A DNA stretch of 64,000 nt from Halobaculum sp. XH14. GTDB lineage: Archaea > Halobacteriota > Halobacteria > Halobacteriales > Haloferacaceae. The DNA is taken from contig NZ_CP134949.1 of assembly GCF_032116555.1 (NCBI RefSeq), forward strand, positions 1,736,001-1,800,000, in the 5' to 3' direction. Below the pieces are notes generated by a model. The model searched no databases, was not told the origin of the DNA, and saw only the letters and a list, made by a program, of their open reading frames with translations. This document shows, piece by piece, positions 1-64,000 of this stretch; the first letter of the stretch is position 1, and each line of letters starts with the position of its first letter. The translations under genes and the position numbers were made by a program.

Positions 1-78
1 CGACACCCCGTCGCACGCGATCCGACCGCGACGTCCTGGATGACGAGACGACACCTGTCAACCGGTGGCACGACGGGC

Positions 79-91
79 GAGCGTTTTTGCG
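79..91 (+). promoter_or_regulatory. TATA-like element of HD phosphohydrolase gene
   Basis: A T-rich run (gcgtttttg) stands out of GC-rich DNA about 23-35 bases before the ATG at 114. That spacing is typical of haloarchaeal leaderless transcripts and supports the ATG at 114 over an in-frame ATG at 87. Confidence 0.4.
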
Positions 92-113
92 CGACGGTCC
101 CTACTGCCGAGGT

Positions 114-944
114 ATGAGCGACGATCAGGCCGCCGACCCCGTCGCGGGCGGTCGGCGCTACAGCCCCGACGCCGACCACGCGTTCCCGGACGAGAAGCTG
201 AACGAGGTGCTCGCGGCGCTCCGCGACGACCCGGAGATCCACACCTACCTCCGCGCACAGAACGTCAACGCAGTCACCCGAAAGGGGTACAACGACCACG
301 GCGCGAAACACATCGAGATCGTCCGCAACCACGCGCTCCGGCTGTACGACCTGCTGAAACGGGGTGGCGTCGAGTTCAACGGCGCCGCCGAGCAGGGGCT
401 CGCGGAGGCCGACGAGGCCGTTATCATCGCGCTCGCCGCGACCCTCCACGACATCGGCCACGTCGTCCACCGCGACGAGCACGCCTACTACTCCATCCCG
501 CTCGCGGCCGACGTGCTCGACAGGTTCCTCGCCGACTTCTACGACACCTCCGAGGCGGTGCGGATGAAGGGCGAGGTGCTCCACGCCATCCTCTGTCACC
601 ACACCGAGGAGGACCCCCTGACCCGCGAGGCCGGCGTCATCCGCGTCGCCGACGGACTCGACATGGAGCAGGGACGCTCGCGCATGCCCTACGAGAAGGG
701 CGGGCGCGGCATCAACACGCTCTCCTCGCAGGCGATCCGTCGCGTCGAACTGAAACCGGGGTCGGCCGCCGGCGAGGACGCGCCGGTGCTCGTCGACATC
801 GAGATGGTCAACGCCGCCGGCGTCTACCAGGTCGACAACCTCCTGAAGGCGAAGCTCCGGGACTCGCTCATCGACGAGTACGTCCGCATCGTCGCCATCA
901 ACAGCAAGGCGGACGACCAGCTCGTCGAGCGCATCGAACTCTAG
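114..944 (+). CDS. HD domain-containing phosphohydrolase
   Basis: A 276-residue soluble protein of the HD phosphohydrolase superfamily, whose members hydrolyse phosphomonoesters or nucleotides using a bound metal pair. The metal-binding core is visible: an upstream His near residue 66 (AKHIEIV), the HD pair in ATLHDIGH (His112-Asp113), a further His pair in LCHHTEED, and a distal Asp in RVADGLDMEQG. The C-terminal third is a small alpha/beta region without a motif I recognise. I chose the ATG at 114 because a TATA-like element lies about 25 bases upstream; the ATG at 87 would fall inside the promoter. It stands alone before an MFS gene in the same direction. The substrate cannot be told from the sequence. 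Confidence 0.88.
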   Translation: MSDDQAADPVAGGRRYSPDADHAFPDEKLNEVLAALRDDPEIHTYLRAQNVNAVTRKGYNDHGAKHIEIVRNHALRLYDLLKRGGVEFNGAAEQGLAEADEAVIIALAATLHDIGHVVHRDEHAYYSIPLAADVLDRFLADFYDTSEAVRMKGEVLHAILCHHTEEDPLTREAGVIRVADGLDMEQGRSRMPYEKGGRGINTLSSQAIRRVELKPGSAAGEDAPVLVDIEMVNAAGVYQVDNLLKAKLRDSLIDEYVRIVAINSKADDQLVERIEL

Positions 945-1019
945 GCGTCCCTCGCTGCCGACTTCGAGACGCTTTTGAACGCGGAAGCGGTGTTTCGAAC
1001 CGAAAGGGGATAGCCTCAG

Positions 1020-2324
1020 GTGGCACGCTTTGGCAACTCCGTCGCGCTCCTCCGGGACAGGGAGTTCGCGGCGCTCGCGGGGACCGCGTTCGCGCGCAGT
1101 CAGGCGTACTCGACGATCCTCATCGCGCTCGCGCTGTACGCGGAAACGTTCGGCACGACGGGGTTCATCGAGGGGCTGTTCGGGACCGCGTTCGCGCTGG
1201 TCCAGCTCGCCATCGTGCTCCCGCTCGGGCGGAAGGTGGACACGGGCAACGCGAAGCGCTACCTGCTCGCCGGCTTTCTCGTCAACGTGGCGACGTTCCT
1301 CGGGTTCATGCTCGTCCAGAGCCCCGAGCACGTCATCCTCGTCCGGATGGTCCAGGGGCTCGGCGCGTCGATGCTCTGGATCACCGGCGCGACGATCATC
1401 GGCGAGATCAGCCCGGACGGGGAGCGGGGCCGCTGGCTCGGCTCGTACAACCAGTTCGCGTCGTTCTCGTCGCTCGCGGGCGACCTGCTCGGCGGCTACC
1501 TGCTGTACGCGTACGGCTTCACCGAGACGTACCTGGTCCTCACGCTCATCACGCTCGGAACGTTCGTCCTCGTCTACGCGTTCCTCCGCGACAACCCCGG
1601 CGGGCGAAAGGACCCGGAGGAGGCGGGCGGACTGGAGACGTTCCGCTCGCTCATCGACCTCGGCATGTTGCGCGCGCTCGTCACGTTCCGATTCACCTTC
1701 AGCGTCGGGAAGATGGCGGTGATCATCTTTCTCCCCATCTACGCGAGGACGGAGTTCGGCATCTCCGCGTTCGCCATCGGCTGGATCATGGCCGGCGGGA
1801 AGCTGACGAAGGCGCTCACCCAGGGGTTCGTCGGCAACCTCACCGACCGACTCGGGCGGAAACACTACTTCGTCGCCGTCGGCGCGCTGCTGTACGGGCT
1901 GGGAACGGCCGCCATCCCGCTCGCGAGCTACTTCGAGGGGTCGGTCGCGCCGGTCGAGATCTCGTATCTGGGCGACACGCAGGTGCTCGGCGGGGCCTTC
2001 TTCGCGCTGTTCGGGGCGTACTCGATCCTCGGCATCGCCGACTCCATCCGCCTACCCGCGAGCATGGCGCTGTTCGTCGAGGAGGGCGAACAGTACGACT
2101 CCGTGGCGAGCGCGATGTCGCTCCGCTCCATCTCCTGGAAGGTGGGCCAGGTGGTCGGCCCGGTCCTCGTGGGCACCGTGATGGACTTCGTCTCGACGGA
2201 GGCGGGGTTCCTGCTCGCCGCGGGGTTCATCGCGTTCGCCACCGCGTCGTTCGTCGTGCAGTCGCGGTTCGCTGCGCGTGCGGCGGCGGCCGAATCGGGA
2301 CGGCCGGCCGCTGGCGACGACTGA
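1020..2324 (+). CDS. MFS transporter
   Basis: A 434-residue membrane protein with about twelve predicted hydrophobic segments in two halves separated by a charged loop (residues about 190-210), as in the major facilitator superfamily. The loop between segments 2 and 3 reads PLGRKVDTGNAKR and the equivalent loop in the second half reads LTDRLGRKHY, the usual MFS signature. The start is GTG at 1020, 75 bases after the HD gene, with a TATA-like stretch (gcttttgaa) about 45 bases upstream. The substrate is unknown; the sequence resembles drug or metabolite exporters in general shape only. The C-terminus is short and Ala-rich. Confidence 0.88.
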   Translation: MARFGNSVALLRDREFAALAGTAFARSQAYSTILIALALYAETFGTTGFIEGLFGTAFALVQLAIVLPLGRKVDTGNAKRYLLAGFLVNVATFLGFMLVQSPEHVILVRMVQGLGASMLWITGATIIGEISPDGERGRWLGSYNQFASFSSLAGDLLGGYLLYAYGFTETYLVLTLITLGTFVLVYAFLRDNPGGRKDPEEAGGLETFRSLIDLGMLRALVTFRFTFSVGKMAVIIFLPIYARTEFGISAFAIGWIMAGGKLTKALTQGFVGNLTDRLGRKHYFVAVGALLYGLGTAAIPLASYFEGSVAPVEISYLGDTQVLGGAFFALFGAYSILGIADSIRLPASMALFVEEGEQYDSVASAMSLRSISWKVGQVVGPVLVGTVMDFVSTEAGFLLAAGFIAFATASFVVQSRFAARAAAAESGRPAAGDD

Positions 2325-2362
2325 ACCACGTCTGTGTCACCGGGCACGAGGTGAGACGGTAA

Positions 2363-2458
2363 CGGTATTGCATCGACGGCGAGCGCCGCGACATGGTCCG
2401 CGAGCACCGCGACCCGGTCCAGTACGGGCTGCTCCGGCAGGAGTGGCGTGAGGAGTTC
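2363..2458 (+). pseudogene. possible remnant of a GNAT acetyltransferase C-terminus
   Basis: Between the MFS gene and the convergent YdeI-like gene an open stretch follows an in-frame stop at 2360. It translates to a segment containing DGERRD and then QYGLLRQEW. This resembles the end of RimJ/RimL-type GNAT acetyltransferases, where a DGE...D..YGLL..EW motif is common. There is no upstream acetyl-CoA-binding part in this frame, so it would be a relic. The match is short and from memory, so chance is possible. Confidence 0.3.
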
Positions 2459-2496
2459 ACCGCCCCGACATCGCGAACGCACCCGGCTTCCACCGT

Positions 2497-3081
2497 TCAG
2501 AGCCGTCGCTCGTTGTGCTCGTCGTAGGCCGACAGGTTCCGGTCCGCGAGTTCCACGGTCCGCTGGATCCGGTGGTCCCTCGTTTCGTCCGTCTTCGCGT
2601 CGGTCACCAGCGCGATGAACGCGTGCTGGTCCGTGTTGGAGAACGCCTGGAAGTTCTCCCAGGCCTTCTCGTTGGCCTGCAGCGCGCGTTTCAGTTCGGG
2701 CGGAACCTCGTGGTCGTCGCCGAGCCGATACGCGTCCGCCCACGCTCCCGACTCCCTGGCCGCCTCGACCAGTTCCATCCCGGCCGGGGTCATCTTCCCG
2801 GCCTCGATCATCCGCTCGACGCGCTCCGTGTTGTTCTTCGACCACTTGCTGTCGGGCTTGCGGGGGGTGAACCGCCGTTTGTACGTCTCGTCGTCGATCC
2901 CGTTGACGAGGCCGTCGATCCAGCCGAAACAGATCGCCTCCTCGACCGATTCGCCGTAGCCGATGCCGCTCCGGTCGGCGTCCGCCTTGTAGTACCCGAC
3001 CCACAGTTCGTCGGTCGAACCGTGGTTCGCTTCGAGCCAGTCGCGGAACTCCGTTCGGGAGCTGAAGAATACGGGGTCCAT
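2497..3081 (-). CDS. YdeI/OmpD-associated family protein
   Basis: A 194-residue soluble protein of the YdeI family (often called bacteriocin-protection, YdeI/OmpD-associated). The family hallmarks are present: an N-terminal FRDWLEANH region, the strongly conserved ICFGWIDG segment, then RRFTPRK and SKWSKNN, and a helical C-terminus with the repeated AFIALVTDAK type sequence. The length is close to the family norm. An in-frame ATG 60 bases upstream exists, but homologues begin with the FFSSRTEFRDWL segment, so the start at 3081 is preferred. The biochemical role is not established in archaea. Its 5' region lies close to the VOC gene, which is read in the same direction. Confidence 0.85.
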   Translation of the reverse strand: MDPVFFSSRTEFRDWLEANHGSTDELWVGYYKADADRSGIGYGESVEEAICFGWIDGLVNGIDDETYKRRFTPRKPDSKWSKNNTERVERMIEAGKMTPAGMELVEAARESGAWADAYRLGDDHEVPPELKRALQANEKAWENFQAFSNTDQHAFIALVTDAKTDETRDHRIQRTVELADRNLSAYDEHNERRL

Positions 3082-3124
3082 CGTCGGAGTACCGTATCGA
3101 ACGGCCGGGTGATAATCGTGCGGG

Positions 3125-3520
3125 TCAGGGGAACGGATCACGTCGTCCGTGCGTCCCGTCGCTCCGCCGGTGGAGCATGATCGGGTTGTCGTCGGGGTCG
3201 GCGACCATCGCCATCGCGCACGTGGGGAACTCCTGTGGCTCCATCAGGACGGCCATCCCCTCGTCCCGAAGCCGTTCGACGGCCGACTCGACGTCGTCGA
3301 CAGCCATCGAGACGCCGACGCCGCCCGCACCCGGAGACAGGGGAACCGCGGGGTTCACCTCGCCCAGCGCGAGCGTGGTCGGCGGCAGGGCGAACTCCGC
3401 CCAGCCCGACTCCTCGTCCAGCGATTCGAGGGCGAGTCCGAGCGTGTCCCGGTAGAACGAGACGGACTGCTCGATATCGCTGACGGTGTGAAACACGAAG
3501 TCCGCTGCTTTGGCGTTCAT
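3125..3520 (-). CDS. VOC (glyoxalase/bleomycin resistance) family protein
   Basis: A 131-residue single-domain protein of the vicinal oxygen chelate superfamily, built of two beta-alpha-beta-beta-beta modules. The first module shows FVFHTVSDIEQSVSFYRDTLGL, of which the SDIEQSVSFYRDTLGL part is the classic VOC opening. The second has MAVDDVESAVERLRDEG and ends in ADPDDNPIMLH, a typical metal-ligand strand. The reaction is unknown: members include glyoxalase I, dioxygenases and antibiotic-binding proteins. A TATA-like stretch (gaaattaac on the minus strand) lies about 30 bases upstream. It stands 43 bases before the YdeI-like gene in the same direction and may be co-transcribed with it. Confidence 0.87.
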   Translation of the reverse strand: MNAKAADFVFHTVSDIEQSVSFYRDTLGLALESLDEESGWAEFALPPTTLALGEVNPAVPLSPGAGGVGVSMAVDDVESAVERLRDEGMAVLMEPQEFPTCAMAMVADPDDNPIMLHRRSDGTHGRRDPFP

Positions 3521-3626
3521 GCGACGTCCCTACGACGACCACTGCCCAGTTAATTTCTCACCCCGGAGCGAATGTAAACAGGTGTCGACTCGTACGGCCC
3601 GCCGGAACGAACTCGCCCGCGCGTCG

Positions 3627-4184
3627 TCAATCCCAGCGTTTCGAGGGTGTCAGCGCCGCCTGTCGTGACCGCCGCCACCACAACCCGGCGTTGAGGAGCA
3701 CGCCGGCGAGGAGGAGCCCCCAGTTGAACCACGGGTCGTCGTACCAGACGAGGTCGATTCCGAGCGACTGCGAGTAGAGCGGCCAGAACGGCTCGACGGC
3801 CTGGGCGACGTCAGGTGCCGAGAGCATGTCCGCGAACAGGTGTGAGAGCCCGGGAATCCACACGACGAGGAACCAGAACGCGAACCCCGGCCATTCGGCG
3901 GGCTTCGAGGACTCGTCGACCGTGTCGGCGACCCGCCGGTACGCCAACGAGAGAACGGGCCCGAGAACCGCCGCCGCGACGGTGACGAACAGCACGGTGT
4001 GGAGGACGCCGTGGTGTTCGATCGTCCCGACGACGGTCTTGAGTGGCAGATCGACGTCCGGCAGCATCCCGAATAGGACGCCCACAGCGACGAACGTCCC
4101 GACCGGCGTCGACCGACCGGCGAGTAGCCACGCCGGCGCGAGCCACAGCAGCGCCATCCCGAGGTGTCCGGCAACGTCGACCAC
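3627..4184 (-). CDS. YdjM-like membrane-bound metal-dependent hydrolase (DUF457 type)
   Basis: A 185-residue protein with about four membrane segments. It carries the metal-ligand pattern of the YdjM/DUF457 family of predicted inner-membrane hydrolases: His7 in the first helix (DVAGHLGM), the Asp pair in MLPDVDLP (Asp43, Asp45), a His cluster at GTIEHHGVLHT (His57, 58, 62) and a later SHLFADMLS. Substrates of the archaeal members are not known to me. A TATA-like sequence (ggtttaggg on the minus strand) lies 21-29 bases before the ATG. It is separated from the tRNA-Gly gene by about 200 bases holding a hairpin but no gene. Confidence 0.78.
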   Translation of the reverse strand: MVDVAGHLGMALLWLAPAWLLAGRSTPVGTFVAVGVLFGMLPDVDLPLKTVVGTIEHHGVLHTVLFVTVAAAVLGPVLSLAYRRVADTVDESSKPAEWPGFAFWFLVVWIPGLSHLFADMLSAPDVAQAVEPFWPLYSQSLGIDLVWYDDPWFNWGLLLAGVLLNAGLWWRRSRQAALTPSKRWD

Positions 4185-4321
4185 GGTGTCGGTTCCACGT
4201 CCGTCCCTAAACCGTTGCTGGCGGCTTCTCGTGTCCTGCCCGTTGCCGGTCGGCAGAACATGCGTCGGCCGGGATCTGGACCGAGCCGAGCCTGGCTACT
4301 CGCTTCGCTCGGAACTGCGAC

Positions 4322-4345
4322 TCGTCGGGTTCAGAATCCCGACGA
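4322..4345. terminator. perfect 8-bp hairpin downstream of tRNA-Gly
   Basis: TCGTCGGG at 4322-4329 pairs exactly with CCCGACGA at 4338-4345 across an 8-base loop. It lies about 37 bases past the 3' end of the minus-strand tRNA-Gly gene. Archaeal termination usually relies on T-runs, which are absent here, so a role in processing or no role at all is equally possible. Confidence 0.3.
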
Positions 4346-4381
4346 AGCGATCACGTCTCTCACAGGCGTTCGAGGCGACAC

Positions 4382-4453
4382 TGCGCCGGCCGGGATTTGA
4401 ACCCGGGTCGTTGGCTTGGAAGGCCAAAGTCATACCAGCTAGACCACCGGCGC
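4382..4453 (-). tRNA. tRNA-Gly (UCC anticodon)
   Basis: The minus strand folds as a 72-base tRNA. The 7-bp acceptor stem GCGCCGG pairs with CCGGCGC before discriminator A. The anticodon arm GGCC-TTCCAA-GCC displays UCC, which reads GGA and GGG glycine codons. The T arm has the usual GGTTCAAATCC loop. CCA is not encoded and no intron interrupts the anticodon loop. Confidence 0.96.
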
Positions 4454-4502
4454 GCCGTGGTAGTTGCTATCGGCAGCAGGAATAAGGGCCTTCCCCTTTC
4501 AG

Positions 4503-5591
4503 TCAGTCGTCGGCAGCCGCCTCCTCGTCGGGTTCCGCCGCTCGCGGTCCCGCCGCGTGGCCCTCGTGTGTGACCGCAGTCGCCAGCAACTCGGGCGAGA
4601 TGGCGGGTACGTCGGCGGCCTCGACCGGACCCAGCGCGTCGACGTCCTCCGTCGAACGCGGGAACGGCCGCAGGTCCATGTGGATGGCGATGCCGGCTTT
4701 CGCGCCCTCTCCCATCGCGACCGGGATCTGGTTGTACCCCGGCGTGAGATCGCCGACGGCGTACACCCCGTCCCGACTCGTGCGCCCGTGGTCGTCGACG
4801 TCGACCGTGCCGTCGTCGGTGCGTTCCAGGTCGAGCGCGTCGGCGAGTTCCGCGTTGTAGTTCGAGCCGTACATCGGGAAGCCGCCGCGGTACTCGCGGG
4901 TCGTCCCGTCCGCGAACTCGAACGACTCCAGCCAGCCGTCCTCGTCCTTGTTCATGCCCGTGATCTCCTCGTGGATCACGTCTACGGGGTGGTTCTCCAA
5001 CATCGTCGCCGTCGCCTCGCTCCACTCCGGGTTCGCGCCGCGGGTGAGCACGTCCACCTCGTCGGTGAAGTTGAGCATGATCATCCCGACGTGTGCCGCG
5101 GCGTCGCCGGCGCCCATCACGTACACCGGCTCGTCGACGAACATGTACGCGTCACAGTGGAGACAGTAGTGCAGTCCCCGACCGGTCGGCGGGAGGGGCG
5201 GATCGGGCCGCTCGTCGGAGAATCCGGTCGCCAGGACGAGCCGTCTGGTGGCGTACTCCTCCCCGCCGGCGACGAGTCGATAGCCGGTCGCGTCCTCCGA
5301 CGCCTCCCCACCCGATTCCGAAGACGGCGGCCGGACGTCCTCCACGAACGTCCGCTCGTAGTCGGCACCGTAGGACTCGACTTGCTCCCGGGCCGTCCGG
5401 AGGAACTCGGCGCCGCTCGTCTCCTCGGTGACGCCGATGACGTTGTGCGTGTCCTGCATCATCGCCGCGCGGCCGCCGCCGCGGTCGAAGACCGCCGTCC
5501 CCAGCCCGAGTCGCGTCGTGTACAGCGCGGCCGTCAGCCCGGCCGGTCCGCCGCCGACGACCACCACGTCGTAGTCGAACTCGTCGCTCAT
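4503..5591 (-). CDS. NAD(P)/FAD-dependent oxidoreductase, thioredoxin-reductase-like
   Basis: A 362-residue flavoprotein of the thioredoxin reductase fold. It begins with an FAD-binding Rossmann motif (VVVGGGPAGLTAALY, residues 10-24). Next comes a dicysteine CLHC (Cys143, Cys146) at the position of the redox centre, directly before the second Rossmann motif VYVMGAGDAA. It closes with the FAD-contact segment GVYAVGDLTPGYNQIPVAMGEG. The protein exceeds the usual ~320 residues because of an acidic insert near residues 88-102 and a C-terminal tail of about 60 residues rich in Ala and Glu. It probably reduces a thioredoxin or another dithiol, but the partner is not shown. A TATA-like ttaaag lies about 25 bases upstream. 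Confidence 0.85.
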   Translation of the reverse strand: MSDEFDYDVVVVGGGPAGLTAALYTTRLGLGTAVFDRGGGRAAMMQDTHNVIGVTEETSGAEFLRTAREQVESYGADYERTFVEDVRPPSSESGGEASEDATGYRLVAGGEEYATRRLVLATGFSDERPDPPLPPTGRGLHYCLHCDAYMFVDEPVYVMGAGDAAAHVGMIMLNFTDEVDVLTRGANPEWSEATATMLENHPVDVIHEEITGMNKDEDGWLESFEFADGTTREYRGGFPMYGSNYNAELADALDLERTDDGTVDVDDHGRTSRDGVYAVGDLTPGYNQIPVAMGEGAKAGIAIHMDLRPFPRSTEDVDALGPVEAADVPAISPELLATAVTHEGHAAGPRAAEPDEEAAADD

Positions 5592-5752
5592 GGGGAACCG
5601 TTCGGGTGCGCACAGTTAAAGTCGCCTTCCGGCTGTGCGCGGTCGACGACGGACCGACCCGCGCGGGAGCGGCAGGGATCGACTCGCTCCGGAGCGACCG
5701 GGAACGGTCCGCGCGGCCGACTCCCCGCCGGGAAGCGTTCGAGCGCGCGGAA

Positions 5753-6433
5753 TCAGTCGGCCGCGACGACCGCGTAGCAGTTTCCGCTGGAGACGAACGC
5801 CTCCACCGTCCGCACGCCGCTCGCGTCCAGATCCGCGCGGAACTCGTCGGGGTCGTAGATGTGGTAGAAGCGCGGGACGGTCCGACCGCCCGGGAGGGTC
5901 CAGTCGACCTCGGTGTCGAACCCCTCCTCCGCGTCGAACCGGTCGCTCTCGGTGCTCCACGCGCTGACGAGCGCGCGGCCGCCGGGCGCTAGCGACCGAC
6001 CGAGTTCGGAGAGGGACGCGACCCGGCGCGCGCGGGGGCGGAGGTGGTGGACGGCGGCGACGTACACCGCCACGTCGACGACGTCGTCCCGGACGGGCAG
6101 CGCCGCCGCGTCGCCGAGAACCGGGGCGAACGCGTCCCGATAGCCACGTTCTCCGGCCCGATCGACGGCCTCGCGGATGAGTTCCTCGCTCACGTCGACG
6201 CCGACCACCCGCTCGGCGCGTTCGGCGAGCGACTCGGAGTGGCGGCCGTTCCCACAGCCGACGTCGAGCGCGACCTGTCCCGATCGCCCGTCGAGGAACG
6301 ACTCCACCTCGGGCCAGGCGTACCGCCTGGTTCGCGCGAAGTGGGACGCGATCCGATCGTACGTCTCGGCAACCTCCCGACGTTCAGCCGGTCGTGCGGG
6401 CTCGTCGCCGCGTCCCGATCGATCGCCCGTCAT
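5753..6433 (-). CDS. class I SAM-dependent methyltransferase, Trm9-like
   Basis: A 226-residue Rossmann-fold methyltransferase. Motif I is LDVGCGNGRH (residues 56-65), followed by VVGVDVSEELI (motif II) and a later LGDAAALPV with DVAVYVAAVHHL (motif IV region). The N-terminal part ETYDRIASHFARTRRYAWPEV closely resembles Trm9/ALKBH8-type enzymes that methylate carboxymethyluridine at the tRNA wobble position, so tRNA modification is a reasonable guess but not proven. The ATG overlaps the stop of the upstream PilC-like gene by four bases (ATGA), so it is probably translated from the same transcript. It is not an obvious partner of a secretion system, so the link may only be transcriptional. Confidence 0.85.
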   Translation of the reverse strand: MTGDRSGRGDEPARPAERREVAETYDRIASHFARTRRYAWPEVESFLDGRSGQVALDVGCGNGRHSESLAERAERVVGVDVSEELIREAVDRAGERGYRDAFAPVLGDAAALPVRDDVVDVAVYVAAVHHLRPRARRVASLSELGRSLAPGGRALVSAWSTESDRFDAEEGFDTEVDWTLPGGRTVPRFYHIYDPDEFRADLDASGVRTVEAFVSSGNCYAVVAAD

Positions 6434-8550
6434 GTTCCGATGAACGCGAATGCGACGTACGTGGACAGCAGCATCAGGCTGGCGTGTTTGACGCCGTCCG
6501 CCATGCGACCCTCCCCGAGTTGGCCGGCGATGACGCCCGAACAGACCGCCTGAATCGCCGAGGCGTGATAGAACAGCAGGACGTACTTCTCGGTCGAAAC
6601 GTCCCCGAAGCCGCCGAACACGCCCGAGACACCCGACACGCCGGTTCCGGAAACGCCGTCGTTCGTGCCGGCGATCGCCGCGTTCTCGATCGCCGGCACG
6701 AACGACACCGAGAGCGCGCCGACGATGCCGAGGAACACGGCGAAGGAGACGTAGATGACCAGCAGGTACGTCACCATCACCTGCCGTCGCTCGCGGCGGA
6801 GCCGCTGGGTCGCCCGCGTCTCGTCGGCGGCGATCTCGAGCACCGGCGCGACCTCCCCGCTGGCCGAGATCGCGTTCGTGACGAGCGCGACCGCCCGCGA
6901 GACCATCGGCGAGTCGACCCGGTCCTCCATCCGTTCGAGCGCCGTCGCCGCGTCCGCACCCCACCGGATGTCCCGCCAGGTGCGCTCGATCTCGGGCGTC
7001 AGCTTGCCCAGATCCGAGCGGGTGAGCCGGCGGATGCTCTCCACGACCGTCAGCCCGGCCTCGTTGATGCTCGCCATCCGATCGAGAAAGTCGGGCACGG
7101 CACGCTCGATGGCCCGCGTTCGGCGCTTGTCGAGTTCGTACACGAGCCCGTAGCCCACGAGCGCGAGCAGCGTCGCCTCGATGACGGGCGTGTCGAGCGC
7201 TCGGAGCGCCGGCAGCGGTGCGAGCGGGAACGCGTCGACCCGAAACCGGATCCACCAGAGTCCGGCGGGAACCGTGACGAGCATCGTCGCGGCCGGGCGG
7301 GCGAGGATCGCCCGACGTGGCCGCCTCAGCCAGCCCAGCAGTCGGTCGAACGTCTCGTACGCCGCGAGCCGTTCCCGGCTGGCCGCCCAGCGGTCCGACG
7401 CACCGCCGACGCCGCCGTCCGCGCGCGTGTCCTCCTCGGACGCGGTGCTGATCGCGGCGGCGCTCCGCCGTCGCGGGTCGGCCGCTATCCCGGTCCGCCG
7501 TGTCTCCTGGCTCGTGTTCGTGATGGAGTCGACGTAGACGGCGAACCCGGCGGTTCCGAGCGGGACGGCGACGTAGACGACCACTCGCAACAGCGCCGTC
7601 GTGTCCTGTAGCACCATCCCGATGACGACGAGGATGGTGATGAAAAACAGCGGCCCGGCGACGAGCACCGTCACGTACGCCTCCGCGAACGCCGAGAGGA
7701 CCTCGAGATACTGCTCCTGCTGGGACTCGGCCTCCGCCTGATAGCGCTCGTACTGGCCCTTCAGGTACTCGGAGATGTTCTGCCCGCTGGCGAGCACCGA
7801 GGCGACGTTCTCGCCGAACTCGGCCATGTTCTCCGAGGGCGTCCGCCGGCCAAGTCGCTCCATCGCCGTCAGCACGTCCGTCCCGAAGTTGTTCATGTCG
7901 CGGACGCCGACGCCGAGTTCCCGCGCCGCCTCCCCGTACACGCCCTCGTTCTCGGTGAGCGTGTTCAACACGTTCGGGAACGCCATCCCGGACCGCGAGA
8001 GCGCGTAGACGAACGCGACCGTCCGGGGCAGCGTCGCCTCGATCTGTCCCGCGCGGGCGTTCGCGCGCTGGTCCAGAAGCTCCCACCGGATGGCGTACGT
8101 CGCCAGCGCCGCCCCCGCGCCGAGCGTCGCCGAGGACGCCAGCAGCAGCGGGAACAGGTCGCCGACCCCCAGTTCGCCGACGCGCGTGAGGTCGGCGAGA
8201 AACGAGAGCGCGGCCGGCAGCCGCGCCCGGAGCGTCTCGCCGTTCACCCGGAGCGCCGCCAGCAGGAACCCCATCCCGTACACCCCGAGGAGGCTGCCGG
8301 CGACGCCCGCGATCCCCGAGTACATGAGCGTCTTCGAGGCGTACACGCGGTGGGTCACGCCGAGGTGTGCGGCGCGGATCCGCGTCCGCTGGTTCCGCTT
8401 CCGTGGGTTCTCCTGGGCAACGTAGTCGCCGAAGAACACGAGCGCCGTCCGCGTCACCGCGAGGTTGACCCGACGGCTGAACGGGGCCGCCGCGACCGGC
8501 GCGAGCAACGCCACGAGCAGGAGGATCGAGACGAGTGCGACCCCGAGCAT
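6430..8550 (-). CDS. type II secretion system F / PilC-TadC family membrane protein
   Basis: A 706-residue polytopic protein that would form the inner-membrane platform of a type IV pilus-like or secretion machine, working with the ATPase encoded just upstream. Two T2SSF-type cytoplasmic helical domains are visible: one around residues 170-290 (with RSGMAFPNVLNTL and an MERLGRRTPSENMAEFG loop) and a second around 480-590 (MASINEAGLTVVESIRR, then ERMEDRVDSPMVSRA). Each is followed by two or three membrane segments. A charged Ala/Arg/Asp linker without membrane segments (about 350-400) separates the halves. It starts three bases after the ATPase stop. No prepilin-like gene or prepilin peptidase is nearby, so the substrate pilins must lie elsewhere. 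Confidence 0.87.
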   Translation of the reverse strand: MLGVALVSILLLVALLAPVAAAPFSRRVNLAVTRTALVFFGDYVAQENPRKRNQRTRIRAAHLGVTHRVYASKTLMYSGIAGVAGSLLGVYGMGFLLAALRVNGETLRARLPAALSFLADLTRVGELGVGDLFPLLLASSATLGAGAALATYAIRWELLDQRANARAGQIEATLPRTVAFVYALSRSGMAFPNVLNTLTENEGVYGEAARELGVGVRDMNNFGTDVLTAMERLGRRTPSENMAEFGENVASVLASGQNISEYLKGQYERYQAEAESQQEQYLEVLSAFAEAYVTVLVAGPLFFITILVVIGMVLQDTTALLRVVVYVAVPLGTAGFAVYVDSITNTSQETRRTGIAADPRRRSAAAISTASEEDTRADGGVGGASDRWAASRERLAAYETFDRLLGWLRRPRRAILARPAATMLVTVPAGLWWIRFRVDAFPLAPLPALRALDTPVIEATLLALVGYGLVYELDKRRTRAIERAVPDFLDRMASINEAGLTVVESIRRLTRSDLGKLTPEIERTWRDIRWGADAATALERMEDRVDSPMVSRAVALVTNAISASGEVAPVLEIAADETRATQRLRRERRQVMVTYLLVIYVSFAVFLGIVGALSVSFVPAIENAAIAGTNDGVSGTGVSGVSGVFGGFGDVSTEKYVLLFYHASAIQAVCSGVIAGQLGEGRMADGVKHASLMLLSTYVAFAFIGT

Positions 8551-8553
8551 CGG

Positions 8554-10365
8554 CTACGGCTCCGCCCTTCCGGACCCGTCCCCCTCGTCGGGGACGGCGT
8601 CGTCCGCCGTGCCGTTCTCCGGTCCCTCGGCGTCTTGGGATCCGTGTTCGTCCGGTGACCCGTGCTCGTCCGGTGACCCGTGCTCGTCCGGTGATCCACG
8701 CTCGTCCGGTGATCCATCGTCGTCGGTCGGTCCCGTCGTCGATCGCGCCTCCGTCGTCGCCGCGATCCGGTCCATCACCCGGTCGGGGTTCGAGTAGTAC
8801 TCGTTGACCAGCGCCGTGAACCGGCGGTAATCGGAGATCCCCCGTTCGCGGAGGTGTTCGAGGAACGTCCGCCTGTTCCGGAGCTCCGAGAGGAGTTCCG
8901 ACCGCGACCAGCCGCGCTCCTCCTGGATCTCCTCGAGCAGGTCCGAGTCGCTCCGGCGGAACGAGTCGTCCTCCGGGTCCCACGAGAACGACGACGAGTA
9001 GTCGAGTTCGCCGGTCCGCTGGTCGATGCCGCCGATCTCGCCGACCGTCCGCGCGCGGCGAACCCGCTCGTTCCCGAATCGGGTGAGCGTCTGGATGGAG
9101 AGCAGATCGAGGCTCTGGACCATCGCGCGGGGCACGTTGATCGGCTCGTTCTCCAGCCGGTTGATCACCGTCTCGATGGAGTCGGCGTGCATCGTGGAGA
9201 ACGTCGTGTGCCCGGTGTTCATCGCCTGGAACAGCGTCACCGCCTCCGCGCCGCGCACCTCGCCGACGATGATGTACTCCGGCCGGTGGCGCAGCGCCGA
9301 CCGCAGCAGGTCGTACATGTCGATGTCCGTGCCCTCGTGGAGCCGCTCGCGCGTGACCGAGGAGAGCCAGTTGTCGTGATACAGCGACAGTTCGCGGGTG
9401 TCCTCGATGGTGAGCACCTTCGAGCGCGGGGGGATGAACATCGAGACGGCGTTCATCGAGGTGGTCTTGCCCGACGCCGTCCCGCCCGCGAAAATGAGGC
9501 TCTTGTTGTGCTCGATGCAGAGCCAGAAGTACGCCATCTGCTCGACGCTGAACGTGCCGTACTCGATCAGGTCGATGGGCGTGAACGGCTCGTCGGCGTA
9601 CTGTCGGATGGTGAACGCCGAGCCGCGCGGGGTCACCTCCTCGCCGAGCGCGAGTTCGGCACGCGAGCCGTCGGGAAGCGTCGTCTCGACGATGGGGTCC
9701 CCGACCGAGATGTGCCGGCCGGACCGCTGGGCGAGCCTGATGACGTAGTCGTCCAGTTCGTCCCGCCCGAAGGCGACGTTCGTCTCGATGTCCGTGTACT
9801 CGTCGTGGTAGACGAACAGCGGGAGGTCGTAGCCGTCACACGAGACGTCCTCGATGTGGCGGTCGTTGAGCAGCGGGTCGACCTTGCCGTACCCCCGAAA
9901 GTCCCGCCTGAGGTAGTAGAACAGCGTGTGGTAGGTCGCCATGTCCGCGTCGACGCCGTACTGTTCGAGCAGCGTCTCCAGTTCCTCCCGGAGCGTCTCC
10001 TCGTCCGCCCGCTCCGAGTCGCTTCGGAACAGCAGCGGGTCCCTGATGTCGTCGACGACGCGTTCGAGGAGCGTTCGCTGGAACCCGTCGAGTTCGGGTT
10101 CGACGACATGGTACCGGCGTTCGCTCTCCTCGGGGTCGCGGCTGATGACGACGTAGGCGTAGGGGGCGTTCACCCAGTAGCGGTCGATCTCCTCGTGGCC
10201 GTCCGGGACCGAAAACGACGCCAGCGGGCCGTCCTCGCCGGGCCGGAACGGCCTCACCTCGAGATCCGTTCCACGGAGCATCTCGATGGTGCGGGCGATG
10301 CGGCGGCGGAGCGCCCCCAGCCGCCCATCAGCCCCCCCATCGGCGTCCGCGAGTTCCCCCGACAT
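8554..10365 (-). CDS. type II/IV secretion system ATPase subunit (PilB/TadA/FlaI-like)
   Basis: A 603-residue ATPase of the secretion/pilus superfamily that would power subunit extrusion through the PilC-like partner. Walker A is GGTASGKT (around residues 294-301). The Asp box and Walker B follow in LTIEDTREL and YIIVGEVRGAEA, and the His box in NTGHTTFSTMHAD. An N-terminal domain of about 150 residues precedes it. The C-terminal tail is acidic and holds four copies of a DEHGSP-type hexapeptide encoded by an 18-base tandem repeat. The ATG at 10365 is preferred over the GTG at 10392 because the TATA-like sequence at 10396-10404 would place transcription start just before 10365. Confidence 0.9.
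   Translation of the reverse strand: MSGELADADGGADGRLGALRRRIARTIEMLRGTDLEVRPFRPGEDGPLASFSVPDGHEEIDRYWVNAPYAYVVISRDPEESERRYHVVEPELDGFQRTLLERVVDDIRDPLLFRSDSERADEETLREELETLLEQYGVDADMATYHTLFYYLRRDFRGYGKVDPLLNDRHIEDVSCDGYDLPLFVYHDEYTDIETNVAFGRDELDDYVIRLAQRSGRHISVGDPIVETTLPDGSRAELALGEEVTPRGSAFTIRQYADEPFTPIDLIEYGTFSVEQMAYFWLCIEHNKSLIFAGGTASGKTTSMNAVSMFIPPRSKVLTIEDTRELSLYHDNWLSSVTRERLHEGTDIDMYDLLRSALRHRPEYIIVGEVRGAEAVTLFQAMNTGHTTFSTMHADSIETVINRLENEPINVPRAMVQSLDLLSIQTLTRFGNERVRRARTVGEIGGIDQRTGELDYSSSFSWDPEDDSFRRSDSDLLEEIQEERGWSRSELLSELRNRRTFLEHLRERGISDYRRFTALVNEYYSNPDRVMDRIAATTEARSTTGPTDDDGSPDERGSPDEHGSPDEHGSPDEHGSQDAEGPENGTADDAVPDEGDGSGRAEP
8642..8715. repeat. 18-bp tandem repeat inside the PilB-like gene
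   Basis: About four copies of an 18-base unit (core cgtgctcgtccggtgacc) occur head to tail with few substitutions. They are in frame and encode the repeated hexapeptide DEHGSP near the C-terminus of the ATPase. Copies 2 and 3 are the most alike, suggesting recent slippage. Confidence 0.85.
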
Positions 10366-10395
10366 GCCGTGATCGTCGGTCGTTTGGCGCACCCG

Positions 10396-10404
10396 TACTT
10401 AAAT
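10396..10404 (-). promoter_or_regulatory. TATA box of PilB/PilC operon
   Basis: On the minus strand ATTTAAGTA is the only AT-rich stretch upstream of the ATPase gene. It lies 31-39 bases before the ATG at 10365 and only 4 bases before the alternative GTG at 10392, which decides the start choice. Confidence 0.5.
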
Positions 10405-10490
10405 CCGGCACCGCCGGTTAGCGGAATTGATACTCGCCGGCTCGGCGGTCTCGTGGGCCGACGGAGGCCTCCCCGACGTCGAACCGAGCG

Positions 10491-11024
10491 TCACTCCACA
10501 CGGTCCGCCCGGAGCAACAGCACGCCGAAGGCGAGGTAGAACGGAACGCCGAGCGGGATCGAGGTCCCCGCCAGCCCGCCGCCGACGCCGAGGTCGACGC
10601 CGAAGAGCCCGCCCGTCAGCAGGACCGAGGCGACCCCGAAGACGACCCCCGTCGCGGTCAGCAGGCTGCCGAGCAGACGGACGGGATCGACCGACCAGGA
10701 TTCGGCTCGCGCTTCCTCGCGGTAGTAGTGGACGGAGACCGCGACTGCGACGAGCAGCACCCCGGCCCCCACGAGCCACGCCGCGTACGCGCCGGCGACC
10801 GACTGGCCCGCCTGCAGCTGGTAGGCGGAGAGCGGATCCCGGAGGCTGGTCGCGCGTGCCAGCGGGACGCCGAACGCGTACTGGATCTCCAGCAGCGGGA
10901 AGCGGACGAGGAGGATGCTCCCGCCGCCGACGCTGCCGTGGAACACGTTCCACGGGATGAGCACGGAGAGCCACGTCGAGAGCACCGCCAGTTCGGGCGC
11001 GTACTCCGAGCGGACCCAGACCAT
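10491..11024 (-). CDS. haloarchaeal membrane protein of unknown function
   Basis: A 177-residue protein with about four hydrophobic segments: near residues 11-28, 62-85 with a preceding polar loop, 110-130, and 150-170. It opens MVWVRSEYAPELAVLSTWL, a start I recall from a conserved but uncharacterised haloarchaeal membrane family; I do not know a function. An upstream in-frame ATG at 11141 would add 39 Arg-rich residues of low plausibility, so 11024 is chosen. It is convergent with nothing close and lies between the pilus ATPase and a divergent small-protein gene. Glycine-rich turns (GGSVGGG, GVGGGLAG) separate the segments. Confidence 0.7.
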   Translation of the reverse strand: MVWVRSEYAPELAVLSTWLSVLIPWNVFHGSVGGGSILLVRFPLLEIQYAFGVPLARATSLRDPLSAYQLQAGQSVAGAYAAWLVGAGVLLVAVAVSVHYYREEARAESWSVDPVRLLGSLLTATGVVFGVASVLLTGGLFGVDLGVGGGLAGTSIPLGVPFYLAFGVLLLRADRVE

Positions 11025-11227
11025 ACGCGGCGACCGGCACGGGACGACATAAAACCGAGTGAACTGGCCGTGGCCGTGAATCCGGTCGAGACTGGACCGA
11101 GCGGCGAGGCCCGAGAGCCGACGAGCCGGCCGATGCGACACGCAGACGCGACCGGCCGAGTTGGCCGAACCGCACCATCACTCTGCGTTACGTTCATACT
11201 CGTGTGCCACCACGGCTCCAGTACGGA

Positions 11228-11701
11228 ATGAGGCGCGACTACTTCGAACTGGCCGTCGAGCAGATCGGATGGGTGGATTCTGACGGAGACCCGCGGAAAC
11301 CACACGTGTACATCGATTTCCACGGACCGGACGGTCTGCTTCGAGAGCGCCTCACGGGCACCGAGGACGGCCTGCTGGACGGCGAGGAGATCGACGTCGC
11401 GTTCCGGCTCCAGACGTCCCACGAGGAGGACCCGGACGCGGCCGGCGTCGTCGGCGTCACGAACCGCATCACCGGCGACTTCGTGCTGGAACTGAACCAG
11501 GCCGCGGCCGACGTCCTCCAGTTCATCCGCGCGGCCCGCGAGTACGGCCAGCAGAACGACGGCGACGGGGGTTACCGCGTCGAGATCACGGTCGAAGGGG
11601 AGCCGCTCGTCTCCTACGAGAAGGAGACGTTCCTCGTCTACGACCCCGAGGGGAACCTCCTCCGGCGCGAGAGCCTCATCCCCTCGGGCGTCGAACTGTG
11701 A
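11228..11701 (+). CDS. conserved haloarchaeal protein (probably DUF5793)
   Basis: A 157-residue acidic soluble protein. The opening MRRDYFELAVEQIGWVD and the following YIDFHGPDGLLRERLTG and EEIDVAFRLQ segments match, from memory, the haloarchaeal DUF5793 family; no function is known. The predicted fold is mostly beta strand in the first half, then a helix (LNQAAADVLQFIRAARE), then beta strands ending in LLRRESLIPSGVEL. An in-frame start at 11204 is possible, but homologues begin at MRRDYF. It is divergent from the preceding membrane protein gene. Confidence 0.72.
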   Translation: MRRDYFELAVEQIGWVDSDGDPRKPHVYIDFHGPDGLLRERLTGTEDGLLDGEEIDVAFRLQTSHEEDPDAAGVVGVTNRITGDFVLELNQAAADVLQFIRAAREYGQQNDGDGGYRVEITVEGEPLVSYEKETFLVYDPEGNLLRRESLIPSGVEL

Positions 11702-11792
11702 GGGCGAGTCTGCCTCAACCCCGACTCCGAACCATCTCGACCGGGCGCCCGAACCGGAACGTCCATGCCCCGGTCGGTCCCACCTGGTTCCA

Positions 11793-12422
11793 GTGAAGAA
11801 CGTCACCGACCGCGTCTCGAACCCGTTCGGGATGGAGCCGGACTGTGACCGGTTCGTCCCCGGGTACGGCGACGCAAACGCCGACTTCCACGTCGTCGGC
11901 GACCACCCGGGCGTCCACGGCGGCGTCGACGCCGGCGTCCCGTTCACCGGCACTCCCGCGGCCGAGCGGTTCCAGGCCGCCCTGGTCGAAGCGGGCCTGC
12001 TGGAAGCGGCCGGGGATGCACCCGACGTGAACTCGACGTTCCTCTCGTATCTCCACATGTGCGTTCCCGACGGCGAGCCGTCGGCCGGCGAGTACGCCGA
12101 CATGGAGCGGTTCTTCGACGCGGAACTGCGCGCCATCGCGGCCCACGTCCTGCTTCCGGTCGGTGCCCGCGCGACCGAGCACGTGCTGGAGACGTACACG
12201 GCCCAGGCCTGGAAGACCGAGATCGACATGCGGGGGCTCCACGGGGCTGAACTCCGGGGGTCAGGGTGGCTGGTCCTCCCGATCCTCGACCCGGTCGAGT
12301 GGGAGGAAGGAGACGCCGCCGACCTCGTCGAAGCCATCGAGACGATGCGCTCGACCGACTATCGCAGGGAGTCCGATCTGGGTCGGTTCATCGCTGGCGA
12401 GGACCCGTACCTCGTCCGCTGA
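11793..12422 (+). CDS. uracil-DNA glycosylase superfamily protein
   Basis: A 209-residue protein resembling the uracil-DNA glycosylase superfamily, which removes uracil from DNA. Near the N-terminus FHVVGDHPGVHGGVDAGVPF contains the GD.PG....G.PF pattern seen in family 4/5-like glycosylases, followed by TGTPAAERFQAALVEAGLL. A later VNSTFLSYLHMC corresponds to the strand carrying the motif-A neighbourhood, and LPVGARATEHVL to the central helix. The four cysteines of an iron-sulfur cluster, expected in family 4, are not arranged as usual, so activity is uncertain. The start is GTG at 11793. A T6 run 29 bases after the stop may end the transcript. Confidence 0.7.
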   Translation: MKNVTDRVSNPFGMEPDCDRFVPGYGDANADFHVVGDHPGVHGGVDAGVPFTGTPAAERFQAALVEAGLLEAAGDAPDVNSTFLSYLHMCVPDGEPSAGEYADMERFFDAELRAIAAHVLLPVGARATEHVLETYTAQAWKTEIDMRGLHGAELRGSGWLVLPILDPVEWEEGDAADLVEAIETMRSTDYRRESDLGRFIAGEDPYLVR

Positions 12423-12450
12423 GACGCCAAGTATTGACGGTCGACCCCGG

Positions 12451-12456
12451 TTTTTT
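12451..12456 (+). terminator. T-run terminator after the UDG-family gene
   Basis: Six consecutive Ts preceded by ccccgg lie 29 bases after the stop at 12422. Archaeal RNA polymerase terminates at short T-runs, so this is a plausible terminator in otherwise GC-rich DNA. Confidence 0.4.
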
Positions 12457-12650
12457 GTGGGTTGGTAGCATCCGTGTCACCGGCGGCCATCCGAACGCGT
12501 CTGACTGTCAGACCGCACGCGTCTCGGCGACGTCCGCCGTCTATGATTGGTGCTCGCCGGCCGTGGCATGCGGCCGGCAACGCGCTTTCTCGCCGCGAAC
12601 CGACCGCTCGACAGCGCGACGCTCGCCACCGGTGCGGCGCCGGCTCGTCG

Positions 12651-12754
12651 GACCGACGGGACCCTCCCGAGTTCGGGACCGACGGGAGCCTTCCGAGTTC
12701 GGGACCGATGGAACCTCCTGCGGCTTGACGGCCGATGGGAACTCTCTTGGGTCC
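12651..12754. repeat. degenerate 26-bp tandem repeat upstream of MBL gene
   Basis: Four head-to-tail units of 26 bases occur at 12651, 12677, 12703 and 12729. Units 1 and 2 differ at only two positions and share gaccgacggga and the core ttcgg, while units 3 and 4 have drifted. The 350-base gap 12423-12773 that holds them has no credible gene; the repeat ends about 20 bases before the GTG of the MBL gene. Confidence 0.65.
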
Positions 12755-12773
12755 CGACGGCCCACTCGGGTGC

Positions 12774-13772
12774 GTGAAGCGCATCCGCCTGCACAACACC
12801 GTCTTCGAGGGGTTGAACGACGTGTATCTCCTCGACGGCGAGGAGACGGTGCTCGTCGATACCGGCGTCGCCCTCCCCGAGGTGCGCTCGGAACTTGAGG
12901 AGGGCCTGTCGGCCCACGGCGTCGCGCTGGCCGACGTCGACCGCGTGTTCCTCACCCACTGGCACCTCGACCACGCCGGCCTCGCCGGCGAGATCCAGGC
13001 AGAATCCGGCGCGAGCGTCCACGTCCACGAGGCCGACGCGCCGCTCGTCTCCGGCGAGGAACCCTCCCTGCTCGAGGACCACCCCGGACAGCGCGAGACG
13101 TTCGCGGAGTGGGGCATTCCGCGCGGGAAGCGGACGGAACTCATGGCATTCCTCGAGGAGCAGATGGACCTGGGCGGCGACCCCGCCGACGTGACGCCCT
13201 TTGCTGACGGCGACACGTTCGACGTGAACGGCCGGACGCTGGAGGCGGTTCACCTGCCCGGCCACGCCGCCGGACTCTCGGCGTTCGCGGACGAGGCCGC
13301 CGGCGAGGCGTTCGTCGGCGACGCGATCCTCCCGAAGTACACGCCGAACGTGGGCGGCGCGGACGTCCGTGTCGACTCCCCCCTCGCCAGGTACGTCGAC
13401 AGCCTCGTCGAGATCGTCGGGCGCGACTGGGACGTCGCGTGGCCGGGCCACCGCGACCGCATCGACGACCCGGCCGGCCGCGCGGCGACGATCCTCCAGC
13501 ACCACCGCGACAGGACGGGGAACGTCGTCGACGTGCTCGACGCGCGCGGGGCGTCGACGCCGTGGGAGGTCAGCGCGGAACTGTTCGGCTCCCTCGAGGC
13601 GATCCACGTGCTCCACGGCCCCGGCGAGGCGTTCGCACACCTCGATCACCTCGCGGACGCCGGCGTCGTCGAGCGCGACGGCGGGCGCTACCGTCTCGTC
13701 GACCCTGCGGTCGACGTCGACGCGCTGTTCCCGGACGTGGGCATCGAGCGCGTGGTCGAGTTCGAGGAATGA
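12774..13772 (+). CDS. MBL-fold metallohydrolase
   Basis: A 332-residue metallo-beta-lactamase-fold hydrolase. The dinuclear metal site is complete: HWHLDH (residues 62-67), the later HLPGHAAG, the Asp in FVGDAILPKY and the last His in AWPGHRDRI. The C-terminal ~90 residues form a winged-helix-like region (PWEVSAELFGSLEAIHVLHG, then LDHLADAGVVERDG). This layout is typical of LACTB2/hydroxyacylglutathione hydrolase-like proteins that act on thioesters or RNA; the substrate is not evident. GTG at 12774 gives the usual start KRIRLHNTVFEG; an ATG at 12735 would add residues encoded by the tandem repeat. No gene lies in the 264 bases before rpoL. Confidence 0.85.
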   Translation: MKRIRLHNTVFEGLNDVYLLDGEETVLVDTGVALPEVRSELEEGLSAHGVALADVDRVFLTHWHLDHAGLAGEIQAESGASVHVHEADAPLVSGEEPSLLEDHPGQRETFAEWGIPRGKRTELMAFLEEQMDLGGDPADVTPFADGDTFDVNGRTLEAVHLPGHAAGLSAFADEAAGEAFVGDAILPKYTPNVGGADVRVDSPLARYVDSLVEIVGRDWDVAWPGHRDRIDDPAGRAATILQHHRDRTGNVVDVLDARGASTPWEVSAELFGSLEAIHVLHGPGEAFAHLDHLADAGVVERDGGRYRLVDPAVDVDALFPDVGIERVVEFEE

Positions 13773-14036
13773 GCGGCCGGATCCAGCCGGTCCACGGAGG
13801 GTTCGATCTTCAAGCACTGGCGCGCGGCGACGGCCGCGGGAGCCGACAGGCGGGGGCGTTCGGGGCGGCCGACGTGACGGCGAAACGGGGACCGTAGCCG
13901 ACGGCCGTGGGGCTGTTACGGCCGCCACGGAACCGGAGAACGCGACCGGACGGACCGTTCCACGGCCCGCGACCGACGCGACGTCCGAAGACGCAGGAAC
14001 ACAACACTAAAACACGCCCTCGGCCAAGAATCCCCC

Positions 14037-14333
14037 ATGGAACTCCGCGTTTTGGACAAGACGGACGAGGAACTCCGCATCGAGGTCGCGGGCGAGGACC
14101 ACACGTTCATGAACGTGCTCAAGGGCGCACTGCTGGAGTCCGACGGCGTCACCGCGGCGACCTACGACATGAACCCCGAGCAGTCCGGCGGTCAGACCGA
14201 GCCGATCCTCTCGATCAAGACCGAGGCGGGCGTCGACCCGCTCGACGCGCTGGAGGACGCCTCCGACGCAGTGAGCGACCGGATGGGAACGCTGTACGAG
14301 GACATCGAGGACGCGTTCGCCTCGGCCGCCTGA
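14037..14333 (+). CDS. rpoL: DNA-directed RNA polymerase subunit L (Rpo11)
   Basis: A 98-residue protein matching the archaeal RNA polymerase L (Rpo11) subunit, homologous to Rpb11 and to the bacterial alpha N-terminal domain. It pairs with subunit D in the assembly platform of the polymerase. The conserved signature [13 protein letters not shown] (around residues 22-34) is present, followed by a strand region and a long C-terminal helix ([14 protein letters not shown]). Length and domain are complete. A TATA-like cactaaaac lies about 30 bases upstream, so the transcript probably has a short leader. It is convergent with the DUF1684 gene. Confidence 0.94.
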
Positions 14334-14370
14334 ACCGGACTCGAACGCCGGACGGATCGCTCGCGCCGAC

Positions 14371-14919
14371 TCAGTTCTCACGGACTCGCTCGCCCGCCCG
14401 CACCGGAACGTCCAGCCAGTTCGCCGTCGGGATCAGCGGACACTCGTAGGCCCCCGAGTACGCGCAGTACGGGCTGTACGCGCCGTTGAAGTCGAGCACC
14501 CACTCGCCGTCGTCGGTGCGGTCGTCCGGGTCCTCCAGGTCGAGGTACCTGCCGGCCGGATACGTCTCCTCGCCGCTCGTCGCGTCGCGGAACGGCACCC
14601 AGAGGCGACCCTCGTCGCCCGGTGACCGGTAGGCCTGCAGCGTCACCGACTCGCCGGCCAGTTCGAACCGGAACTCGCCGACCGCGAGGTAGCGCCGCTC
14701 GCCGTCCTGCGTCGTCTCGACGGTGATCTCCTCCGGGTCGTCGTGCTCGTGCAGGGTCGTGACGATCCGGTAGTCGGGATCCGGGTCGAAGTAGTCGAGG
14801 CCATCGAACTCGTCGCGGTCCGCTTGCGGTATGGGGGACTGCGGGTGCTCCGCGAAGAACTCGTCCTTGTGTCGACGCTGCTCGCGGACCGCCTCGACGT
14901 ACTCCTCCTCGGTGCTCAT
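14371..14919 (-). CDS. DUF1684 family protein
   Basis: A 182-residue soluble protein of the DUF1684 family. Recognisable elements are the N-terminal helix ending in RRHKDEFFAEHPQSPI, the central LWVPFRDATSGEETYPAGRYLDLE segment (its PFRDATSGEETYPAGRYL stretch is nearly invariant in the family), and the C-terminal DFNGAYSPYCAYSGAYECPLIP with conserved Cys residues. No biochemical function has been established that I know of. It is read convergently towards rpoL, leaving 37 bases between the stop codons. Confidence 0.87.
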   Translation of the reverse strand: MSTEEEYVEAVREQRRHKDEFFAEHPQSPIPQADRDEFDGLDYFDPDPDYRIVTTLHEHDDPEEITVETTQDGERRYLAVGEFRFELAGESVTLQAYRSPGDEGRLWVPFRDATSGEETYPAGRYLDLEDPDDRTDDGEWVLDFNGAYSPYCAYSGAYECPLIPTANWLDVPVRAGERVREN

Positions 14920-15023
14920 GGACGGTATTCGGTTCTCGAACGGGAAGAAGCTACGTCGCTCGTGTGCAACCCCGATCCGAGACGTTCCCGGAAACGTCGC
15001 AGGGGTGGGCCTCCGGTCGCGTC

Positions 15024-15839
15024 TCAGCGTCTGATCGGCAGGGCACGCTCGTCGAGGTACCGCTTCACCTCGTCGATGCCGTACTCCTCGAAGTGGAAGA
15101 TCGACGCCGCGAGGCCCGCGTCCGCGCCGGCCTCGGTGAACACCTCGTACATGTCATCGGGACCGCCACAGCCCGACGAGGCGATGACGGGCGTCGAGAC
15201 GGTCTCACAGACCGCCTTCGTGAGTGGGATGTCGTAGCCGTCCCTGGTCCCGTCGGCGTCGATGGAGTTGACGAACAGTTCGCCCGCGCCGCGCTCCTCG
15301 GCCTCCGCGGCCCACGCGATCACGTCGAGGCCGGTCCCCTCGCTTCCCCCCTTCACGGTACACTCGAACCAGCAGGACTCGCCGTCCACCTCGACGTAGT
15401 GCTCGCCGCGCTCGTCGAACCGGCGCTTCGCGTCGACCGAGATGACGATACACTGGCTGCCGAACGACTCGGCCCCCCTCGTGATGAGCTCCGGGTTCGC
15501 GATGGCTCCCGAGTTGATCGACACCTTGTCCGCGCCGGCCCGGAGCGTCTCCTTGATGTCCTCCCGAGTCCGGATGCCGCCCCCGACGGTCAGCGGGATG
15601 AAGCACTCGTCCGCGACCGCCGAGACCGTATCGAGCATCGTCTCGCGGCCGTCCGAGGTGGCGGTGATGTCGAGGAAGACGAACTCGTCGGCGCCCGCCT
15701 CGTTGTACTTTTTCGCCAGTTCGACCGGGTCGCCGGTGTACTGCAGGTCCTCGAAGTTGACCCCGGTGTAGACGGCCGCCTCCCCGTCGTCGTCGAGGGC
15801 AACGTCGATGCAGGGGATGATGCGTTTCGTGAGGGGCAC
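15024..15839 (-). CDS. hisF: imidazole glycerol phosphate synthase subunit HisF
   Basis: A 271-residue (beta-alpha)8 barrel, the cyclase subunit of imidazole glycerol phosphate synthase. With HisH it converts PRFAR and ammonia to IGP and AICAR in histidine synthesis. Catalytic residues are visible: Asp11 in RIIPCIDVA and the second Asp in FVNSIDADGTRDG. Phosphate-binding segments TVGGGIRT and VIASSGCGG are present, with SSGCGG in place of the more common SGGAG. Length is slightly above average because of an acidic stretch (DDDGEAAVYTG) after strand 1. No other his gene is in the window; haloarchaeal his genes are usually scattered. Confidence 0.95.
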   Translation of the reverse strand: MPLTKRIIPCIDVALDDDGEAAVYTGVNFEDLQYTGDPVELAKKYNEAGADEFVFLDITATSDGRETMLDTVSAVADECFIPLTVGGGIRTREDIKETLRAGADKVSINSGAIANPELITRGAESFGSQCIVISVDAKRRFDERGEHYVEVDGESCWFECTVKGGSEGTGLDVIAWAAEAEERGAGELFVNSIDADGTRDGYDIPLTKAVCETVSTPVIASSGCGGPDDMYEVFTEAGADAGLAASIFHFEEYGIDEVKRYLDERALPIRR

Positions 15840-15936
15840 TGTCCCGACGTTCGGTCCTGGGGCGTTTCACCGTTTCGACAGCGACAGTCGGAGCTCGGTC
15901 AGGACGATTAAGTACCGAGGCGTCGGAGGCTGGGGT

Positions 15937-16095
15937 ATGGCCGACCACCACGAGCACGAACACTATCGGGAGTTCGACGACGAGCGGATCACCTCGCCGA
16001 TGCAGTCGTTCGCGACGGGGCAGGTGCTCACGGGCGCGCTGATCGCGCTCGTCGGCATCGCGGTCGCGTTCGGCGTCCCGCTGCTTCTCGCCTGA
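15937..16095 (+). CDS. small haloarchaeal membrane protein (possibly DUF7550)
   Basis: A 52-residue protein with a His/Asp/Glu-rich N-terminus (MADHHEHEHYREFDDE) and one or two hydrophobic segments (TGALIALVGIAVAFGVPLLLA). The motif SPMQSFATGQVLTG between them recurs, as I recall, in a haloarchaeal small-protein family; no function is known. The ATG at 15937 has a TATA-like gattaag about 30 bases upstream. It is divergent from hisF. Confidence 0.65.
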   Translation: MADHHEHEHYREFDDERITSPMQSFATGQVLTGALIALVGIAVAFGVPLLLA

Positions 16096-16133
16096 ACGGC
16101 CGGATCGGGTGCCGCATCGGCCGACCGATCGCT

Positions 16134-17441
16134 TCAGGTCGACCCGTCTTCGACGCTCACCGTCACCGTTCCAGCCCCCTGGCTGGCGTCCGCCGATTCG
16201 ACGAACGACTCGTCGCCGAGGTACGCGACGACCGTCTCCGCGCCGACCCGCTCCGTCCTGATCGGTCCCTCGCCGGGTCGGGCCTTCCGCCACTCCGCGA
16301 ACGCCGCCTCGAACTCCGTCGCGTTCGCCCGGTCCTCGAACGTCAGCGCCCAGGCGTAGCCGACGGTCCGGCCGCTCGCGGACGTGTCCCTGAACGCGAC
16401 GCGGCGGTCGCCGGCCCAGCCGTCGGCGCCCCACGCGGCGACGGATTCGTTCATCGGGCTCCCGAGCACGACGCGGACGAACAGTTCGCCGAACGAATCC
16501 CGACTCCCCGGAACGACCTCCCAGCCGTCACCGTCCCTCGAGGCCACGTCCGGGTTCTCGACCGGCTCGCTGCCCGGCTCCGCGCCGTGGATCAGCTCCT
16601 CGGTCGTCCGGGGCGGATCGCGGTAGATCTCCCGGGTCTCCGCGGGCGAGTCGACGCGGCGGTCCGCGTAGCGAGCGCCGAAGTAGTAGGGAGCGAGGCC
16701 GAACCGAACCGCGCCGCTGCCGTTCCGGTAGCGCTCGCCCATCGTTCGGATCGGCATCGCGTTGTCGGAGCCGTACCGCTCGGCGTAGGCCGACTCCGTG
16801 TACGTGGCGATCCCCTCGGTGATGCTGCGCTGGACCAGCGAGTCGTCGGTCGTGGGCCGGCCCGCGAGGACGCCTTCGGACGTCCGTCGGAACGCCCCGG
16901 TCCGGTACTGGACGACGTGGACCGACTCGTGGGCGAGCGTCCGCTCGGTGTCGCCGGTCCGGTTGAGGATGAGCCGGTTCACCGTCACCGTCTCGGGGCC
17001 GGAAACGTAGGCGGCGGCCGTCAGTGCGCGGTCCCGGTCCTCGGGAATCCTGATGCCGAGGAGCCGGTAGAACTCGGGGTAGCGGCTCGTCCCGATCCCC
17101 ATCCGCGCGTTCGGCTCGATCACCACTTCCTCGGGCGGGGCGGTGTCCGTCCGGTTCACCATGACCGTCACCCGCGCGTGGACGAGCGAGTAGTCCACCG
17201 GAAGCACACCGCCCTCAGTCTCGATGTCGTATGTGTCCGCGAGCGACCGGGGTGCCGGGGTCGCGTCCGGCTTCGTCGGCGTCGTCACCGTGGTCGCGTT
17301 CGGGGCTGGCGTTTCCGTCCGGTCGACGCCCGACGGGGCCCCGGCGCCGTCGGCGAGCGGTCCCGACGGACCGACCGAGCCGCCCGCGCCACAGCCCGCC
17401 AGGACGAGGAGAAGCGCGACGAGGACCGTGGTCGATCGCAT
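16134..17441 (-). CDS. Hvo_1808-type surface lipoprotein with HExxH motif
   Basis: A 435-residue exported lipoprotein. The signal ends in a lipobox LAGC (Cys17), followed by a Pro/Thr-rich linker (residues about 25-66) that would tether it to the cell surface. It resembles the family labelled Hvo_1808 surface protein in haloarchaea. The central domain contains HESVH (residues 171-175), which fits the zinc-metallopeptidase pattern HExxH. A further Glu comes 34 residues after the second His (SITEGIATY), as in gluzincin-like peptidases. So a peptidase role is possible but unproven. The C-terminal half has a second alpha/beta domain (GYAWALTFEDRANATEFEAAF). It stands 71 bases from purL in the same direction. 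Confidence 0.78.
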   Translation of the reverse strand: MRSTTVLVALLLVLAGCGAGGSVGPSGPLADGAGAPSGVDRTETPAPNATTVTTPTKPDATPAPRSLADTYDIETEGGVLPVDYSLVHARVTVMVNRTDTAPPEEVVIEPNARMGIGTSRYPEFYRLLGIRIPEDRDRALTAAAYVSGPETVTVNRLILNRTGDTERTLAHESVHVVQYRTGAFRRTSEGVLAGRPTTDDSLVQRSITEGIATYTESAYAERYGSDNAMPIRTMGERYRNGSGAVRFGLAPYYFGARYADRRVDSPAETREIYRDPPRTTEELIHGAEPGSEPVENPDVASRDGDGWEVVPGSRDSFGELFVRVVLGSPMNESVAAWGADGWAGDRRVAFRDTSASGRTVGYAWALTFEDRANATEFEAAFAEWRKARPGEGPIRTERVGAETVVAYLGDESFVESADASQGAGTVTVSVEDGST

Positions 17442-17512
17442 ACGAACCGATTGACGGCGAACTCCCTAAGCCTACTCCCGGCCCGTAACGGGGGTACTGC
17501 TGCTGGAGGGAG

Positions 17513-19717
17513 CTAGTCGAGTTCCCGCTCGATGACGCTCCGGAGTTCGCGTATCTCGTCGACGTCGTACTCGATTCGCTCGTCGCCGACCGTGAGCGAG
17601 AGCGTCGAGTCGCCGGTCGCGGTCCCGAGCCGTTCGACCGGCGCGAGTCCCTCGAACGCCGAGACGACAGCGTCGGCGTCGGTCGTCTCCACGACCGCGC
17701 GCCCCGGCGTCTCGTCGAACAGCGAGGGGGCGTCAGCGACGGTCGCCTCGACGCCCGCGTCCGCACCGACCAGTTCAGCGAGCGCGACCGCGAGGCCGCC
17801 GTGGCTCACGTCGTGGACCGCGAGCGTGGCTTCCCGTGTTGTGACGTCGGCCAGCGCCTCGAGGACGGCCGTCGGGTCGTCCGGCAGGGCCGGGAACCGG
17901 TCGGTCCCGCCCACCTGCGCGAGGTACTCCGAGCCGCCGAGCGCGTCGCCCGCCTCGCCGACGAGCAGCAGTTCGCCCTCGCCCGTGACCGACGCGGGCG
18001 GGGCCGAGTACTGGCCCGTCGTGCCGATCATCGCAAGCGTGGGCGTCGGCGGGATCGGGCCCGCAGCGGAGTCGTTGTACAGGGAGACGTTCCCCCCGAC
18101 GACCGGGACCGACAGCTGTGAGCACATGTCCGCCAGCCCGTCGACCGCCTCCGCGAACGCGCCGTACACCTCCGGTTTCTCCGGGTTTCCGCCGTTCAGG
18201 CAGTCGACCGCCGCGAGCGGGCTCGCCCCCTTCGCGGTGAGGTTCGTGGCGTTTTCGAGCGCGACCGCCCGTGCGCCCTCGTACGGGGCCGCGTCGGTCC
18301 AGCGCGGCTCCGCGCCCGCCGAGAGCGCGACGCCTACGTCCGCCTCGCGGACGGCGATCACGGCCGCGTCGTCGCCCGGTCCGACGGCGGTTCGGGTCCC
18401 GACCTCGTGGTCGTACTGGCGGTACACCCAGCGCTTGCTCGCCGTGCTCGGGGTTCCGACGACCGCCTCGAACGCGTCGGCGAGGTCGCTCGTCGGGAGG
18501 TCCCGATCCGGCTGGCTCGGCTCCGCTCGCGGGAGGTCGTTCATCGGCGCGCCGTCGGCGAGGTACTCGGCGGGAACGTCGACGACCGTCTCGCGGTCAC
18601 CGTCCGGACCGTCCGAGGCGCTCCGTGCCCCGCTCCCGGCGAACGTGCAGACGTAGTTCCCGTCGGTCACCTCCCCGATGACCGAGCAGCCGAGGTCGAA
18701 CCGGTCGGCGATCTCGCGGACGCGGTCGACGTCGCCGGGGCGAACCTCATAGCACATCCGCTCCTGGGACTCGGCGAGCAGGATCTCGAGCGCATTCATG
18801 TTCGGCTCCCGCTGGTGAACGGCGTCGAGGTCGATCCGGGCGCCGAGTTCACCCTTCGCCACCAGTTCCGAGGAGGCACCGCCCAGCCCGGCGGCACCGA
18901 GGTCGCGCGCGGAGACGAGCAGGCGCTCGTCGAGGAACGCCTCGTTCGCCTCGATGAGCCGCTTTTCGGCGTATGGATCGCCGACCTGCACCGCGGGTCG
19001 GTCCTCCGTCTCCGCGTCCTCCGCGAGGTCCTCGGAGGCGAACGACGCGCCGCCGAGGCCGTCCCTGCCGGTACCGTTGCCGACGAGGACGAGCTTGTTG
19101 CCAGGTTCCTGCGCCACCGCCGTCACGAGTCGGTCCGCGGAGGTGAGTCCGAGGCAGGCGACGTTGACGAGCGGGTTGCCCTCGTACCCCTCGTGGAAGG
19201 CGACGGAGCCGCCCACGGTCGGCACGCCGATGCAGTTGCCGTAGTGGCTGATTCCCTCGACGACGCCCTCGAACAGATAGCGGGAGTGCTCCCGGTCGAA
19301 CGGGCCGAAGTAGAGCGAGTCGGTCAGCGCGATGGGGTACGCGCCCATGCTCATCGTGTCGCGCACGATGCCGCCGACGCCCGTGGCCGCGCCGTCGAAC
19401 GGGTCGACGTAGGAGGGGTGGTTGTGGCTCTCGATGCCCAGCGTGACGTAGGTGTCCCCGTCAGTCGCGTCGCTGGCGGCATCGTCGTCGGCCGCCGTGT
19501 CGGCGTCGGGCGACGGCAGCGCGACGACCGCGGCGTCGTCGCCCGGGCCGACGACGACCTGCTCGCCCTCGCTCTCGAACGCGCCGAGCAGGGGGCGCGA
19601 GGAGCGGTACGCGCAGTGTTCGCTCCAGAGGTTCTCGAACAGCGCTGCCTCCGCAGGCGTGGGGTCGCGGCCGAGTTCCGCGGTCACGAGTTCGCGGTCC
19701 GCGTCGGGGAGACTCAT
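17513..19717 (-). CDS. purL: phosphoribosylformylglycinamidine synthase subunit PurL
   Basis: A 734-residue PurL of the small, separate-subunit type. It uses ATP and ammonia from PurQ to convert FGAR to FGAM in purine synthesis. Hallmarks include [14 protein letters not shown] near residue 30, the nucleotide-binding [18 protein letters not shown] motif, and the repeated AIRS-type halves with VGGNVSLYN in the second. An acidic insert ([18 protein letters not shown], roughly residues 70-90) is typical of haloarchaeal versions. The ATG at 19717 is preferred to one two codons upstream. It is divergent from the PHP gene, with 117 bases between. Confidence 0.95.
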
Positions 19718-19801
19718 CCACATGTACGGCTACCCTCGGCGGTCAAATGGCTTTTCATGTGCACGGACGTGCCCATTCGTCGCCGGAACGGTCGGACCGC
19801 G

Positions 19802-19812
19802 TATCTTTTTTA
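19802..19812 (+). promoter_or_regulatory. TATA-like element of the PHP gene
   Basis: The AT-rich string tatctttttta lies 23-33 bases before the GTG at 19835, as expected for a leaderless haloarchaeal gene. It decides that start within a long GC-driven open frame reaching back to 18407. Confidence 0.5.
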
Positions 19813-19834
19813 CCGGCCGCCACAAGCGCCGGAC

Positions 19835-20518
19835 GTGCTATCGGTCGAGCTGCACTGTCACTCGGAGCTCTCACACGACGGGCGCGACCCCGTCGACATG
19901 CTGCTCGAACAGGCGGCCGCCGTCGGGATGGACGCGCTGGCCGTCACGGACCACGACGAACTCGACGCGAGCCTGGAGGCCGCCGACCGGGCCGACGAGT
20001 ACGGCCTCGTCGGCATCACCGGGATGGAGGTCACGAGCGCCGCCGGCCACGTGCTCGCGCTCGGCATCGAGGAGCCGATCCCGGCCGGGCTCCCGTTCGA
20101 CGACACGCTCGACCGCATCGCGGACCAGGGCGGGCTCTCGGTCATCCCGCACCCGTTCCAGAAGTCCAGACACGGCGTCGAGCCGCACGTCACCGACGAA
20201 CAGCTCGCCCGCGCCGACGCCATCGAGGTGTACAACTCCCGGCTGCTCACCGGCCGCGCGAACCGGAAGGCCGAGGCGTTCGCGCTCGACCACGGCGTGC
20301 CGATGACCGCCGGCAGCGACGCCCACATCGCGGAGATGGTCGGCCAGGCCGTCACCGAGGTCGGGGCCGACGACCGGACGCAAACGGCCGTGCTGGACGC
20401 GATCCGCGAGGGTCGGACCAGCGTCGTCGGCCAGCGAACGCCCTGGCACATCTCCTTCCGGCAGGCCGCCGGCGGGGCGAAGCGCCGCGTCCGGCGACGG
20501 ATGGCCCAGTTCCTCTGA
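19835..20518 (+). CDS. PHP domain-containing phosphoesterase
   Basis: A 227-residue protein of the polymerase-and-histidinol-phosphatase (PHP) superfamily, trinuclear-metal phosphoesterases. Motif 1 is ELHCHSELSHDG (His7, His9), motif 2 AVTDHDE, motif 3 VIPHPFQKSRHG and motif 4 TAGSDAHIAEMVG. It lies within the size range of PHP proteins that act on small phosphoesters, and it lacks a polymerase part. The GTG start is fixed by the TATA element 23 bases upstream and by the usual L-x-V-x-L-H-C-H opening. It ends one base before the start of the asparagine-synthase-like gene, so the two are surely one transcript. Confidence 0.87.
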   Translation: MLSVELHCHSELSHDGRDPVDMLLEQAAAVGMDALAVTDHDELDASLEAADRADEYGLVGITGMEVTSAAGHVLALGIEEPIPAGLPFDDTLDRIADQGGLSVIPHPFQKSRHGVEPHVTDEQLARADAIEVYNSRLLTGRANRKAEAFALDHGVPMTAGSDAHIAEMVGQAVTEVGADDRTQTAVLDAIREGRTSVVGQRTPWHISFRQAAGGAKRRVRRRMAQFL

Positions 20519-20519
20519 C

Positions 20520-21602
20520 GTGACGCGGATCGACGGCGCTCCGGCGGAACTGGTCCGCGACGCGCTCGCCGACGGCGACCCGCTCCCGGGCGGGACGGGC
20601 TTTGCCGGCGAACTCGACGGCGCGCTCGTCCGGGACGTGCTCGGCCGCCGGCCGGTGTTTTCCGAAGCCGACGAGCCGGGAGCCTGGAGCTTCGACCCGA
20701 CGACGCTTCGGGCGCCGACCCCGGTTCCCGCGGGCCACGTGCGGACGGAGGACGGCGACCGGCGAGTCTGGACGCTTCCGGACCCGGAGCCGACGGCCGG
20801 CCTCGAGGCGCAGCGGTCCGTCACCGACGCTGTCGTGGACTCCGCCACTGCGGTCGATCCGGACGGGCTCGCGGTGGCGTTCTCCGGCGGCGTCGACTCC
20901 GCGCTCGTGGCCGCCGGGGTTCCGGACGCGCCGCTGTACGTCGCGGGGTTCGAGGGGAGCCACGACGTCGCCGCCGCCCGGGACGCCGCCGACGAGACGG
21001 GCCGGGAGCTCACCGTGGTCGAACTGTCCCACGACGACCTTCGACGCGTCGTCCCCGAGATCGTCGCGGCGACGGGTCGGAGCAACCCGATGGACGTGGG
21101 GATCGCGCTCCCGCTGTACCTCGTCGCCGAGCGCGCGGCCGCGGACGGTCACGGTCGGCTCGCGGTCGGGCAGGGCGCGGACGAACTGTTCGGCGGCTAC
21201 GCGAAGGTGGTCTCGCCCGGCTCCGACCACCGGGTCGAGGCCGACACGGTCCGGGGCGCGCGCCGCGAGACGGTGCTCACGCTCCCCGATCAGTTAGAAC
21301 GCGACGTGCTCGCGCTCCGGGCCGCGGGGGTCGAGCCCGTCGCGCCGTTCCTCCGGGACTCGGTCGTCGAGGCGGCGCTTCGGCTTCCCGGCGACCGGAT
21401 CGCCACGGGGGACGAACGGAAGGTCGCGCTCCGGGCGGCCGCGACGGATCTGGTCCCCGAGTCGGTACGGACCGCGGACAAGAAGGCCGTCCAGTACGGG
21501 ACGTACGTCTCCCGGGAACTCGACCGGCTCGCCCGTCGGGCCGGGTTCAAGCGACGGATGGAGAACCACGTCGGGCGGTACATCGAGTCGCTGCTGGAGT
21601 GA
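20520..21602 (+). CDS. asparagine synthase-like protein lacking the glutaminase half
   Basis: A 360-residue protein whose C-terminal ~250 residues are the ATP-pyrophosphatase domain of asparagine synthetase: PP-loop FSGGVDS (residues 121-127) and the conserved GQGADELFGGY. The synthetase domain normally adenylates aspartate or a related carboxylate. The first ~100 residues look like a remnant of the glutaminase domain and lack the N-terminal catalytic Cys2, so it cannot use glutamine by itself and may use ammonia or another amine. It starts with GTG one base after the PHP stop. The true substrate is unclear; bona fide AsnB proteins are about 500 residues or longer. Confidence 0.82.
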   Translation: MTRIDGAPAELVRDALADGDPLPGGTGFAGELDGALVRDVLGRRPVFSEADEPGAWSFDPTTLRAPTPVPAGHVRTEDGDRRVWTLPDPEPTAGLEAQRSVTDAVVDSATAVDPDGLAVAFSGGVDSALVAAGVPDAPLYVAGFEGSHDVAAARDAADETGRELTVVELSHDDLRRVVPEIVAATGRSNPMDVGIALPLYLVAERAAADGHGRLAVGQGADELFGGYAKVVSPGSDHRVEADTVRGARRETVLTLPDQLERDVLALRAAGVEPVAPFLRDSVVEAALRLPGDRIATGDERKVALRAAATDLVPESVRTADKKAVQYGTYVSRELDRLARRAGFKRRMENHVGRYIESLLE

Positions 21603-21648
21603 GTAGCCAGAACAAGGGGGAGTCACGGCCACCCCGTCGGAGCCGCGT

Positions 21649-22632
21649 TCAGCGGAAGTCGGCCCGCCCCTCGGCCTCCAGCAGTTCGTGGTACCGGTTT
21701 CGGATGGTGACCTCCGAGATGTTCGCGACCTCGCTCACCTCGCCCTGTGTCACCTTCTCGTTCGTGAGCAGCGACGCGGCGTACACGGCCGCGGCGGCGA
21801 GCCCGACCGGCGACTTGCCCGAGTGGATGCCAGCTTCCTTCGCGCTCTGGAGCAGGGTTCGGGCGCGGCGCTCCGCCTCGTCCGAGAGCCCGAGATCGGA
21901 GGCGAACCGGGGGACGTAGCTCTCGGGGTCGGCCGGCTGGATCTCCAGTTTCAGCTCCCGGACGACGTAGCGGTAGGTGCGGGCGACCTCGTCCTTCTCG
22001 ACGCGGGAAACGTTCGAGATCTCGTCGAGCGAGCGGGGGGTGCCGGCCTGGCGGGCGGCAGCGTAGAGGCTCGCGGTGGCGACGCCCTCGATCGACCGGC
22101 CGGGCAGGAGGTCGTCCGCGAGCGCGCGCCGGTAGATGACCGACGCCGTCTCGCGGACGTTCTCGGGCAGGCCGAGCGCGCTGGCCATCCGGTCGATCTC
22201 CCCCAGCGCCTGTTTGAGGTTCCGCTCCTTCGAATCCCGCGTCCGGAACCGCTCGTTCCACGTGCGCAGTCGCTGCATCTTCTCCCGCTGGCGACCCGAG
22301 AGCTGGTTGCCGTAGGCGTCCTTGTCCTGCCAGCCGATGTTCGTCGAGAGCCCCTTGTCGTGCATCATGTTCGTCGTCGGCGCGCCCACGCGGCTCTTCT
22401 CGTCCTTCTCGGCCGAGTCGAACGCACGCCACTCGGGCCCGCGGTCGATCTCGTCCTCCTCGACCACCAGCCCACAGTCCCGGCACACCGTCTCGCCCCG
22501 TTCGGAGTCGGCGACGAGGTCGCCGCCGCACTCGGGACACTGGAGGTCTTCACGCTCCCGTTCTGATTCGAGCTCGTCGGCCTCTCGCTGCTCGGAACGC
22601 TCGTCCGTGTAGTCGCGGACGTTTTCACTCAT
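21649..22632 (-). CDS. tfb: transcription initiation factor IIB (TFB)
   Basis: A 327-residue archaeal TFB, which binds TBP and the BRE and recruits RNA polymerase. An acidic N-terminal extension precedes a zinc ribbon with Cys32, Cys35, Cys50 and Cys53, then the B-reader/linker (EIDRGPEWRAFD). Two cyclin repeats follow (around 130-215 and 225-310), the second ending in a recognition helix with ISEVTIRNRYHEL. Haloarchaea carry several tfb paralogues, so the number cannot be given. It is divergent from gatC. The AT-rich taatatactatt 45-60 bases upstream is the likely core promoter. Confidence 0.95.
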   Translation of the reverse strand: MSENVRDYTDERSEQREADELESEREREDLQCPECGGDLVADSERGETVCRDCGLVVEEDEIDRGPEWRAFDSAEKDEKSRVGAPTTNMMHDKGLSTNIGWQDKDAYGNQLSGRQREKMQRLRTWNERFRTRDSKERNLKQALGEIDRMASALGLPENVRETASVIYRRALADDLLPGRSIEGVATASLYAAARQAGTPRSLDEISNVSRVEKDEVARTYRYVVRELKLEIQPADPESYVPRFASDLGLSDEAERRARTLLQSAKEAGIHSGKSPVGLAAAAVYAASLLTNEKVTQGEVSEVANISEVTIRNRYHELLEAEGRADFR

Positions 22633-22800
22633 TATCTGGTGGGGTGGGACCGGGGAGATGGCTCTCCGAGTTGTTCAACGTAATATACTATTGGGCGTGA
22701 AGCGGGTTAAACGTGGTGGCGACGTACGGGCGTGTAGCGACCCGAACGCGCCCCGAGGATCCGGTTCGAGCGCCGAGTCGGGCGAGGGAGTACGTGCTAT

Positions 22801-22813
22801 CGAAACCCTTACT
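22801..22813 (+). promoter_or_regulatory. promoter element of gatCA
   Basis: CGAAACCCTTACT, a BRE-like CGAAA followed by a weak TATA, lies 25-37 bases before the gatC ATG, which fits a leaderless transcript. Confidence 0.45.
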
Positions 22814-22837
22814 CCCGGTCCGGGCCAGCCATCGACC

Positions 22838-23149
22838 ATGACTGACACCTCCGACGCGGACGGGACCGCCGGCGCCGGGGACGGCGTCGACTCCGCCGAG
22901 GTCCGCCACGTGGCCGAACTCGCCAGGGTGGACCTGAGCGACGAGGAGGCCGCGTCGTTCGCGGCGCAGTTCTCGGACGTGCTCTCGTACTTCGAGGCGC
23001 TCGACGAGGTTCCTGCCGTCGAGGACGAACCGGAGCTCGTCAACGTGATGCGAACCGACGAGGCCCGCGAGGGACTCGACCAGGAGGCGGCGCTCTCGAA
23101 CGCTCCCGAGTCGGAGGAAGGGTTCTTCAAGGGGCCGCGGGTGTCGTAG
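22838..23149 (+). CDS. gatC: Asp-tRNA(Asn)/Glu-tRNA(Gln) amidotransferase subunit C
   Basis: A 103-residue GatC, the small stabilising subunit that wraps around GatA in the GatCAB transamidase, which makes Asn-tRNA or Gln-tRNA from mischarged precursors. Conserved parts are VRHVAELARVDLSDEEAASF, the DVLSYFEALDEV helix, and the C-terminal VNVMRTDE.REG followed by FFKGPRVS. The first ~20 residues are an acidic extension. Its TAG stop is directly followed by the gatA ATG with no gap. gatB is not in the window. Confidence 0.93.
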   Translation: MTDTSDADGTAGAGDGVDSAEVRHVAELARVDLSDEEAASFAAQFSDVLSYFEALDEVPAVEDEPELVNVMRTDEAREGLDQEAALSNAPESEEGFFKGPRVS

Positions 23150-24421
23150 ATGACCGACTACAACGCCATCGTCACCGAGGCGACCATCGAGGGAGCCGAC
23201 GAGGGCCCGCTGGCCGAGAAAACCATCGCCGTCAAGGACAACATCTCGACGGAGGGCGTCCGGACGACGTGCGGATCCGCGATGCTCGAGGGGTACGTGC
23301 CGCCCTACGACGCGACGGTCGTCGAGCGCGTGCGGGACGCCGGCGCCACCGTCGTCGGCAAGGCGAACATGGACGAGTTCGGGATGGGCGGCACGACCGA
23401 GACGTCCGCCTGGGGCGCGACGAAGAACCCGGTCGACCCGGAGCGGGTCCCCGGCGGTTCCTCGGGCGGGTCAGCGGCGGCGGTCGCTGCCGGCCGGGCT
23501 GACCTCGCGCTCGGCTCCGACACCGGCGGCTCGGTCCGGAACCCCGCGGCGTTCTGTGGCGTCGTCGGCATCAAGCCGACGTACGGGCTGGTCTCGCGCT
23601 ACGGCCTCGTCGCCTACGCGAACTCGCTCGAACAGATCGGTCCGCTCGCGCCGACGGTCGAGGAGGCCGCGGAGCTGTTGAGCGTCATCGCCGGCCCGGA
23701 CGAGAACGACGGGACGACGAGGGACGCGGGCGCGGACGCCGACTACGCGGCGGCCGCCGACGGCGACGTCGACGGCCTCACGGTCGGCGTCCCGACGGAA
23801 CTGGTCGAGGGTGCCCACGGGGCGGTCGTGACCGTGTTCGAGTCTGCGCTCGCGGACCTCGAATCGCGGGGCGTCGACACCGTCGAGGTGTCCCTGCCGT
23901 CGGTCGACCACGCGGTCCAGGCGTACTACGTCATCGCCATGTCGGAGGCGTCCTCGAACCTCGCGCGGTTCGACGGGGTTCGGTACGGCGTTTCCGGCGG
24001 CGAGGGCGACTGGAACGAGTCGTTCGCCCGCGCCCGCGAGGACGGATTCGGCCCCGAGGTGAAACGTCGGATCCTGCTGGGCACGTACGCGCTCTCCGCC
24101 GGCTATCACGACAAGTACTACAAGAAGGCGCAGGACGCCCGCGCCTGGGTGAAACGGGACTTCGACGAGGCGCTCGCGGAGGCCGACGTGCTCGCGACCC
24201 CGACGATGCCAGTCCTTCCCCCGAAACGCGGCGAGAGCCTCGAGGACCCGCTCTCGCTCTACCTGATGGACGCCAACACCGTCCCCGTCAACCTCGCGAA
24301 CCTCCCGGCGATCTCCGTTCCCGCCGGCGAGGCCGACGGGCTCCCGGTGGGCATGCAGTTCGTCGGACCGAAGTTCGGCGAGGAGACGATCGTGCGGGCG
24401 GCGAGCGCGGTCGAGGAATAA
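23150..24421 (+). CDS. gatA: Asp-tRNA(Asn)/Glu-tRNA(Gln) amidotransferase subunit A
   Basis: A 423-residue amidase-signature enzyme, the glutaminase subunit of GatCAB. The Ser-cisSer-Lys triad is in place: Lys in TIAVKDNIS, and the Ser residues in VPGGSSGGSAAAV and LGSDTGGSVRNPAAFCG. Downstream KPTYGLVSRYGL and the C-terminal PVGMQFVGPKFGE are family-typical. It is shorter than bacterial GatA (about 480) mainly at the N-terminus, as is common in haloarchaea. It follows gatC immediately and is probably translated in step with it. Confidence 0.94.
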   Translation: MTDYNAIVTEATIEGADEGPLAEKTIAVKDNISTEGVRTTCGSAMLEGYVPPYDATVVERVRDAGATVVGKANMDEFGMGGTTETSAWGATKNPVDPERVPGGSSGGSAAAVAAGRADLALGSDTGGSVRNPAAFCGVVGIKPTYGLVSRYGLVAYANSLEQIGPLAPTVEEAAELLSVIAGPDENDGTTRDAGADADYAAAADGDVDGLTVGVPTELVEGAHGAVVTVFESALADLESRGVDTVEVSLPSVDHAVQAYYVIAMSEASSNLARFDGVRYGVSGGEGDWNESFARAREDGFGPEVKRRILLGTYALSAGYHDKYYKKAQDARAWVKRDFDEALAEADVLATPTMPVLPPKRGESLEDPLSLYLMDANTVPVNLANLPAISVPAGEADGLPVGMQFVGPKFGEETIVRAASAVEE

Positions 24422-24517
24422 GAGCCGACCGGCCAGTTCGACGCCATATGTCGGGCGATTTCCGGCTTCGTGATCGGAACGATGGCTTTTCGGAGTCCCC
24501 TCGTTCAGTCCGAGGAC

Positions 24518-25231
24518 ATGTACGTGGTCATCGTCGGTGCCGGCAACATCGGCACGCCGCTCATCGAACTCGCGGTCGACGGCGGGAACGAGGTCGTCGT
24601 CGTCGAACGGGACCAGGAAAAGGCGGAGGCCGCCGCCGCCGAGTTCGACTGTCTGGTCATCAACGACGACGCGACGACGCGGGACGTCCTCGAGGACGCG
24701 GGCGCGGAGCGTGCCGATGCGCTGGTCTCCACGACCGACCACGACGCTACGAACATCATGGTGTGCCTGCTCGGGAAGGAACTCGAGGTGCCCGAGATCG
24801 TCTCGGTCGTCCACGACGAACGACACATGGCGCTGTTCCGTCGGATCGGCGTGAACACCATGGAGAACCCGCAGCGACTCATCGCGGAGTACCTCTACCG
24901 GGCGGTCAAGCGTCCCTCCATCGTCGACTACATGCGGGTCGGACAGGAGGCCGAGGTGTTCGAGATCCGCGTGGCCGAGGACGCTCCGATCGCGGGCGAA
25001 ACGATGGAGGAGGCCCGGGACGCCGGCCACATCACGGACGACATGCTCGTCGTCGCCATCGAGCGCGACGGCGGTGCAGATCCCATCACCCCCCGGGGAG
25101 GAACGAGGGCGCTTCCCGGCGACCTCTGTACGGTGTTCTCCGGACGGGGAGCCACCCCGGAGGTGACGGACGTGTTCGGCCACTTCGAGGCGAACGCCGA
25201 TCGTGGCCCCAACGGCGGCGGGGCGACGTGA
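24518..25231 (+). CDS. TrkA family potassium uptake regulator (single RCK unit)
   Basis: A 237-residue cytosolic regulator of a Trk potassium transporter. Residues 1-120 form a TrkA-N (RCK) Rossmann domain with the nucleotide motif VIVGAGNIGTPL at the very N-terminus and the acidic end of strand 2 in VVVERDQEKA. Residues about 140-225 form a TrkA-C domain (EIRVAEDAPIAGETM). This is half the size of classic TrkA, which has two RCK units, so it would act as a higher oligomer. The ATG at 24518 is preferred to one 48 bases upstream because the Rossmann strand begins there and a TATA-like ggctttt lies 28-34 bases before it. The stop is one base before the trkH start. Confidence 0.9.
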   Translation: MYVVIVGAGNIGTPLIELAVDGGNEVVVVERDQEKAEAAAAEFDCLVINDDATTRDVLEDAGAERADALVSTTDHDATNIMVCLLGKELEVPEIVSVVHDERHMALFRRIGVNTMENPQRLIAEYLYRAVKRPSIVDYMRVGQEAEVFEIRVAEDAPIAGETMEEARDAGHITDDMLVVAIERDGGADPITPRGGTRALPGDLCTVFSGRGATPEVTDVFGHFEANADRGPNGGGAT

Positions 25232-25232
25232 G

Positions 25233-26885
25233 ATGAGTCGCCGTCGGACGGTCGCGGGAGTGCCGGCGGACCTCGCGATCGTCGCCAGGGACGTGGGCTC
25301 GCTGCTGGTGATGCAGGCGACGATGATGACGGTCACCGTCGTCCTGGCGCTCGCGTTCCGCGAGTTCTACCAGGCGTTCGCGTTCCTGCTGGCCGGCGGA
25401 CTGACGGTCACCGTCGGGTTCGGGGCGCGCATGACCTTCGCCGACGCCCCGGCACCGCGGATGAAACACGGCATGGTCATCGCCGCCACGGGGTGGTTCT
25501 GTACGGCCCTGTTCGGCGCGCTCCCGTTCCTGCTTTCGGCGTTCGTCACGCCGTCGGCCGTCGCCGCGTCGTTCGTTCCCCAGGGGGCCCAGTACGCGGA
25601 GTCGAGCCTCCGCTACTTTCGAGACCCGCTCCACGCGCTGTTCGAGTCGATGTCGGGGTGGACGGGGTCCGGCCTCACGATGGCAATCCACGAACCGTCG
25701 CTCCCGCGGACGCTGCTCTGGTGGCGGTCGTTCATCCAGTGGGTCGGCGGCGTGGGCGTCATCGTCCTCACGGTGTCCGTCCTCGCTCGACCGGGGAGCG
25801 GGAGCTACGCGCTCTACAGGAGCGAGGCCCGCGAGAAGCGGATCCACCCGAGCATCATCTCGACCGTCAGGACGCTCTGGAAGATATTCCTCGGGTACAC
25901 GTTCGTCTCGGTCCTCGCCCTGTTCGTCGCCATCAGGACGAGCGACTACGGCTCGTCGCTCCCCCTCGTCGAGGCGGCATGGCAGGCGCTCAACCACGCC
26001 ATGACCGGGCTCTCCACCGGCGGCTTCTCCGTCACGGACGACTCCATCGCCACGTACGACTCCCCGCTCATCGAGGCCGTCCTGCTGCCGGTGATGACGG
26101 TCGGTGCAATCGCGTTTCCGGTCCACTACGGCGTCCTCCGGAACCGGGACCTCACCCGCCTGGCCGACGACCTACAGACTCGCTGGCTGTTCCTCCTGCT
26201 CGGAGCGGGATCGGCGCTCCTCGTCGCTCAAAACGTCTCGGCGCTCGAGTACGCGAGCGGGGCGTTCGGCGCGACCGACTGGCTCGGCATCGGGTCGCTG
26301 ATCGGCCCGACCGCCGCGGACGCTGCCAGGGACAGCGCGTTCCAGTTCGTCAGCGCGCTCACCTGTACGGGGTTCCAGTCGTCTTCGATCGGCGAGTGGA
26401 GCGCTGGCGGCAAGCTCGTCGTCTCCTGTGCGATGGTCGTCGGCGGCGCGGCGGGGTCGACGGTCGGCGGCATCAAGATCATCCGCGCGTACACAATCGG
26501 CCGCGGCATCGTCTGGCAGTTCGGGCGCGTGTTCCTCCCCGCGAACGCGGTGGTCACCGCCGACATCGGTGACCGGACCCTCGACCGGAACGAGATGAAC
26601 CGCGAGTTCGCCGAGGCGGCCATCGTCTCGCTCCTCTGGGTGATTCTGCTCGTCGTCTCGTCGTTCGTCCTGACGAACGTCGTTGGCCCCTCCTTCGGCT
26701 ACGAGGACGCGCTGTTTGAGGTCGCCTCCGCGCAGGGGAACGTCGGCCTCTCGACGGGTATCACCGGTCCGGCGATGCCACCGCTCGCCGAAGCCATGTT
26801 CCTGTTGAACATGTGGGTCGGTCGCCTGGAGATCATCCCGGTGCTCGTGTTCGGGCGCTCGCTACTGTTCGGGATGGACCCGTAA
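25233..26885 (+). CDS. TrkH family potassium transporter (divergent first filter)
   Basis: A 550-residue polytopic membrane protein of the TrkH/KtrB superfamily, forming the K+-conducting pore with four pseudo-repeats. Pore loops include FESMSGWTGSGLTM (repeat 1), LSTGGFSVTDDSI (repeat 2), LTCTGFQSSSIGEWS (repeat 3) and SAQGNVGLSTG (repeat 4). The first filter differs from the common SGxTTTGATV pattern seen in the two other TrkH proteins of the window, hinting at different selectivity or kinetics. The gene starts one base after the trkA-like stop and must be co-transcribed with it. It ends at an AT-rich island that precedes a small peptide gene. Confidence 0.9.
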   Translation: MSRRRTVAGVPADLAIVARDVGSLLVMQATMMTVTVVLALAFREFYQAFAFLLAGGLTVTVGFGARMTFADAPAPRMKHGMVIAATGWFCTALFGALPFLLSAFVTPSAVAASFVPQGAQYAESSLRYFRDPLHALFESMSGWTGSGLTMAIHEPSLPRTLLWWRSFIQWVGGVGVIVLTVSVLARPGSGSYALYRSEAREKRIHPSIISTVRTLWKIFLGYTFVSVLALFVAIRTSDYGSSLPLVEAAWQALNHAMTGLSTGGFSVTDDSIATYDSPLIEAVLLPVMTVGAIAFPVHYGVLRNRDLTRLADDLQTRWLFLLLGAGSALLVAQNVSALEYASGAFGATDWLGIGSLIGPTAADAARDSAFQFVSALTCTGFQSSSIGEWSAGGKLVVSCAMVVGGAAGSTVGGIKIIRAYTIGRGIVWQFGRVFLPANAVVTADIGDRTLDRNEMNREFAEAAIVSLLWVILLVVSSFVLTNVVGPSFGYEDALFEVASAQGNVGLSTGITGPAMPPLAEAMFLLNMWVGRLEIIPVLVFGRSLLFGMDP

Positions 26886-27079
26886 CCCGAACTGACTGGA
26901 CGGTTTCACATCACTTATGTACTCCCGCTACCCGAAGTGAGAATAGTGTATAGAGAGTCGTTATTCGGTGTTTTCTGACTACATCCAGTTCGAGCGAAGT
27001 TTTCAATTTCATTCACCGTTCGAATTTACAGGAACATTTAGGTAAATATTCATCGCAATCGCACCGGGAATGAAACGTC
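26886..27079. other. AT-rich intergenic island
   Basis: This 194-base stretch between trkH and the small peptide gene is strikingly AT-rich for this genome: in 26941-27060 I count 44 G/C in 120 bases. It has no open frame of note. Two GTTCGA copies lie 30 bases apart (26988 and 27018), the second inside the palindrome TTCGAA. A TATA-like sequence is at 27037-27049. It probably is the promoter region of the peptide gene and may bind a regulator. Confidence 0.7.
27037..27049 (+). promoter_or_regulatory. TATA-like element of the 43-aa peptide gene
   Basis: TTTAGGTAAATAT lies 31-43 bases before the ATG at 27080. In archaeal promoters the TATA box sits about 25 bases before transcription start, so a leader of roughly 10 bases is expected. 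Confidence 0.5.
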
Positions 27080-27211
27080 ATGTCCGACAACCCGGTCAAG
27101 ACGTACCTCGCACAGCACCCGAAAGCCTGCGGCGCAGTGTTCATGATGACGATGCTGCTCGCCAGCGCCGGTAACGGCGCGGCGACCGCGGCGGCGATCA
27201 ACGGTCCGTAA
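27080..27211 (+). CDS. 43-residue hydrophobic peptide, tail-to-tail with the CHAT gene
   Basis: A 43-residue protein with a polar N-terminal half (MSDNPVKTYLAQHPKACG) and a hydrophobic, Ala/Met-rich second half (residues about 17-39, AVFMMTMLLASAGNGAATAA) ending in INGP. It could insert in the membrane or be a cleaved effector. The shape recalls small haloarchaeal proteins with an N-P-V-x-x-Y-L...HP...AGN...GP pattern (I believe named DUF7503 in some resources; from memory). Support for it being real: good start, own TATA-like element, AT-rich leader, conserved-looking pattern. Its TAA is immediately followed by the CHAT gene's stop on the other strand, with no base between. Function unknown. 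Confidence 0.7.
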   Translation: MSDNPVKTYLAQHPKACGAVFMMTMLLASAGNGAATAAAINGP

Positions 27212-29278
27212 TCAGAGTTCTTCGAAGTTCAGTTCGTCGGACCACACCAGTTCGAAATCGACCAGCAGCGGCGTCCGCTGTTGTGTGGTCGCCTCCTCGA
27301 GTCGCTCGCGTGAGATGGTCAGCGACGGCGGGACGCTTCCCGCGAGATAGTGGGTACCTTCGTCGGTGAAGAAGTCGACGAACAGGCTCCCGACCCCGTA
27401 GTTCCGCGTCGTGTAGGCCCGATGTACGATCCGGAACGAGTCGGCTCCGGGCTTTTCCCTGGACTTGAGTTCGACGAGCGTCGGCGTGCCGCTCCCTGCC
27501 TGACACAGCGTCACCCCCGCGTCGCCCACGACCGAGTACGCGCCGCCGACGACGTGGACCTTTCGTACCACGTCGAGCACGCCGTGGAGGTCGAAGCCGT
27601 AGTCGAGCAGGCGCGCCATCGTCCGGCCGGCGTTGGTCGCCATGATGTTCCCGACGTCGGTGGTCGTCACGAGCCCGCCGATGCTGCCCGCGCGGACGAG
27701 CTCCATCCCCTGTGCGTAGGAGGTGCAGGCGTTCAGGAGGAACGCCTTCACGCCCGTCGTCTCCAGGGTGTGGAGGTCGAGGTAGCCGTCCGCACACTTC
27801 ATGCCGTCCGCGTCGACGTGGCCGACGAAGTGGAAGAAGTCGTGATCGTCCGCGAGCAGGGAGCGGAGCTGTTCGCGCGAGCGGTCGTAGGCGATGTCGA
27901 TGTCGAACTCGAGGTAGTCGCGGAAGCCGTACAGCTGCTCGGTCTCCTCGCGCATCTCGTCCTCGTTGCAGACCACCTGAACGTCGATGACGTGTGACTC
28001 GGAGGCGGGCTGGTCGATGCGCCGTCGATACGAGCCCACCGTGGGCTTGGACGCCCCGACCGGATAGCCGTCCCCGACCCAGGTGTGACCGACCGTGTCG
28101 ACCGGCTCCGGGGTGACGACCGTCTCGTCCTCGAACGCCGACGCCGGAGTCTCGCCGCCGCAGGAAGCCGCTTCGTTCTCGTCGGACCGGTAGAGCCCAC
28201 CCAGCGATTCCGCGCCGTCCGCCCCGGCGGCCGACGCTGTCGCCGGGTCCCTGATCGCGGACAGGTCGTTGACCACGAACGGGAGCAGTTCGGCGCTCCC
28301 GGGCTCGGCGGCGACGTCGGCGGTCAGGTGCCAGTCGAGCACTCCCGAGAGCGGGTCGGTCGGGACATCGAAATACCGGGCGAGCCGCTCGTCGACCGGC
28401 AACTCGTACAGCGCGGCCGCGTCGATGTCGACCCGGGACTCGACCGTGGCGCGCTCGTGCAGGTCGACGTCGTAGAACCCTTCGGTGCGGACCGCACAGT
28501 CGAGGAGGAACACGTGTTCGAGGAGCGCCTGAGCGGCGTCGGCGAGCCGCCCGTCCGCAAGCGAGTGGGACGCCCCGGCCGCGGTGACCCGCGGCCGGTC
28601 GCCGGGCACCACGGTCGCACCGAGGTAGTAGGCCAGCGTCGACACGGTGTAGACCGACCCCCACTCCGCCGGCACCTCGATGGTGACGCCCGTGTCGGGC
28701 GGACCGGCGAACGAGGGGACCTCGCGCTCGTCGTCGAACGCGACCAGCGGCGGGTGGCCACGAAGCGTCGGGAACGACCGCTCCGGGGAGGTCGTCGCCA
28801 GCGCCGACCCGAACGTCGAAACCGCGTCCATCAGCCCGCGGGGGGATTCGGGGACGGTGACCGTGCCCGCCGGCCGGCCGTGGAACGAGCGCGCGCCGAC
28901 CCGGACGGTCCGATGCTCCTCGAAGCGAAGGCTGGTCCTCCCGGCCTCGCTACCCACCTCGAACGGGCCGTCGAGCCGGAGGTACAGCTTCATCGGCGCG
29001 GAGGACACCTCTAGCTCGTACTCGCCCGCCCCCACCGACGTCTCCCCGCCCGGCGGACAGGAGTCGACGAGTTCGTCGTCGCGCCGGACGTAGACGGCGA
29101 CCGGTTTCCGGAACGCGACGTGGTCGGTTCCGAAGGAGACGGCCGAATCGACCGGGAAGACGAACCCGTCGGTCCCGACGCCGTCGGTTGCCGCGCCCGC
29201 GGTGTCGACGCGAAACACGACGTCCTCGATGTCGTCACGAACGAGGAGGTCGTCCCCGTCGCGCGCGAATCGGATCAC
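27212..29278 (-). CDS. CHAT-domain (caspase-like) protein of unknown target
   Basis: A 688-residue protein (GTG start) whose C-terminal third is a CHAT domain, a caspase-family cysteine protease fold. The likely catalytic His is in FFHFVGH (His487) and the Cys in AFLLNACTS (Cys518), 31 residues apart, each at the end of a hydrophobic strand. The N-terminal ~430 residues are mostly beta and alpha/beta with no repeats I recognise; they could sense a ligand or a partner. An acidic, Ala-rich linker lies about residues 345-390. An ATG at 29341 would add 21 residues; the GTG gives the start MIRFARDGDDLLVRD, which looks like relatives. It abuts the peptide gene tail-to-tail and follows a trkH gene in the same direction. 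Confidence 0.82.
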   Translation of the reverse strand: MIRFARDGDDLLVRDDIEDVVFRVDTAGAATDGVGTDGFVFPVDSAVSFGTDHVAFRKPVAVYVRRDDELVDSCPPGGETSVGAGEYELEVSSAPMKLYLRLDGPFEVGSEAGRTSLRFEEHRTVRVGARSFHGRPAGTVTVPESPRGLMDAVSTFGSALATTSPERSFPTLRGHPPLVAFDDEREVPSFAGPPDTGVTIEVPAEWGSVYTVSTLAYYLGATVVPGDRPRVTAAGASHSLADGRLADAAQALLEHVFLLDCAVRTEGFYDVDLHERATVESRVDIDAAALYELPVDERLARYFDVPTDPLSGVLDWHLTADVAAEPGSAELLPFVVNDLSAIRDPATASAAGADGAESLGGLYRSDENEAASCGGETPASAFEDETVVTPEPVDTVGHTWVGDGYPVGASKPTVGSYRRRIDQPASESHVIDVQVVCNEDEMREETEQLYGFRDYLEFDIDIAYDRSREQLRSLLADDHDFFHFVGHVDADGMKCADGYLDLHTLETTGVKAFLLNACTSYAQGMELVRAGSIGGLVTTTDVGNIMATNAGRTMARLLDYGFDLHGVLDVVRKVHVVGGAYSVVGDAGVTLCQAGSGTPTLVELKSREKPGADSFRIVHRAYTTRNYGVGSLFVDFFTDEGTHYLAGSVPPSLTISRERLEEATTQQRTPLLVDFELVWSDELNFEEL

Positions 29279-29380
29279 CCGCTCGGCTCCCCTTCCGCAG
29301 GGCACGTTCGGCCGGCGTCCGGAGAACCATCGTCCCCCCATCGTCGGTTCATTTTCGCGTCTTTCCCTTTCCGAGACCCG

Positions 29381-29390
29381 ACTAAAGCAT
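29381..29390 (-). promoter_or_regulatory. TATA-like element upstream of the CHAT gene
   Basis: ATGCTTTAGT on the minus strand lies 40-49 bases before the ATG at 29341 and over 100 bases before the GTG at 29278. It would start a transcript near 29355. The CHAT gene may therefore be expressed apart from the trkH gene upstream. Confidence 0.35.
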
Positions 29391-29430
29391 TACGTGCCAG
29401 CTATCAGACCGGGGAGTTCGCCGATTCTCC

Positions 29431-31071
29431 TCAGCGACGCCAGAACTCCGGGGTGAGACAGGCCAGCACCGGGATGATCTCGAGCCGACCGATCCACATC
29501 AACGCGACCATCAACACCTTCCCGAACTCCGAGAAGGACCGATAGCTTCCCATCGGCCCCAGGACGCCAAAGCCCGGCCCGACGTTGCCGAGCGTCGCGG
29601 CGACCGCGCTCATCGCCTCCAGCACCGTCAGCCCCTGCCCGACCCGGACGGTGTCGAAAAACAGCACTAGCGTCCCGACGAAGAACAGCACGACGTACAG
29701 CAGCGTGAACGAGAAGATGCCCCGGATCGCCCGCTCGTCGAGCGGCTGCCCGTTCAGCCGGACCGGCCTGACGGCTTGCGGGTGGGCGGTCGTGAACAGC
29801 TCACGGCGGACGGTCTTCAGGATGACGTACCAGCGGACGACCTTCACGGCCCCGCCGGTCGACCCCGCGGAGCCGCCGATGAACATCCCGAACAACAGCG
29901 TGTACTGGAGGGGCTGGCTCCAGGTGTTGAAGTCGATGCTCGCGTAGCCGGTCGTGGTGACGATGGAAACCACCTGAAACAGCGCGTGCCGGATCGCCGG
30001 TTCGACGCTGCCGTCGACGGTACCGACGGTGTTCTGCAGGTACGCCGCCCCGTAGGTGGCACTCGCCGGCGAGGTCCCGACGAAGCCGGCACCGGCGAAC
30101 AGCAGTCCCGCGACGATCGCGGTCAGCGCACCCATGACGCCGAGGTAGACGTGCCACTCCTGGTCGTCGAGGAGTCGGTCGAAGTCGCCGGTCAGCGCGT
30201 GCCAGAACAGCGCGAAGTTCGTCCCCGCCGCGACCATGAACGGGATGATGACCCACTGGACCGCGGCCGAGAACGCCTCGATCGATCGCGCCTCCGGCGA
30301 GAACCCGCCGGTCGGCATCGTCGTGAGCCCGTGGGCGACGGCGTTGTACAGGCCCATGTTCGGCGCGAGGCCGGGGGTCCCGAATAGGGGGCCGGCAACG
30401 TGGAGCCCGTAGAGCAGACAGATCTCCAGCAGCGTGAACCCCATGTACGCGCCCCAGAGCGCCCGCGCGGTCTCGGCGATTCGCGGGGTCAGCTTCTCGA
30501 TCCCCGGACCGGGCGCCTCCGCGTCCATCAGCTGTGCGCCGCCGACGGACAGTTCCGGGAGGATCGCCACCGCGAGCACGACGATGCCCATCCCGCCGAG
30601 CCACTGGGTCAGCTGCCGCCAGAGCATGATCCCGCGGGTGTGCGTCTCGAAGGAGATGTCGCCGAGGACGGTCGCACCGGTGGTGGTGAACCCGGACATC
30701 GACTCGAACAGCGCGTTCACCGGGTTGGCGAGCGTCGAGTCGGGGTTGATCGGCGCGACGAGCCCCGGGACGCCGTAGGCCTCCACGAGATACGGCACCG
30801 CGCCCACGACGGCGACCGTGAGCCAGGTGAGCGCGACCATCAACAGCCCCTCGCGCGCGCCGATGTCGGGGTCTGGGTCGAGCCGTTCGAGCGCCGTCCC
30901 GAGCGTCGCCGCGAGGAGAATCGTGACGACGAACGGCGCGACCGGCTCGTCGTAGTAGACCGAAACGAACAGCGGCACGAGCAGCGGGATCGAGAGGTAG
31001 CGGAGAACCGTGCCCAGGAGGCTCAGGCTGGCCCGGTACCGAACCGTGAGCGACCACCCGTTTCGGGACAT
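29431..31071 (-). CDS. TrkH family potassium transporter
   Basis: A 546-residue TrkH-type K+ transporter with four membrane-pore-membrane repeats. Pore loops are FESMSGFTTTGATVLG (repeat 1), TTMPTGGFSPEARSIE (repeat 2), TTTGYASIDFNTW (repeat 3) and AATLGNVGPGFGVLG (repeat 4), a classical arrangement. Basic linker residues and the C-terminal WIGRLEIIPVLACLTPEFWRR fit the family. ATG at 31071 is chosen over an in-frame ATG at 31083 because it begins with MSRNGWSLTVRYRASL, as relatives do. It is about 100 bases behind the other minus-strand trkH and is a close paralogue of it. Confidence 0.92.
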   Translation of the reverse strand: MSRNGWSLTVRYRASLSLLGTVLRYLSIPLLVPLFVSVYYDEPVAPFVVTILLAATLGTALERLDPDPDIGAREGLLMVALTWLTVAVVGAVPYLVEAYGVPGLVAPINPDSTLANPVNALFESMSGFTTTGATVLGDISFETHTRGIMLWRQLTQWLGGMGIVVLAVAILPELSVGGAQLMDAEAPGPGIEKLTPRIAETARALWGAYMGFTLLEICLLYGLHVAGPLFGTPGLAPNMGLYNAVAHGLTTMPTGGFSPEARSIEAFSAAVQWVIIPFMVAAGTNFALFWHALTGDFDRLLDDQEWHVYLGVMGALTAIVAGLLFAGAGFVGTSPASATYGAAYLQNTVGTVDGSVEPAIRHALFQVVSIVTTTGYASIDFNTWSQPLQYTLLFGMFIGGSAGSTGGAVKVVRWYVILKTVRRELFTTAHPQAVRPVRLNGQPLDERAIRGIFSFTLLYVVLFFVGTLVLFFDTVRVGQGLTVLEAMSAVAATLGNVGPGFGVLGPMGSYRSFSEFGKVLMVALMWIGRLEIIPVLACLTPEFWRR

Positions 31072-31170
31072 ACACGCTGGCACTCCAGTCGACCGTAAGA
31101 AGGCCTCGCTTTCGGGACAGCGGCCCCGTGTGTCCCGGTTTCCGTGCTCGAACCCGAACCAGTCGGCCGA

Positions 31171-32673
31171 TCAGGACCGCCAGTACGCCGGCGTGAGCAG
31201 CACGAGCACCGGGACGATCTCCAGCCGGCCGACCCACATCAGGACCGTCATCAGCAGCTTCGACGACCGGGGGAACGGGGCGTAGCTGTCGAACGGGCCC
31301 GCCAGGCCGAACGCCGGCCCGATGTTGAGGAACGTCGAGGCGGCGGCACCGAGCGCCTCGAACTCCGAGAGCGCGAGGCCGACGCGGGCCGCGTCGACGA
31401 CGAGCAGTACCGCCCCCAGGAAGAAGCCGACGATCACCAGCAGCGTGTACGCGTAGATGTCCTGGACGGCCTCCTCGTCGACCGGCCGCCCGCTCAGCCT
31501 GACCGGCCGGACCGCTTCCGGGTGGACGGTCGTGTAGAGGTCACGACGGAACGCGCGGAGGATGACGAGCCAGCGGAGCGCCTTCACCGAGCAGGTCGTG
31601 CTGCCGGCCATCCCGCCGACGAACATCAGCATGAAGAGGACGTGCTTGGCCGAGGCGGGCCAGACGGTGTAATCGAGCGTCGCGTAGCCGGTCGTGGTGA
31701 CGATCGAGACCACCTGGAACGCGGAGTGGCGGAGCGTCTCCTCCCCGAGCGGGCCGTTCCCGGGCGTGACGAGCAGCAACGCGAACACCAGCGCTGACGC
31801 GCCCGCGAGCACGGCGACGTAGAAGCGGAACTCGTCGCTTCGTCGGATCCGGGAGCGGTCGCCACCGAGCAGGTGATACAGCAGGACGAAGTTCGTCGCA
31901 CCGACGGTCATCACCAGCACGAACGCCCACTGGACGGCCGGCGAGAACGCGCCGGCGCTGTCGGGCCGCGGCGAGAACCCGCTGGTCGAGATGGAGGTGA
32001 ACGCGTGTGCGACCGCGTCGTAGGGGGTCATCTCGGGTGCCAGCCCCGAGACCCGCAACGCGAGCAACAGCCCGACGGTACCGACGGTGAGCAGGACGTA
32101 TAGCCCCCAGATGATGCGGGCGGTGTCGATGAGTCTCGGCGTGAGCTTGTTGACGTCCTCGAGCTGGGATTCGGTCTCCATGAGCTGTGCGCCGCCGACG
32201 CCGAGCGTCGCCAGCACCGCCGTCGCGAGCGCGAGGATGCCCAGCCCGCCGAGCCACTGGAGGAGCGAACGCCAGAGCAGCAGCGACCGCGGCTGTGCGC
32301 CGAAGTCGACGACGACCGTCGCGCCCGTCGTCGTGATGCCGCTCATCGACTCGAACAGCGCGTACTCGGGCCGTGCGATCGCTCCCGCGCCGCCGAGCAC
32401 GAACGGGACCGCGCCGACCAGCGCGATGGCGAGCCACACGAGCGACACCGCGAGGTACGCCTCGCGGGGCCCGACGTTCTCCGCGTCCCAGCGACCGATT
32501 CGCTCCAGGGACAGCCCGACGGCGAGCGAAACGGCGGCGGCCGCGAGGAACGGCCCGAGCGCCTCGTCGTACCAGAGCGCCGCGACGACCGGAACGGCCA
32601 GCGCGAGCGTGAGCCAGCGGAGCACGCGGCCCAGGATGCCGGCGCTGACCCGCCAGTCGACGCGGAGACTCAC
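31171..32673 (-). CDS. TrkH family potassium transporter
   Basis: A 500-residue TrkH-type K+ transporter, similar throughout to the trkH downstream but shorter in the loops. Pore loops are FESMSGITTTGATVVVD, STSGFSPRPDSAGAF, TTTGYATLDYTVW and FLNIGPAFGLAG; the fourth lacks the usual GN-G spelling but keeps the Gly. It ends in WVGRLEIVPVLVLLTPAYWRS. The GTG start overlaps the stop of trkA by four bases (GTGA), so it is translationally coupled to its regulator. Both together form a full Trk system; the second trkH behind it may share the same TrkA. Confidence 0.92.
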   Translation of the reverse strand: MSLRVDWRVSAGILGRVLRWLTLALAVPVVAALWYDEALGPFLAAAAVSLAVGLSLERIGRWDAENVGPREAYLAVSLVWLAIALVGAVPFVLGGAGAIARPEYALFESMSGITTTGATVVVDFGAQPRSLLLWRSLLQWLGGLGILALATAVLATLGVGGAQLMETESQLEDVNKLTPRLIDTARIIWGLYVLLTVGTVGLLLALRVSGLAPEMTPYDAVAHAFTSISTSGFSPRPDSAGAFSPAVQWAFVLVMTVGATNFVLLYHLLGGDRSRIRRSDEFRFYVAVLAGASALVFALLLVTPGNGPLGEETLRHSAFQVVSIVTTTGYATLDYTVWPASAKHVLFMLMFVGGMAGSTTCSVKALRWLVILRAFRRDLYTTVHPEAVRPVRLSGRPVDEEAVQDIYAYTLLVIVGFFLGAVLLVVDAARVGLALSEFEALGAAASTFLNIGPAFGLAGPFDSYAPFPRSSKLLMTVLMWVGRLEIVPVLVLLTPAYWRS

Positions 32674-34007
32674 AGCCGGGCGGTCAGCCCTTCGGCGACG
32701 TCCGCGGGGGCGAAGGCGACGACGTGGTCGCCCGCCTCGATGACGGTGTCACCGCGGGGGGTGACGAACGCCCCGTTTCGCGTGATCGCCCCGAACACCA
32801 CCCGCTCGGGGAGGTCCGCGACCGAATCGAGGATCGTCCGTCCCGCGAGGGGGCTGTCCTCGCCCACCTCGATCTCGATGACCTCGGCCTTGTCCGACTC
32901 GATGAGCGCGACGTTCTCCGCGGTCCCCTCGCGGGTGAACCGCGTGATCTCCTCGGCGACGACCGCCCGCGGGCTGATGGCGACGTCGACGCCGACCGTC
33001 TCGAACAGGTCGATGTACGGGTCGCTGTCGACGATCGACACCGTTCGCCCGACGCCGAGTCGCTTCGAGAGCAGGCAGGCGAGCAGGTTCTTCTCGTCGG
33101 AGTCGAGGGTGCTGACGAGCACGTCGGCGTCCGCGATGTGCTCCCGTTCCAGAAAGTCCACGTCGGTCGCGTCCGACTGGAGCACGACCGCGTTCGGCAG
33201 GTCCTCGGCGAGTTCCCGCGCCCTGTCGGCGTCCTGCTCGATGTACCGGACCGAGACGTCCCGCTCCTCGAACAGCCGCGCGACGTGGTAGCCGACCTCC
33301 GAGCCCCCGACGACGACCACCTCGTTCACCTCGTCCTGCTCGTCGATGCTGGCGACCGTCGAGGCGAACTCGCGGACGCTTCCGGGGCTCCCGATGACGA
33401 CGAGGCGGTCCTCGCCCTCGATCACCGTCTCGCCGGTCGGGATGATGACCGCGTCCTCACGCAACAGCGCCGCGAAGGTGAGCGAGTCGAAGCGGTCCGC
33501 CTCCGCGACCGTCTGGCCGGCGACGTCGCTGTCGGGCGCGACCTCGAACTCGGCCATCTGCACCTTCCCGCCCGCGAAGGGGTCGACGTCGAGCGCGCCC
33601 GGCAGGCCGACGACCCGGACGATCGACTGGGCCGTCAGCAGGTTCGTACAGACCATGAAGTCGATGCCGAACGCCGTGTTCGACCGCCGCCAGGTCTTCA
33701 GGTACTCGGTCTTCTTCACGCGCGCGATGGTGAACGCCTCGCTGATCGCTTTCACCGTCGAACAGGCGACGATGTTCGTCTCGTCGTCGTCGGTCGAGGC
33801 GATCACCATGTCCGCGTCGGCCACGCCCGCCTCCTCGAGCGTGTCGACGGAGGTGCCGTCCCCGTTGATGGTCAACACGTCGAGGCCGTAGGTGAGTTCC
33901 TCACAGCGCTCCGGGTCCTCCTCGACGACGATGACCTCGTTGGACTCGTCGAGATCAGCCGCGATGGACTCGCCGACCTGCCCCGCGCCGATGATGACGA
34001 CCCGCAC
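32670..34007 (-). CDS. trkA: Trk system potassium uptake protein TrkA (two RCK units)
   Basis: A 445-residue peripheral subunit that gates TrkH in response to nucleotides. Two RCK units are visible. The first starts with VVIIGAGQVGESIAADL at residue 3 and has a TrkA-C domain around 140-220 (EVAPDSDVAGQTV). The second begins with VVVVGGSEVGYHVARL near 230 and ends with a TrkA-C domain (EIEVGEDSPLAGRTI). GTG at 34007 puts the first Rossmann strand at the N-terminus, as in relatives; the ATG at 34040 would add 11 residues. It leads a trkA-trkH-trkH block with a 4-base overlap to the first trkH. Confidence 0.94.
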   Translation of the reverse strand: MRVVIIGAGQVGESIAADLDESNEVIVVEEDPERCEELTYGLDVLTINGDGTSVDTLEEAGVADADMVIASTDDDETNIVACSTVKAISEAFTIARVKKTEYLKTWRRSNTAFGIDFMVCTNLLTAQSIVRVVGLPGALDVDPFAGGKVQMAEFEVAPDSDVAGQTVAEADRFDSLTFAALLREDAVIIPTGETVIEGEDRLVVIGSPGSVREFASTVASIDEQDEVNEVVVVGGSEVGYHVARLFEERDVSVRYIEQDADRARELAEDLPNAVVLQSDATDVDFLEREHIADADVLVSTLDSDEKNLLACLLSKRLGVGRTVSIVDSDPYIDLFETVGVDVAISPRAVVAEEITRFTREGTAENVALIESDKAEVIEIEVGEDSPLAGRTILDSVADLPERVVFGAITRNGAFVTPRGDTVIEAGDHVVAFAPADVAEGLTARL

Positions 34008-34112
34008 TAGGCGCACACCCCGTTCATTGTGTGGCCCCACAGTCGGGGGCGGTATGAGGGTTCCGACCGACCGCGTGCCCGTGTGGCCCTCACCCGGCCG
34101 GTCACGTCGCCC

Positions 34113-34655
34113 TCAGAACGCCTGCCCGTCGCTCCGCACGTCCAGTCGCACGTCGCGGTTACGTCCTTCGAGTTCGCGCACGGCCCGCTCGATGATGCGC
34201 TCTGCCTCCTCGCGGATGAGCGGCTTCACCCGATCGAGCACCCAGTCGAACGAGACGAACGCGGGGAGCGACACGGCGGAGGCGTCCGCCGAGTCCGCAT
34301 CGAACCGAACCTCGAAGGTCACCCGACAGCCCTCGGTCGCGTCGGCAGGCGCCTCCTCGGGGAGTTCCTCGAACGGTTCGATCCGCCAGTGGCCGCGGGC
34401 GTCGATGTCCTTTCTCACCCGCCAGTCGATGCGCGTCGGCGGGTCGACGTCGGTGACCTCCGATCGTGCGGTGTAGGTGAGCTTCCACCAGGAGAAGCGA
34501 AGCGCGTAGCGGCTTCCCGCGCCGCCGTCGCCGTGGGTCCGCGAGACGCGGTCGAGGTACTCGGTGTAGCGCGAGTAGCCTTCGAAGTCCAGCAGGAACT
34601 CGTAGGCCGCCGCGGGCGGCACGTACACGTCGGTCGAGACGACGAGTTCGTCCAC
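34113..34655 (-). CDS. SRPBCC (START-like) family protein
   Basis: A 180-residue protein of the SRPBCC/polyketide cyclase-like lipid-binding fold. It begins with VVSTDVYVPPAAAYEFLLDFEGYSRY, the typical opening strand and helices that place a hydrophobic pocket, and includes TRIDWRVRKDIDARGHWRIEPFEE with later ligand-pocket strands and a long C-terminal helix (REEAERIIERAVRELEG). Members bind hydrophobic ligands or act as coenzyme Q-binding chaperones; the ligand here is unknown. It stands alone between the trk block and the iron importer, divergent from the latter. Confidence 0.8.
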   Translation of the reverse strand: MDELVVSTDVYVPPAAAYEFLLDFEGYSRYTEYLDRVSRTHGDGGAGSRYALRFSWWKLTYTARSEVTDVDPPTRIDWRVRKDIDARGHWRIEPFEELPEEAPADATEGCRVTFEVRFDADSADASAVSLPAFVSFDWVLDRVKPLIREEAERIIERAVRELEGRNRDVRLDVRSDGQAF

Positions 34656-34773
34656 GCCCCATCCTGTCCGGGAGTTCAGGTAAGGGTTCCGGGGGACAGG
34701 ACGGGTCAGGCGAGGCGTCCGAGGGTACCGGATGCCTCACGTCCAGGGCGCCGTGTGTGACCGTGGCTCGTTG

Positions 34774-34787
34774 TTAGGTCGGCCAAA
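34774..34787. promoter_or_regulatory. DtxR-like iron box 1
   Basis: TTAGGTCGGCCAAA fits the pattern TTAGG-N4-CC(T/A)AA, matching half-sites of DtxR/SirR/Idr-type metal-dependent repressors. It lies 42-55 bases before the importer binding-protein ATG, just upstream of the TATA-like element. Confidence 0.6.
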
Positions 34788-34798
34788 AGATCGCAGGG

Positions 34799-34806
34799 CT
34801 TACTTA
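34799..34806 (+). promoter_or_regulatory. TATA-like element of iron importer binding protein gene
   Basis: CTTACTTA lies 23-30 bases before the ATG at 34829, between two iron-box-like palindromes, so repressor binding would block the core promoter from both sides. Confidence 0.5.
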
Positions 34807-34809
34807 CCT

Positions 34810-34823
34810 TTAGGCAAACCAAA
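34810..34823. promoter_or_regulatory. DtxR-like iron box 2
   Basis: TTAGGCAAACCAAA follows the same TTAGG-N4-CCxAA pattern as box 1, with centres 36 bases apart. It covers the expected transcription start and ends five bases before the ATG. Confidence 0.6.
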
Positions 34824-34828
34824 AACCG

Positions 34829-35989
34829 ATGCGACGACGAGACTTCATCGGCGCGGGTGCCGGTGCGCTCACGACGGGACTGGTCGGCTGTCTGAACTCG
34901 AACGATTCGGGGGCCGGAACGCCGACGGACGAAGCGACGGACGCGCCGACCGTAGAACCGACCGAGGAACCGACCGACGCCGCCACGCCGGAATCGGCGA
35001 GCTACACGGTGTCGATGGCTCCGGTCGGCGACGTGACGTTCGACGCGGTGCCCGAGACGTGGGTTGCCAACAACGGGAGTTGGGCCGACATGGGCATCGC
35101 GCTCGGCATGGAACCGCCGAAGGGCGTCTGGCTCACGGGCCGCTATCACACCCAGTACTACGACGGCATTGACGGCGTCTCCGTCGACAAGAGCGGGATG
35201 GTCGACCTGTCCCAGGACGGCGTCAGCAAGGAACTGTTCTACGAACTCGAGGGCGACTTCCACGCCATCGACCCGAACTTCCTGATGAACCGGTTCGACG
35301 GCTGGGAGCAGGCCGACATCGACGAGGTCGAGGCGAACATCGGGCCGTTCTTCGGCAACAGCATCTTCTCGCGTGGCTACACCTGGCACGAGGATTACCA
35401 GTACTACGGCCTCATGGAGGCGTTCGAGAAGCTCGCCCGGGTGTTCCAGCGGACGGATCGCTACGAGGCGTTCGCCTCGCTCCACGAGGAGTTTCAGGCG
35501 TCGATCTCCGAGATCGTCCCGCCGGAGGGCGAACGCCCCGCGGCCGCCGTCCTCTGGGCGGGCGGCGACCAGCCCGAGGCGTTCTTCCCGTACGTCATGA
35601 GCGAGGGAACGAGCTTCAAGCAGTGGAACGACCTCCGGGTCCGGGACGCACTTGCCGAGACGGACGTGAAGGACTTCCACAGCAACCGCGGCCAGATCGA
35701 CTACGAGACGCTGCTCGAAGTCGACCCCGAAATCATCCTGCTCCGCGGTCAGGAGGCCAAGACCGGCGAGGAGTTCCGGAACACCGTCCTCTCCTTCATG
35801 GAGGACCACGACGTGGCGAGTTCGCTCACCGCGGTCCAGCGCGACGACGTCTACCGCGGCGGCCCGCTGTATCAGGGGCCGATCACGAACCTCGTCGTCA
35901 CCGAACGCGCCGCCTCCCAGGTGTACGACGTCGAAGACGAACTGTTCGACCGGAGCCGAGTGGCCGACATCGTGAACGGCGACGCCTGA
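34829..35989 (+). CDS. ABC transporter substrate-binding protein (iron-siderophore/cobalamin type)
   Basis: A 386-residue exported lipoprotein of the periplasmic-binding-protein family 2 (FepB/BtuF-like). The N-terminus has a twin-arginine signal (MRRRDFIGAGAGAL) and a lipobox LVGC (Cys21), followed by a Thr/Glu/Pro linker of about 40 residues. The mature part has two lobes joined by a helix, with typical VDPEIILLRGQEAKTGEEF near residue 300. It would capture a chelated metal and feed the FecCD/FecE pair downstream. Three DtxR-like palindromes in the locus argue for iron (siderophore) rather than cobalamin, but the ligand is inferred. Confidence 0.88.
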   Translation: MRRRDFIGAGAGALTTGLVGCLNSNDSGAGTPTDEATDAPTVEPTEEPTDAATPESASYTVSMAPVGDVTFDAVPETWVANNGSWADMGIALGMEPPKGVWLTGRYHTQYYDGIDGVSVDKSGMVDLSQDGVSKELFYELEGDFHAIDPNFLMNRFDGWEQADIDEVEANIGPFFGNSIFSRGYTWHEDYQYYGLMEAFEKLARVFQRTDRYEAFASLHEEFQASISEIVPPEGERPAAAVLWAGGDQPEAFFPYVMSEGTSFKQWNDLRVRDALAETDVKDFHSNRGQIDYETLLEVDPEIILLRGQEAKTGEEFRNTVLSFMEDHDVASSLTAVQRDDVYRGGPLYQGPITNLVVTERAASQVYDVEDELFDRSRVADIVNGDA

Positions 35990-36062
35990 GACGGGCGACG
36001 ACGACGGGCCACCCGTCGATACCTCCCCCGCGGGAGGGACGGACCGAAGGCCTTTTGCTGAA

Positions 36063-36076
36063 TTAGGGCGGCCTAA
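36063..36076. promoter_or_regulatory. DtxR-like iron box 3 (perfect inverted repeat)
   Basis: TTAGG-GCGG-CCTAA is a perfect 5-4-5 palindrome 35-48 bases before the permease ATG. It overlaps a TATA-like cctaaat. It is the best match of the three boxes to the DtxR-type half-site and suggests a separate iron-controlled promoter for the permease and ATPase genes. Confidence 0.7.
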
Positions 36077-36110
36077 ATGACATGCACTGTCGGATCGGGG
36101 GCGGTCGGTG

Positions 36111-37262
36111 ATGGCCGGCGAGACGCGGACCCCGCGCGTGGGTGGACTGCGGAGTCGGGTCTCGTGGATCGACGGGCCGCTCGTCACCGTCATCCTCGCG
36201 AGCCTCGGCGTGATCTTCGTCTCCGGCCTGATTCAGGTGAGCTTCGGCGATTACACGATGACGCTCCCGACGACGTGGCGGGCGGTGTTCGACCCGGTCG
36301 TCTGGACGAATCCGCAACTGTTCCTCCGCCTGTTTCTCGGTGAGGGGCTCGGGACCGACGTGGCTCGCACGCTCGGCATCTCGACCGCGGAGGTCTCGCT
36401 GTCACGCGAATCACTGGTCGTCTGGCGGATCAGGATGCCCCGCGTCATCGTCGCGATGTTCGTCGGCGCGAACCTCGCCGTCTCGGGGGCGGTCTTCCAG
36501 GCGGTCACGCGAAACGAACTCGCCTCCCCGTACATCCTCGGCGTCTCCTCGGGCGCGGGGCTGGCCATCCTGCTCACGCTCGTGGTGTACACCGGCCTCT
36601 CACAGCTCCTCCCCGTCATCGCCGCGCTCGGCGGCGCTGCCGCGTTCCTCCTCGTGTACGCGATCGCCTGGCAGGGAGGAACCAGCCCGGTCAGGCTCGT
36701 GCTCGCCGGCGTCATCGTCAGCACGGTGTTCCAGTCGCTCCAGACTGGGCTGTTCCTCGTCGCCGACGACCTCGGCGTCGTCCAGACTGCCATCGCGTGG
36801 ACGACCGGCTCGCTGACCGGCGTCAACTGGGAGGAGGTCCGGACCGCGTTCCCGTGGACGATCCTCGCGCTGACCCTCTCGCTGATCGGGTCGCGGCAGT
36901 TGAACATCCTGCTGCTGGGTGAACGAACCGCCCGGTCGCTCGGGATGCGGGTCGAACGGACCAGGTTTCTCCTCTCGGGGGTCGCCATCCTGGCGGCCGC
37001 GACCGCCATCGCGGTCGGCGGCATCATCAGCTTCGCGGGACTCATCGTCCCGCACATGGTACGGCAGCTCGTCGGCAGCGACTACAAGCGCCTCATGGTC
37101 GGCTGCCTGTTCGTCGGGCCGGCGCTGTTGACCGTCGCGGACGTCGGTGCGAGGCTCGGCCTGCCGTCCGGACAGGTGCCGGTCGGCATCGTCACGGGGC
37201 TCATCGGCGGGCCGTACTTCCTGTATCTGATGCGCCGCAAGAGCGCGCTGGGGGACCTATGA
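36111..37262 (+). CDS. FecCD family ABC transporter permease
   Basis: A 383-residue permease of the BtuC/FecCD type with about ten membrane helices, the channel for siderophore or corrinoid import. Recognisable parts are WRIRMPRVIVAMFVGANLAVSGAVFQAVTRNELASP, with RMPR and the GAxFQxxxRNxLASP pattern after helix 2. The cytoplasmic coupling region GGIISFAGLIVPHMVR lies near residue 300. ATG at 36111 or the GTG one codon upstream are both possible; the difference is one residue. Its stop overlaps the ATPase start by four bases. One iron-box palindrome precedes it. Confidence 0.91.
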   Translation: MAGETRTPRVGGLRSRVSWIDGPLVTVILASLGVIFVSGLIQVSFGDYTMTLPTTWRAVFDPVVWTNPQLFLRLFLGEGLGTDVARTLGISTAEVSLSRESLVVWRIRMPRVIVAMFVGANLAVSGAVFQAVTRNELASPYILGVSSGAGLAILLTLVVYTGLSQLLPVIAALGGAAAFLLVYAIAWQGGTSPVRLVLAGVIVSTVFQSLQTGLFLVADDLGVVQTAIAWTTGSLTGVNWEEVRTAFPWTILALTLSLIGSRQLNILLLGERTARSLGMRVERTRFLLSGVAILAAATAIAVGGIISFAGLIVPHMVRQLVGSDYKRLMVGCLFVGPALLTVADVGARLGLPSGQVPVGIVTGLIGGPYFLYLMRRKSALGDL

Positions 37263-38164
37263 GCTCGTTCGACGACGCGGAGCCGGACGCGACGTCCGGC
37301 GGAGCCGAGGAGACGAGCGACGTGGCGGCCGGTCGGGCCGGGGACTCGGCGGCCGGACCCGCCGACGACAGCCCGGAGCTGTTCGTGGACGACGTCGCGC
37401 TCTCCTACGGCGACGGCGAGCCCGTCGTCGAGGCCGAGACGCTGGTCGTCCCGGCCGGCGAGGTGACGGCGCTGGTCGGTCCCAACGGCAGCGGGAAGTC
37501 GACGCTGTTGCGCTCGATGGCCGCGGAGATGGGTCCCGACAGGGGCTCGGTGCTGCTCGACGGCACCGACGTCCAGTCGTACGACGCAAAGCAGCTCGCC
37601 AGGGAACTCGGAATGTTGTCCCAGGAGAACGTCGCGCCCGACTCGACGACGGTCCGCGAGCTGGCGATGCACGGTCGCTACCCGCACCGCGGGTTCTTCG
37701 AGCCCGTCGGCGACGAGGACAAGCGGGCGGTGGACCGCGCGCTGTCGCTCGTGGGCGTCGAGGACCTGGCCGGGCGGCCGGTCGGCGACCTCTCGGGCGG
37801 ACAAAAGCAGCTCGCCTGGCTCTCGATGGTGCTCGCCCAGGAGACGGACGTGCTGTTGCTCGACGAGCCGACGACGTATCTCGACCTCCACCACCAGCTT
37901 CGGGTGCTCGACGCGGTCACGCAGCTCAACGCCGAACGAGGCGTGACCGTCGCGGTCGTGCTCCACGACATCGGCCAGGCGGCCCGCTTCGCGGACAACC
38001 TCGTCGCGCTCAAGGACGGCGAGCCGTTCGACTGGGGACCGCCCGACGAGGTGGTGACGGGCGAACTGGTTCGCGAGGTGTTCGGCGTCGAAGCCGACGT
38101 CGGCTTCGGCCCGGACGGCCCGACCGTGACGCCGCGGCGCGCGCTCGACGAGGAGTCGGACTGA
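37259..38164 (+). CDS. ABC transporter ATP-binding protein (FecE/FhuC type)
   Basis: A 301-residue ATPase for the importer. The Walker A GPNGSGKST (residues 74-82), the signature LSGGQKQLAW, the Walker B LLLDEPTTYLDL with catalytic Glu, and the switch His in VLHDIGQA are complete. The first 40 residues are an acidic Ala/Gly-rich extension (ATSGGAEETSDVAAG) absent from classical FecE. It starts within the permease stop (ATGA overlap). The substrate is inferred from the neighbouring binding protein. Confidence 0.92.
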   Translation: MSSFDDAEPDATSGGAEETSDVAAGRAGDSAAGPADDSPELFVDDVALSYGDGEPVVEAETLVVPAGEVTALVGPNGSGKSTLLRSMAAEMGPDRGSVLLDGTDVQSYDAKQLARELGMLSQENVAPDSTTVRELAMHGRYPHRGFFEPVGDEDKRAVDRALSLVGVEDLAGRPVGDLSGGQKQLAWLSMVLAQETDVLLLDEPTTYLDLHHQLRVLDAVTQLNAERGVTVAVVLHDIGQAARFADNLVALKDGEPFDWGPPDEVVTGELVREVFGVEADVGFGPDGPTVTPRRALDEESD

Positions 38165-38294
38165 GCGGTCGGAGGGCCTCCCTGCACGAGTGTCGAGTCA
38201 CCGCTTCGACGATGAGGCTCGCGGACCGTTCGCCCGCCGGCGAACCCGAACCCGGGAGACATAAGGCGGTCCGTCGGGTTTCGATTCGTAACGA

Positions 38295-40322
38295 ATGAGC
38301 GGAGCGGAGGAGAGCGTCTTCGACGTCTACCGGGACCGCGTCGAGCGGCCGCTCTACCGACTGTTTACGGAGTACGGCACGCGGGAGTGGCGCTGGCTGG
38401 TGCTCGGGATGACCGCGAACGTCATCGCTCGGGCGGCGAGCCTGCTCCCGCCGGTCGTGCTCGGCGCGGCCATCGACAGCGCGTTCGACGGCGACGCCCC
38501 CTACTCGTTGCCGCTGATCCCGGCCTCGCTGCTGCCGACGGCCGCGCCGGACCCGGTGCAGTTCCGGTTCTCCGCGGCGGTCATCGTCGGGGCGTTCGTC
38601 GTGACCGCGGTCCTGACGTGGGTGTACGGCGTTGCCGCGAACAACTTCGCCCACAGCGTGATGCACGCGGTCAGGACCGACTCGTACGCGAAGATGCAGG
38701 ACCTGGACATGTGGTTCTTCGACGACAAGCAGACGGGCGAGGTGATGTCGGTGCTCAACAACGACGCGACGAACCTCGAGCGGTTCCTCGACGACGCGCT
38801 CCAGAACTCGGTCCGCATCGGCGTCATGCTGCTGGGCATCGGCGTCGTGCTGTTCCTCGAGAACGCACAGCTGGCGTTTCTCACCCTCGTCGCCGTCCCC
38901 GCAATGGTCGGCTTTACCTACTGGTTCATGAAAGCTGTCGAGCCGCGTTACGCCGCCCAGCGGGAGGCGGTCGCGGACCTGAACACCCGGCTGGAGAACG
39001 CGCTGGGCGGCATCCAGCTCGTGAAGACCTCGGGGACGGAGGAGTACGAGACGGGGCGGGTCCGGCGGACCTCCCACGCGTACTACCGGAAGACGCTCGC
39101 CATGCTCCGGCTCAACTACATCTACCGGCCGGGCATGGAGCTGCTCGCGGGCGTTTCTTTCGCCGTGACGTTCGTGGTCGGCGGGCTCTGGCTCATCGAC
39201 GGCACCGCCCCCGGCCCGCTCACCGGCGAACTCTCCTCGGGGGCGTTCGTCACGTTCATCCTGCTCTCCCAGCGCTTCGTCACGCCGCTCTCGGAGGTCT
39301 CGAACATCGTCTCCCAGTACGAGAACGCGAAGGCCTCCTGCGAGCGCGTGTTCGGGCTCCAGGACATCCCCCGGCGGGTGACCGACGAGCCCGGCGCCAT
39401 CGAACTCGACGACGTCGACGGCGCGGTCGAGTACGACGACGTCTCCTTCCGTTACGCCCAGGGCGACCCGGATGCCGCTGGGGGCGACGCGGACGGCGGT
39501 CACCCCGTCCCCGACTCCGCCAACCTGATCCTCGACGGGATCGACTTCTCCGTCGAGCCGGGCGAGACGGTCGCGCTCGTCGGCCCGACCGGCGCGGGCA
39601 AGTCCACGCTGCTGAAACTCCTGCTCAGGCTGTACGACGTGGACGAGGGGGCGGTCCGGATCGACGGCCACGACGTCCGCGAGGTGACCGCCAGGAGCCT
39701 CCGGCGGTCGATCGGCTACGTCAGCCAGGACACGGTCCTCTTCGACGGCACCGTCGCGGAGAACATCCGCTACGGGCGGTTCGACGTCGACGTGGCCCGA
39801 GGCGACGGGGGCGACGGCGACGACGAGGTACACGAGGACATCGTCGAGGCCGCCGAGGCCGCCGAGGCCCACGAGTTCATCACCAACCTCCCGGACGGCT
39901 ACGGGACTGGCATCGGCGAGCGCGGCGTGAAGCTCTCGGGCGGGCAGCGCCAGCGGCTCTCCATCGCCCGCACGGTGCTCCAGGACCCCGACATCCTGGT
40001 GCTCGACGAGGCGACGTCGGCGGTCGACACGGAGACGGAGATGCTCATCCAGCGCTCGCTCGACAGGCTCGCGGCCGACCGCACGACGTTCCTCATCGCC
40101 CACCGGCTCTCGACGGTGAAGGACGCCGACGAGATCCTCGTGCTGGAGGGCGGCGAGGTCGTCGAGCGCGGCGGCCACGAGGAACTGCTCGAGGCTGACG
40201 GCCTGTACGCCAAGCTCTGGGGCGTCCAGGCCGGCGAGATCGAATCGCTGCCCGAGGAGTTCGTCGAGCGCGCCAGGCGGAGACAGGCCGAAACCGTGCT
40301 GTCCACGGAGGACGGCGAGTAG
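38295..40322 (+). CDS. ABC exporter, fused membrane and ATPase domains
   Basis: A 675-residue half-transporter of the lipid A/multidrug exporter type. The membrane domain takes residues about 20-350 (six helices); an N-terminal arm and a coupling-helix region are visible. The ATPase domain has Walker A GPTGAGKST, signature LSGGQRQR, Walker B ILVLDEATSAVD and switch His in LIAHRLSTVKD. An acidic loop DPDAAGGDADGGHPV precedes Walker A. It would act as a homodimer, exporting an unknown lipid, drug or peptide. A promoter-like acataagg lies about 35 bases before the ATG; it is the first gene after the iron importer and not part of that operon by spacing (130 bases). Confidence 0.9.
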   Translation: MSGAEESVFDVYRDRVERPLYRLFTEYGTREWRWLVLGMTANVIARAASLLPPVVLGAAIDSAFDGDAPYSLPLIPASLLPTAAPDPVQFRFSAAVIVGAFVVTAVLTWVYGVAANNFAHSVMHAVRTDSYAKMQDLDMWFFDDKQTGEVMSVLNNDATNLERFLDDALQNSVRIGVMLLGIGVVLFLENAQLAFLTLVAVPAMVGFTYWFMKAVEPRYAAQREAVADLNTRLENALGGIQLVKTSGTEEYETGRVRRTSHAYYRKTLAMLRLNYIYRPGMELLAGVSFAVTFVVGGLWLIDGTAPGPLTGELSSGAFVTFILLSQRFVTPLSEVSNIVSQYENAKASCERVFGLQDIPRRVTDEPGAIELDDVDGAVEYDDVSFRYAQGDPDAAGGDADGGHPVPDSANLILDGIDFSVEPGETVALVGPTGAGKSTLLKLLLRLYDVDEGAVRIDGHDVREVTARSLRRSIGYVSQDTVLFDGTVAENIRYGRFDVDVARGDGGDGDDEVHEDIVEAAEAAEAHEFITNLPDGYGTGIGERGVKLSGGQRQRLSIARTVLQDPDILVLDEATSAVDTETEMLIQRSLDRLAADRTTFLIAHRLSTVKDADEILVLEGGEVVERGGHEELLEADGLYAKLWGVQAGEIESLPEEFVERARRRQAETVLSTEDGE

Positions 40323-40395
40323 CCCGTTCCGACGGCCCACGACGAGCGCAGCGTGTGCCCCCGCGCTTTTCCTGTTTCCGGACGACCGATCCGAC

Positions 40396-41184
40396 GTGAC
40401 GGTCGCGCCTGACCCGTCGGAGATCTACGAGCGCGCGGTGGCGGAGGGCGACCGCCGACTCGGCCAGTCGACGCTCGAACTCGCGTCGACCGGGTTCATC
40501 GCCGGCTTCACGGTCGTCTTCGGCATCGTCGCGCTCGGCATCGTCGAGGGGATCCTCGAACCCGCCATCGGCGACGTCGCCACGATCGCCGGAGCGCTCG
40601 CCTTCGGTCCGGGGGTCGTGTTTCTGGTCGTCGGGCGCGCCGAACTGTTCAACGAGAACTTCTTCGACCCGGTCGCGAGCGCGGTCGAGGCGTCCGGGAC
40701 ATGGCTGGTCGGGCCGCTGGTCCGCCTCTGGACGGTGACGTTCGCGTTCAACCTCGCCGGCGGCGCGCTCGTGATCGGGGTGTTCTCCGTGGAGGGGGCG
40801 CTCCCGCCCGGGACCGGCGAGGCGTTCGTCCGGGCCGCCGAGGAGATCGTCCACCGTCGGACGCCGGCGAAGTTCGCGGACGCGTTCGCGGGCGGCGTCC
40901 TGGTGACCCTGCTCTCGTTCCTGCTGCACGCGGCCAACGCCGTCGGGACGCGAGCGTTCCTCGCGTACCTGGTCGGCTTCCTGCTGGCGCTGGGAGCGTT
41001 CGACCACGTCGTGGTGACCATGCTCCACGTGCTGTTCGGGGTCGTCTTCGGGGCCGGGATCGGCCTCGCGGGCGTGGCGACGACGACCGCGGTCGTCACG
41101 TTCGGAAACCTCGTCGGGGGGCTCGGGCTGGTGACGCTCACCCACGTCGCGCAGGCGAAGGGGGCCGAGGACTCCGACGGTTGA
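40396..41184 (+). CDS. formate/nitrite transporter (FNT) family protein
   Basis: A 262-residue FNT-fold channel with six membrane helices forming a pentamer. The family pattern is present as GRAELFNENFF (the P1 loop after helix 2, in place of FocA-type ELFTGN) and HVVVTMLHVLFG towards the C-terminus. The ELFNEN spelling resembles the YfdC branch more than FocA/NirC, so formate or nitrite is not assured. It starts with GTG; the TATA-like cttttcctg lies about 27 bases upstream. It is convergent with the GYD-domain gene, one base apart. Confidence 0.83.
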   Translation: MTVAPDPSEIYERAVAEGDRRLGQSTLELASTGFIAGFTVVFGIVALGIVEGILEPAIGDVATIAGALAFGPGVVFLVVGRAELFNENFFDPVASAVEASGTWLVGPLVRLWTVTFAFNLAGGALVIGVFSVEGALPPGTGEAFVRAAEEIVHRRTPAKFADAFAGGVLVTLLSFLLHAANAVGTRAFLAYLVGFLLALGAFDHVVVTMLHVLFGVVFGAGIGLAGVATTTAVVTFGNLVGGLGLVTLTHVAQAKGAEDSDG

Positions 41185-41185
41185 C

Positions 41186-41473
41186 TCAGACGTCCTCGAC
41201 GATCTCGCCCATCCGCTCGACCGGGATGGCTCGCATCGTCTCCGTGTCCAGCCCGTGACGCTCGATGACGATCGCGATCTGCATGGCCGCGTCCTCGTCA
41301 TCGACCTGGAACGTGACGAGGAAGTCGTAGCCACCCATGAGCGCGTAGCTCTCGAGCAGTTCCCCGCCGAGCCGTTCGACGTCCTCCCGGATCTCGCCCC
41401 AGATGCTCACCAGCTCCTGCGGGTTCTGGAACTCCCGTTCGTCGACGTTCGCGAGGACCGTGTACGTCGCCAT
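41186..41473 (-). CDS. GYD domain-containing protein
   Basis: A 95-residue protein with the GYD fold. It opens with the strand ATYTVLANVDE and carries GGELLESYALMGGYDFLVTFQVDDEDAAMQIA, which includes the family-naming GYD. These small proteins are alpha/beta, often dimeric, and without a known activity. ATG at 41473 is the natural start; an upstream ATG in the frame would add a long Arg-rich segment. It ends one base from the stop of the FNT gene on the opposite strand. Confidence 0.86.
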   Translation of the reverse strand: MATYTVLANVDEREFQNPQELVSIWGEIREDVERLGGELLESYALMGGYDFLVTFQVDDEDAAMQIAIVIERHGLDTETMRAIPVERMGEIVEDV

Positions 41474-41583
41474 GGCCCGACGTTCGGGTCCCGGTCCCAA
41501 ATGCCTTCTTGCGCCCCGGTTCCGTCCACGACGCCGCTCGCGGGAACCACGACGCTCAAGCCGGAGGGGCGGGACTACCCCGC

Positions 41584-42378
41584 ATGACGGAGACGGCACT
41601 CGAGACCGACGCGGAGTACGACGTGCTCGTCGCCGGCGGCGGCGTCGCGGGGCTGACCGCGGCGACGTACACGGCGCGGGCGGGCCTCCGAACGCTCGTC
41701 GTCGCCGACGGTGAGTCGATCCTCGGGCGCAACGCCCACCTGGAGAACGTCCCGGGTTTTCCCGCCGGCGTGAACCCGCGCCTCTTTGCCGACATGCTCC
41801 GCGAGCAGGCCGAGCGGAACGGCGCGGAGCGCGTGGCGGGCCGGGTCGAGGAACTAGCGGGCGTCGAGGACGAGTTCCGGGCCGATCTGGCGGACGGCGG
41901 GACGGTCACCGCCGCCCGCGTCGTCGCGGCGTCGTGGTCGGATGCCGACTACCTCGACGCGCTCGACGTGGCGGTCAGGGACGCCGGCAGCAAACGCTAC
42001 GTCGAGGTGGACGACTCGGGGCGAACGTCGGTCTCCGGGGTCTACGCCGCCGGGCGGCTCGCCGAGAAATACCACCAGACGGCCGTCGCCGCGGGCCACG
42101 GTGCCGAAACCGCCATCACGCTGGTCCACGACGCGGACGTGCCGTTCTACCACGACTGGGTCGTGCCGGAGGGCTACTTCACCGACCGCGGGCGGGAGGT
42201 CCCGCCGGGCTGTGAGGAGATCGACGCGGGAGAGCAGGCCCGCCGACAGGCCGAATCCAGGGGGACGATGCGCGAGTACTTCGCGGAGCCCCACGCGGAC
42301 CGCCAGCGCACCCACCCGAGCCTCGTCGACGACGACCGCGGCCGCGTCGACCCCGACTGGGAGTCGGACGACGACTGA
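41584..42378 (+). CDS. shortened thioredoxin reductase-fold FAD protein
   Basis: A 264-residue protein with an FAD Rossmann motif VLVAGGGVAGLTAATY near residue 14, the flavin-loop RNAHLENVPGFPAGVNP, and a C-terminal flavin segment GVYAAGRLAEKYHQTAVAAGHGAETAI. The NADPH domain and the CxxC redox centre of thioredoxin reductase are both missing: residues about 110-140 run straight from the first FAD half to the last FAD strand. It could bind FAD as a small electron carrier or be a decayed paralogue. The C-terminal tail is acidic and Arg-rich (HADRQRTHPS). Start ATG at 41584. Confidence 0.72.
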   Translation: MTETALETDAEYDVLVAGGGVAGLTAATYTARAGLRTLVVADGESILGRNAHLENVPGFPAGVNPRLFADMLREQAERNGAERVAGRVEELAGVEDEFRADLADGGTVTAARVVAASWSDADYLDALDVAVRDAGSKRYVEVDDSGRTSVSGVYAAGRLAEKYHQTAVAAGHGAETAITLVHDADVPFYHDWVVPEGYFTDRGREVPPGCEEIDAGEQARRQAESRGTMREYFAEPHADRQRTHPSLVDDDRGRVDPDWESDDD

Positions 42379-42612
42379 TCGTCCGCCCCACATCGTCGAC
42401 CCATCCAACCGCCTCGGCGACGCACCGATCCCCCGACGGAACGCGCTCCACTGACCAACCGCCGGGCGACGCTTCTCCGGCCAACCGCTGGACGGCGATT
42501 GCCCGACTAGCCCTCGGGTGGGACTGAAAGGGGCCGCGGGGGCTTTCGCGGTCCGCACTACGATACCGACCACGCAGAAACCACCACCGACCTGGACTCG
42601 GTGGACAACAAC

Positions 42613-42621
42613 GATTTATCA
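42613..42621 (+). promoter_or_regulatory. TATA-like element of coaBC
   Basis: GATTTATCA lies 24-32 bases before the ATG at 42645, the usual place for a leaderless haloarchaeal promoter. Confidence 0.5.
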
Positions 42622-42644
42622 CCCGGTCGGGAGAACACCGCACC

Positions 42645-43823
42645 ATGACCGACCTCCTCGCGGACACGAACGTCGCGCTCGGCGTCTCCGGGAGCATCGC
42701 GGCGGTGCGCGTCGTGGAACTCGCCCACGAGCTCCGCCGGCACGGGGCCTCGGTCCGGGCGGTGATGTCCGAGGCGTCCCGCGGTATCCTCCACCCGTGG
42801 GCCGTCGAGTTCGCCACCGAGCACGAGGTGGTCACCGAGATCACTGGCGGGGTCGAACACGTCGAGCTCTGCGGCCGGGACGGCTGGGCGGACGTGCTGT
42901 TGCTCGCGCCGGCGACCGCGAACACCGTCGGGAAGGTGGCCGCCGCGGTCGACGACACGCCGGTCACGACCTGTGCGACGACCGCGCTGGGTGCCGGACT
43001 CCCGGTCGTCGTCGCGCCGGCGATGCACGAGCCGATGTACGACCATCCCGGCGTGCTCGAGGCCATCGAGCGCGTCGAATCGTGGGGCGCCGACTTCGTC
43101 GACCCCCGCGTCGAGGAGGGGAAGGCGAAGATCGCGACCGAGGAAGCGATCGTCACCCAGACGGCGCGCGCGGCCGGGAACCGGCCGCTGGCGGGCCGGC
43201 ACGTCGTCGTCACCTCGGGGGCGACGACCGAGCAGGTGGACCCGATCCGCGTGCTGACGAACCGATCCTCGGGTCGGACCGGCCGCGCCGCCGCACGCGC
43301 CTGCTACGCCCGCGGCGCTGACGTGACCCTCGTCCACGACGGCGACGAGGTGCCGTACGTCGACGTGATCGCGGTCGAGACCGGCGAAGAGATGACCGAC
43401 GCGACCGTCGCGGCCTGCGAGGACGCGGACGCGCTCGTCTCCGCCGCGGCCATCTCGGATTACACGGTCGAGGGGGTCGACGAGAAGATCCGGTCGGGAA
43501 AGGAGTCGCTCACGCTCGATCTGGTTCCCACGCCGAAGCTCATCGATGCCGTGCGCGAGACGTACCCCGACCTCGCCGTCGTCGGGTTCAAGGCGGAGTC
43601 CGAGGGCGACGACGACGCGCTGGTCGGGAGGGCACGGGAGCTCCTCGACCGCGCGATGCTGTCCTTCGTCGTCGCCAACGACGCCTCCGTGATGGGCGCG
43701 GACGCGACGCGGGCGCTCGTCGTTCGGGCGGACGAAGTCTCCGCGTTCGAGGGCTCGAAGCTCGGGCTCGGGCTCAGAATCGCCGACGAACTGGCGGAAG
43801 AGTTCGGGACCGTCGGCGAGTGA
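42645..43823 (+). CDS. coaBC: bifunctional phosphopantothenoylcysteine decarboxylase / phosphopantothenate--cysteine ligase
   Basis: A 392-residue fusion for two CoA-synthesis steps. Residues 1-185 are the FMN-dependent CoaC decarboxylase (VALGVSGSIAAVRVVELA, LAPATANTVGKVA, VAPAMHEPMYDHP, EEGKAKIATEE). Residues 186-392 are the CoaB ligase (GRHVVVTSGATTEQVDPIRVLTNRSSGRTG, AAISDYTVEGVDEKIRSGKE, VVANDASVMGAD). The decarboxylase PAM-H-M motif is the archaeal variant of PAMN. A TATA element 24 bases upstream supports the start. The gene is separate from the Mrp operon that ends nearby on the other strand. Confidence 0.94.
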   Translation: MTDLLADTNVALGVSGSIAAVRVVELAHELRRHGASVRAVMSEASRGILHPWAVEFATEHEVVTEITGGVEHVELCGRDGWADVLLLAPATANTVGKVAAAVDDTPVTTCATTALGAGLPVVVAPAMHEPMYDHPGVLEAIERVESWGADFVDPRVEEGKAKIATEEAIVTQTARAAGNRPLAGRHVVVTSGATTEQVDPIRVLTNRSSGRTGRAAARACYARGADVTLVHDGDEVPYVDVIAVETGEEMTDATVAACEDADALVSAAAISDYTVEGVDEKIRSGKESLTLDLVPTPKLIDAVRETYPDLAVVGFKAESEGDDDALVGRARELLDRAMLSFVVANDASVMGADATRALVVRADEVSAFEGSKLGLGLRIADELAEEFGTVGE

Positions 43824-43883
43824 CCCGTCTGTGAACGGACTCGGACTCGGACTCGTCGGGAGAAGGCTGCCGAGCGGGGACGG

Positions 43884-44273
43884 CTACTCGTTCTCGCCGG
43901 CCCGCTCCGTTTCCGCGCCCGTCCGGCTGGGCCACGTGACCCCCTCCTCGAACTCGACGCCCATCCGCTGGGCGGCCCGCGAGATCATGTGGCTGCCCGT
44001 CGGTGCGGTGAGGAACAGGAACAGGATCGTGACCAGCGCCTTCAGTCCCTGACCGGCCGGGCCGAAGTACACCCAGGCGGCCAGCGCGATGCCGGAGACG
44101 CCCAGCGTCGTCGCCTTCGTGGTGGCGTGGAGCCGGTTGTACACGTTCGGCAGGCGGAACAGGCCGACCGTCCCCACGACGAGGAAGAACGACCCCACGA
44201 GCACTAGCAGGACGACCAGCGCGGCCCCGACCGGTCCGACGGTCGTGCCGGCGGCGGATTCTGCGGCGATCAT
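43884..44273 (-). CDS. mnhG: Mrp Na+/H+ antiporter subunit G
   Basis: A 129-residue small membrane subunit, the last gene of a seven-gene Mrp operon. It has three hydrophobic segments (GPVGAALVVLLVLVGSFFLVVG; NVYNRLHATTKATTLGVSGIAL; ALVTILFLFLTAPTGSHMI) with the family-typical LPNVYNRLHATTKATTLG and APTGSHMISRAA. The acidic C-terminal tail (EEGVTWPSRTGAETERAGENE) faces the cytoplasm. Its start overlaps the mnhF stop by four bases. Confidence 0.93.
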   Translation of the reverse strand: MIAAESAAGTTVGPVGAALVVLLVLVGSFFLVVGTVGLFRLPNVYNRLHATTKATTLGVSGIALAAWVYFGPAGQGLKALVTILFLFLTAPTGSHMISRAAQRMGVEFEEGVTWPSRTGAETERAGENE

Positions 44274-44560
44274 TCGATGATGTCCCCCTCGGTCACGTAC
44301 CGTGCGACGGTGACCGTGCTGATGAATCCGATGATCGCGAGCACGATGCTCACGTCGAGGAAGAACCCCTGCGCGGACGCCATCGCGTACAGCAGCGCGA
44401 TGGCGACGACGTTCGTCCCGATGACGTCGAGCGCGACGACCCTGTCTGGCGTCGTCGGCCCGGTGATGACGCGGTAGCCCACCGCGAGCGTCGCGGCCGC
44501 CGCGAGCGCGAGCGCACCCGAGAGGAACAGCGGCAGCAGATCGACGAGGGGGCTACTCAT
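44270..44560 (-). CDS. mnhF: Mrp Na+/H+ antiporter subunit F
   Basis: A 96-residue subunit with three membrane segments and the conserved GPTTPDRVVALDVIGTNVVAIALLYA region, followed by FLDVSIVLAIIGFISTVTVARYV. MnhF is needed for Mrp complex assembly. It is transcribed between mnhE (eight-base overlap) and mnhG (four-base overlap). Confidence 0.93.
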   Translation of the reverse strand: MSSPLVDLLPLFLSGALALAAAATLAVGYRVITGPTTPDRVVALDVIGTNVVAIALLYAMASAQGFFLDVSIVLAIIGFISTVTVARYVTEGDIIE

Positions 44561-45116
44561 CGTCCACCCCGCCGTCGGTCGCCGGGTCGCCGGGGACCGG
44601 ATCGCCCGGGGACAGGTCCTCCCGGAAGATGACCAGCGCGTAGTCCTCCCAGTTCCGGATCGGTCCGAGCACGTCGGCGGCGTCCTCGGCCGAGATGCTG
44701 TGCACGTACAGGGCGTTCGCGTCGGCGTCGTAATCCATCGTCAGGGTACCGGGCGTGAGCGTGATGCTGTTCGCGATCGTCGTCACCGCCGCGTCCGACT
44801 GAACGCGGAGGGGGACCTCCACGACGGCCGGTTCGATCGGCATCGACGGCGAGAGGACGACCCGCGCGACGGCCAGGTTCGCCACGAGCAGTTCCTTCAG
44901 GAACGTCAGCACGTAGAGGGCCGCGTACGGGAGGACCCGGAGCGTTCGGGCAGTCGGCGGTCCAGCGTAGAACCGCCGGAGGGCGAACGCGACGGGGAGG
45001 CTCACCGCGAGGCCGATCAGTCCCTCCTCCGCGATACGCGTCGCCTCGAGTGGCACCCCGCGCACGAACAGCCAGAGCACCGCGAACACGACCGCGTTCA
45101 CCAGCCAGCGCCGCAT
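44553..45116 (-). CDS. mnhE: Mrp Na+/H+ antiporter subunit E
   Basis: A 187-residue subunit with two or three N-terminal membrane segments (LVNAVVFAVLWLFVRGVPL; TLRVLPYAALYVLTFLKELLVANL) and a cytoplasmic beta domain containing the conserved NSITLTPGTLTMDYD. Acidic residues end the chain. Its first base overlaps the last base of mnhD, and its end overlaps mnhF. Confidence 0.93.
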   Translation of the reverse strand: MRRWLVNAVVFAVLWLFVRGVPLEATRIAEEGLIGLAVSLPVAFALRRFYAGPPTARTLRVLPYAALYVLTFLKELLVANLAVARVVLSPSMPIEPAVVEVPLRVQSDAAVTTIANSITLTPGTLTMDYDADANALYVHSISAEDAADVLGPIRNWEDYALVIFREDLSPGDPVPGDPATDGGVDDE

Positions 45117-46840
45117 CAGGACTCACCCCCCTGGGTCAGCACCGGCTCGGGCGCGACCGCGTCGACGTAGCCCGCGGTGTCCGTCGCGGCCTCGGCCGCG
45201 CGGGTCGCGGCCTCGACGACGAACTCCACGCCGACGCCGAAGCCGACCAGACACAGCGCCAGCGCGACGACGGCCGTCAGTTGCACGGCCAGCGATCCGA
45301 CGATCACGTCCGTCGCACCCTCGCCCTGAGCGGCGCCGTCGGGGGCGCCGCCGTCCGCGGCCACTCCCGAGGACCGCTTGCTCCAGCGACTCGGCAGCGC
45401 CGCGAGCACCGTCTCGGTCGGCTCGCCCCAGAACACCTGGTTCCAGAGCCGCGTGACGTACGCGATTGTCAGCACCGCCCCGCCCAGCGCCGCGGCCAGC
45501 GCGAGCCCGCCCGCGAGGGGGGCTACCGCGAGGGCTTCGACGCCCGCACGGAACACGAGGAGCTTGCCGAAGAAGCCGACCAGCGGCGGGACGCCGACGA
45601 GCGAGAGCCCGCCGAGCAGGAACGCGCCTGCGAGCAGCGGCGCGCGCGAGGCCAGCCCGCCGAGCCGGTCGAAGTCGGTCGTGCCGACCGCGGAGTAGAC
45701 GGTGCCCGACGCGAGGAACAGGAGCCCCTTGGCGAGCCCGTGGTTGAGCGCGTACACGAGCGCCGCCGCGACGCCGAGCGTCGCCAGCGTTCCCCCGGCG
45801 CCGGGGCCGCCGAAGTCGACCGCGAGCGCGGGCGCGGCCATCGCCACGGCGAGCGGGAGCACGATGAACCCGACCTGCGCGATCGAGGAGAACGCCAGCA
45901 TGCCGTCGACGTCCTCGCGCCCGACCGCGGCAGCGCCGCCGTAGAGGATCGAGAGCACCGCACCCACGAACAGCGCCGGGCCGACGTAGGCGAACGTGCC
46001 GGTGTTCGCGTACGCGGCGCCGGCGAAGACGGTGAAGAACAGCCGAATGATCGCGTAGACCCCGACCTTCTTCACCACGCCCGCGAGCACGGCCGTCACC
46101 GGCGCGGGCGCGGCACGGTACGCCGACGGCACCCAGAAGTGGAACGGGACGAGTCCGGCCTTCAACGCGAACACCGAGAGCAGCAGCGAGGCCAGCCCCA
46201 GCGTGGGCGCGAGTTCGACGCCGTAGGCCGCCGGGTTCGCGAGCCTGCGGGCCATGTCCGCCATGTTGAGCGTGCCGACCGTGGCGTACAGCCCGCCGAT
46301 GGCGACGAGCATCAGCGCGCTCGCCAGCAGGTTGAGGACGACGTATCCCAGCGCCGCGCGGGTGTGTTCGCGGCCCGAGTAGAACAGCACGAGGATGTAG
46401 CTCGCCATGAGCATCACCTCGAACCAGACGAAGAGATTGAACACGTCGGCCGTGAGGAACGCCCCCGTCACGCCGGCGAGCATGAAGTGGAACAGCGGCG
46501 TGAACGAGAGCCGCCGTGCGAACTCGTCGACGTAGACGGAGGCGAACGCGAGCGCGGGCAGGAAGACGACGGCCGCGAGCCCGAGCATGAACGCCGACAG
46601 CGAGTCCGCGACGAGCGTGATGCCGAACGGCGCGGGCCAGTTCGACACGTAGTACGGGACGACGCGGGGGCCGCCCGTCGCGAACACGACCGAATCGAAC
46701 AGCGCCGCCACGGCACCGAGGTAGGCGACGCCGCCGAGCAGGCTGATCGCCCGCCGGAGGCGTCCGTCGAACCGGACGAGCAGCGTGAGGATGCCGGTCC
46801 CGAGCGCGACGAGCAACGGCGCGACGACGAGCGCCGACAT
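45116..46840 (-). CDS. mnhD: Mrp Na+/H+ antiporter subunit D (NuoN/NuoM-like)
   Basis: A 574-residue polytopic subunit homologous to the proton-pumping NuoM/N subunits of complex I. It has about fourteen membrane helices with charged residues in central helices (WFEVMLMASYILV; FALKAGLVPFHFWVPSAYRAAPAPVTAVLAGVVKKVGVYAIIR, which carries the conserved Lys and the HFWLP-like motif). The C-terminal part after residue 490 is a less conserved linker rich in Gly/Ala/Asp. It overlaps mnhC by one base and mnhE by one base. Confidence 0.93.
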   Translation of the reverse strand: MSALVVAPLLVALGTGILTLLVRFDGRLRRAISLLGGVAYLGAVAALFDSVVFATGGPRVVPYYVSNWPAPFGITLVADSLSAFMLGLAAVVFLPALAFASVYVDEFARRLSFTPLFHFMLAGVTGAFLTADVFNLFVWFEVMLMASYILVLFYSGREHTRAALGYVVLNLLASALMLVAIGGLYATVGTLNMADMARRLANPAAYGVELAPTLGLASLLLSVFALKAGLVPFHFWVPSAYRAAPAPVTAVLAGVVKKVGVYAIIRLFFTVFAGAAYANTGTFAYVGPALFVGAVLSILYGGAAAVGREDVDGMLAFSSIAQVGFIVLPLAVAMAAPALAVDFGGPGAGGTLATLGVAAALVYALNHGLAKGLLFLASGTVYSAVGTTDFDRLGGLASRAPLLAGAFLLGGLSLVGVPPLVGFFGKLLVFRAGVEALAVAPLAGGLALAAALGGAVLTIAYVTRLWNQVFWGEPTETVLAALPSRWSKRSSGVAADGGAPDGAAQGEGATDVIVGSLAVQLTAVVALALCLVGFGVGVEFVVEAATRAAEAATDTAGYVDAVAPEPVLTQGGES

Positions 46841-47325
46841 CAGTCGTCACCCCCGTCGTCGAACCCGAAATCGTCGGCGGGACCACCATCGGCGGCGGCC
46901 CCGACCTCGCCCTCGATACCACCGTCCGTCGCGGCGGCCGCTGCGCCGCTCGCCGCGGCCCCGTCGTCGCCGGCCGCCGGTCGGGGGCCGTTCCGCCCGA
47001 GTTCGTACACGTCGATGGTGCCGTGCTCCTCGTACACCCGATAGGTGAGCACGAGCGCGAGCGCGGTCGTCCCGAACCCGATGACGATGGCGGTCAACAC
47101 GAGCGCCTGCACGAGCGGGTCGGTCGGAAGCGCGGCGTCCTCGGCGACGAAGTTTCCGATGGGCGCGCCGCCCGCGAACCCGCCCATCGTGACGAGGTAG
47201 ACGTTCGCGGCCTGTGCGATGATGGTGACGCCCCAGACGACCCGGACCACGTCGCGGCGGAGCACGAGGAACGTCCCGAGCGCGAACAGGGTTCCCAGCA
47301 CGCCCGCGAGGATCCACTGGGTCAT
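46840..47325 (-). CDS. mnhC: Mrp Na+/H+ antiporter subunit C (NuoK-like)
   Basis: A 161-residue subunit homologous to NuoK. Three membrane segments are seen: WILAGVLGTLFALGTFLVL, RVVWGVTIIAQAANVYLVT and LVLTAIVIGFGTTALALVLTY. The usual MnhC ends near residue 115, but this one has about 45 extra residues, nearly all Ala, Gly and Asp (AAGDDGAAASGAAAAATDGG and more), presumably a disordered acidic tail. GTPases or other folds are not apparent in the tail. The start was fixed by the family's MTQWILAG opening and a four-base overlap with mnhB. Confidence 0.9.
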   Translation of the reverse strand: MTQWILAGVLGTLFALGTFLVLRRDVVRVVWGVTIIAQAANVYLVTMGGFAGGAPIGNFVAEDAALPTDPLVQALVLTAIVIGFGTTALALVLTYRVYEEHGTIDVYELGRNGPRPAAGDDGAAASGAAAAATDGGIEGEVGAAADGGPADDFGFDDGGDD

Positions 47326-47894
47326 TCGCTCCCCGCCTCCCCGAGGACCGTGAGCAGGCCCCCCACGACCGTGAGGTAGACGCCGACGTCGAACGCGAGC
47401 GCCGACGCCACCTCGAGTTCGTGATACAGCGGGACCCCCTCCAGGAACAGGACGGCCTGGGTGAGAAACGGCAGGCCGAACAGCATCGGGACCAGCCCGC
47501 TGAGGAACGCGACCGCGAGTCCCCCAGTGAACAACAGCCGGTACAGGCCGATGGTTCGATCGGTCGCTTCGCCGCCCGAGCCCATCTCGAGCAGTTCCGA
47601 CTGGAGGAACTCCATCCCGAACACGACGTAGACGAGCACGAACGCCGTCGTCGTGAGGACGCCGCCGATGAAGCCGCCGCCCGGCTGGTTGTGCCCCTGG
47701 AGCATGAACGCGAGCGCCGTGACGAGGATGATCGGGACGGTCACGCGAACGACGGTTCGCGCGATGACGGTCGTCCGATGTTCGTGCTCGATGCCGGGCG
47801 CGGCCGACCCGGCAGGTCGGGTGTCGGCGGCGTCCGCGCCGTCGGCGCCCTCGCCGGTGGAGAGGTCCGGTTCGGGGCCCGAAGCGTTCGTCAC
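47322..47894 (-). CDS. mnhB: Mrp Na+/H+ antiporter subunit B (MnhB domain)
   Basis: A 190-residue subunit with four membrane segments (RVTVPIILVTALAFMLQGH; GGFIGGVLTTTAFVLVYVVFG; TIGLYRLLFTGGLAVAFLSG; ALAFDVGVYLTVVGGLLTVL). The conserved HNQPGGGFIGG loop identifies MnhB. About 45 acidic and Ala-rich residues precede the first segment. It overlaps mnhA and mnhC by four bases each. Confidence 0.92.
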   Translation of the reverse strand: MTNASGPEPDLSTGEGADGADAADTRPAGSAAPGIEHEHRTTVIARTVVRVTVPIILVTALAFMLQGHNQPGGGFIGGVLTTTAFVLVYVVFGMEFLQSELLEMGSGGEATDRTIGLYRLLFTGGLAVAFLSGLVPMLFGLPFLTQAVLFLEGVPLYHELEVASALAFDVGVYLTVVGGLLTVLGEAGSE

Positions 47895-50275
47895 TGTGCC
47901 TCACCCCGTCCACGCATCCGAACGAGCGTCAACACCGAGAGCGCCGCCATGGCGACCACGGTAATCTCCCCGAGCGTGTCGATCGCGCGGAAGTCCACGA
48001 GCACGACGTTGACGACGTTGTAGCCGCCACCGTAGTCCGTGAACAGCGGCGGGTGCTCGGCCGGGACGCCTGCCAGCCGCGAGAGGTTCCCGCCGATGGC
48101 GTCCGGGCTGCCGGCGGTCGCGAACACGACCGTGAGAAACACCGTCGCGCCGACCAGCACCGAGAGCGCCCCGTCACGCACCGCGACCGAGAACCGGGGG
48201 CTGCCGTAGTAGGCGGGGAGCCTGTCGAGCACGAGCAGGAACAGCACCAGCACGAGCGTCTCGACGACGAGCTGGGTGAGCGCGAGGTCCGGCGCGTCCG
48301 CGAGGATGTAGAAGATGGCGACCATGAACCCCAGGATCGAGAGCGTGAGCACGCCGGCGACGTGTGACGGCGCGCCACCGACCGCCGCGGCGCCGACGAG
48401 CGCGACGAGGAGCACGAGCACCATCGCCGCGGTCATGCCGTCCGCGAGTTCGACCGCCGGGAAGCCGACGCCGGTCGCCAGGTACGCGCCGACGACGAGC
48501 ACCGACGTCGCCGCGAACACCCACGTCGCGTACGTCCGCAGCAGGCCGGTCTGGACCCGGGAGACGAGGGTCTTCGAGCCGGCCGTCAGCCCGTCGACGC
48601 TGCCGTCGTACCACCAGTTCGCGCGGACCGGACCGTGAAGCAGGCCCCGGATTCCGTCGTGGAGACGGTCGTAGCGCGGCCACAGGAGCGCGCCGACGCC
48701 GATGGTGATCGCGCTCATCCACACCGGCGGGGTGAGGTGGGTCGGCAGGCCGACCGAGAACGAGTGCGCGTCGCCGGGCACCGTGCTCGCGTACACTTCC
48801 CCGACGAGCGTGTCGATCGCGAGCTGGGGGTCGACGCTGATGACCGCGACGAGCGCGCCGAGGATCACCGGCGGAACCAGCATCGGCAGGGGCGGCCGGT
48901 GGACGTCCCCGAGGTCGCCGTTCGGGTCGCCGAGGAACAGCGAGAGGAACTTCAGCGAGTAGAGGAACGTGAACACCGAGCCGAACACGGCGACGACCGG
49001 GAACAGCCAGGTCAGCCCGCCCGCGTCCTCGGCCAGCACGAACGTCGCCTCGAACAGGAGTTCCTTCGAGTAGAAGCCGTTGAACGGCGGGATGCCGGCC
49101 ATCGACAGCGACGCCAGTCCGGCAACCAGCGCCGTCACCGGGAGGTCGTGTCGGAGCCCGCGGAGCTTCGATATCTTCCGCGTCCCCGCCTCGTGGGCGA
49201 CGATTCCGGCGACGAGGAACAGCGCCGCCTTGAACGACGCGTGGTTGAGGATGTGGAACGCGCCCGTCTCGGCGCCGTAGGCGTTGGCCGCCCCGAACCC
49301 GGCGACGATGAGGCCGAGGTGGGAGGCCGTCGAGTAGGCGAGCAGCTCCTTGATGTCGGTCGCCGCGACGGCGAGGATCGCCGTGACGGTCATCGTGAGC
49401 AGGCCGAGCGTCACGAACAGGAGCGACCACTCGGGGAGGGACGTCGCCTCCGGGACCGCATCCAGGAAGAACGGCCGGAAGCGACCGACGAGATAGACGC
49501 CCGCCTTCACCATCGTCGCGGAGTGGAGGAACGCCGAGACCGGCGTGGGCGCCTCCATCGCGTTCGGCAGCCAGACGTGGAACGGGACCTGTGCGGACTT
49601 GGTCGCCGCACCGATAGCCAGCAGCAGCAGGCTGGGCAGGAACAGCCCGGCGCTCCGGAGCGTCGCCACGGTCTCGCCGGCGTTCGCCGTGAGCGACCCG
49701 GGCCCGACGATGAGGGTCGTGTCACCCGCCCACGCGAACACCAGGAAGCCGGCGAGCATGAACAGTCCGCCGGCCACGGTGATGAGCATGGACTTGCGTG
49801 CCGCGTACTGGGAGGACTTCTCGCCGGTGTAGTGGCCGATGAGGATGAACGACGAGAGGCTCGTCAGCTCCCAGAACGTGAACAGCGCGAACAGGTCCGC
49901 CGCGAGCGCGACGCCGAGCATCGAGCCCATGAACGCGAGCAGCGTCGCGTAGTACTTCGCCTGTCCCGGTTCGCCGTGCATGTACCCGCCCGAGTAGGTG
50001 AGGGTCAGCACGCCGACACCTGACGCGAGCAGGGAGATGAGCAGCGAGAGCCCGTCGACGTAGAACGCGAGCGAGATGCCCAGCGACGGGACCCACTCCG
50101 TCCCCACGAGGCCGTGTGTGCCTGTCACCGTGAGTCGGGCGACCAGCGCGAAACAGACCGCCGCGACCCCGGCCGCGTAGTAGGCGGTACGCTCGCCCGC
50201 CACCCGATGGACGAGCGGCGTGAGCGCCGCCCCCGCGAACGGGAGAAACACGACGGCGAGAACGATATCGAGCAC
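47891..50275 (-). CDS. mnhA: Mrp Na+/H+ antiporter subunit A (NuoL-like)
   Basis: A 794-residue large subunit that opens the operon. Residues 1-~520 are homologous to NuoL with TYSGGYMHGEPGQAKYYATLLAFMGSMLGVALAADLFALFTFWELTSLSSF, of which the FWELTSLSSF portion is diagnostic, and KSAQVPFHVWLPNAMEAPTPVSAFLHSATMVKAGVYL. The C-terminal ~200 residues hold the DUF4040 and MrpA-specific helices (LTQLVVETLVLVLFLLVL, VLVDFRAIDTLGEITVVAMA). GTG at 50275 is preferred to a start at 50371 because a TATA-like element lies 26-35 bases upstream. It is much shorter than bacterial MrpA fusions that also include MrpB. Confidence 0.92.
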   Translation of the reverse strand: MLDIVLAVVFLPFAGAALTPLVHRVAGERTAYYAAGVAAVCFALVARLTVTGTHGLVGTEWVPSLGISLAFYVDGLSLLISLLASGVGVLTLTYSGGYMHGEPGQAKYYATLLAFMGSMLGVALAADLFALFTFWELTSLSSFILIGHYTGEKSSQYAARKSMLITVAGGLFMLAGFLVFAWAGDTTLIVGPGSLTANAGETVATLRSAGLFLPSLLLLAIGAATKSAQVPFHVWLPNAMEAPTPVSAFLHSATMVKAGVYLVGRFRPFFLDAVPEATSLPEWSLLFVTLGLLTMTVTAILAVAATDIKELLAYSTASHLGLIVAGFGAANAYGAETGAFHILNHASFKAALFLVAGIVAHEAGTRKISKLRGLRHDLPVTALVAGLASLSMAGIPPFNGFYSKELLFEATFVLAEDAGGLTWLFPVVAVFGSVFTFLYSLKFLSLFLGDPNGDLGDVHRPPLPMLVPPVILGALVAVISVDPQLAIDTLVGEVYASTVPGDAHSFSVGLPTHLTPPVWMSAITIGVGALLWPRYDRLHDGIRGLLHGPVRANWWYDGSVDGLTAGSKTLVSRVQTGLLRTYATWVFAATSVLVVGAYLATGVGFPAVELADGMTAAMVLVLLVALVGAAAVGGAPSHVAGVLTLSILGFMVAIFYILADAPDLALTQLVVETLVLVLFLLVLDRLPAYYGSPRFSVAVRDGALSVLVGATVFLTVVFATAGSPDAIGGNLSRLAGVPAEHPPLFTDYGGGYNVVNVVLVDFRAIDTLGEITVVAMAALSVLTLVRMRGRGEAQ

Positions 50276-50300
50276 ACGCGTGGGGTGGGGTGAAGCCGAC

Positions 50301-50310
50301 TTAGGTGTTA
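50301..50310 (-). promoter_or_regulatory. TATA-like element of the Mrp operon
   Basis: TAACACCTAA on the minus strand lies 26-35 bases before the GTG of mnhA and is the only AT-rich patch upstream of the seven overlapping genes. It is therefore the likely single promoter of the operon. Confidence 0.45.
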
Positions 50311-50529
50311 TCAAACCGCTGGCAGCGTCGCCCGCGAGTTCCGGCGACGGTTCGCTCGGCCGTCCGAGCACGAACCCGACGAAGCGTCACCAGCGACGCC
50401 GAATCACGACGGCGAGGAATCGCGAACTCATCGCTGAACCACGATCGCCCCTGAATCTCAGTTCAGTGCCGTCGATTACTGAAATCGGCTTCCGGGAACG
50501 CCTTTTGGCCGTCCCCGAGAGCCGACGGT

Positions 50530-51807
50530 ATGGTCTCGCTCGTCCGCCGGTACTACCTCTACCGTGCGACCCTCTCGAACGGCTTCTACATTCCCGTCTC
50601 CGTCATCTACATGGAGGCACAGGGACTCGGCCTCGCGGACATCGGCCTCGTACAGGGGGCGTTCCTGTTCGGGATGGTCACCTTCGAACTTCCCACCGGC
50701 TATCTGGGTGACCGGCTCGGACGTCGAACCGCGCTCGCCCTGGGAAACTGCATCCTCGTCGCGGTGATGGTCGGGTTCACCGTCGCCGACTCGACCGCCG
50801 GCTTCGCGGCCGTCTACGTCCTCTGGTCTGCGGGCTGGACGTTCCGAACCGGCACCGCCGACGCATGGCTCTACGAACTGCTCGCCGGACGCGACGCGGA
50901 GGACGAGTACGCCAGGATCGGCGGTCGGGCCGAGTCGACGCTGCTGCTCGTCTCCGGGGCCACGGCGCTCGTCGCGGGGCTGCTCTACACCGTCGACCCC
51001 GCCGTTCCGTTCCTCGCCAACGCCGGGCTGGCCGCGCTCGGGCTCCCGCTGTTGTTCACGCTGCCGAAAACGAAGCACGTCGAAGGTGGCAGTGATCGCG
51101 GTGCAGCCGATGACGGTGCGGCTCCCGACGACGTGAACGGCGACAGTGCGGGCAAGAAAGCCGACCGCGCGGAAGCGACCGGAGCCGAGCCGGCGATGGG
51201 CGTCCGTGAGGCAGCACGGGTGCTGTGGACGCAGCTCTCGCGCCCGGCGCTCCGCTGGATCGTCGTCTACGCGGCGCTGTTCAACCTCGCCTTCTCGGTG
51301 ACGCGGGTGTTCGAACAGCCCGCGATGCGGGCGGTGGGCGTACCGATCGCCGGGCTCGGCGTCCTCTATGCCGGGTTCAAACTCGTGTCGGCGGTCGCGG
51401 CGAGCGCGACCGGTGCCATCCAGGACCGGCTCGGAACCGGGGGCGTCCTCCTGCTCCTCGTTCCCGTCGTCGGCGTCGCGTACGCCAGCTTCGCGGTGGT
51501 TCCGATCCTGCTGCTGCCGGCGCTGTTCTGTCGGCGCGCGCTACAGCAGATCACCCGACCCGTCCGTAACGAGTACGTCAACGACCGATTGGAGGACGTC
51601 GGCCGCGCGACGGTGCTCTCGGGGGTGTCGATGGCGCTCACGCTCGCGTCCGGCACCGCGAACGTCCTCGGCGGCCGGGTCGCGGCGGCGGTCGGTCCGC
51701 TGGCGTTCCTCTCGGTGACCGGCGTCACGGTGGCTCTCCTCGGGGGGTTGCTCTGGGTCGCCGCACGGCCCGTTCGGGACGCCACGGCCCGCGCCGCACC
51801 GTCGTGA
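50530..51807 (+). CDS. MFS transporter
   Basis: A 425-residue protein with about twelve membrane segments. The first-half loop LPTGYLGDRLGRRTA is the classic MFS signature. A long polar, charged loop sits between the two halves (about residues 185-225: DRGAADDGAAPDDVNGDSAG). An N-terminal YYLYRATLSNGFYIPVSVIYM recalls the family of uncharacterised haloarchaeal and actinobacterial exporters; the cargo is unknown. A TATA-like ccttttgg lies about 30 bases before the ATG. It is divergent from the Mrp operon. Confidence 0.88.
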   Translation: MVSLVRRYYLYRATLSNGFYIPVSVIYMEAQGLGLADIGLVQGAFLFGMVTFELPTGYLGDRLGRRTALALGNCILVAVMVGFTVADSTAGFAAVYVLWSAGWTFRTGTADAWLYELLAGRDAEDEYARIGGRAESTLLLVSGATALVAGLLYTVDPAVPFLANAGLAALGLPLLFTLPKTKHVEGGSDRGAADDGAAPDDVNGDSAGKKADRAEATGAEPAMGVREAARVLWTQLSRPALRWIVVYAALFNLAFSVTRVFEQPAMRAVGVPIAGLGVLYAGFKLVSAVAASATGAIQDRLGTGGVLLLLVPVVGVAYASFAVVPILLLPALFCRRALQQITRPVRNEYVNDRLEDVGRATVLSGVSMALTLASGTANVLGGRVAAAVGPLAFLSVTGVTVALLGGLLWVAARPVRDATARAAPS

Positions 51808-51895
51808 CGCGGCCGGCCGTCCCCCGCCGTTCCACCGTCGCCTGCCCACTAGGTCCCGTTCGACTCCCGTCGACCGCGACGCGCGGAATCCGCAG

Positions 51896-51903
51896 TCTTT
51901 TAC
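51896..51903 (+). promoter_or_regulatory. TATA-like element of purine phosphoribosyltransferase gene
   Basis: TCTTTTAC lies 24-31 bases before the ATG at 51927, indicating a leaderless transcript. Confidence 0.45.
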
Positions 51904-51926
51904 AGCGCCCCTGAAGTACCGGCGAC

Positions 51927-52493
51927 ATGGACCAACTGCGGCAGTCCTTGCTCGACGCGCCCATCATCGAGAAGGGCGACTACCAGTACTTCGTCCACCC
52001 GATCAGCGACGGCGTCCCGATGCTGGAGCCGGAGCTGTTGCGCGAGATCGTCATCCGCATCATCCGCAAGGCGGAGATCGAGGACGTGGACAAGATCGTG
52101 ACGCCCGCGGCGATGGGCATCCACATCTCGACGGCGCTGTCGCTGATGACGGACATCCCGCTCGTCGTCATTCGGAAGCGCGAGTACGGCCTCGACGGCG
52201 AGGTGTCGCTCTCCCAGGAGACGGGCTACTCGGAGTCGGAGATGTACATCAACGACGTGTACGAGGGCGACAAGGTGCTCGTGCTCGACGACGTGCTCTC
52301 GACCGGCGGCACGATGAAGGGGATCCTCGACGCGCTCGTCCACATCGACGCGAACATCGTCGACGTCGTCGCCGTCATCAAGAAGGCCGGCTCGAACAAG
52401 CTCGACGACACCGACTACGACGTGAAGACCCTGGTCAACGTCTCCGTGGAGGACGGCGAGGTCGTCATCGTCGACGAGTTCGGCGACAGCTGA
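51927..52493 (+). CDS. hpt: hypoxanthine/guanine phosphoribosyltransferase
   Basis: A 188-residue type I phosphoribosyltransferase that salvages purine bases with PRPP. The PRPP-binding loop [14 protein letters not shown] (residues 117-130) is intact, and the family-typical [30 protein letters not shown] precedes it. The ending matches archaeal Hpt proteins ([13 protein letters not shown]). It resembles adenine phosphoribosyltransferase too; haloarchaeal proteins of this sequence are annotated as Hpt, so the base specificity rests on that memory. It has its own promoter and is followed by an unrelated small membrane protein gene. Confidence 0.86.
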
Positions 52494-52604
52494 GGCACCG
52501 ACCGGCTCGCGCGACCGGGTCGACTCGTTGACTGCTCCCGACACGCCGGGGCCGACCGGGACGGTGACGAGGGACTTTTCACGTCGCCGGCCGGAGGTTC
52601 GGCA

Positions 52605-53036
52605 ATGCCTTCGACGCGGTTCTACGGAACGGTCAGCACGGCGCTGCTCGTCGTCGGCGCGCTCGCCGTCGGCCAGGCGCTCCATCTGACCGTCGTGACC
52701 GGAGAGGTGTCCTACACCTCTCCCGCGTTCGTGATCTTGAGCCTCCTCGGGCTCGTGCTCATCGTGCTCGGCTACCGCGCACGTCGCCCGGTCGCCGAGG
52801 CGTGGGACCTCACGAGCGACGAGGGGGACGGCGGCACCGACGGCTCCGGCGGCGGCTCGTCGGGAGAGTCGTCGACCGCCTCCGTGACGGACGAGGCCGA
52901 GTTCGACCCCAGCATGAGCCCGCTGGGCGAGGCGGCTCCGGGCGATGCCGAACGGGACCGGGAGCGTGACGGGACCGGGGACGGATCCGGTTCGACCGCC
53001 GACCGGCGCGGGGATGGGCTGGAAGGCGACCGCTGA
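52605..53036 (+). CDS. small membrane protein with acidic Ser/Gly tail
   Basis: A 143-residue protein with two hydrophobic segments (TVSTALLVVGALAVGQALHLTVVTG and PAFVILSLLGLVLIVLGYRARRP). They are followed by a cytoplasmic or extracellular tail of ~80 residues dominated by Gly, Ser, Asp and Glu (DGGTDGSGGGSSGESSTASV). I do not recognise a family. A TATA-like gacttttcac lies about 30 bases before the ATG. The tail's low complexity hampers inference. Confidence 0.7.
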   Translation: MPSTRFYGTVSTALLVVGALAVGQALHLTVVTGEVSYTSPAFVILSLLGLVLIVLGYRARRPVAEAWDLTSDEGDGGTDGSGGGSSGESSTASVTDEAEFDPSMSPLGEAAPGDAERDRERDGTGDGSGSTADRRGDGLEGDR

Positions 53037-53047
53037 ACGCGAACGGG

Positions 53048-53057
53048 AGATATATTA
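53048..53057 (+). promoter_or_regulatory. TATA box of the small membrane protein pair
   Basis: AGATATATTA lies 28-37 bases before the ATG at 53085, one of the clearest TATA boxes in the window, and fits a leaderless mRNA. Confidence 0.6.
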
Positions 53058-53084
53058 CTCCGGCTGTCCGTGAATCCCACATAG

Positions 53085-53330
53085 ATGTCCGTGGAACAGC
53101 GTATCCCGCAGCGGTTCATCGGCCCTCTGGGGGTCCTCTCGCTCTTCGTGGGACTCGCCAGCATCGTGATGGGCTTCATCTTCAGTGTCATCGGGTTGAC
53201 CGTCTTCTTCGGCCTGAACGGCCTCCAGGGCGCGACCAGCACCGACGGCGTGATCGTCATGGTGACCGGGATCGCCCTCGTGGGCGTCTCGTATCTGGGG
53301 TACAAGGGCTTCATGCGGTTTGCAACCTGA
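53085..53330 (+). CDS. small two-helix membrane protein
   Basis: An 81-residue protein with two hydrophobic segments (LGVLSLFVGLASIVMGFIFSVIGL and GVIVMVTGIALVGVSYLGYKGF) and short polar ends. No family is recognised; homologues may exist only in haloarchaea. It has a strong TATA box. Its TGA overlaps the ATG of the next gene by one base (TGATG), so the two are translated together. Confidence 0.72.
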   Translation: MSVEQRIPQRFIGPLGVLSLFVGLASIVMGFIFSVIGLTVFFGLNGLQGATSTDGVIVMVTGIALVGVSYLGYKGFMRFAT

Positions 53331-53872
53331 TGCCGGTCGACATTCGAGACCACCCCGACGCGCCGTCCCTCGAGGAGCTCCACGAGTTCACGCTCGTCCC
53401 CGTGGCGCGCTCGGAGATCGAATCCCGCATCGAGGCCGGCGAGGAGCTCCGGGAGCTGAACCTGCGCGAGGAGCGCAACGACGTGTTCGTCCAGTTGACG
53501 CCCGACCCCGAGGAGGGGGGCGGCGACGTCGACATCGGCATGGTGCTCTACCGGCTGGTTCAGCTGTTCGGGACGCCCGAGATGCCCGGCTACGAGGCCG
53601 GGACCGACATCAGCGATCGCGAGGACACGACGTTCAAGTACCTGTTCCGACTCGTCCGCGAGGGGGAACTCGAGGACGGCACGCTGCCCGAGGAGTGGCT
53701 CATCACGGTGTTCGACACCCACGTCGACTTCGGCGTCGGTCTCGCCGGCTGGAGCGGCGACGGCGTCGACCCGAGCGAGTACGACGACGACGTCGTGCTC
53801 GTCTCGCTGGCGCTGGCAACCAACGTGGTCACCGAACCGGTCACCTGCGAGTACAAGGACAAGTGGTACTGA
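53330..53872 (+). CDS. conserved haloarchaeal protein of unknown function
   Basis: A 180-residue acidic soluble protein. It begins with VDIRDHPDAPSLEELHEFTLVPVARSEIESRIEAGEELRELN and continues as alpha/beta with a central Asp-rich region (DPEEGGGDVDIGMVLYRLVQLFG) and a beta-rich C-terminus (VVLVSLALATNVVTEPVTCEYKDKW). No motif for an enzyme is evident. It is coupled to the upstream two-helix protein by a one-base overlap, suggesting that the two act together, perhaps as membrane anchor and soluble partner. Confidence 0.72.
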   Translation: MPVDIRDHPDAPSLEELHEFTLVPVARSEIESRIEAGEELRELNLREERNDVFVQLTPDPEEGGGDVDIGMVLYRLVQLFGTPEMPGYEAGTDISDREDTTFKYLFRLVREGELEDGTLPEEWLITVFDTHVDFGVGLAGWSGDGVDPSEYDDDVVLVSLALATNVVTEPVTCEYKDKWY

Positions 53873-53959
53873 AGCGCGGCGAGGACTGAATCCGGCATAC
53901 GTCGAACGGACGGTTCCCACCTTCAGCGTCTCGAGGCGTTCCGCGTGAACCTCGGCCGG

Positions 53960-54220
53960 TCAGCGACCGGTGAGCACGTGCATCAGTGCGAACACGACCA
54001 CGAGCGACGCGACGAGCAGCCCCGCGAACGCCGGAACGACGGTGGACTCGGGATACAGTCCCTGCCAGTAGCCGACGTACGCGAGCACGATGAACGTCGG
54101 CACCGAGAGAAGGAAGTAGAGCGAGGAGGCGTACGAGGCGAGCGTCGGGTCGTCGCCGTGTTTCGCGTACGTCCCCCGCTCGCGGACCGAGCCCTCCTCG
54201 GTCGGGAGATCCTTGGCCAT
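53960..54220 (-). CDS. small two-helix membrane protein
   Basis: An 86-residue protein. A polar N-terminus (MAKDLPTEEGSVRERGTYAK) is followed by two membrane segments (ASSLYFLLSVPTFIVLAYVGYW and PAFAGLLVASLVVVFALMHVL) and a short tail. No family is recognised with certainty. ATG at 54220 is chosen; an in-frame ATG at 54268 would add a Gly-rich leader. It is convergent with the preceding gene. Confidence 0.66.
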   Translation of the reverse strand: MAKDLPTEEGSVRERGTYAKHGDDPTLASYASSLYFLLSVPTFIVLAYVGYWQGLYPESTVVPAFAGLLVASLVVVFALMHVLTGR

Positions 54221-54312
54221 ACCGTCACCTGACACCCCGAACCCAAAAGGGCTACCGTCCGACCCCACCGGGCGTCCAAGCGCCGGAACCGGAGGGCCGC
54301 CGTCGCCGGCGG

Positions 54313-54777
54313 TCAGGCCGTCATTCCGTGATAGATGACGCCCAGGATGTAGCCGAGAAACTGAAGCGGGAACTGCTCGCCGACGTACGCGAGCGACGCT
54401 TGCGCGATGGGCTGGACGAGCGCATACCCTCCGATGGTGTCGATGTCGAGGAGGTAGTAGGGCGCGATTTCGAAGCCGACCGAGAAGCCGAGCCCAGCGA
54501 GACAGGCGACGATGATCGCGGCCGCGCTGGTCCGCATCTGCTCGGCGAGGAGCTTGGTCACGAGCCCGGTGACGACGACGAGCACGAACCCCGGCGTCCG
54601 CGACACCCAGGCCGGCGCGAGCGCCATGTGGAGCGTCGCGTAGTGGGCCATCGCCCCGATCAGGCCGGTGAGGACGCCGACGTACGCGACGACGAGGACC
54701 CGTTCGCGCGTCGACCCGTACGAGGCTTCCGCTGGGTCCGCCAGCGCCGTTCGGAGCGCGGACGCGTCACTCGACAT
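54313..54777 (-). CDS. membrane protein of unknown function in the oligopeptide operon
   Basis: A 154-residue protein with about four hydrophobic segments (RVLVVAYVGVLTGLIGAMAHYATL; TPGFVLVVVTGLVTKLLAEQM; AAIIVACLAGLGFSVGFEIAPYYLL; QFPLQFLGYILGVIY). It is the last gene of the minus-strand oligopeptide ABC operon; its start overlaps the upstream unknown gene by 11 bases. The role is not evident. A transport-accessory or membrane-sensor function would fit the position but is inference. Confidence 0.65.
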   Translation of the reverse strand: MSSDASALRTALADPAEASYGSTRERVLVVAYVGVLTGLIGAMAHYATLHMALAPAWVSRTPGFVLVVVTGLVTKLLAEQMRTSAAAIIVACLAGLGFSVGFEIAPYYLLDIDTIGGYALVQPIAQASLAYVGEQFPLQFLGYILGVIYHGMTA

Positions 54778-55246
54778 CGACGGTGAACGGCTTTTCGATC
54801 ATTGTCAGTTCGAGCAGTCCCTGCGTGTTCGCCGTTCCGTCCTCCAGTGCGGCCCGGAGGCGGTCCGCGTCTCCGGGCCGAACGTCCGCCCGAACACGCA
54901 CGGAGACGGTCTCGCCGGCCGAAACCGTCACCCGGTCGATGCTCGCCGATCGGGGGACGCTCAGCCGGTCCTCCTGGTCGGGCGGTTTCGGCCCGTCGAA
55001 CACCAGCAGGCGGACGCCGTTCACCTGGACCCGCCTGTCGAGCGGGTTTTCGACCGAGAGCGAGCCACGTACAGCGGGGCCGTCCTCGCTCGAGTTCGAG
55101 ACGGTGAGGTCCGTCACGGTCGCGGAGACGGCGTCGCGCTCCTGCCACTCGAGTTGAGCGGCGAACGTGAGTCCGAACGCCGTGCCGGACGCGACCAACA
55201 GGCCCGCGAGTAGCAGCGGGAGGAGGGGCAGCGAGCGGGCGGACAC
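54767..55246 (-). CDS. single-pass membrane protein with LEA/immunoglobulin-like domain
   Basis: A 159-residue protein with one N-terminal membrane segment (residues about 5-27, LPLLPLLLAGLLVASGTAFGLTF). An extracytoplasmic beta domain contains VRGSLSVENPLDRRVQVNGVRLLVFDGP, a segment (VENP..RRVQV) that recalls the LEA14-like WHy fold. GTG at 55246 is chosen because it gives a clean signal-anchor; earlier starts would prepend Arg-rich sequence. Its start lies seven bases after the oppF-like stop, so it belongs to that operon. Confidence 0.65.
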   Translation of the reverse strand: MSARSLPLLPLLLAGLLVASGTAFGLTFAAQLEWQERDAVSATVTDLTVSNSSEDGPAVRGSLSVENPLDRRVQVNGVRLLVFDGPKPPDQEDRLSVPRSASIDRVTVSAGETVSVRVRADVRPGDADRLRAALEDGTANTQGLLELTMIEKPFTVDVE

Positions 55247-55253
55247 GCCGCGA

Positions 55254-56636
55254 TCAGTCCTCTGTCGCCATCGGACTGGTCGACGGTCCGGCGGCCGCGT
55301 CCGCGCCGTCGTCGCCGTACAGGTGGCACGCGACGTCCCTCGTTCCGGACGGCCGGCGGTCCGGGTGCTCCCGCTCACAGACCGTCGCGAGCACGTCGTC
55401 GAGGCCGTCGGCGGCAGCGACGGCGTCGCCGTCCATCGCGGTTTCCGCCGCCTCGAACATGGCGTCGCGGGCCGCCGTCGGGAGGTCGAGTTCCCGCAGC
55501 GAGACGTGGTGACCCCCCGTGCGTCGTTCGGTCTCCGTCTGGAACTCGTCCGGGACGTCCAGTGTCAGTCCGTGTTCGACGATCCGACGGGTCGGGTCGT
55601 CGGTCTCGGCCGCGAGCGTCTCCGCGTCGATGTCGCCACGGCGGAGCTTCAGCTTGAACTTGTGGGCCCGGCGGAACGCCTCCTGGCTGCCGGTCCAGTC
55701 GTCGGGCGGGATGACGTGTGCACACCGGGGGTTGTACCGGCAGGCGGACGGCGGGTTGCGGGGCGAGGGGACCTCGCCGGTCGCGTTCGCACGGCGGCGC
55801 TCGTCGCCGAGTTCCACGTCCGGGACGGCGTCGAACAGCGCCTCCGTGTACGGGTGTTTCGGGTCGTCGATGATGTCGTTCGTCGGCCCCTTCTCGACCA
55901 TGTCGCCCAGATACATGATGCCGGCGCGGTCGCACATGTAGCGGATGAGCGAGAGGTCGTGGCTGATGAACAGGTAGGTGAGGTCGTACTCGTCCTGCAG
56001 TTCCTTCATCAGGTTCAGGACGCCGGCGCGGATCGAGACGTCGAGCATCGACACCGGCTCGTCACAGACGATGAACTCGGGGTCGACGACGAGCGCACGG
56101 GCGATGGCGACCCGCTGGCGCTCGCCGCCGGAAAGTTCGTCCGGGAATGCGTCGAGGTACACCTCCGCGGGCGCGAGCCCAACGTCGTTGAGCACGTTCC
56201 GTACCCGCTCGCGTCGCTCCTCGTAGTCGTCGATGGTCCCGTTGATCTTCAGCGGCTCGGCGACCGTGTCGAAGACGGACATCCGCGGGTTGAGCGACTC
56301 GAACGGGTCCTGAAAGATCATCTGGACGCGCTCGCGGAACTCGGACTCCTCCCGGTTCGACATCTCCGTGATGTCGGTCCCGTCGAACCTGATCGAGCCC
56401 TCGTTCGGTTCGTACAGCTTCACCAGCAGCTTGCCGAGCGTCGTCTTGCCACAGCCCGACTCGCCGGCGATGCCGACGACGTCGCCCCGGTTGATGGTGA
56501 ACGACACGTTCTCGACCGCGCGAACCGGCCGTGGCTCGCGCCCCAGGATGGTGTCGACGACGCCCTGGGAGGTGTCGAACAGCTTGCTGACGTTCTCTAC
56601 TTCGACTAGCGGCTCTCGATCTCCTGCTCGGTCCAT
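55254..56636 (-). CDS. oligopeptide/dipeptide ABC transporter ATP-binding protein (OppF/DppF type)
   Basis: A 460-residue ATPase. The nucleotide site is complete: Walker A GESGCGKTT, signature LSGGERQRVAIAR, Walker B FIVCDEPVSMLDV and switch SHDLSLI. The C-terminal oligo_HPY region is long (about 120 residues beyond the standard end); it includes CRYNPRCAHVIPPDDW and the distal ACHLYGDDGAD, with a spacer between. Cysteines of this kind in relatives can bind an iron-sulfur cluster. The ATG at 56636 overlaps the OppD-like gene by 31 bases. Confidence 0.9.
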   Translation of the reverse strand: MDRAGDREPLVEVENVSKLFDTSQGVVDTILGREPRPVRAVENVSFTINRGDVVGIAGESGCGKTTLGKLLVKLYEPNEGSIRFDGTDITEMSNREESEFRERVQMIFQDPFESLNPRMSVFDTVAEPLKINGTIDDYEERRERVRNVLNDVGLAPAEVYLDAFPDELSGGERQRVAIARALVVDPEFIVCDEPVSMLDVSIRAGVLNLMKELQDEYDLTYLFISHDLSLIRYMCDRAGIMYLGDMVEKGPTNDIIDDPKHPYTEALFDAVPDVELGDERRRANATGEVPSPRNPPSACRYNPRCAHVIPPDDWTGSQEAFRRAHKFKLKLRRGDIDAETLAAETDDPTRRIVEHGLTLDVPDEFQTETERRTGGHHVSLRELDLPTAARDAMFEAAETAMDGDAVAAADGLDDVLATVCEREHPDRRPSGTRDVACHLYGDDGADAAAGPSTSPMATED

Positions 56637-57760
56637 GTGTTCTCCTGGGTGGCGTCGGTTCGGATCGTTTCGAGCTCGTCCACGCGGTAACACGCGGACC
56701 GGTGCGCGCGGTGGTCGGCCGCCTCGCGGCGGACGCCCTCCGAGGTCACCGACTCCACGTCGTACATCGGTGGGTGGCTCGTGTGACACTCCTCGACCGC
56801 GAACGGGCAGCGCTCCCGAAACCGACAGCCGTCTTCGGGGTCCCGCAGCGTCGGTGGCGTCCCCGGGATGGAGACGAGCGACTGGCTCTCCTCGGTGATC
56901 GTCGGGAACGAGTTCTTCAGCCCGAGCGTGTACGGGTTCGCGGTGTCGCCGAAGATGTCCGTCTTCGGCCCGCTCTCCATCACCTTCCCGCCGTACATGA
57001 CCGCCATCCGGTCACAGATCTCGGCCATCACCGAGATGTCGTGGCTGATGACGAGGATCGAGACGCCGAACTCCTCCTGCAACTTTTCGAGTTCCTCCAG
57101 GATGCGGTCCTGGATGATGACGTCGAGGGCGGTCGTCGGCTCGTCGGCGATGAGCAGGTCGGGCTCGCAGGCCATCGCCATGGCGATGACCGCCCGCTGT
57201 TTCATGCCGCCCGAGAACTCGTGGGCGTAGTCGTCCGCGCGGTCCGGCTCGATGCCGACCCGTTCGAGCAGGTCGCGGGCCCGCTCGTCAGCCTCGCGTT
57301 TGGACGTCCCCGGCTCGTGTCGGAGGATGGCCTCGACGATCTGATCGCCGACCTTGTAGACGGGGTTCAACGCGTTCATCGCGCTCTGTGGGATGAGCGC
57401 GATGTCGCGCCAGCGGACGTTCCGGATCTGCTCGGTCGTGAGGGCGGCCAGGTCCGTCTTGCCGTCCGCACGGACCGGATAGTCGTCGTCGATGATTTCC
57501 TGGCGCGCGTCGCCGGACTCGTCCTCCCACGAGGGGAGGGTGCCGTCGAACCACACCTCGCCGTTCTCGATGTAGCCGTTCGAATCCAGCAGGTGGACGA
57601 GGCTCTTGGCGAGCGTCGTCTTGCCGCAGCCGGACTCGCCGACCAGCCCGTACGTTTCGCCACGTTCCACGGAGAAGGAGACCTCGTCGGCCGCGTGGAC
57701 CGAGGAGTCCTCCTCCACCGCGTATCGGATCGAGAGATCGTTGACTTCCAGTAGTGTCAT
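56606..57760 (-). CDS. oligopeptide/dipeptide ABC transporter ATP-binding protein (OppD/DppD type)
   Basis: A 384-residue ATPase partner of OppF. Walker A is GESGCGKTT, the signature SGGMKQRAVIAMA, and the Walker B DLLIADEPTTALDV. The oligo_HPY end shows CRFRERCPFAVEECHTSHPP and a downstream RSACYRV, the cysteine arrangement of the family. It overlaps the downstream oppF start and ends 4 bases into the permease start (57757-57760). Together with OppF it energises uptake of short peptides. Confidence 0.91.
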   Translation of the reverse strand: MTLLEVNDLSIRYAVEEDSSVHAADEVSFSVERGETYGLVGESGCGKTTLAKSLVHLLDSNGYIENGEVWFDGTLPSWEDESGDARQEIIDDDYPVRADGKTDLAALTTEQIRNVRWRDIALIPQSAMNALNPVYKVGDQIVEAILRHEPGTSKREADERARDLLERVGIEPDRADDYAHEFSGGMKQRAVIAMAMACEPDLLIADEPTTALDVIIQDRILEELEKLQEEFGVSILVISHDISVMAEICDRMAVMYGGKVMESGPKTDIFGDTANPYTLGLKNSFPTITEESQSLVSIPGTPPTLRDPEDGCRFRERCPFAVEECHTSHPPMYDVESVTSEGVRREAADHRAHRSACYRVDELETIRTDATQENTWTEQEIESR

Positions 57761-58722
57761 GAGTCACGCTGTGGGTTGGTTACGTCCTCCATCGAGAAGC
57801 CGACGAAGTAGAAGGCGGTCGCCAGCAGCGTGATGGCGAGCCCCGGCGGGATGAGCCACCACCACGCGTCGAAGACGTACCCTTCCGCCTGGATGTTCTG
57901 CAGCATGATCCCCCACGAGTCCGCGGTGAAGTCCGCGAGCCCGAGGTACGCCAGCGACGCCTGCGCGATCACCGCGCCGGCAGCGTCGGAGGCCAGATAG
58001 ACGAACGACAGCGGCAGCACGCTCGGCATGATGTGTCTGAACATGATCCGGGTGTCGCTCGCGCCCGCAACCTTGGCCGACTCGACGAACGACCGCTCGC
58101 GGAGCGAGAGCGTCTCGCCGCGGATGACGATACAGTTGTTCAGCCACGACGTGACCGCGATGCCGATGATGATGTTCGTCGTGTTGATGCCCCGGACCGC
58201 GACCAGCACGATGAGGAACGGCAGGAACGGCAGGCCGTACATCACGTCGACGATGCGCTGGATCGTCTCGTCGATCCAGGTGTCGCCGTAGAAGCCGGAG
58301 ATGAGCCCCAGCGGCACGCCGACGAGACTGGAGAGCAGTCCGGCGGCGAGGCCGATGTACATCGCGGTGCTCGCCGAATGGACGACGAGCGTGAGGATGC
58401 CCTCGCCCGCCTGGTTCGTCCCCAGCGGGGCGAAGAACGGGTCCCCGAACGCCGGCGGGTGGGGGAGCGACCTGATCTGTTCGCCGGTCAGTCGCGCGTT
58501 GTGGGGTGGTTCTCCGAGGTAGGCGACCCACTCCAGCGAGTGGGGCGCGAACACGCCCGGGATGATGGACCACACCGCGTAGACGACGAGGATGACGAGC
58601 CCGATGACGCCCATCTTGTGCTCGGTGAACCGATCCCAGCTCCGTCGAAACCGCTCGATTCGCGGCTCCCATCGTCGCTTGAACGAGTCGAGGTTCGAAG
58701 TGTCCTGATTGTCCGTCGCCAT
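57757..58722 (-). CDS. oligopeptide/dipeptide ABC transporter permease (OppC/DppC type)
   Basis: A 321-residue permease with about six membrane helices; the first follows a polar ~40-residue N-terminus. The BPD_transp_1 motif is VESAKVAGASDTRIMFRHIMPSVLP (the EAA loop) near residue 220. ATG at 58722 is chosen over one five codons upstream (58737). It overlaps the oppD start by four bases and is followed by no gap from oppB. Confidence 0.91.
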   Translation of the reverse strand: MATDNQDTSNLDSFKRRWEPRIERFRRSWDRFTEHKMGVIGLVILVVYAVWSIIPGVFAPHSLEWVAYLGEPPHNARLTGEQIRSLPHPPAFGDPFFAPLGTNQAGEGILTLVVHSASTAMYIGLAAGLLSSLVGVPLGLISGFYGDTWIDETIQRIVDVMYGLPFLPFLIVLVAVRGINTTNIIIGIAVTSWLNNCIVIRGETLSLRERSFVESAKVAGASDTRIMFRHIMPSVLPLSFVYLASDAAGAVIAQASLAYLGLADFTADSWGIMLQNIQAEGYVFDAWWWLIPPGLAITLLATAFYFVGFSMEDVTNPQRDS

Positions 58723-58723
58723 G

Positions 58724-59713
58724 TTAATTGTTCTCACCGAATTTGATCCGCGGGTCGAGGTACGTGTAGACGACGTCAGTGAGCAGGCGCATGACGACGA
58801 CCAGTACCGCGATCATGAAGAACGCGGCCTGTGCGGTCGGGAAGTCCCGGCTCAACACCGCGCTGATGATGAGCGCTCCCATCCCCGGCCAGCTGAACAC
58901 CTGCTCTACGATCACCGAGCCGTCGATGAGGAACGCCAGGCTGACGATCGCGCCGGTGACGACCGGGATGAGCGCGTTGCGTGCGGCGTGTTTGATCATC
59001 ACCGTGCGCTCCGAGAGCCCCTTCGCGCGTGCGAGAAACACGTAGCCCTCGTCGGTCACATTGTTCATCGTCGGCCGCATCACGAGCATCGAGCCGACCC
59101 AGCCGATGAAGGTGAGACTCAACATCGGCAACGCCATGTGGTACAGCACGTCCCGCATGATCGTGAACGCCGTCCACTCGAACTCCGGATACTGCGTGAA
59201 CATGAACGCGCTCGGGAGCCAGTCGAGTTCGTAGTTGAACACCCAGATGAACAGCCAGGAGATCCAGAACGCGGGCATGGAGTAGACGAACAGCGAGCTA
59301 CTGAAGATGCCCTTGTCCTTGGTGCTCCCGCGCCACCAGCCGAGATACATCCCGACGAGCGGACCGATGACGAACCCGACGATGAACACCGAGCCGAACA
59401 GCACGATCGTCCGTGGCATGCGTCGGACGATGAGGCTCCACACCTCGGTGTTCTGGGTCGGGGACCGACCGAAGTTGCCGGTCTGGTAGTTGACCATGAA
59501 GTTGATGTACTGTTTCCAGAGAGGTTCGTTGAGGCCCCACTCCTGTCGGATTCGCTCGATCTGTTCGGCCGTCATCCCCGGCGTGATCATGCCCTGAATG
59601 AACGACCCGGGCATGCTCCGGAGCAGGACGAACAGCAGCGACATGATGACGAGGAGCGTCAGGTATGAGACGACGATCCGTTTCGCCAAGTACGTTCCAC
59701 TGATTCTAGTCAT
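58724..59713 (-). CDS. oligopeptide/dipeptide ABC transporter permease (OppB/DppB type)
   Basis: A 329-residue permease. It starts with the family pattern YLAKRIVVSYLTLLVIMSLLFVLLRSMPGS (N-terminal helix) and has the EAA loop RAKGLSERTVMIKHAARNALIPVVT near residue 230. It forms a heterodimer with OppC. The next gene starts one base after its end. The 107-base gap upstream to the binding-protein gene has no gene. Confidence 0.92.
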   Translation of the reverse strand: MTRISGTYLAKRIVVSYLTLLVIMSLLFVLLRSMPGSFIQGMITPGMTAEQIERIRQEWGLNEPLWKQYINFMVNYQTGNFGRSPTQNTEVWSLIVRRMPRTIVLFGSVFIVGFVIGPLVGMYLGWWRGSTKDKGIFSSSLFVYSMPAFWISWLFIWVFNYELDWLPSAFMFTQYPEFEWTAFTIMRDVLYHMALPMLSLTFIGWVGSMLVMRPTMNNVTDEGYVFLARAKGLSERTVMIKHAARNALIPVVTGAIVSLAFLIDGSVIVEQVFSWPGMGALIISAVLSRDFPTAQAAFFMIAVLVVVMRLLTDVVYTYLDPRIKFGENN

Positions 59714-59820
59714 GCATTGTCAGACCGCGAGTGTGCGCGAACATCACCATGGACCGAATATGAATCTGTTGAATCGATGCCTCGAAAAGTCGAAAACCGG
59801 CCGGAAGCGGGGCTGTGAGG

Positions 59821-61863
59821 CTACTCGGCCTGGTGGACCTGCTGGAACTGCCAGCCGAGGTACGTGGAGCCGGGACCGGGGATGTTGCCGACGAAGCCGC
59901 CCCAGTTCGCGGAGTTGACCGGCCACTTGGTCACGTTGTAGGTCGTGACCATCGTCGGGAAGTCGAGGTAGATCTTCTCGACGGCCTCCCGTGCCAGCTG
60001 GTTGCGCGTGTCGGCGTCCATCTCGCTGCGCGCCTCCTCGATGAGGTCGTCCGCGCCGGCGTCCTCGAACAGCCCGTAGCCCATCGGGTTGTTGAGCGAC
60101 GTCTCGGAGTTACCCTCCGAGTGGTCGTCGGCCTGGGAGCTGTGGAACAGCCCGTACAGCGTGCTGACTGCGAACGGCGAGAGGTTGACCCAGCCCATCG
60201 GAAACAGGTCGAAGTCCTCCTCGACGTACACGCGCGTCAGCATCGTGTTGAACGTGTTGACCTCGCGCTGAACCGGAATCCCGATCTGCTGGAGCTGGTT
60301 GATGAAGTTCTCCATCATCTGGGCGGCCTGGGGCGCGTTGTCCGCCGGGTTGATGTAGAACACGAGCGGGTCGCCGCCGCGAAGTTCGGTCAGCGTCTGC
60401 CCGTCGACGCGGATCTCCTGTTCGGTCTCCGCGTCCGCGAGGATGTCGGACTCGACCGGCCCGAACGAGTAGTCGTATTTCGACTCCGTCTGGCTCGCCG
60501 AGACGTCGGACATGCTGCCGGGGTAGTCCTGGCCGACGAACGTGCCGGACTCGCCGGTGACAGCCTGCCCCTCGGTGAGGAACGAGCGAACGCCTTCGAC
60601 GTCCACGACGCCTGGACCGGACTGACGGAAGGAGAACACCTCCGCGGCCGGGGAGTTGAGCACCTCGACGTCGTCGGCCCCGTCCGGGCGAACCTGCTTG
60701 TAGCCGGGCGGCATGACGAAGTCGCCCGCCTGCGCGTACCCCTGTGCGAGGCGGTCGACCGCGTACACCTCGTCGTACGCGAAGCCGAGCATCTGCCGGA
60801 ACGTGATGTCATCGAGGGGGGCGTTCCGGAGGTTGAACGAGTAGTGGGAGTAGCCCGTGTCGTACCCGTCGACGAGGCTCAGTCCCTCCGCCTCCTCCAC
60901 GTCCGGGATGCGGGAACTCGGCGAGATGCCCTCGTACATCGTGTCGAGTTCGCCGTTGAGGAACGCCTGGTTCAGCGCGCTCTGGCTCCCGTAGACGAAG
61001 ATGCGGATGGCGTCGACGAACGGGCCGCCGTTGATGAGGCCGTTGACGTCCTCGCGCCAGTCGAGACTCGAGAGCGTGTAGTCGCCCTCCCGCTCGGCGT
61101 AGCTGATCTCGATGGTGGTGTCGGGCTCGTAGCGGGTGACGACGCCCGGGCCGAGGCCGAGGAGTTCGCCCTCGTTGCCGGGGCGAGGCTGGTACTGCTG
61201 GTAGTCGGAGACGTCGGACCATTCCTTCTCCGCCAGGATCGGAATGTTACCGAGCTGCGTCGAGTCGTAGGTCCCCAGCGGCTGGGCCAGCGTCATCTCG
61301 ACGTCCCAGTCGCCGTCAGACTCCACGACCTCCGTGATCGGGTCGATGTAGGAGACGAACGCGCCCGGCTCCTGCTCCATGACGTAGTTGTACGAGAACA
61401 CGACGTCCGAGACGGAGAGCTCGCTCCCGTCGTTGAACGTGAGTCCGTCCTGGACGTTGATGCGGACGAGGACGTTCGGCTGGTCGTTCTCGCCGGTTTC
61501 GTCGAGCTCCTCGAACTCCCACTCGGAGAAGACGTTGGGACGGACGGAGGTCGTGACCGGGTCCGTCGCGGTGCCATACTCGAACACCTGATTGAGGATG
61601 ACGCTCGAATAGGCGGAGTTCGTGTTGAGCACGTTGAGCCCGGCCGGGGCCTGGGACATCCCGACGCGGAAGTTCCCGCCCGTGGTGATGTCGCTCTCGT
61701 CGACGTTACTGTCGGTCGGCGTCTGCTCCTCCGTCGGCGTCGGCTCGTCCGTCGGCGTGCTGTCGCCCCCCTGGCTGCACCCTGCGAGGCCCAGCGAGAC
61801 GGCGGCTGCACCGGTTCCCTTGAGGAATCGGCGGCGGTTCGAATCGGTCTGACTGTCGGACAT
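59821..61863 (-). CDS. oligopeptide/dipeptide ABC transporter substrate-binding protein
   Basis: A 680-residue family 5 extracellular solute-binding lipoprotein. The N-terminus has a twin-arginine signal (NRRRFLKGTGAAAVSLGLAGC) of which NRRRFLKG is the Tat motif and LAGC the lipobox (Cys29), then a Thr/Glu/Pro/Gln linker. The mature part shows lobes typical of DppA/OppA (GLTFNDGSELSVSDVVFSYNYV; EEDFDLFPMGWVNLSPFA). The size is above the usual ~540 because of inserts. It heads the opp operon; a TATA-like stretch lies 23-33 bases upstream. Confidence 0.92.
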   Translation of the reverse strand: MSDSQTDSNRRRFLKGTGAAAVSLGLAGCSQGGDSTPTDEPTPTEEQTPTDSNVDESDITTGGNFRVGMSQAPAGLNVLNTNSAYSSVILNQVFEYGTATDPVTTSVRPNVFSEWEFEELDETGENDQPNVLVRINVQDGLTFNDGSELSVSDVVFSYNYVMEQEPGAFVSYIDPITEVVESDGDWDVEMTLAQPLGTYDSTQLGNIPILAEKEWSDVSDYQQYQPRPGNEGELLGLGPGVVTRYEPDTTIEISYAEREGDYTLSSLDWREDVNGLINGGPFVDAIRIFVYGSQSALNQAFLNGELDTMYEGISPSSRIPDVEEAEGLSLVDGYDTGYSHYSFNLRNAPLDDITFRQMLGFAYDEVYAVDRLAQGYAQAGDFVMPPGYKQVRPDGADDVEVLNSPAAEVFSFRQSGPGVVDVEGVRSFLTEGQAVTGESGTFVGQDYPGSMSDVSASQTESKYDYSFGPVESDILADAETEQEIRVDGQTLTELRGGDPLVFYINPADNAPQAAQMMENFINQLQQIGIPVQREVNTFNTMLTRVYVEEDFDLFPMGWVNLSPFAVSTLYGLFHSSQADDHSEGNSETSLNNPMGYGLFEDAGADDLIEEARSEMDADTRNQLAREAVEKIYLDFPTMVTTYNVTKWPVNSANWGGFVGNIPGPGSTYLGWQFQQVHQAE

Positions 61864-61885
61864 ACGGAACTCCGTTATTGGATGT

Positions 61886-61896
61886 CATACTTAAGC
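61886..61896 (-). promoter_or_regulatory. TATA-like element of opp operon
   Basis: GCTTAAGTATG on the minus strand lies 23-33 bases before the ATG at 61863 and marks the probable operon promoter. Confidence 0.5.
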
Positions 61897-61983
61897 TTGT
61901 GGATTCCACTCATGAGGAATCAATACATACACATCGCCGCGCAGTATGCCGGTATGTGACTGCTACCGTCGAAGATTCGGGGT

Positions 61984-62259
61984 TCATCGGTCGAACAAGG
62001 TTTCGTGAGTCCGGATTCCAAAATAAAGCGCCAGCGTGACCGCAGCCATCCCCCCGGAAAGGTAGGTCTTTGGCGGCGTCGTTCCGACCCCCTGCTGGGC
62101 CAGTGCCATGCCGAGAAACGCCCAGCCACCCGAAAACACGAACCCGATCGTGAAACAGAGGAGCCCCGATCCGGTCCGATCGTTCGCGTGGAGTCCGATC
62201 CCGAGCAGGAGGAACGTCCCCCCGATGAGGGCAAAGACCGTACGGGTCTCGAGTGCCAT
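61984..62259 (-). CDS. small three-helix membrane protein
   Basis: A 91-residue protein with three hydrophobic segments (TVFALIGGTFLLLGIGLHAN; GLLCFTIGFVFSGGWAFLGMAL; YLSGGMAAVTLALYFGIRTHE). No family is recognised. A TATA-like ggatttaac lies about 25 bases upstream, next to an inverted repeat CACGT...ACGTG. It stands between the opp operon and the regulator gene in the same direction. Confidence 0.7.
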   Translation of the reverse strand: MALETRTVFALIGGTFLLLGIGLHANDRTGSGLLCFTIGFVFSGGWAFLGMALAQQGVGTTPPKTYLSGGMAAVTLALYFGIRTHETLFDR

Positions 62260-62293
62260 CCCGTCGGCGTACGTAACCCGGGGTTAAATCCTC

Positions 62294-62307
62294 CACGTAT
62301 ACACGTG
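62294..62307. promoter_or_regulatory. inverted repeat next to a promoter
   Basis: CACGTATACACGTG contains arms CACGT and ACGTG around ATAC. It lies directly upstream of the TATA-like element (62282-62290) of the minus-strand small membrane protein, so it could be an operator. No regulator is identified. Confidence 0.35.
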
Positions 62308-62365
62308 ACCGGCACCCCGGGGAACGCCGATCTCGGCCGAGGCCGTTTCGAGGGGGAAATCCGAA

Positions 62366-62644
62366 TCAGTCGATGGTGAAGGTGGCGTCCGTGAGGCTCT
62401 CGCTCCGGCAGTCCGGACACCGGGACGGCGCGTTCGCCGGGTCATCGAACCCGGAGAACCCGCAGTCACGACACTCGGGGGGCGCGACCAGCAGTTCCTC
62501 CTCGTCCAGCGAGCGGGCGACGTGACGGACGTGATCGTACACCTGTGCCGTGGGAACGGCGAGGCGGGCCGACAGCTCCGGCGCCGTCAGCGCCTCCGCA
62601 CGGAGGTCGTCGGCGATCCGCTCGCGCGTGGTCCGCTCGGGCAT
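62366..62644 (-). CDS. transcriptional regulator, HTH domain fused to zinc ribbon
   Basis: A 92-residue protein. The first ~55 residues form a winged-HTH-like region (RERIADDLRAEALTAPELSARLAVPTAQVYDHVRHVARSL, where LTAPELSARLAVPTAQVYDH is the HTH). The C-terminus is a zinc ribbon with CRDCGF and CPDCRS (Cys pairs). This matches the COG3357-like archaeal regulators with an HTH and Zn-ribbon. Target genes are unknown. The ATG at 62644 is chosen over one at 62692. It is divergent from the sugar nucleotidyltransferase. Confidence 0.83.
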   Translation of the reverse strand: MPERTTRERIADDLRAEALTAPELSARLAVPTAQVYDHVRHVARSLDEEELLVAPPECRDCGFSGFDDPANAPSRCPDCRSESLTDATFTID

Positions 62645-62705
62645 ACGAGCGTGGTAGCCGTGGACGACCGTGACGCTTTCGACACCCGGCACGCGAGAGG
62701 AAAAA

Positions 62706-62714
62706 GACCTTAAC
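62706..62714 (+). promoter_or_regulatory. TATA-like element of NDP-sugar synthase gene
   Basis: GACCTTAAC lies 23-31 bases before the ATG at 62737, consistent with a leaderless transcript. Confidence 0.45.
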
Positions 62715-62736
62715 CGGCCACGCGGACTTCCAAGTC

Positions 62737-63705
62737 ATGAAGGCAGTGGTACTCGCCGGCGGCTACGCCACGCGTCTCTGGCCGATCACCCGCCATCGGC
62801 CCAAGATGTTCCTCCCGGTCGGTGAGGGTACGGTCATCGACCAGATCTTCGCGGACCTCGAGGCCGACGAGCGGATCGACGAGGTGTTCGTCTCGACCAA
62901 CGAGCGCTTCGCCGAGCGCTTCGAGGAGTACCTCGCCGAGGCCACGTTCGAGAAGCCCACCCTCTCCATCGAGGACACCTCCGAGGAGTCCGAGAAGTTC
63001 GGCGTCGTCGGCGCGCTCGCCCAGCTCGTCGACCGAGAGGGCGTCGACGACGACCTGCTCGTCGTGGCCGGCGACAACCTGCTCTCGTTCGACGTCGCGG
63101 ACTTCGTCGACTACTTCGAGCGGAAGGGCGAGCCGACGATCGCGGCCTACGACGTGGGCTCCCGCGAGCGCGCGAAGGAGTACGGACTCGTCGAACTCGA
63201 CGACGACCGCGTCGTCGACTTCCAGGAGAAGCCCGACGACCCGAACAGCACGCTCGTCTCCATCGCCTGCTACGCCTACCCCCGGGAGACGCTGGACCTG
63301 CTCGAAACGTATCTCGCCGACGGCAACAACCCGGACGAGCCGGGGTGGTTCATCCAGTGGCTCCAGAACCGGACGGACGTGTACGCGTTCACCTTCGACG
63401 GCGCGTGGTTCGACATCGGCACGCCGGAGGCGTACCTCGACTCGGTCGCGTGGAAGCTCGGGGGCGAGAACTTCGTCCACGCCGACGCGACCGTGACGAA
63501 CTCGACGCTCGGGGAGAACGTGTTCGTGATGGCTGACGCGGAGGTCGTCGACTCCTCGCTCGACGAGACCGTCGTGTTCCCCAACGCCACCATCGAGAAC
63601 GCCGACATCCGCCGCTCCATCATCGACGAGGAGACGTCCGTGACCGGGCTCGACCTGGCCGGCGCGCTCATCGGCGCGCACTCACATCTCACAAACGGGA
63701 TCTAG
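62737..63705 (+). CDS. NDP-sugar synthase (sugar-phosphate nucleotidyltransferase)
   Basis: A 322-residue enzyme that couples a nucleoside triphosphate to a sugar-1-phosphate. The N-terminal nucleotidyltransferase domain opens with AVVLAGGYATRLWPITRHRPKMFLPV, which has the GG-x-RL...KP-like nucleotide-binding signature (here RPKMFLP). The sugar-binding VVAGDNLLSF and FQEKPDDP follow. The C-terminal ~80 residues form a short left-handed beta helix (DATVTNSTLGENVFVMADAEVVDSS). The sugar and base are not evident. It may serve N-glycosylation, but no neighbouring glycosyl genes support that. Confidence 0.88.
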   Translation: MKAVVLAGGYATRLWPITRHRPKMFLPVGEGTVIDQIFADLEADERIDEVFVSTNERFAERFEEYLAEATFEKPTLSIEDTSEESEKFGVVGALAQLVDREGVDDDLLVVAGDNLLSFDVADFVDYFERKGEPTIAAYDVGSRERAKEYGLVELDDDRVVDFQEKPDDPNSTLVSIACYAYPRETLDLLETYLADGNNPDEPGWFIQWLQNRTDVYAFTFDGAWFDIGTPEAYLDSVAWKLGGENFVHADATVTNSTLGENVFVMADAEVVDSSLDETVVFPNATIENADIRRSIIDEETSVTGLDLAGALIGAHSHLTNGI

Positions 63706-63762
63706 TCGAACGGCCGCGAAAACGGATCTCGACCGGGAGTTCTCCGATGCCGAACTCGCCGA

Positions 63763-64000
63763 TCAGCGGAGCCTCGCGTCCGTCACACGGATCCGACCGC
63801 GGGTCCCGTCCCACTCCTCGTCGTAGGTCAACTCGATCGGGTTCCTCATGTGTGGACCGTCGGTCACGAACGTCTCGAACTCGCCCCCCTCGCCGAGCAC
63901 GTGGACGCCGTACTCCTCGTTCAACTCCACGAGCTCCGCCAGCGCGTCGCCGTCGAGCGTCCGCCCGAGCCAGGACTCGTCGAGGCCCGCGGCAGCGACC
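63763..64000 (-). CDS. diphthine--ammonia ligase, C-terminal part (runs off window)
   Basis: The last 79 codons of a minus-strand gene that continues past the window end. The translation shows [47 protein letters not shown], of which GEGGEFET is the diagnostic end of the ATP-pyrophosphatase domain of Dph6, which amidates diphthine on elongation factor 2. The remaining residues are the beta C-terminal tail. Start and N-terminal PP-loop lie outside. It is convergent with the NDP-sugar synthase, 57 bases away. Confidence 0.88.

Follow-up and report, generated by a model that had tools for sequence, protein, structure and literature searches.

DtxR-type half-sites paired at 36 bp around the core promoter of a probably iron-repressed siderophore-type importer in Halobaculum sp. 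XH14

The closest described systems come from both bacteria and archaea. A single dimer of the bacterial regulator IdeR is reported to bind a half-site, for which TTAGGNNNNCCTAA has been proposed as consensus (PMC8464063). The P. furiosus regulator LrpA is described as bordering the TATA box on its downstream side, so that RNA polymerase is excluded while TBP and TFB are bound, and MDR1 is reviewed as acting in the same manner (PMC2995911). In Hfx. volcanii, all fhu genes or operons are stated, after Leyn and Rodionov 2015, to carry the ferR signal; upon iron starvation fhuG2 is given as 12.7-fold up, and 5 of 11 fhuD paralogues as 4.5- to 8-fold up (PMC11349517).

The window examined here is the whole 64-kb stretch G000:C1:1736001-1800000 of the Halobaculum sp. 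XH14 genome (G000, 3.68 Mb). A strict pattern scan of the window for TTAGG-N4-CC(T/A)AA returns three matches, at 34774, 34810 and 36063, the same positions that had been named in the first-pass annotation (Table 1). The arms are those of DtxR/IdeR-type sites, TTAGG and CCTAA across a 4-bp gap: 36063 is exact, and 34774 and 34810 each have CCAAA in place of CCTAA, one arm base off. The earlier description of 36063 as a perfect palindrome holds for the 5-bp arms and fails for the spacer, GCGG, which is not self-complementary. The first two sites lie, as had been proposed, 36 bp apart around a TATA-like element, with a BRE/TATA-like stretch in between. Strict TTAGGN4CCWAA is found 3 times in these 64 kb; 200 first-order Markov sequences average 0.005 matches each, and none has more than 1. 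With up to two mismatches the window count of 3 equals chance (mean 2.83; at least 3 in 53 of 100 shuffles), so only the strict matches are informative. Across the genome, TTAGGN4CCTAA with at most one mismatch is found 34 times per strand against 22 for the control, which makes lone one-mismatch hits mostly noise. Mismatch-tolerant counting was dropped as evidence on both grounds.

Table 1. Predicted operators and genes of the importer locus (window coordinates)
Feature	Coordinates	Strand	Details
Upstream DtxR-type operator (predicted), TTAGGTCGGCCAAA	34774..34787	.	-55 to -42 from ATG; upstream member of 36-bp pair
22-bp spacer	34788..34809	+	BRE-like CGCA 34792-34795; TATA-like CTTACTTAC 34799-34807
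Downstream DtxR-type operator (predicted), TTAGGCAAACCAAA	34810..34823	.	Start 19 bp before ATG (-19 to -6)
Binding protein, 386 aa, Peripla_BP_2 (FecB/FhuD type)	34829..35989	+	Pfam E 4.9e-15
Third operator (predicted), single, TTAGGGCGGCCTAA	36063..36076	.	ATG 19 bp from site start
Possible 9-codon leader ORF	36082..36111	+	TGA overlaps permease ATG (TGATG); start 19 bp from permease operator
FecCD permease	36111..37262	+	E 3e-86; among NCBIfam profiles FecD scores highest, narrowly ahead of BtuC
ABC ATPase	37259..38164	+	FecE-like by best profile

The sites are quite probably operators of a metal-dependent DtxR-family repressor that closes the siderophore-type ABC importer when iron is plentiful. 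One dimer would occupy each 14-bp site. At the binding-protein gene the two sites would flank the core promoter: the downstream site falls between the TATA-like element and the presumed leaderless start, where a bound dimer would keep RNA polymerase out, much as described for P. furiosus LrpA; the upstream site, which ends 4 bp before the BRE-like element, may hinder TFB/TBP or reinforce the first dimer. The permease has an apparent second promoter, where one such site at the equivalent position may act similarly.

The genes themselves form a complete siderophore-type (FecBCD/FhuBCD-like) set, with Peripla_BP_2 binding protein, FecCD permease and ABC ATPase adjoining. The permease scores almost equally with the FecD (221.7 bits) and BtuC (211.7 bits) profiles, which counts against a siderophore importer; the operators favour iron as the imported substrate. 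Ahead of the permease, the overlapping 9-codon ORF is arranged as in translational coupling, a possible arrangement here for an ORF that is poorly conserved. Among 29 related loci with a permease hit, 11 have a site with at most one mismatch within 150 bp upstream of the permease, and an ATG 19 bp from the site followed by a short ORF occurs in only 3 of these (L067, L072 and L100), whose ORFs differ from one another in length and sequence. On this basis no conserved leader peptide is claimed. After the importer, on the same strand (38295-41184), lie an MsbA-type ABC exporter and a formate/nitrite-type channel, neither of which carries a strict site itself.

The genome-wide scan proposed in the first-pass annotation yields a distribution that is not random: strict sites are concentrated at siderophore-type binding-protein genes. 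The pattern returns 40 rows that reduce to 25 distinct places, as 15 palindromes are counted on both strands; the reversed-pattern control gives 1 forward and 1 reverse hit. Such enrichment at metal-homeostasis genes (25 places against 1 control hit per strand) is a mark of DtxR/IdeR-type operators. With each place assigned to the nearest suitably placed gene, 14 of the 25 fall at siderophore-type importer genes: 13 at Peripla_BP_2 genes and 1 at the permease of the window. The remaining 11 are at a Zip transporter, dpsA, a 51-aa small protein beside dpsA, an SBP_bac_1 binding protein, two FAD oxidoreductases (2 places), a Gluconate_2-dh3 protein and glycosyltransferase-type genes (3 places); the eleventh place falls between a DUF1102 match below threshold and a DUF7344 protein. 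Several of these places, at the glycosyltransferases and the DUF7344 neighbour, adjoin genes without an evident iron role and count against an iron repressor.

At the Peripla_BP_2 genes the arrangement seen in the window recurs. Promoter sites are present at 9 of the 11, a result that in the main upholds the earlier suggestion of an iron-repressed siderophore importer, and an ATG follows the site start by 19 bp in 8 of them and by 17 bp in 1 (among the 8, 188402 has another ATG 13 bp away, and the site at 1559170 has one mismatch). An upstream partner is found at 7 of these 9 promoters, at 36 bp in 5, 34 bp in 1 and 37 bp in 1, with one mismatch in some members of the pairs; 2539744 and 2784647 have neither a strict nor a one-mismatch upstream partner. 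No site is found at the other 2 of the 11 genes, both of which match PGF-CTERM/BtuF-like models, one below the cut-off of its best model.

Two further placements in this genome differ in detail. At dpsA (G000:C1:1614279, L035:4280), unlike the importer genes, a single site lies about 70 bp before the ATG and may be an activating site. At the FAD-oxidoreductase genes (G000:C1:2538585, L037; G000:C3:174135, L041), an ATG lies exactly 19 bp from the site start and opens a short ORF that is out of frame with the likely FAD-oxidoreductase gene.

Conservation of the pair extends across the haloarchaea. The binding protein has 118 genomic relatives, from which the 80 best were taken, all of them haloarchaeal to judge by title. 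A site with at most one mismatch occurs in the region scanned around the gene start in 78 of these 80 (all except L048 and L103), and it lies exactly 19 bp before the start codon in 40; 38 of those 40 have an upstream partner, at 36 bp in 33. In many other relatives the site is 17-23 bp before the start codon. A scan for TTWGG-N4-CCWAA pairs spaced 20-50 bp in 119 genomes, a sample of the family to which the window belongs, finds 254 pairs in 90 genomes and none with the control. Exactly 36 bp separates 155 of the 254, in 67 genomes (control 0); 12 pairs are at 37 bp, none at 38-50 bp, and 87 at 20-35 bp. Among the 75 of these 87 matches that were listed, spacings are 26 bp (22 pairs), 27 bp (5), 28 bp (1), 29 bp (5), 30 bp (1), 31 bp (4), 32 bp (2), 33 bp (0), 34 bp (12) and 35 bp (23), with none at 20-25 bp. 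Pairs at 34-37 bp are present in 213 of 292 haloarchaeal genomes and 62 of 77 genera, with a reversed control of 0, and in a sample of the phylum they occur in 32 of 43 haloarchaeal genomes as opposed to 0 of 203 others. Orthologues contribute to these counts, and the pairs cannot be taken as independent. Chance does not explain the 36-bp pair.

The spacer consensus, taken from 78 unique 36-bp spacers that were oriented by an ATG lying 17-20 bp further on, is roughly AATTCGAAG-N3-TTTTA; 3 of the 78 occur in both orientations. A CGNA-like element lies 4 nt after the upstream site in 63 of the 78, the offset at which the window has its CGCA. When strict 36-bp pairs are each read both ways with no ATG required (180 readings), an ATG occurs at offset 18 in 23 and at offset 19 in 54, and at every other offset from 14 to 59 only 0-6 times; the peak at 18-19 is therefore not produced by the ATG-based orientation. 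A BRE-like element is recognised in 100 of 140 oriented pairs, taken at any spacing; 11 of the spacers in this set were read in both orientations, and one site per pair was allowed one mismatch. The downstream site is exactly 18 nt from the first base of the BRE-like element in 91 of the 100, and the upstream site mostly precedes it by 4 nt in the 36-bp class or by 2 nt in the 34-bp class. The downstream site is also the more conserved and more constant member of the pair: in the 78 pairs, the third base is A in a fraction of 0.77 of upstream and 0.99 of downstream sites.

The genes behind the pair include other functions. Fifty-five loci with a 36-bp pair were chosen manually to cover a variety of listed cases, and the proportions that follow mean little. 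In 30 of the 55, the pair is followed by a protein matching a profile built from the nine importer binding proteins of the Halobaculum genome, which are 31-53% identical among themselves. A diaminobutyrate aminotransferase follows in 4 (L155, L156, L179 and L146), an IucA/IucC gene in 1 (L144), a DUF5059 protein in 2 and a DUF7260 protein in 2 (for each family, one assigned by Pfam and the other by similarity), one of two similar 89-aa proteins in 2, and a CARDB protein in 1. For 13 of the 55, automatic choice gave no convincing downstream gene. As the layout also precedes unrelated iron genes, it is not merely inherited with one gene family. The CARDB gene with a 36-bp pair in G111 (L162, L193) was considered as a homologue of HVO_A0466 and is not claimed as one: the nearby RND-like gene is on the other strand with two further genes in between, and HVO_A0466 and HVO_A0467 are described as overlapping by one base (PMC11349517).

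Siderophore synthesis provides a second setting. The diaminobutyrate aminotransferase is found at 67% identity or more in 7 of 9 genomes searched (one being that of the query), and a 36-bp pair lies directly upstream of it in 5 of the 7. In the other two, G111 and G049, no strict pair precedes the aminotransferase, which counts against an iron repressor. In G004, G018 and G197, the same strand carries two IucA/IucC genes no more than about 9 kb past the aminotransferase. In G090 and G116 the IucA/IucC genes are on another contig, also just after a listed 36-bp pair, and in G090 the first of them starts 128 bp after the downstream site of this separate pair; the aminotransferase pair is thereby ruled out as the constant head of a siderophore operon. 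In Hfx. volcanii, the transcript of the siderophore-synthesis cluster is reported as about 44-fold higher without FeCl3 than at 40 uM (PMC7407949), a figure for the homologues in that species, with the pair itself read in the genomes searched here. Iron starvation is also reported to lower IucC 10.4-fold, with IucA of the same operon 3.8-fold up (PMC11349517), and this fall in IucC counts against the iron-repressor reading.

Small proteins and enzymes with no established place in this regulon also lie behind paired sites. An 89-aa protein without a Pfam match starts 18-19 bp after a 36-bp pair at L157 and L189 (two genomes of a single genus; the two proteins are 60% identical). Pairs at 26 bp precede a small protein of 51-57 aa at 6 of the 8 loci fetched from the 22 listed (L124-L129, six genera); these proteins share a motif like SPDRTVFTEEGNxDGWIATD, and their ATG lies 21-22 bp from where the downstream site begins. 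The Halobaculum copy, of 51 aa (G000:C1:1615191, L035:5192, minus strand), is the one beside dpsA; it has an imperfect partner site and a DUF7331 match below the cut-off. This small protein is likely under iron control. A glycosyltransferase-like gene follows a pair spaced at 26, 27 or 29 bp in five genomes, the Halobaculum genome among them (L036, L130-L133). The Halobaculum copy (sites G000:C1:2075966 and 2075993) tested as RGP family, and by eye the others resemble it; a connection with iron is unexpected for such an enzyme. Two of the four listed 31-bp pairs (L134 and L135) have downstream a short protein with a NifU-like domain, tested in one of them.

Which DtxR-family protein reads the sites can be considered from the genome. 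The Pfam cut-off for the DtxR helix-turn-helix (HTH) is passed by 4 stretches, of which 2 are clear DtxR proteins: C1:2297601, with HTH, metal/dimerisation and FeoA domains, and C1:1959053, which is short and lacks FeoA. In alignment with IdeR (1fx7), C1:2297601 retains the Pro-Thr of the recognition helix (APTVTSM, compared to GPTVSQT), and C1:1959053, by eye, retains the Pro only (SPASANEM). These two IdeR residues are described as touching bases, and recognition by IdeR as being largely by indirect readout (PMC8464063), so the Pro-Thr clue is weakened. Of the two proteins, C1:2297601 appears the likelier reader of the TTAGG arms. A search of 6.5 kb and 6.0 kb of sequence surrounding the two clear DtxR genes, where autoregulation might have placed a site, found none with at most one mismatch. 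In the same alignment, C1:2297601 has Asp at the positions of Met10 and Cys102, which we take to be metal ligands of IdeR; its metal site would be nearer the manganese type, which counts against an iron repressor. That iron is the signal we infer.

Three alternatives bear on what the sites do. It is improbable that the metal they respond to is a different one (manganese or zinc), or that several DtxR paralogues whose motifs overlap share them, such that iron control is only partial. The site before the Zip transporter (961040) would suit this proposal, as would the presence of two clear DtxR proteins, the better candidate without the IdeR Met/Cys ligands; iron is favoured by the 14 of 25 places at siderophore-type importers, by the others at dpsA and the SBP_bac_1 binding protein, and by the reported response of homologous Hfx. 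volcanii genes to iron starvation (PMC11349517, PMC7407949). We also think it unlikely that the upstream site is an activating one and the downstream site a repressing one, each perhaps read by a different DtxR protein. Single sites do occur further upstream, as at dpsA (about 70 bp before the gene) and the Zip gene (63 bp), and upstream sites are the more degenerate members of the 78 pairs (third base A 0.77 against 0.99); a haloarchaeal DtxR protein is reported, in the work on TroR, to induce iron storage. Against this division, one consensus is common to both sites. Finally, short AT-rich arms near the promoters of a GC-rich genome, with loose matches at chance level, might be thought a coincidence, or a piece of the core promoter that no regulator reads. 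This seems very improbable, given 0 pairs with the reversed control in 292 genomes, 1 control hit per strand as opposed to 25 single places, and the lack of the motif at 2 binding-protein genes of another type.

Within the preferred reading of iron-dependent repression, the origin of the 36-bp spacing is evenly balanced: about half of our expectation is that it is a by-product, each site being positioned independently by core-promoter geometry without dimer-dimer contact. The 91 of 100 downstream sites exactly 18 nt from the BRE-like start, with upstream sites mostly 4 or 2 nt before the element, would be expected from such positioning, as would the two of nine importer promoters (2539744, 2784647) without an upstream partner. 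The distribution is nevertheless tighter than simple occlusion seems to need (155 of 254 pairs at exactly 36 bp, none at 38-50 bp and none listed at 20-25 bp); a second class exists at 26 bp, about one helical turn away; and the BRE-like element shifts in 6 of 100 pairs while the sum stays 36, some of these maybe being misread elements. A class-wide haloarchaeal clamp, in which two DtxR-family dimers sit at a fixed 36 bp (26 bp at other genes) around the TBP/TFB site, is a more speculative proposal that we regard as rather doubtful. At 10.5 bp per turn, 36 bp corresponds to 3.43 turns, 26 bp to 2.48 and the 5-bp offset of the bacterial box, as derived from the box sequence, to 0.48; this shared helical phase is suggestive. 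On a clamp, 36 and 26 bp, both about n+0.45 turns, would repeat the phase of the 5-bp offset on the bacterial DtxR box: the opposite-face bacterial pair would be pulled apart, with the archaeal BRE/TATA held between its halves, and the spacing class (36, 26 or 31) might tune the response of each gene set.

Taken together, the analysis gives a rule for haloarchaeal iron promoters: a DtxR half-site placed 18-19 bp ahead of the start codon and, in most cases, a second one 36 bp upstream. Such a rule makes iron genes readable from bare sequence, flags small proteins and enzymes not yet tied to iron, and raises the question of how a repressor of bacterial type acts at a TBP/TFB promoter. Both the motif and the iron regulon belong to known kinds; what may be new is the fixed spacing. 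The literature searched, which did not take in Leyn and Rodionov 2015, the TroR paper of 2024 or two papers on Idr, has no title or abstract that mentions a 36-bp pair; as these papers are the likeliest to describe it, the pair is not claimed as unpublished.

Compared with known systems, the sites most resemble the haloarchaeal ferR signal and the Idr/SirR/TroR regulators of Haloferax and Halobacterium, which share the fhu-type importer class and the archaeal class. They are very probably the same regulon, a likeness drawn from gene class. The TroR motif, reportedly about 100 nt upstream of the start codon, is unlike the -55/-19 positions here. Archaeoglobus fulgidus MDR1 is also a metal-dependent archaeal repressor said to exclude RNA polymerase (PMC2995911); the 34-37 bp pairs are absent from the 203 non-haloarchaeal genomes sampled in the phylum. 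The actinobacterial IdeR/DtxR operator is a 19-bp box, TTAGGTTAGSCTAACCTAA, whose 14-bp half-site (TTAGGNNNNCCTAA), bound by one dimer, is the motif found here (PMC8464063). In that box two dimers lie on opposite faces of one shared 19-bp sequence, whereas the haloarchaeal single-dimer sites stand apart, mostly by 36 bp, around the BRE/TATA core.
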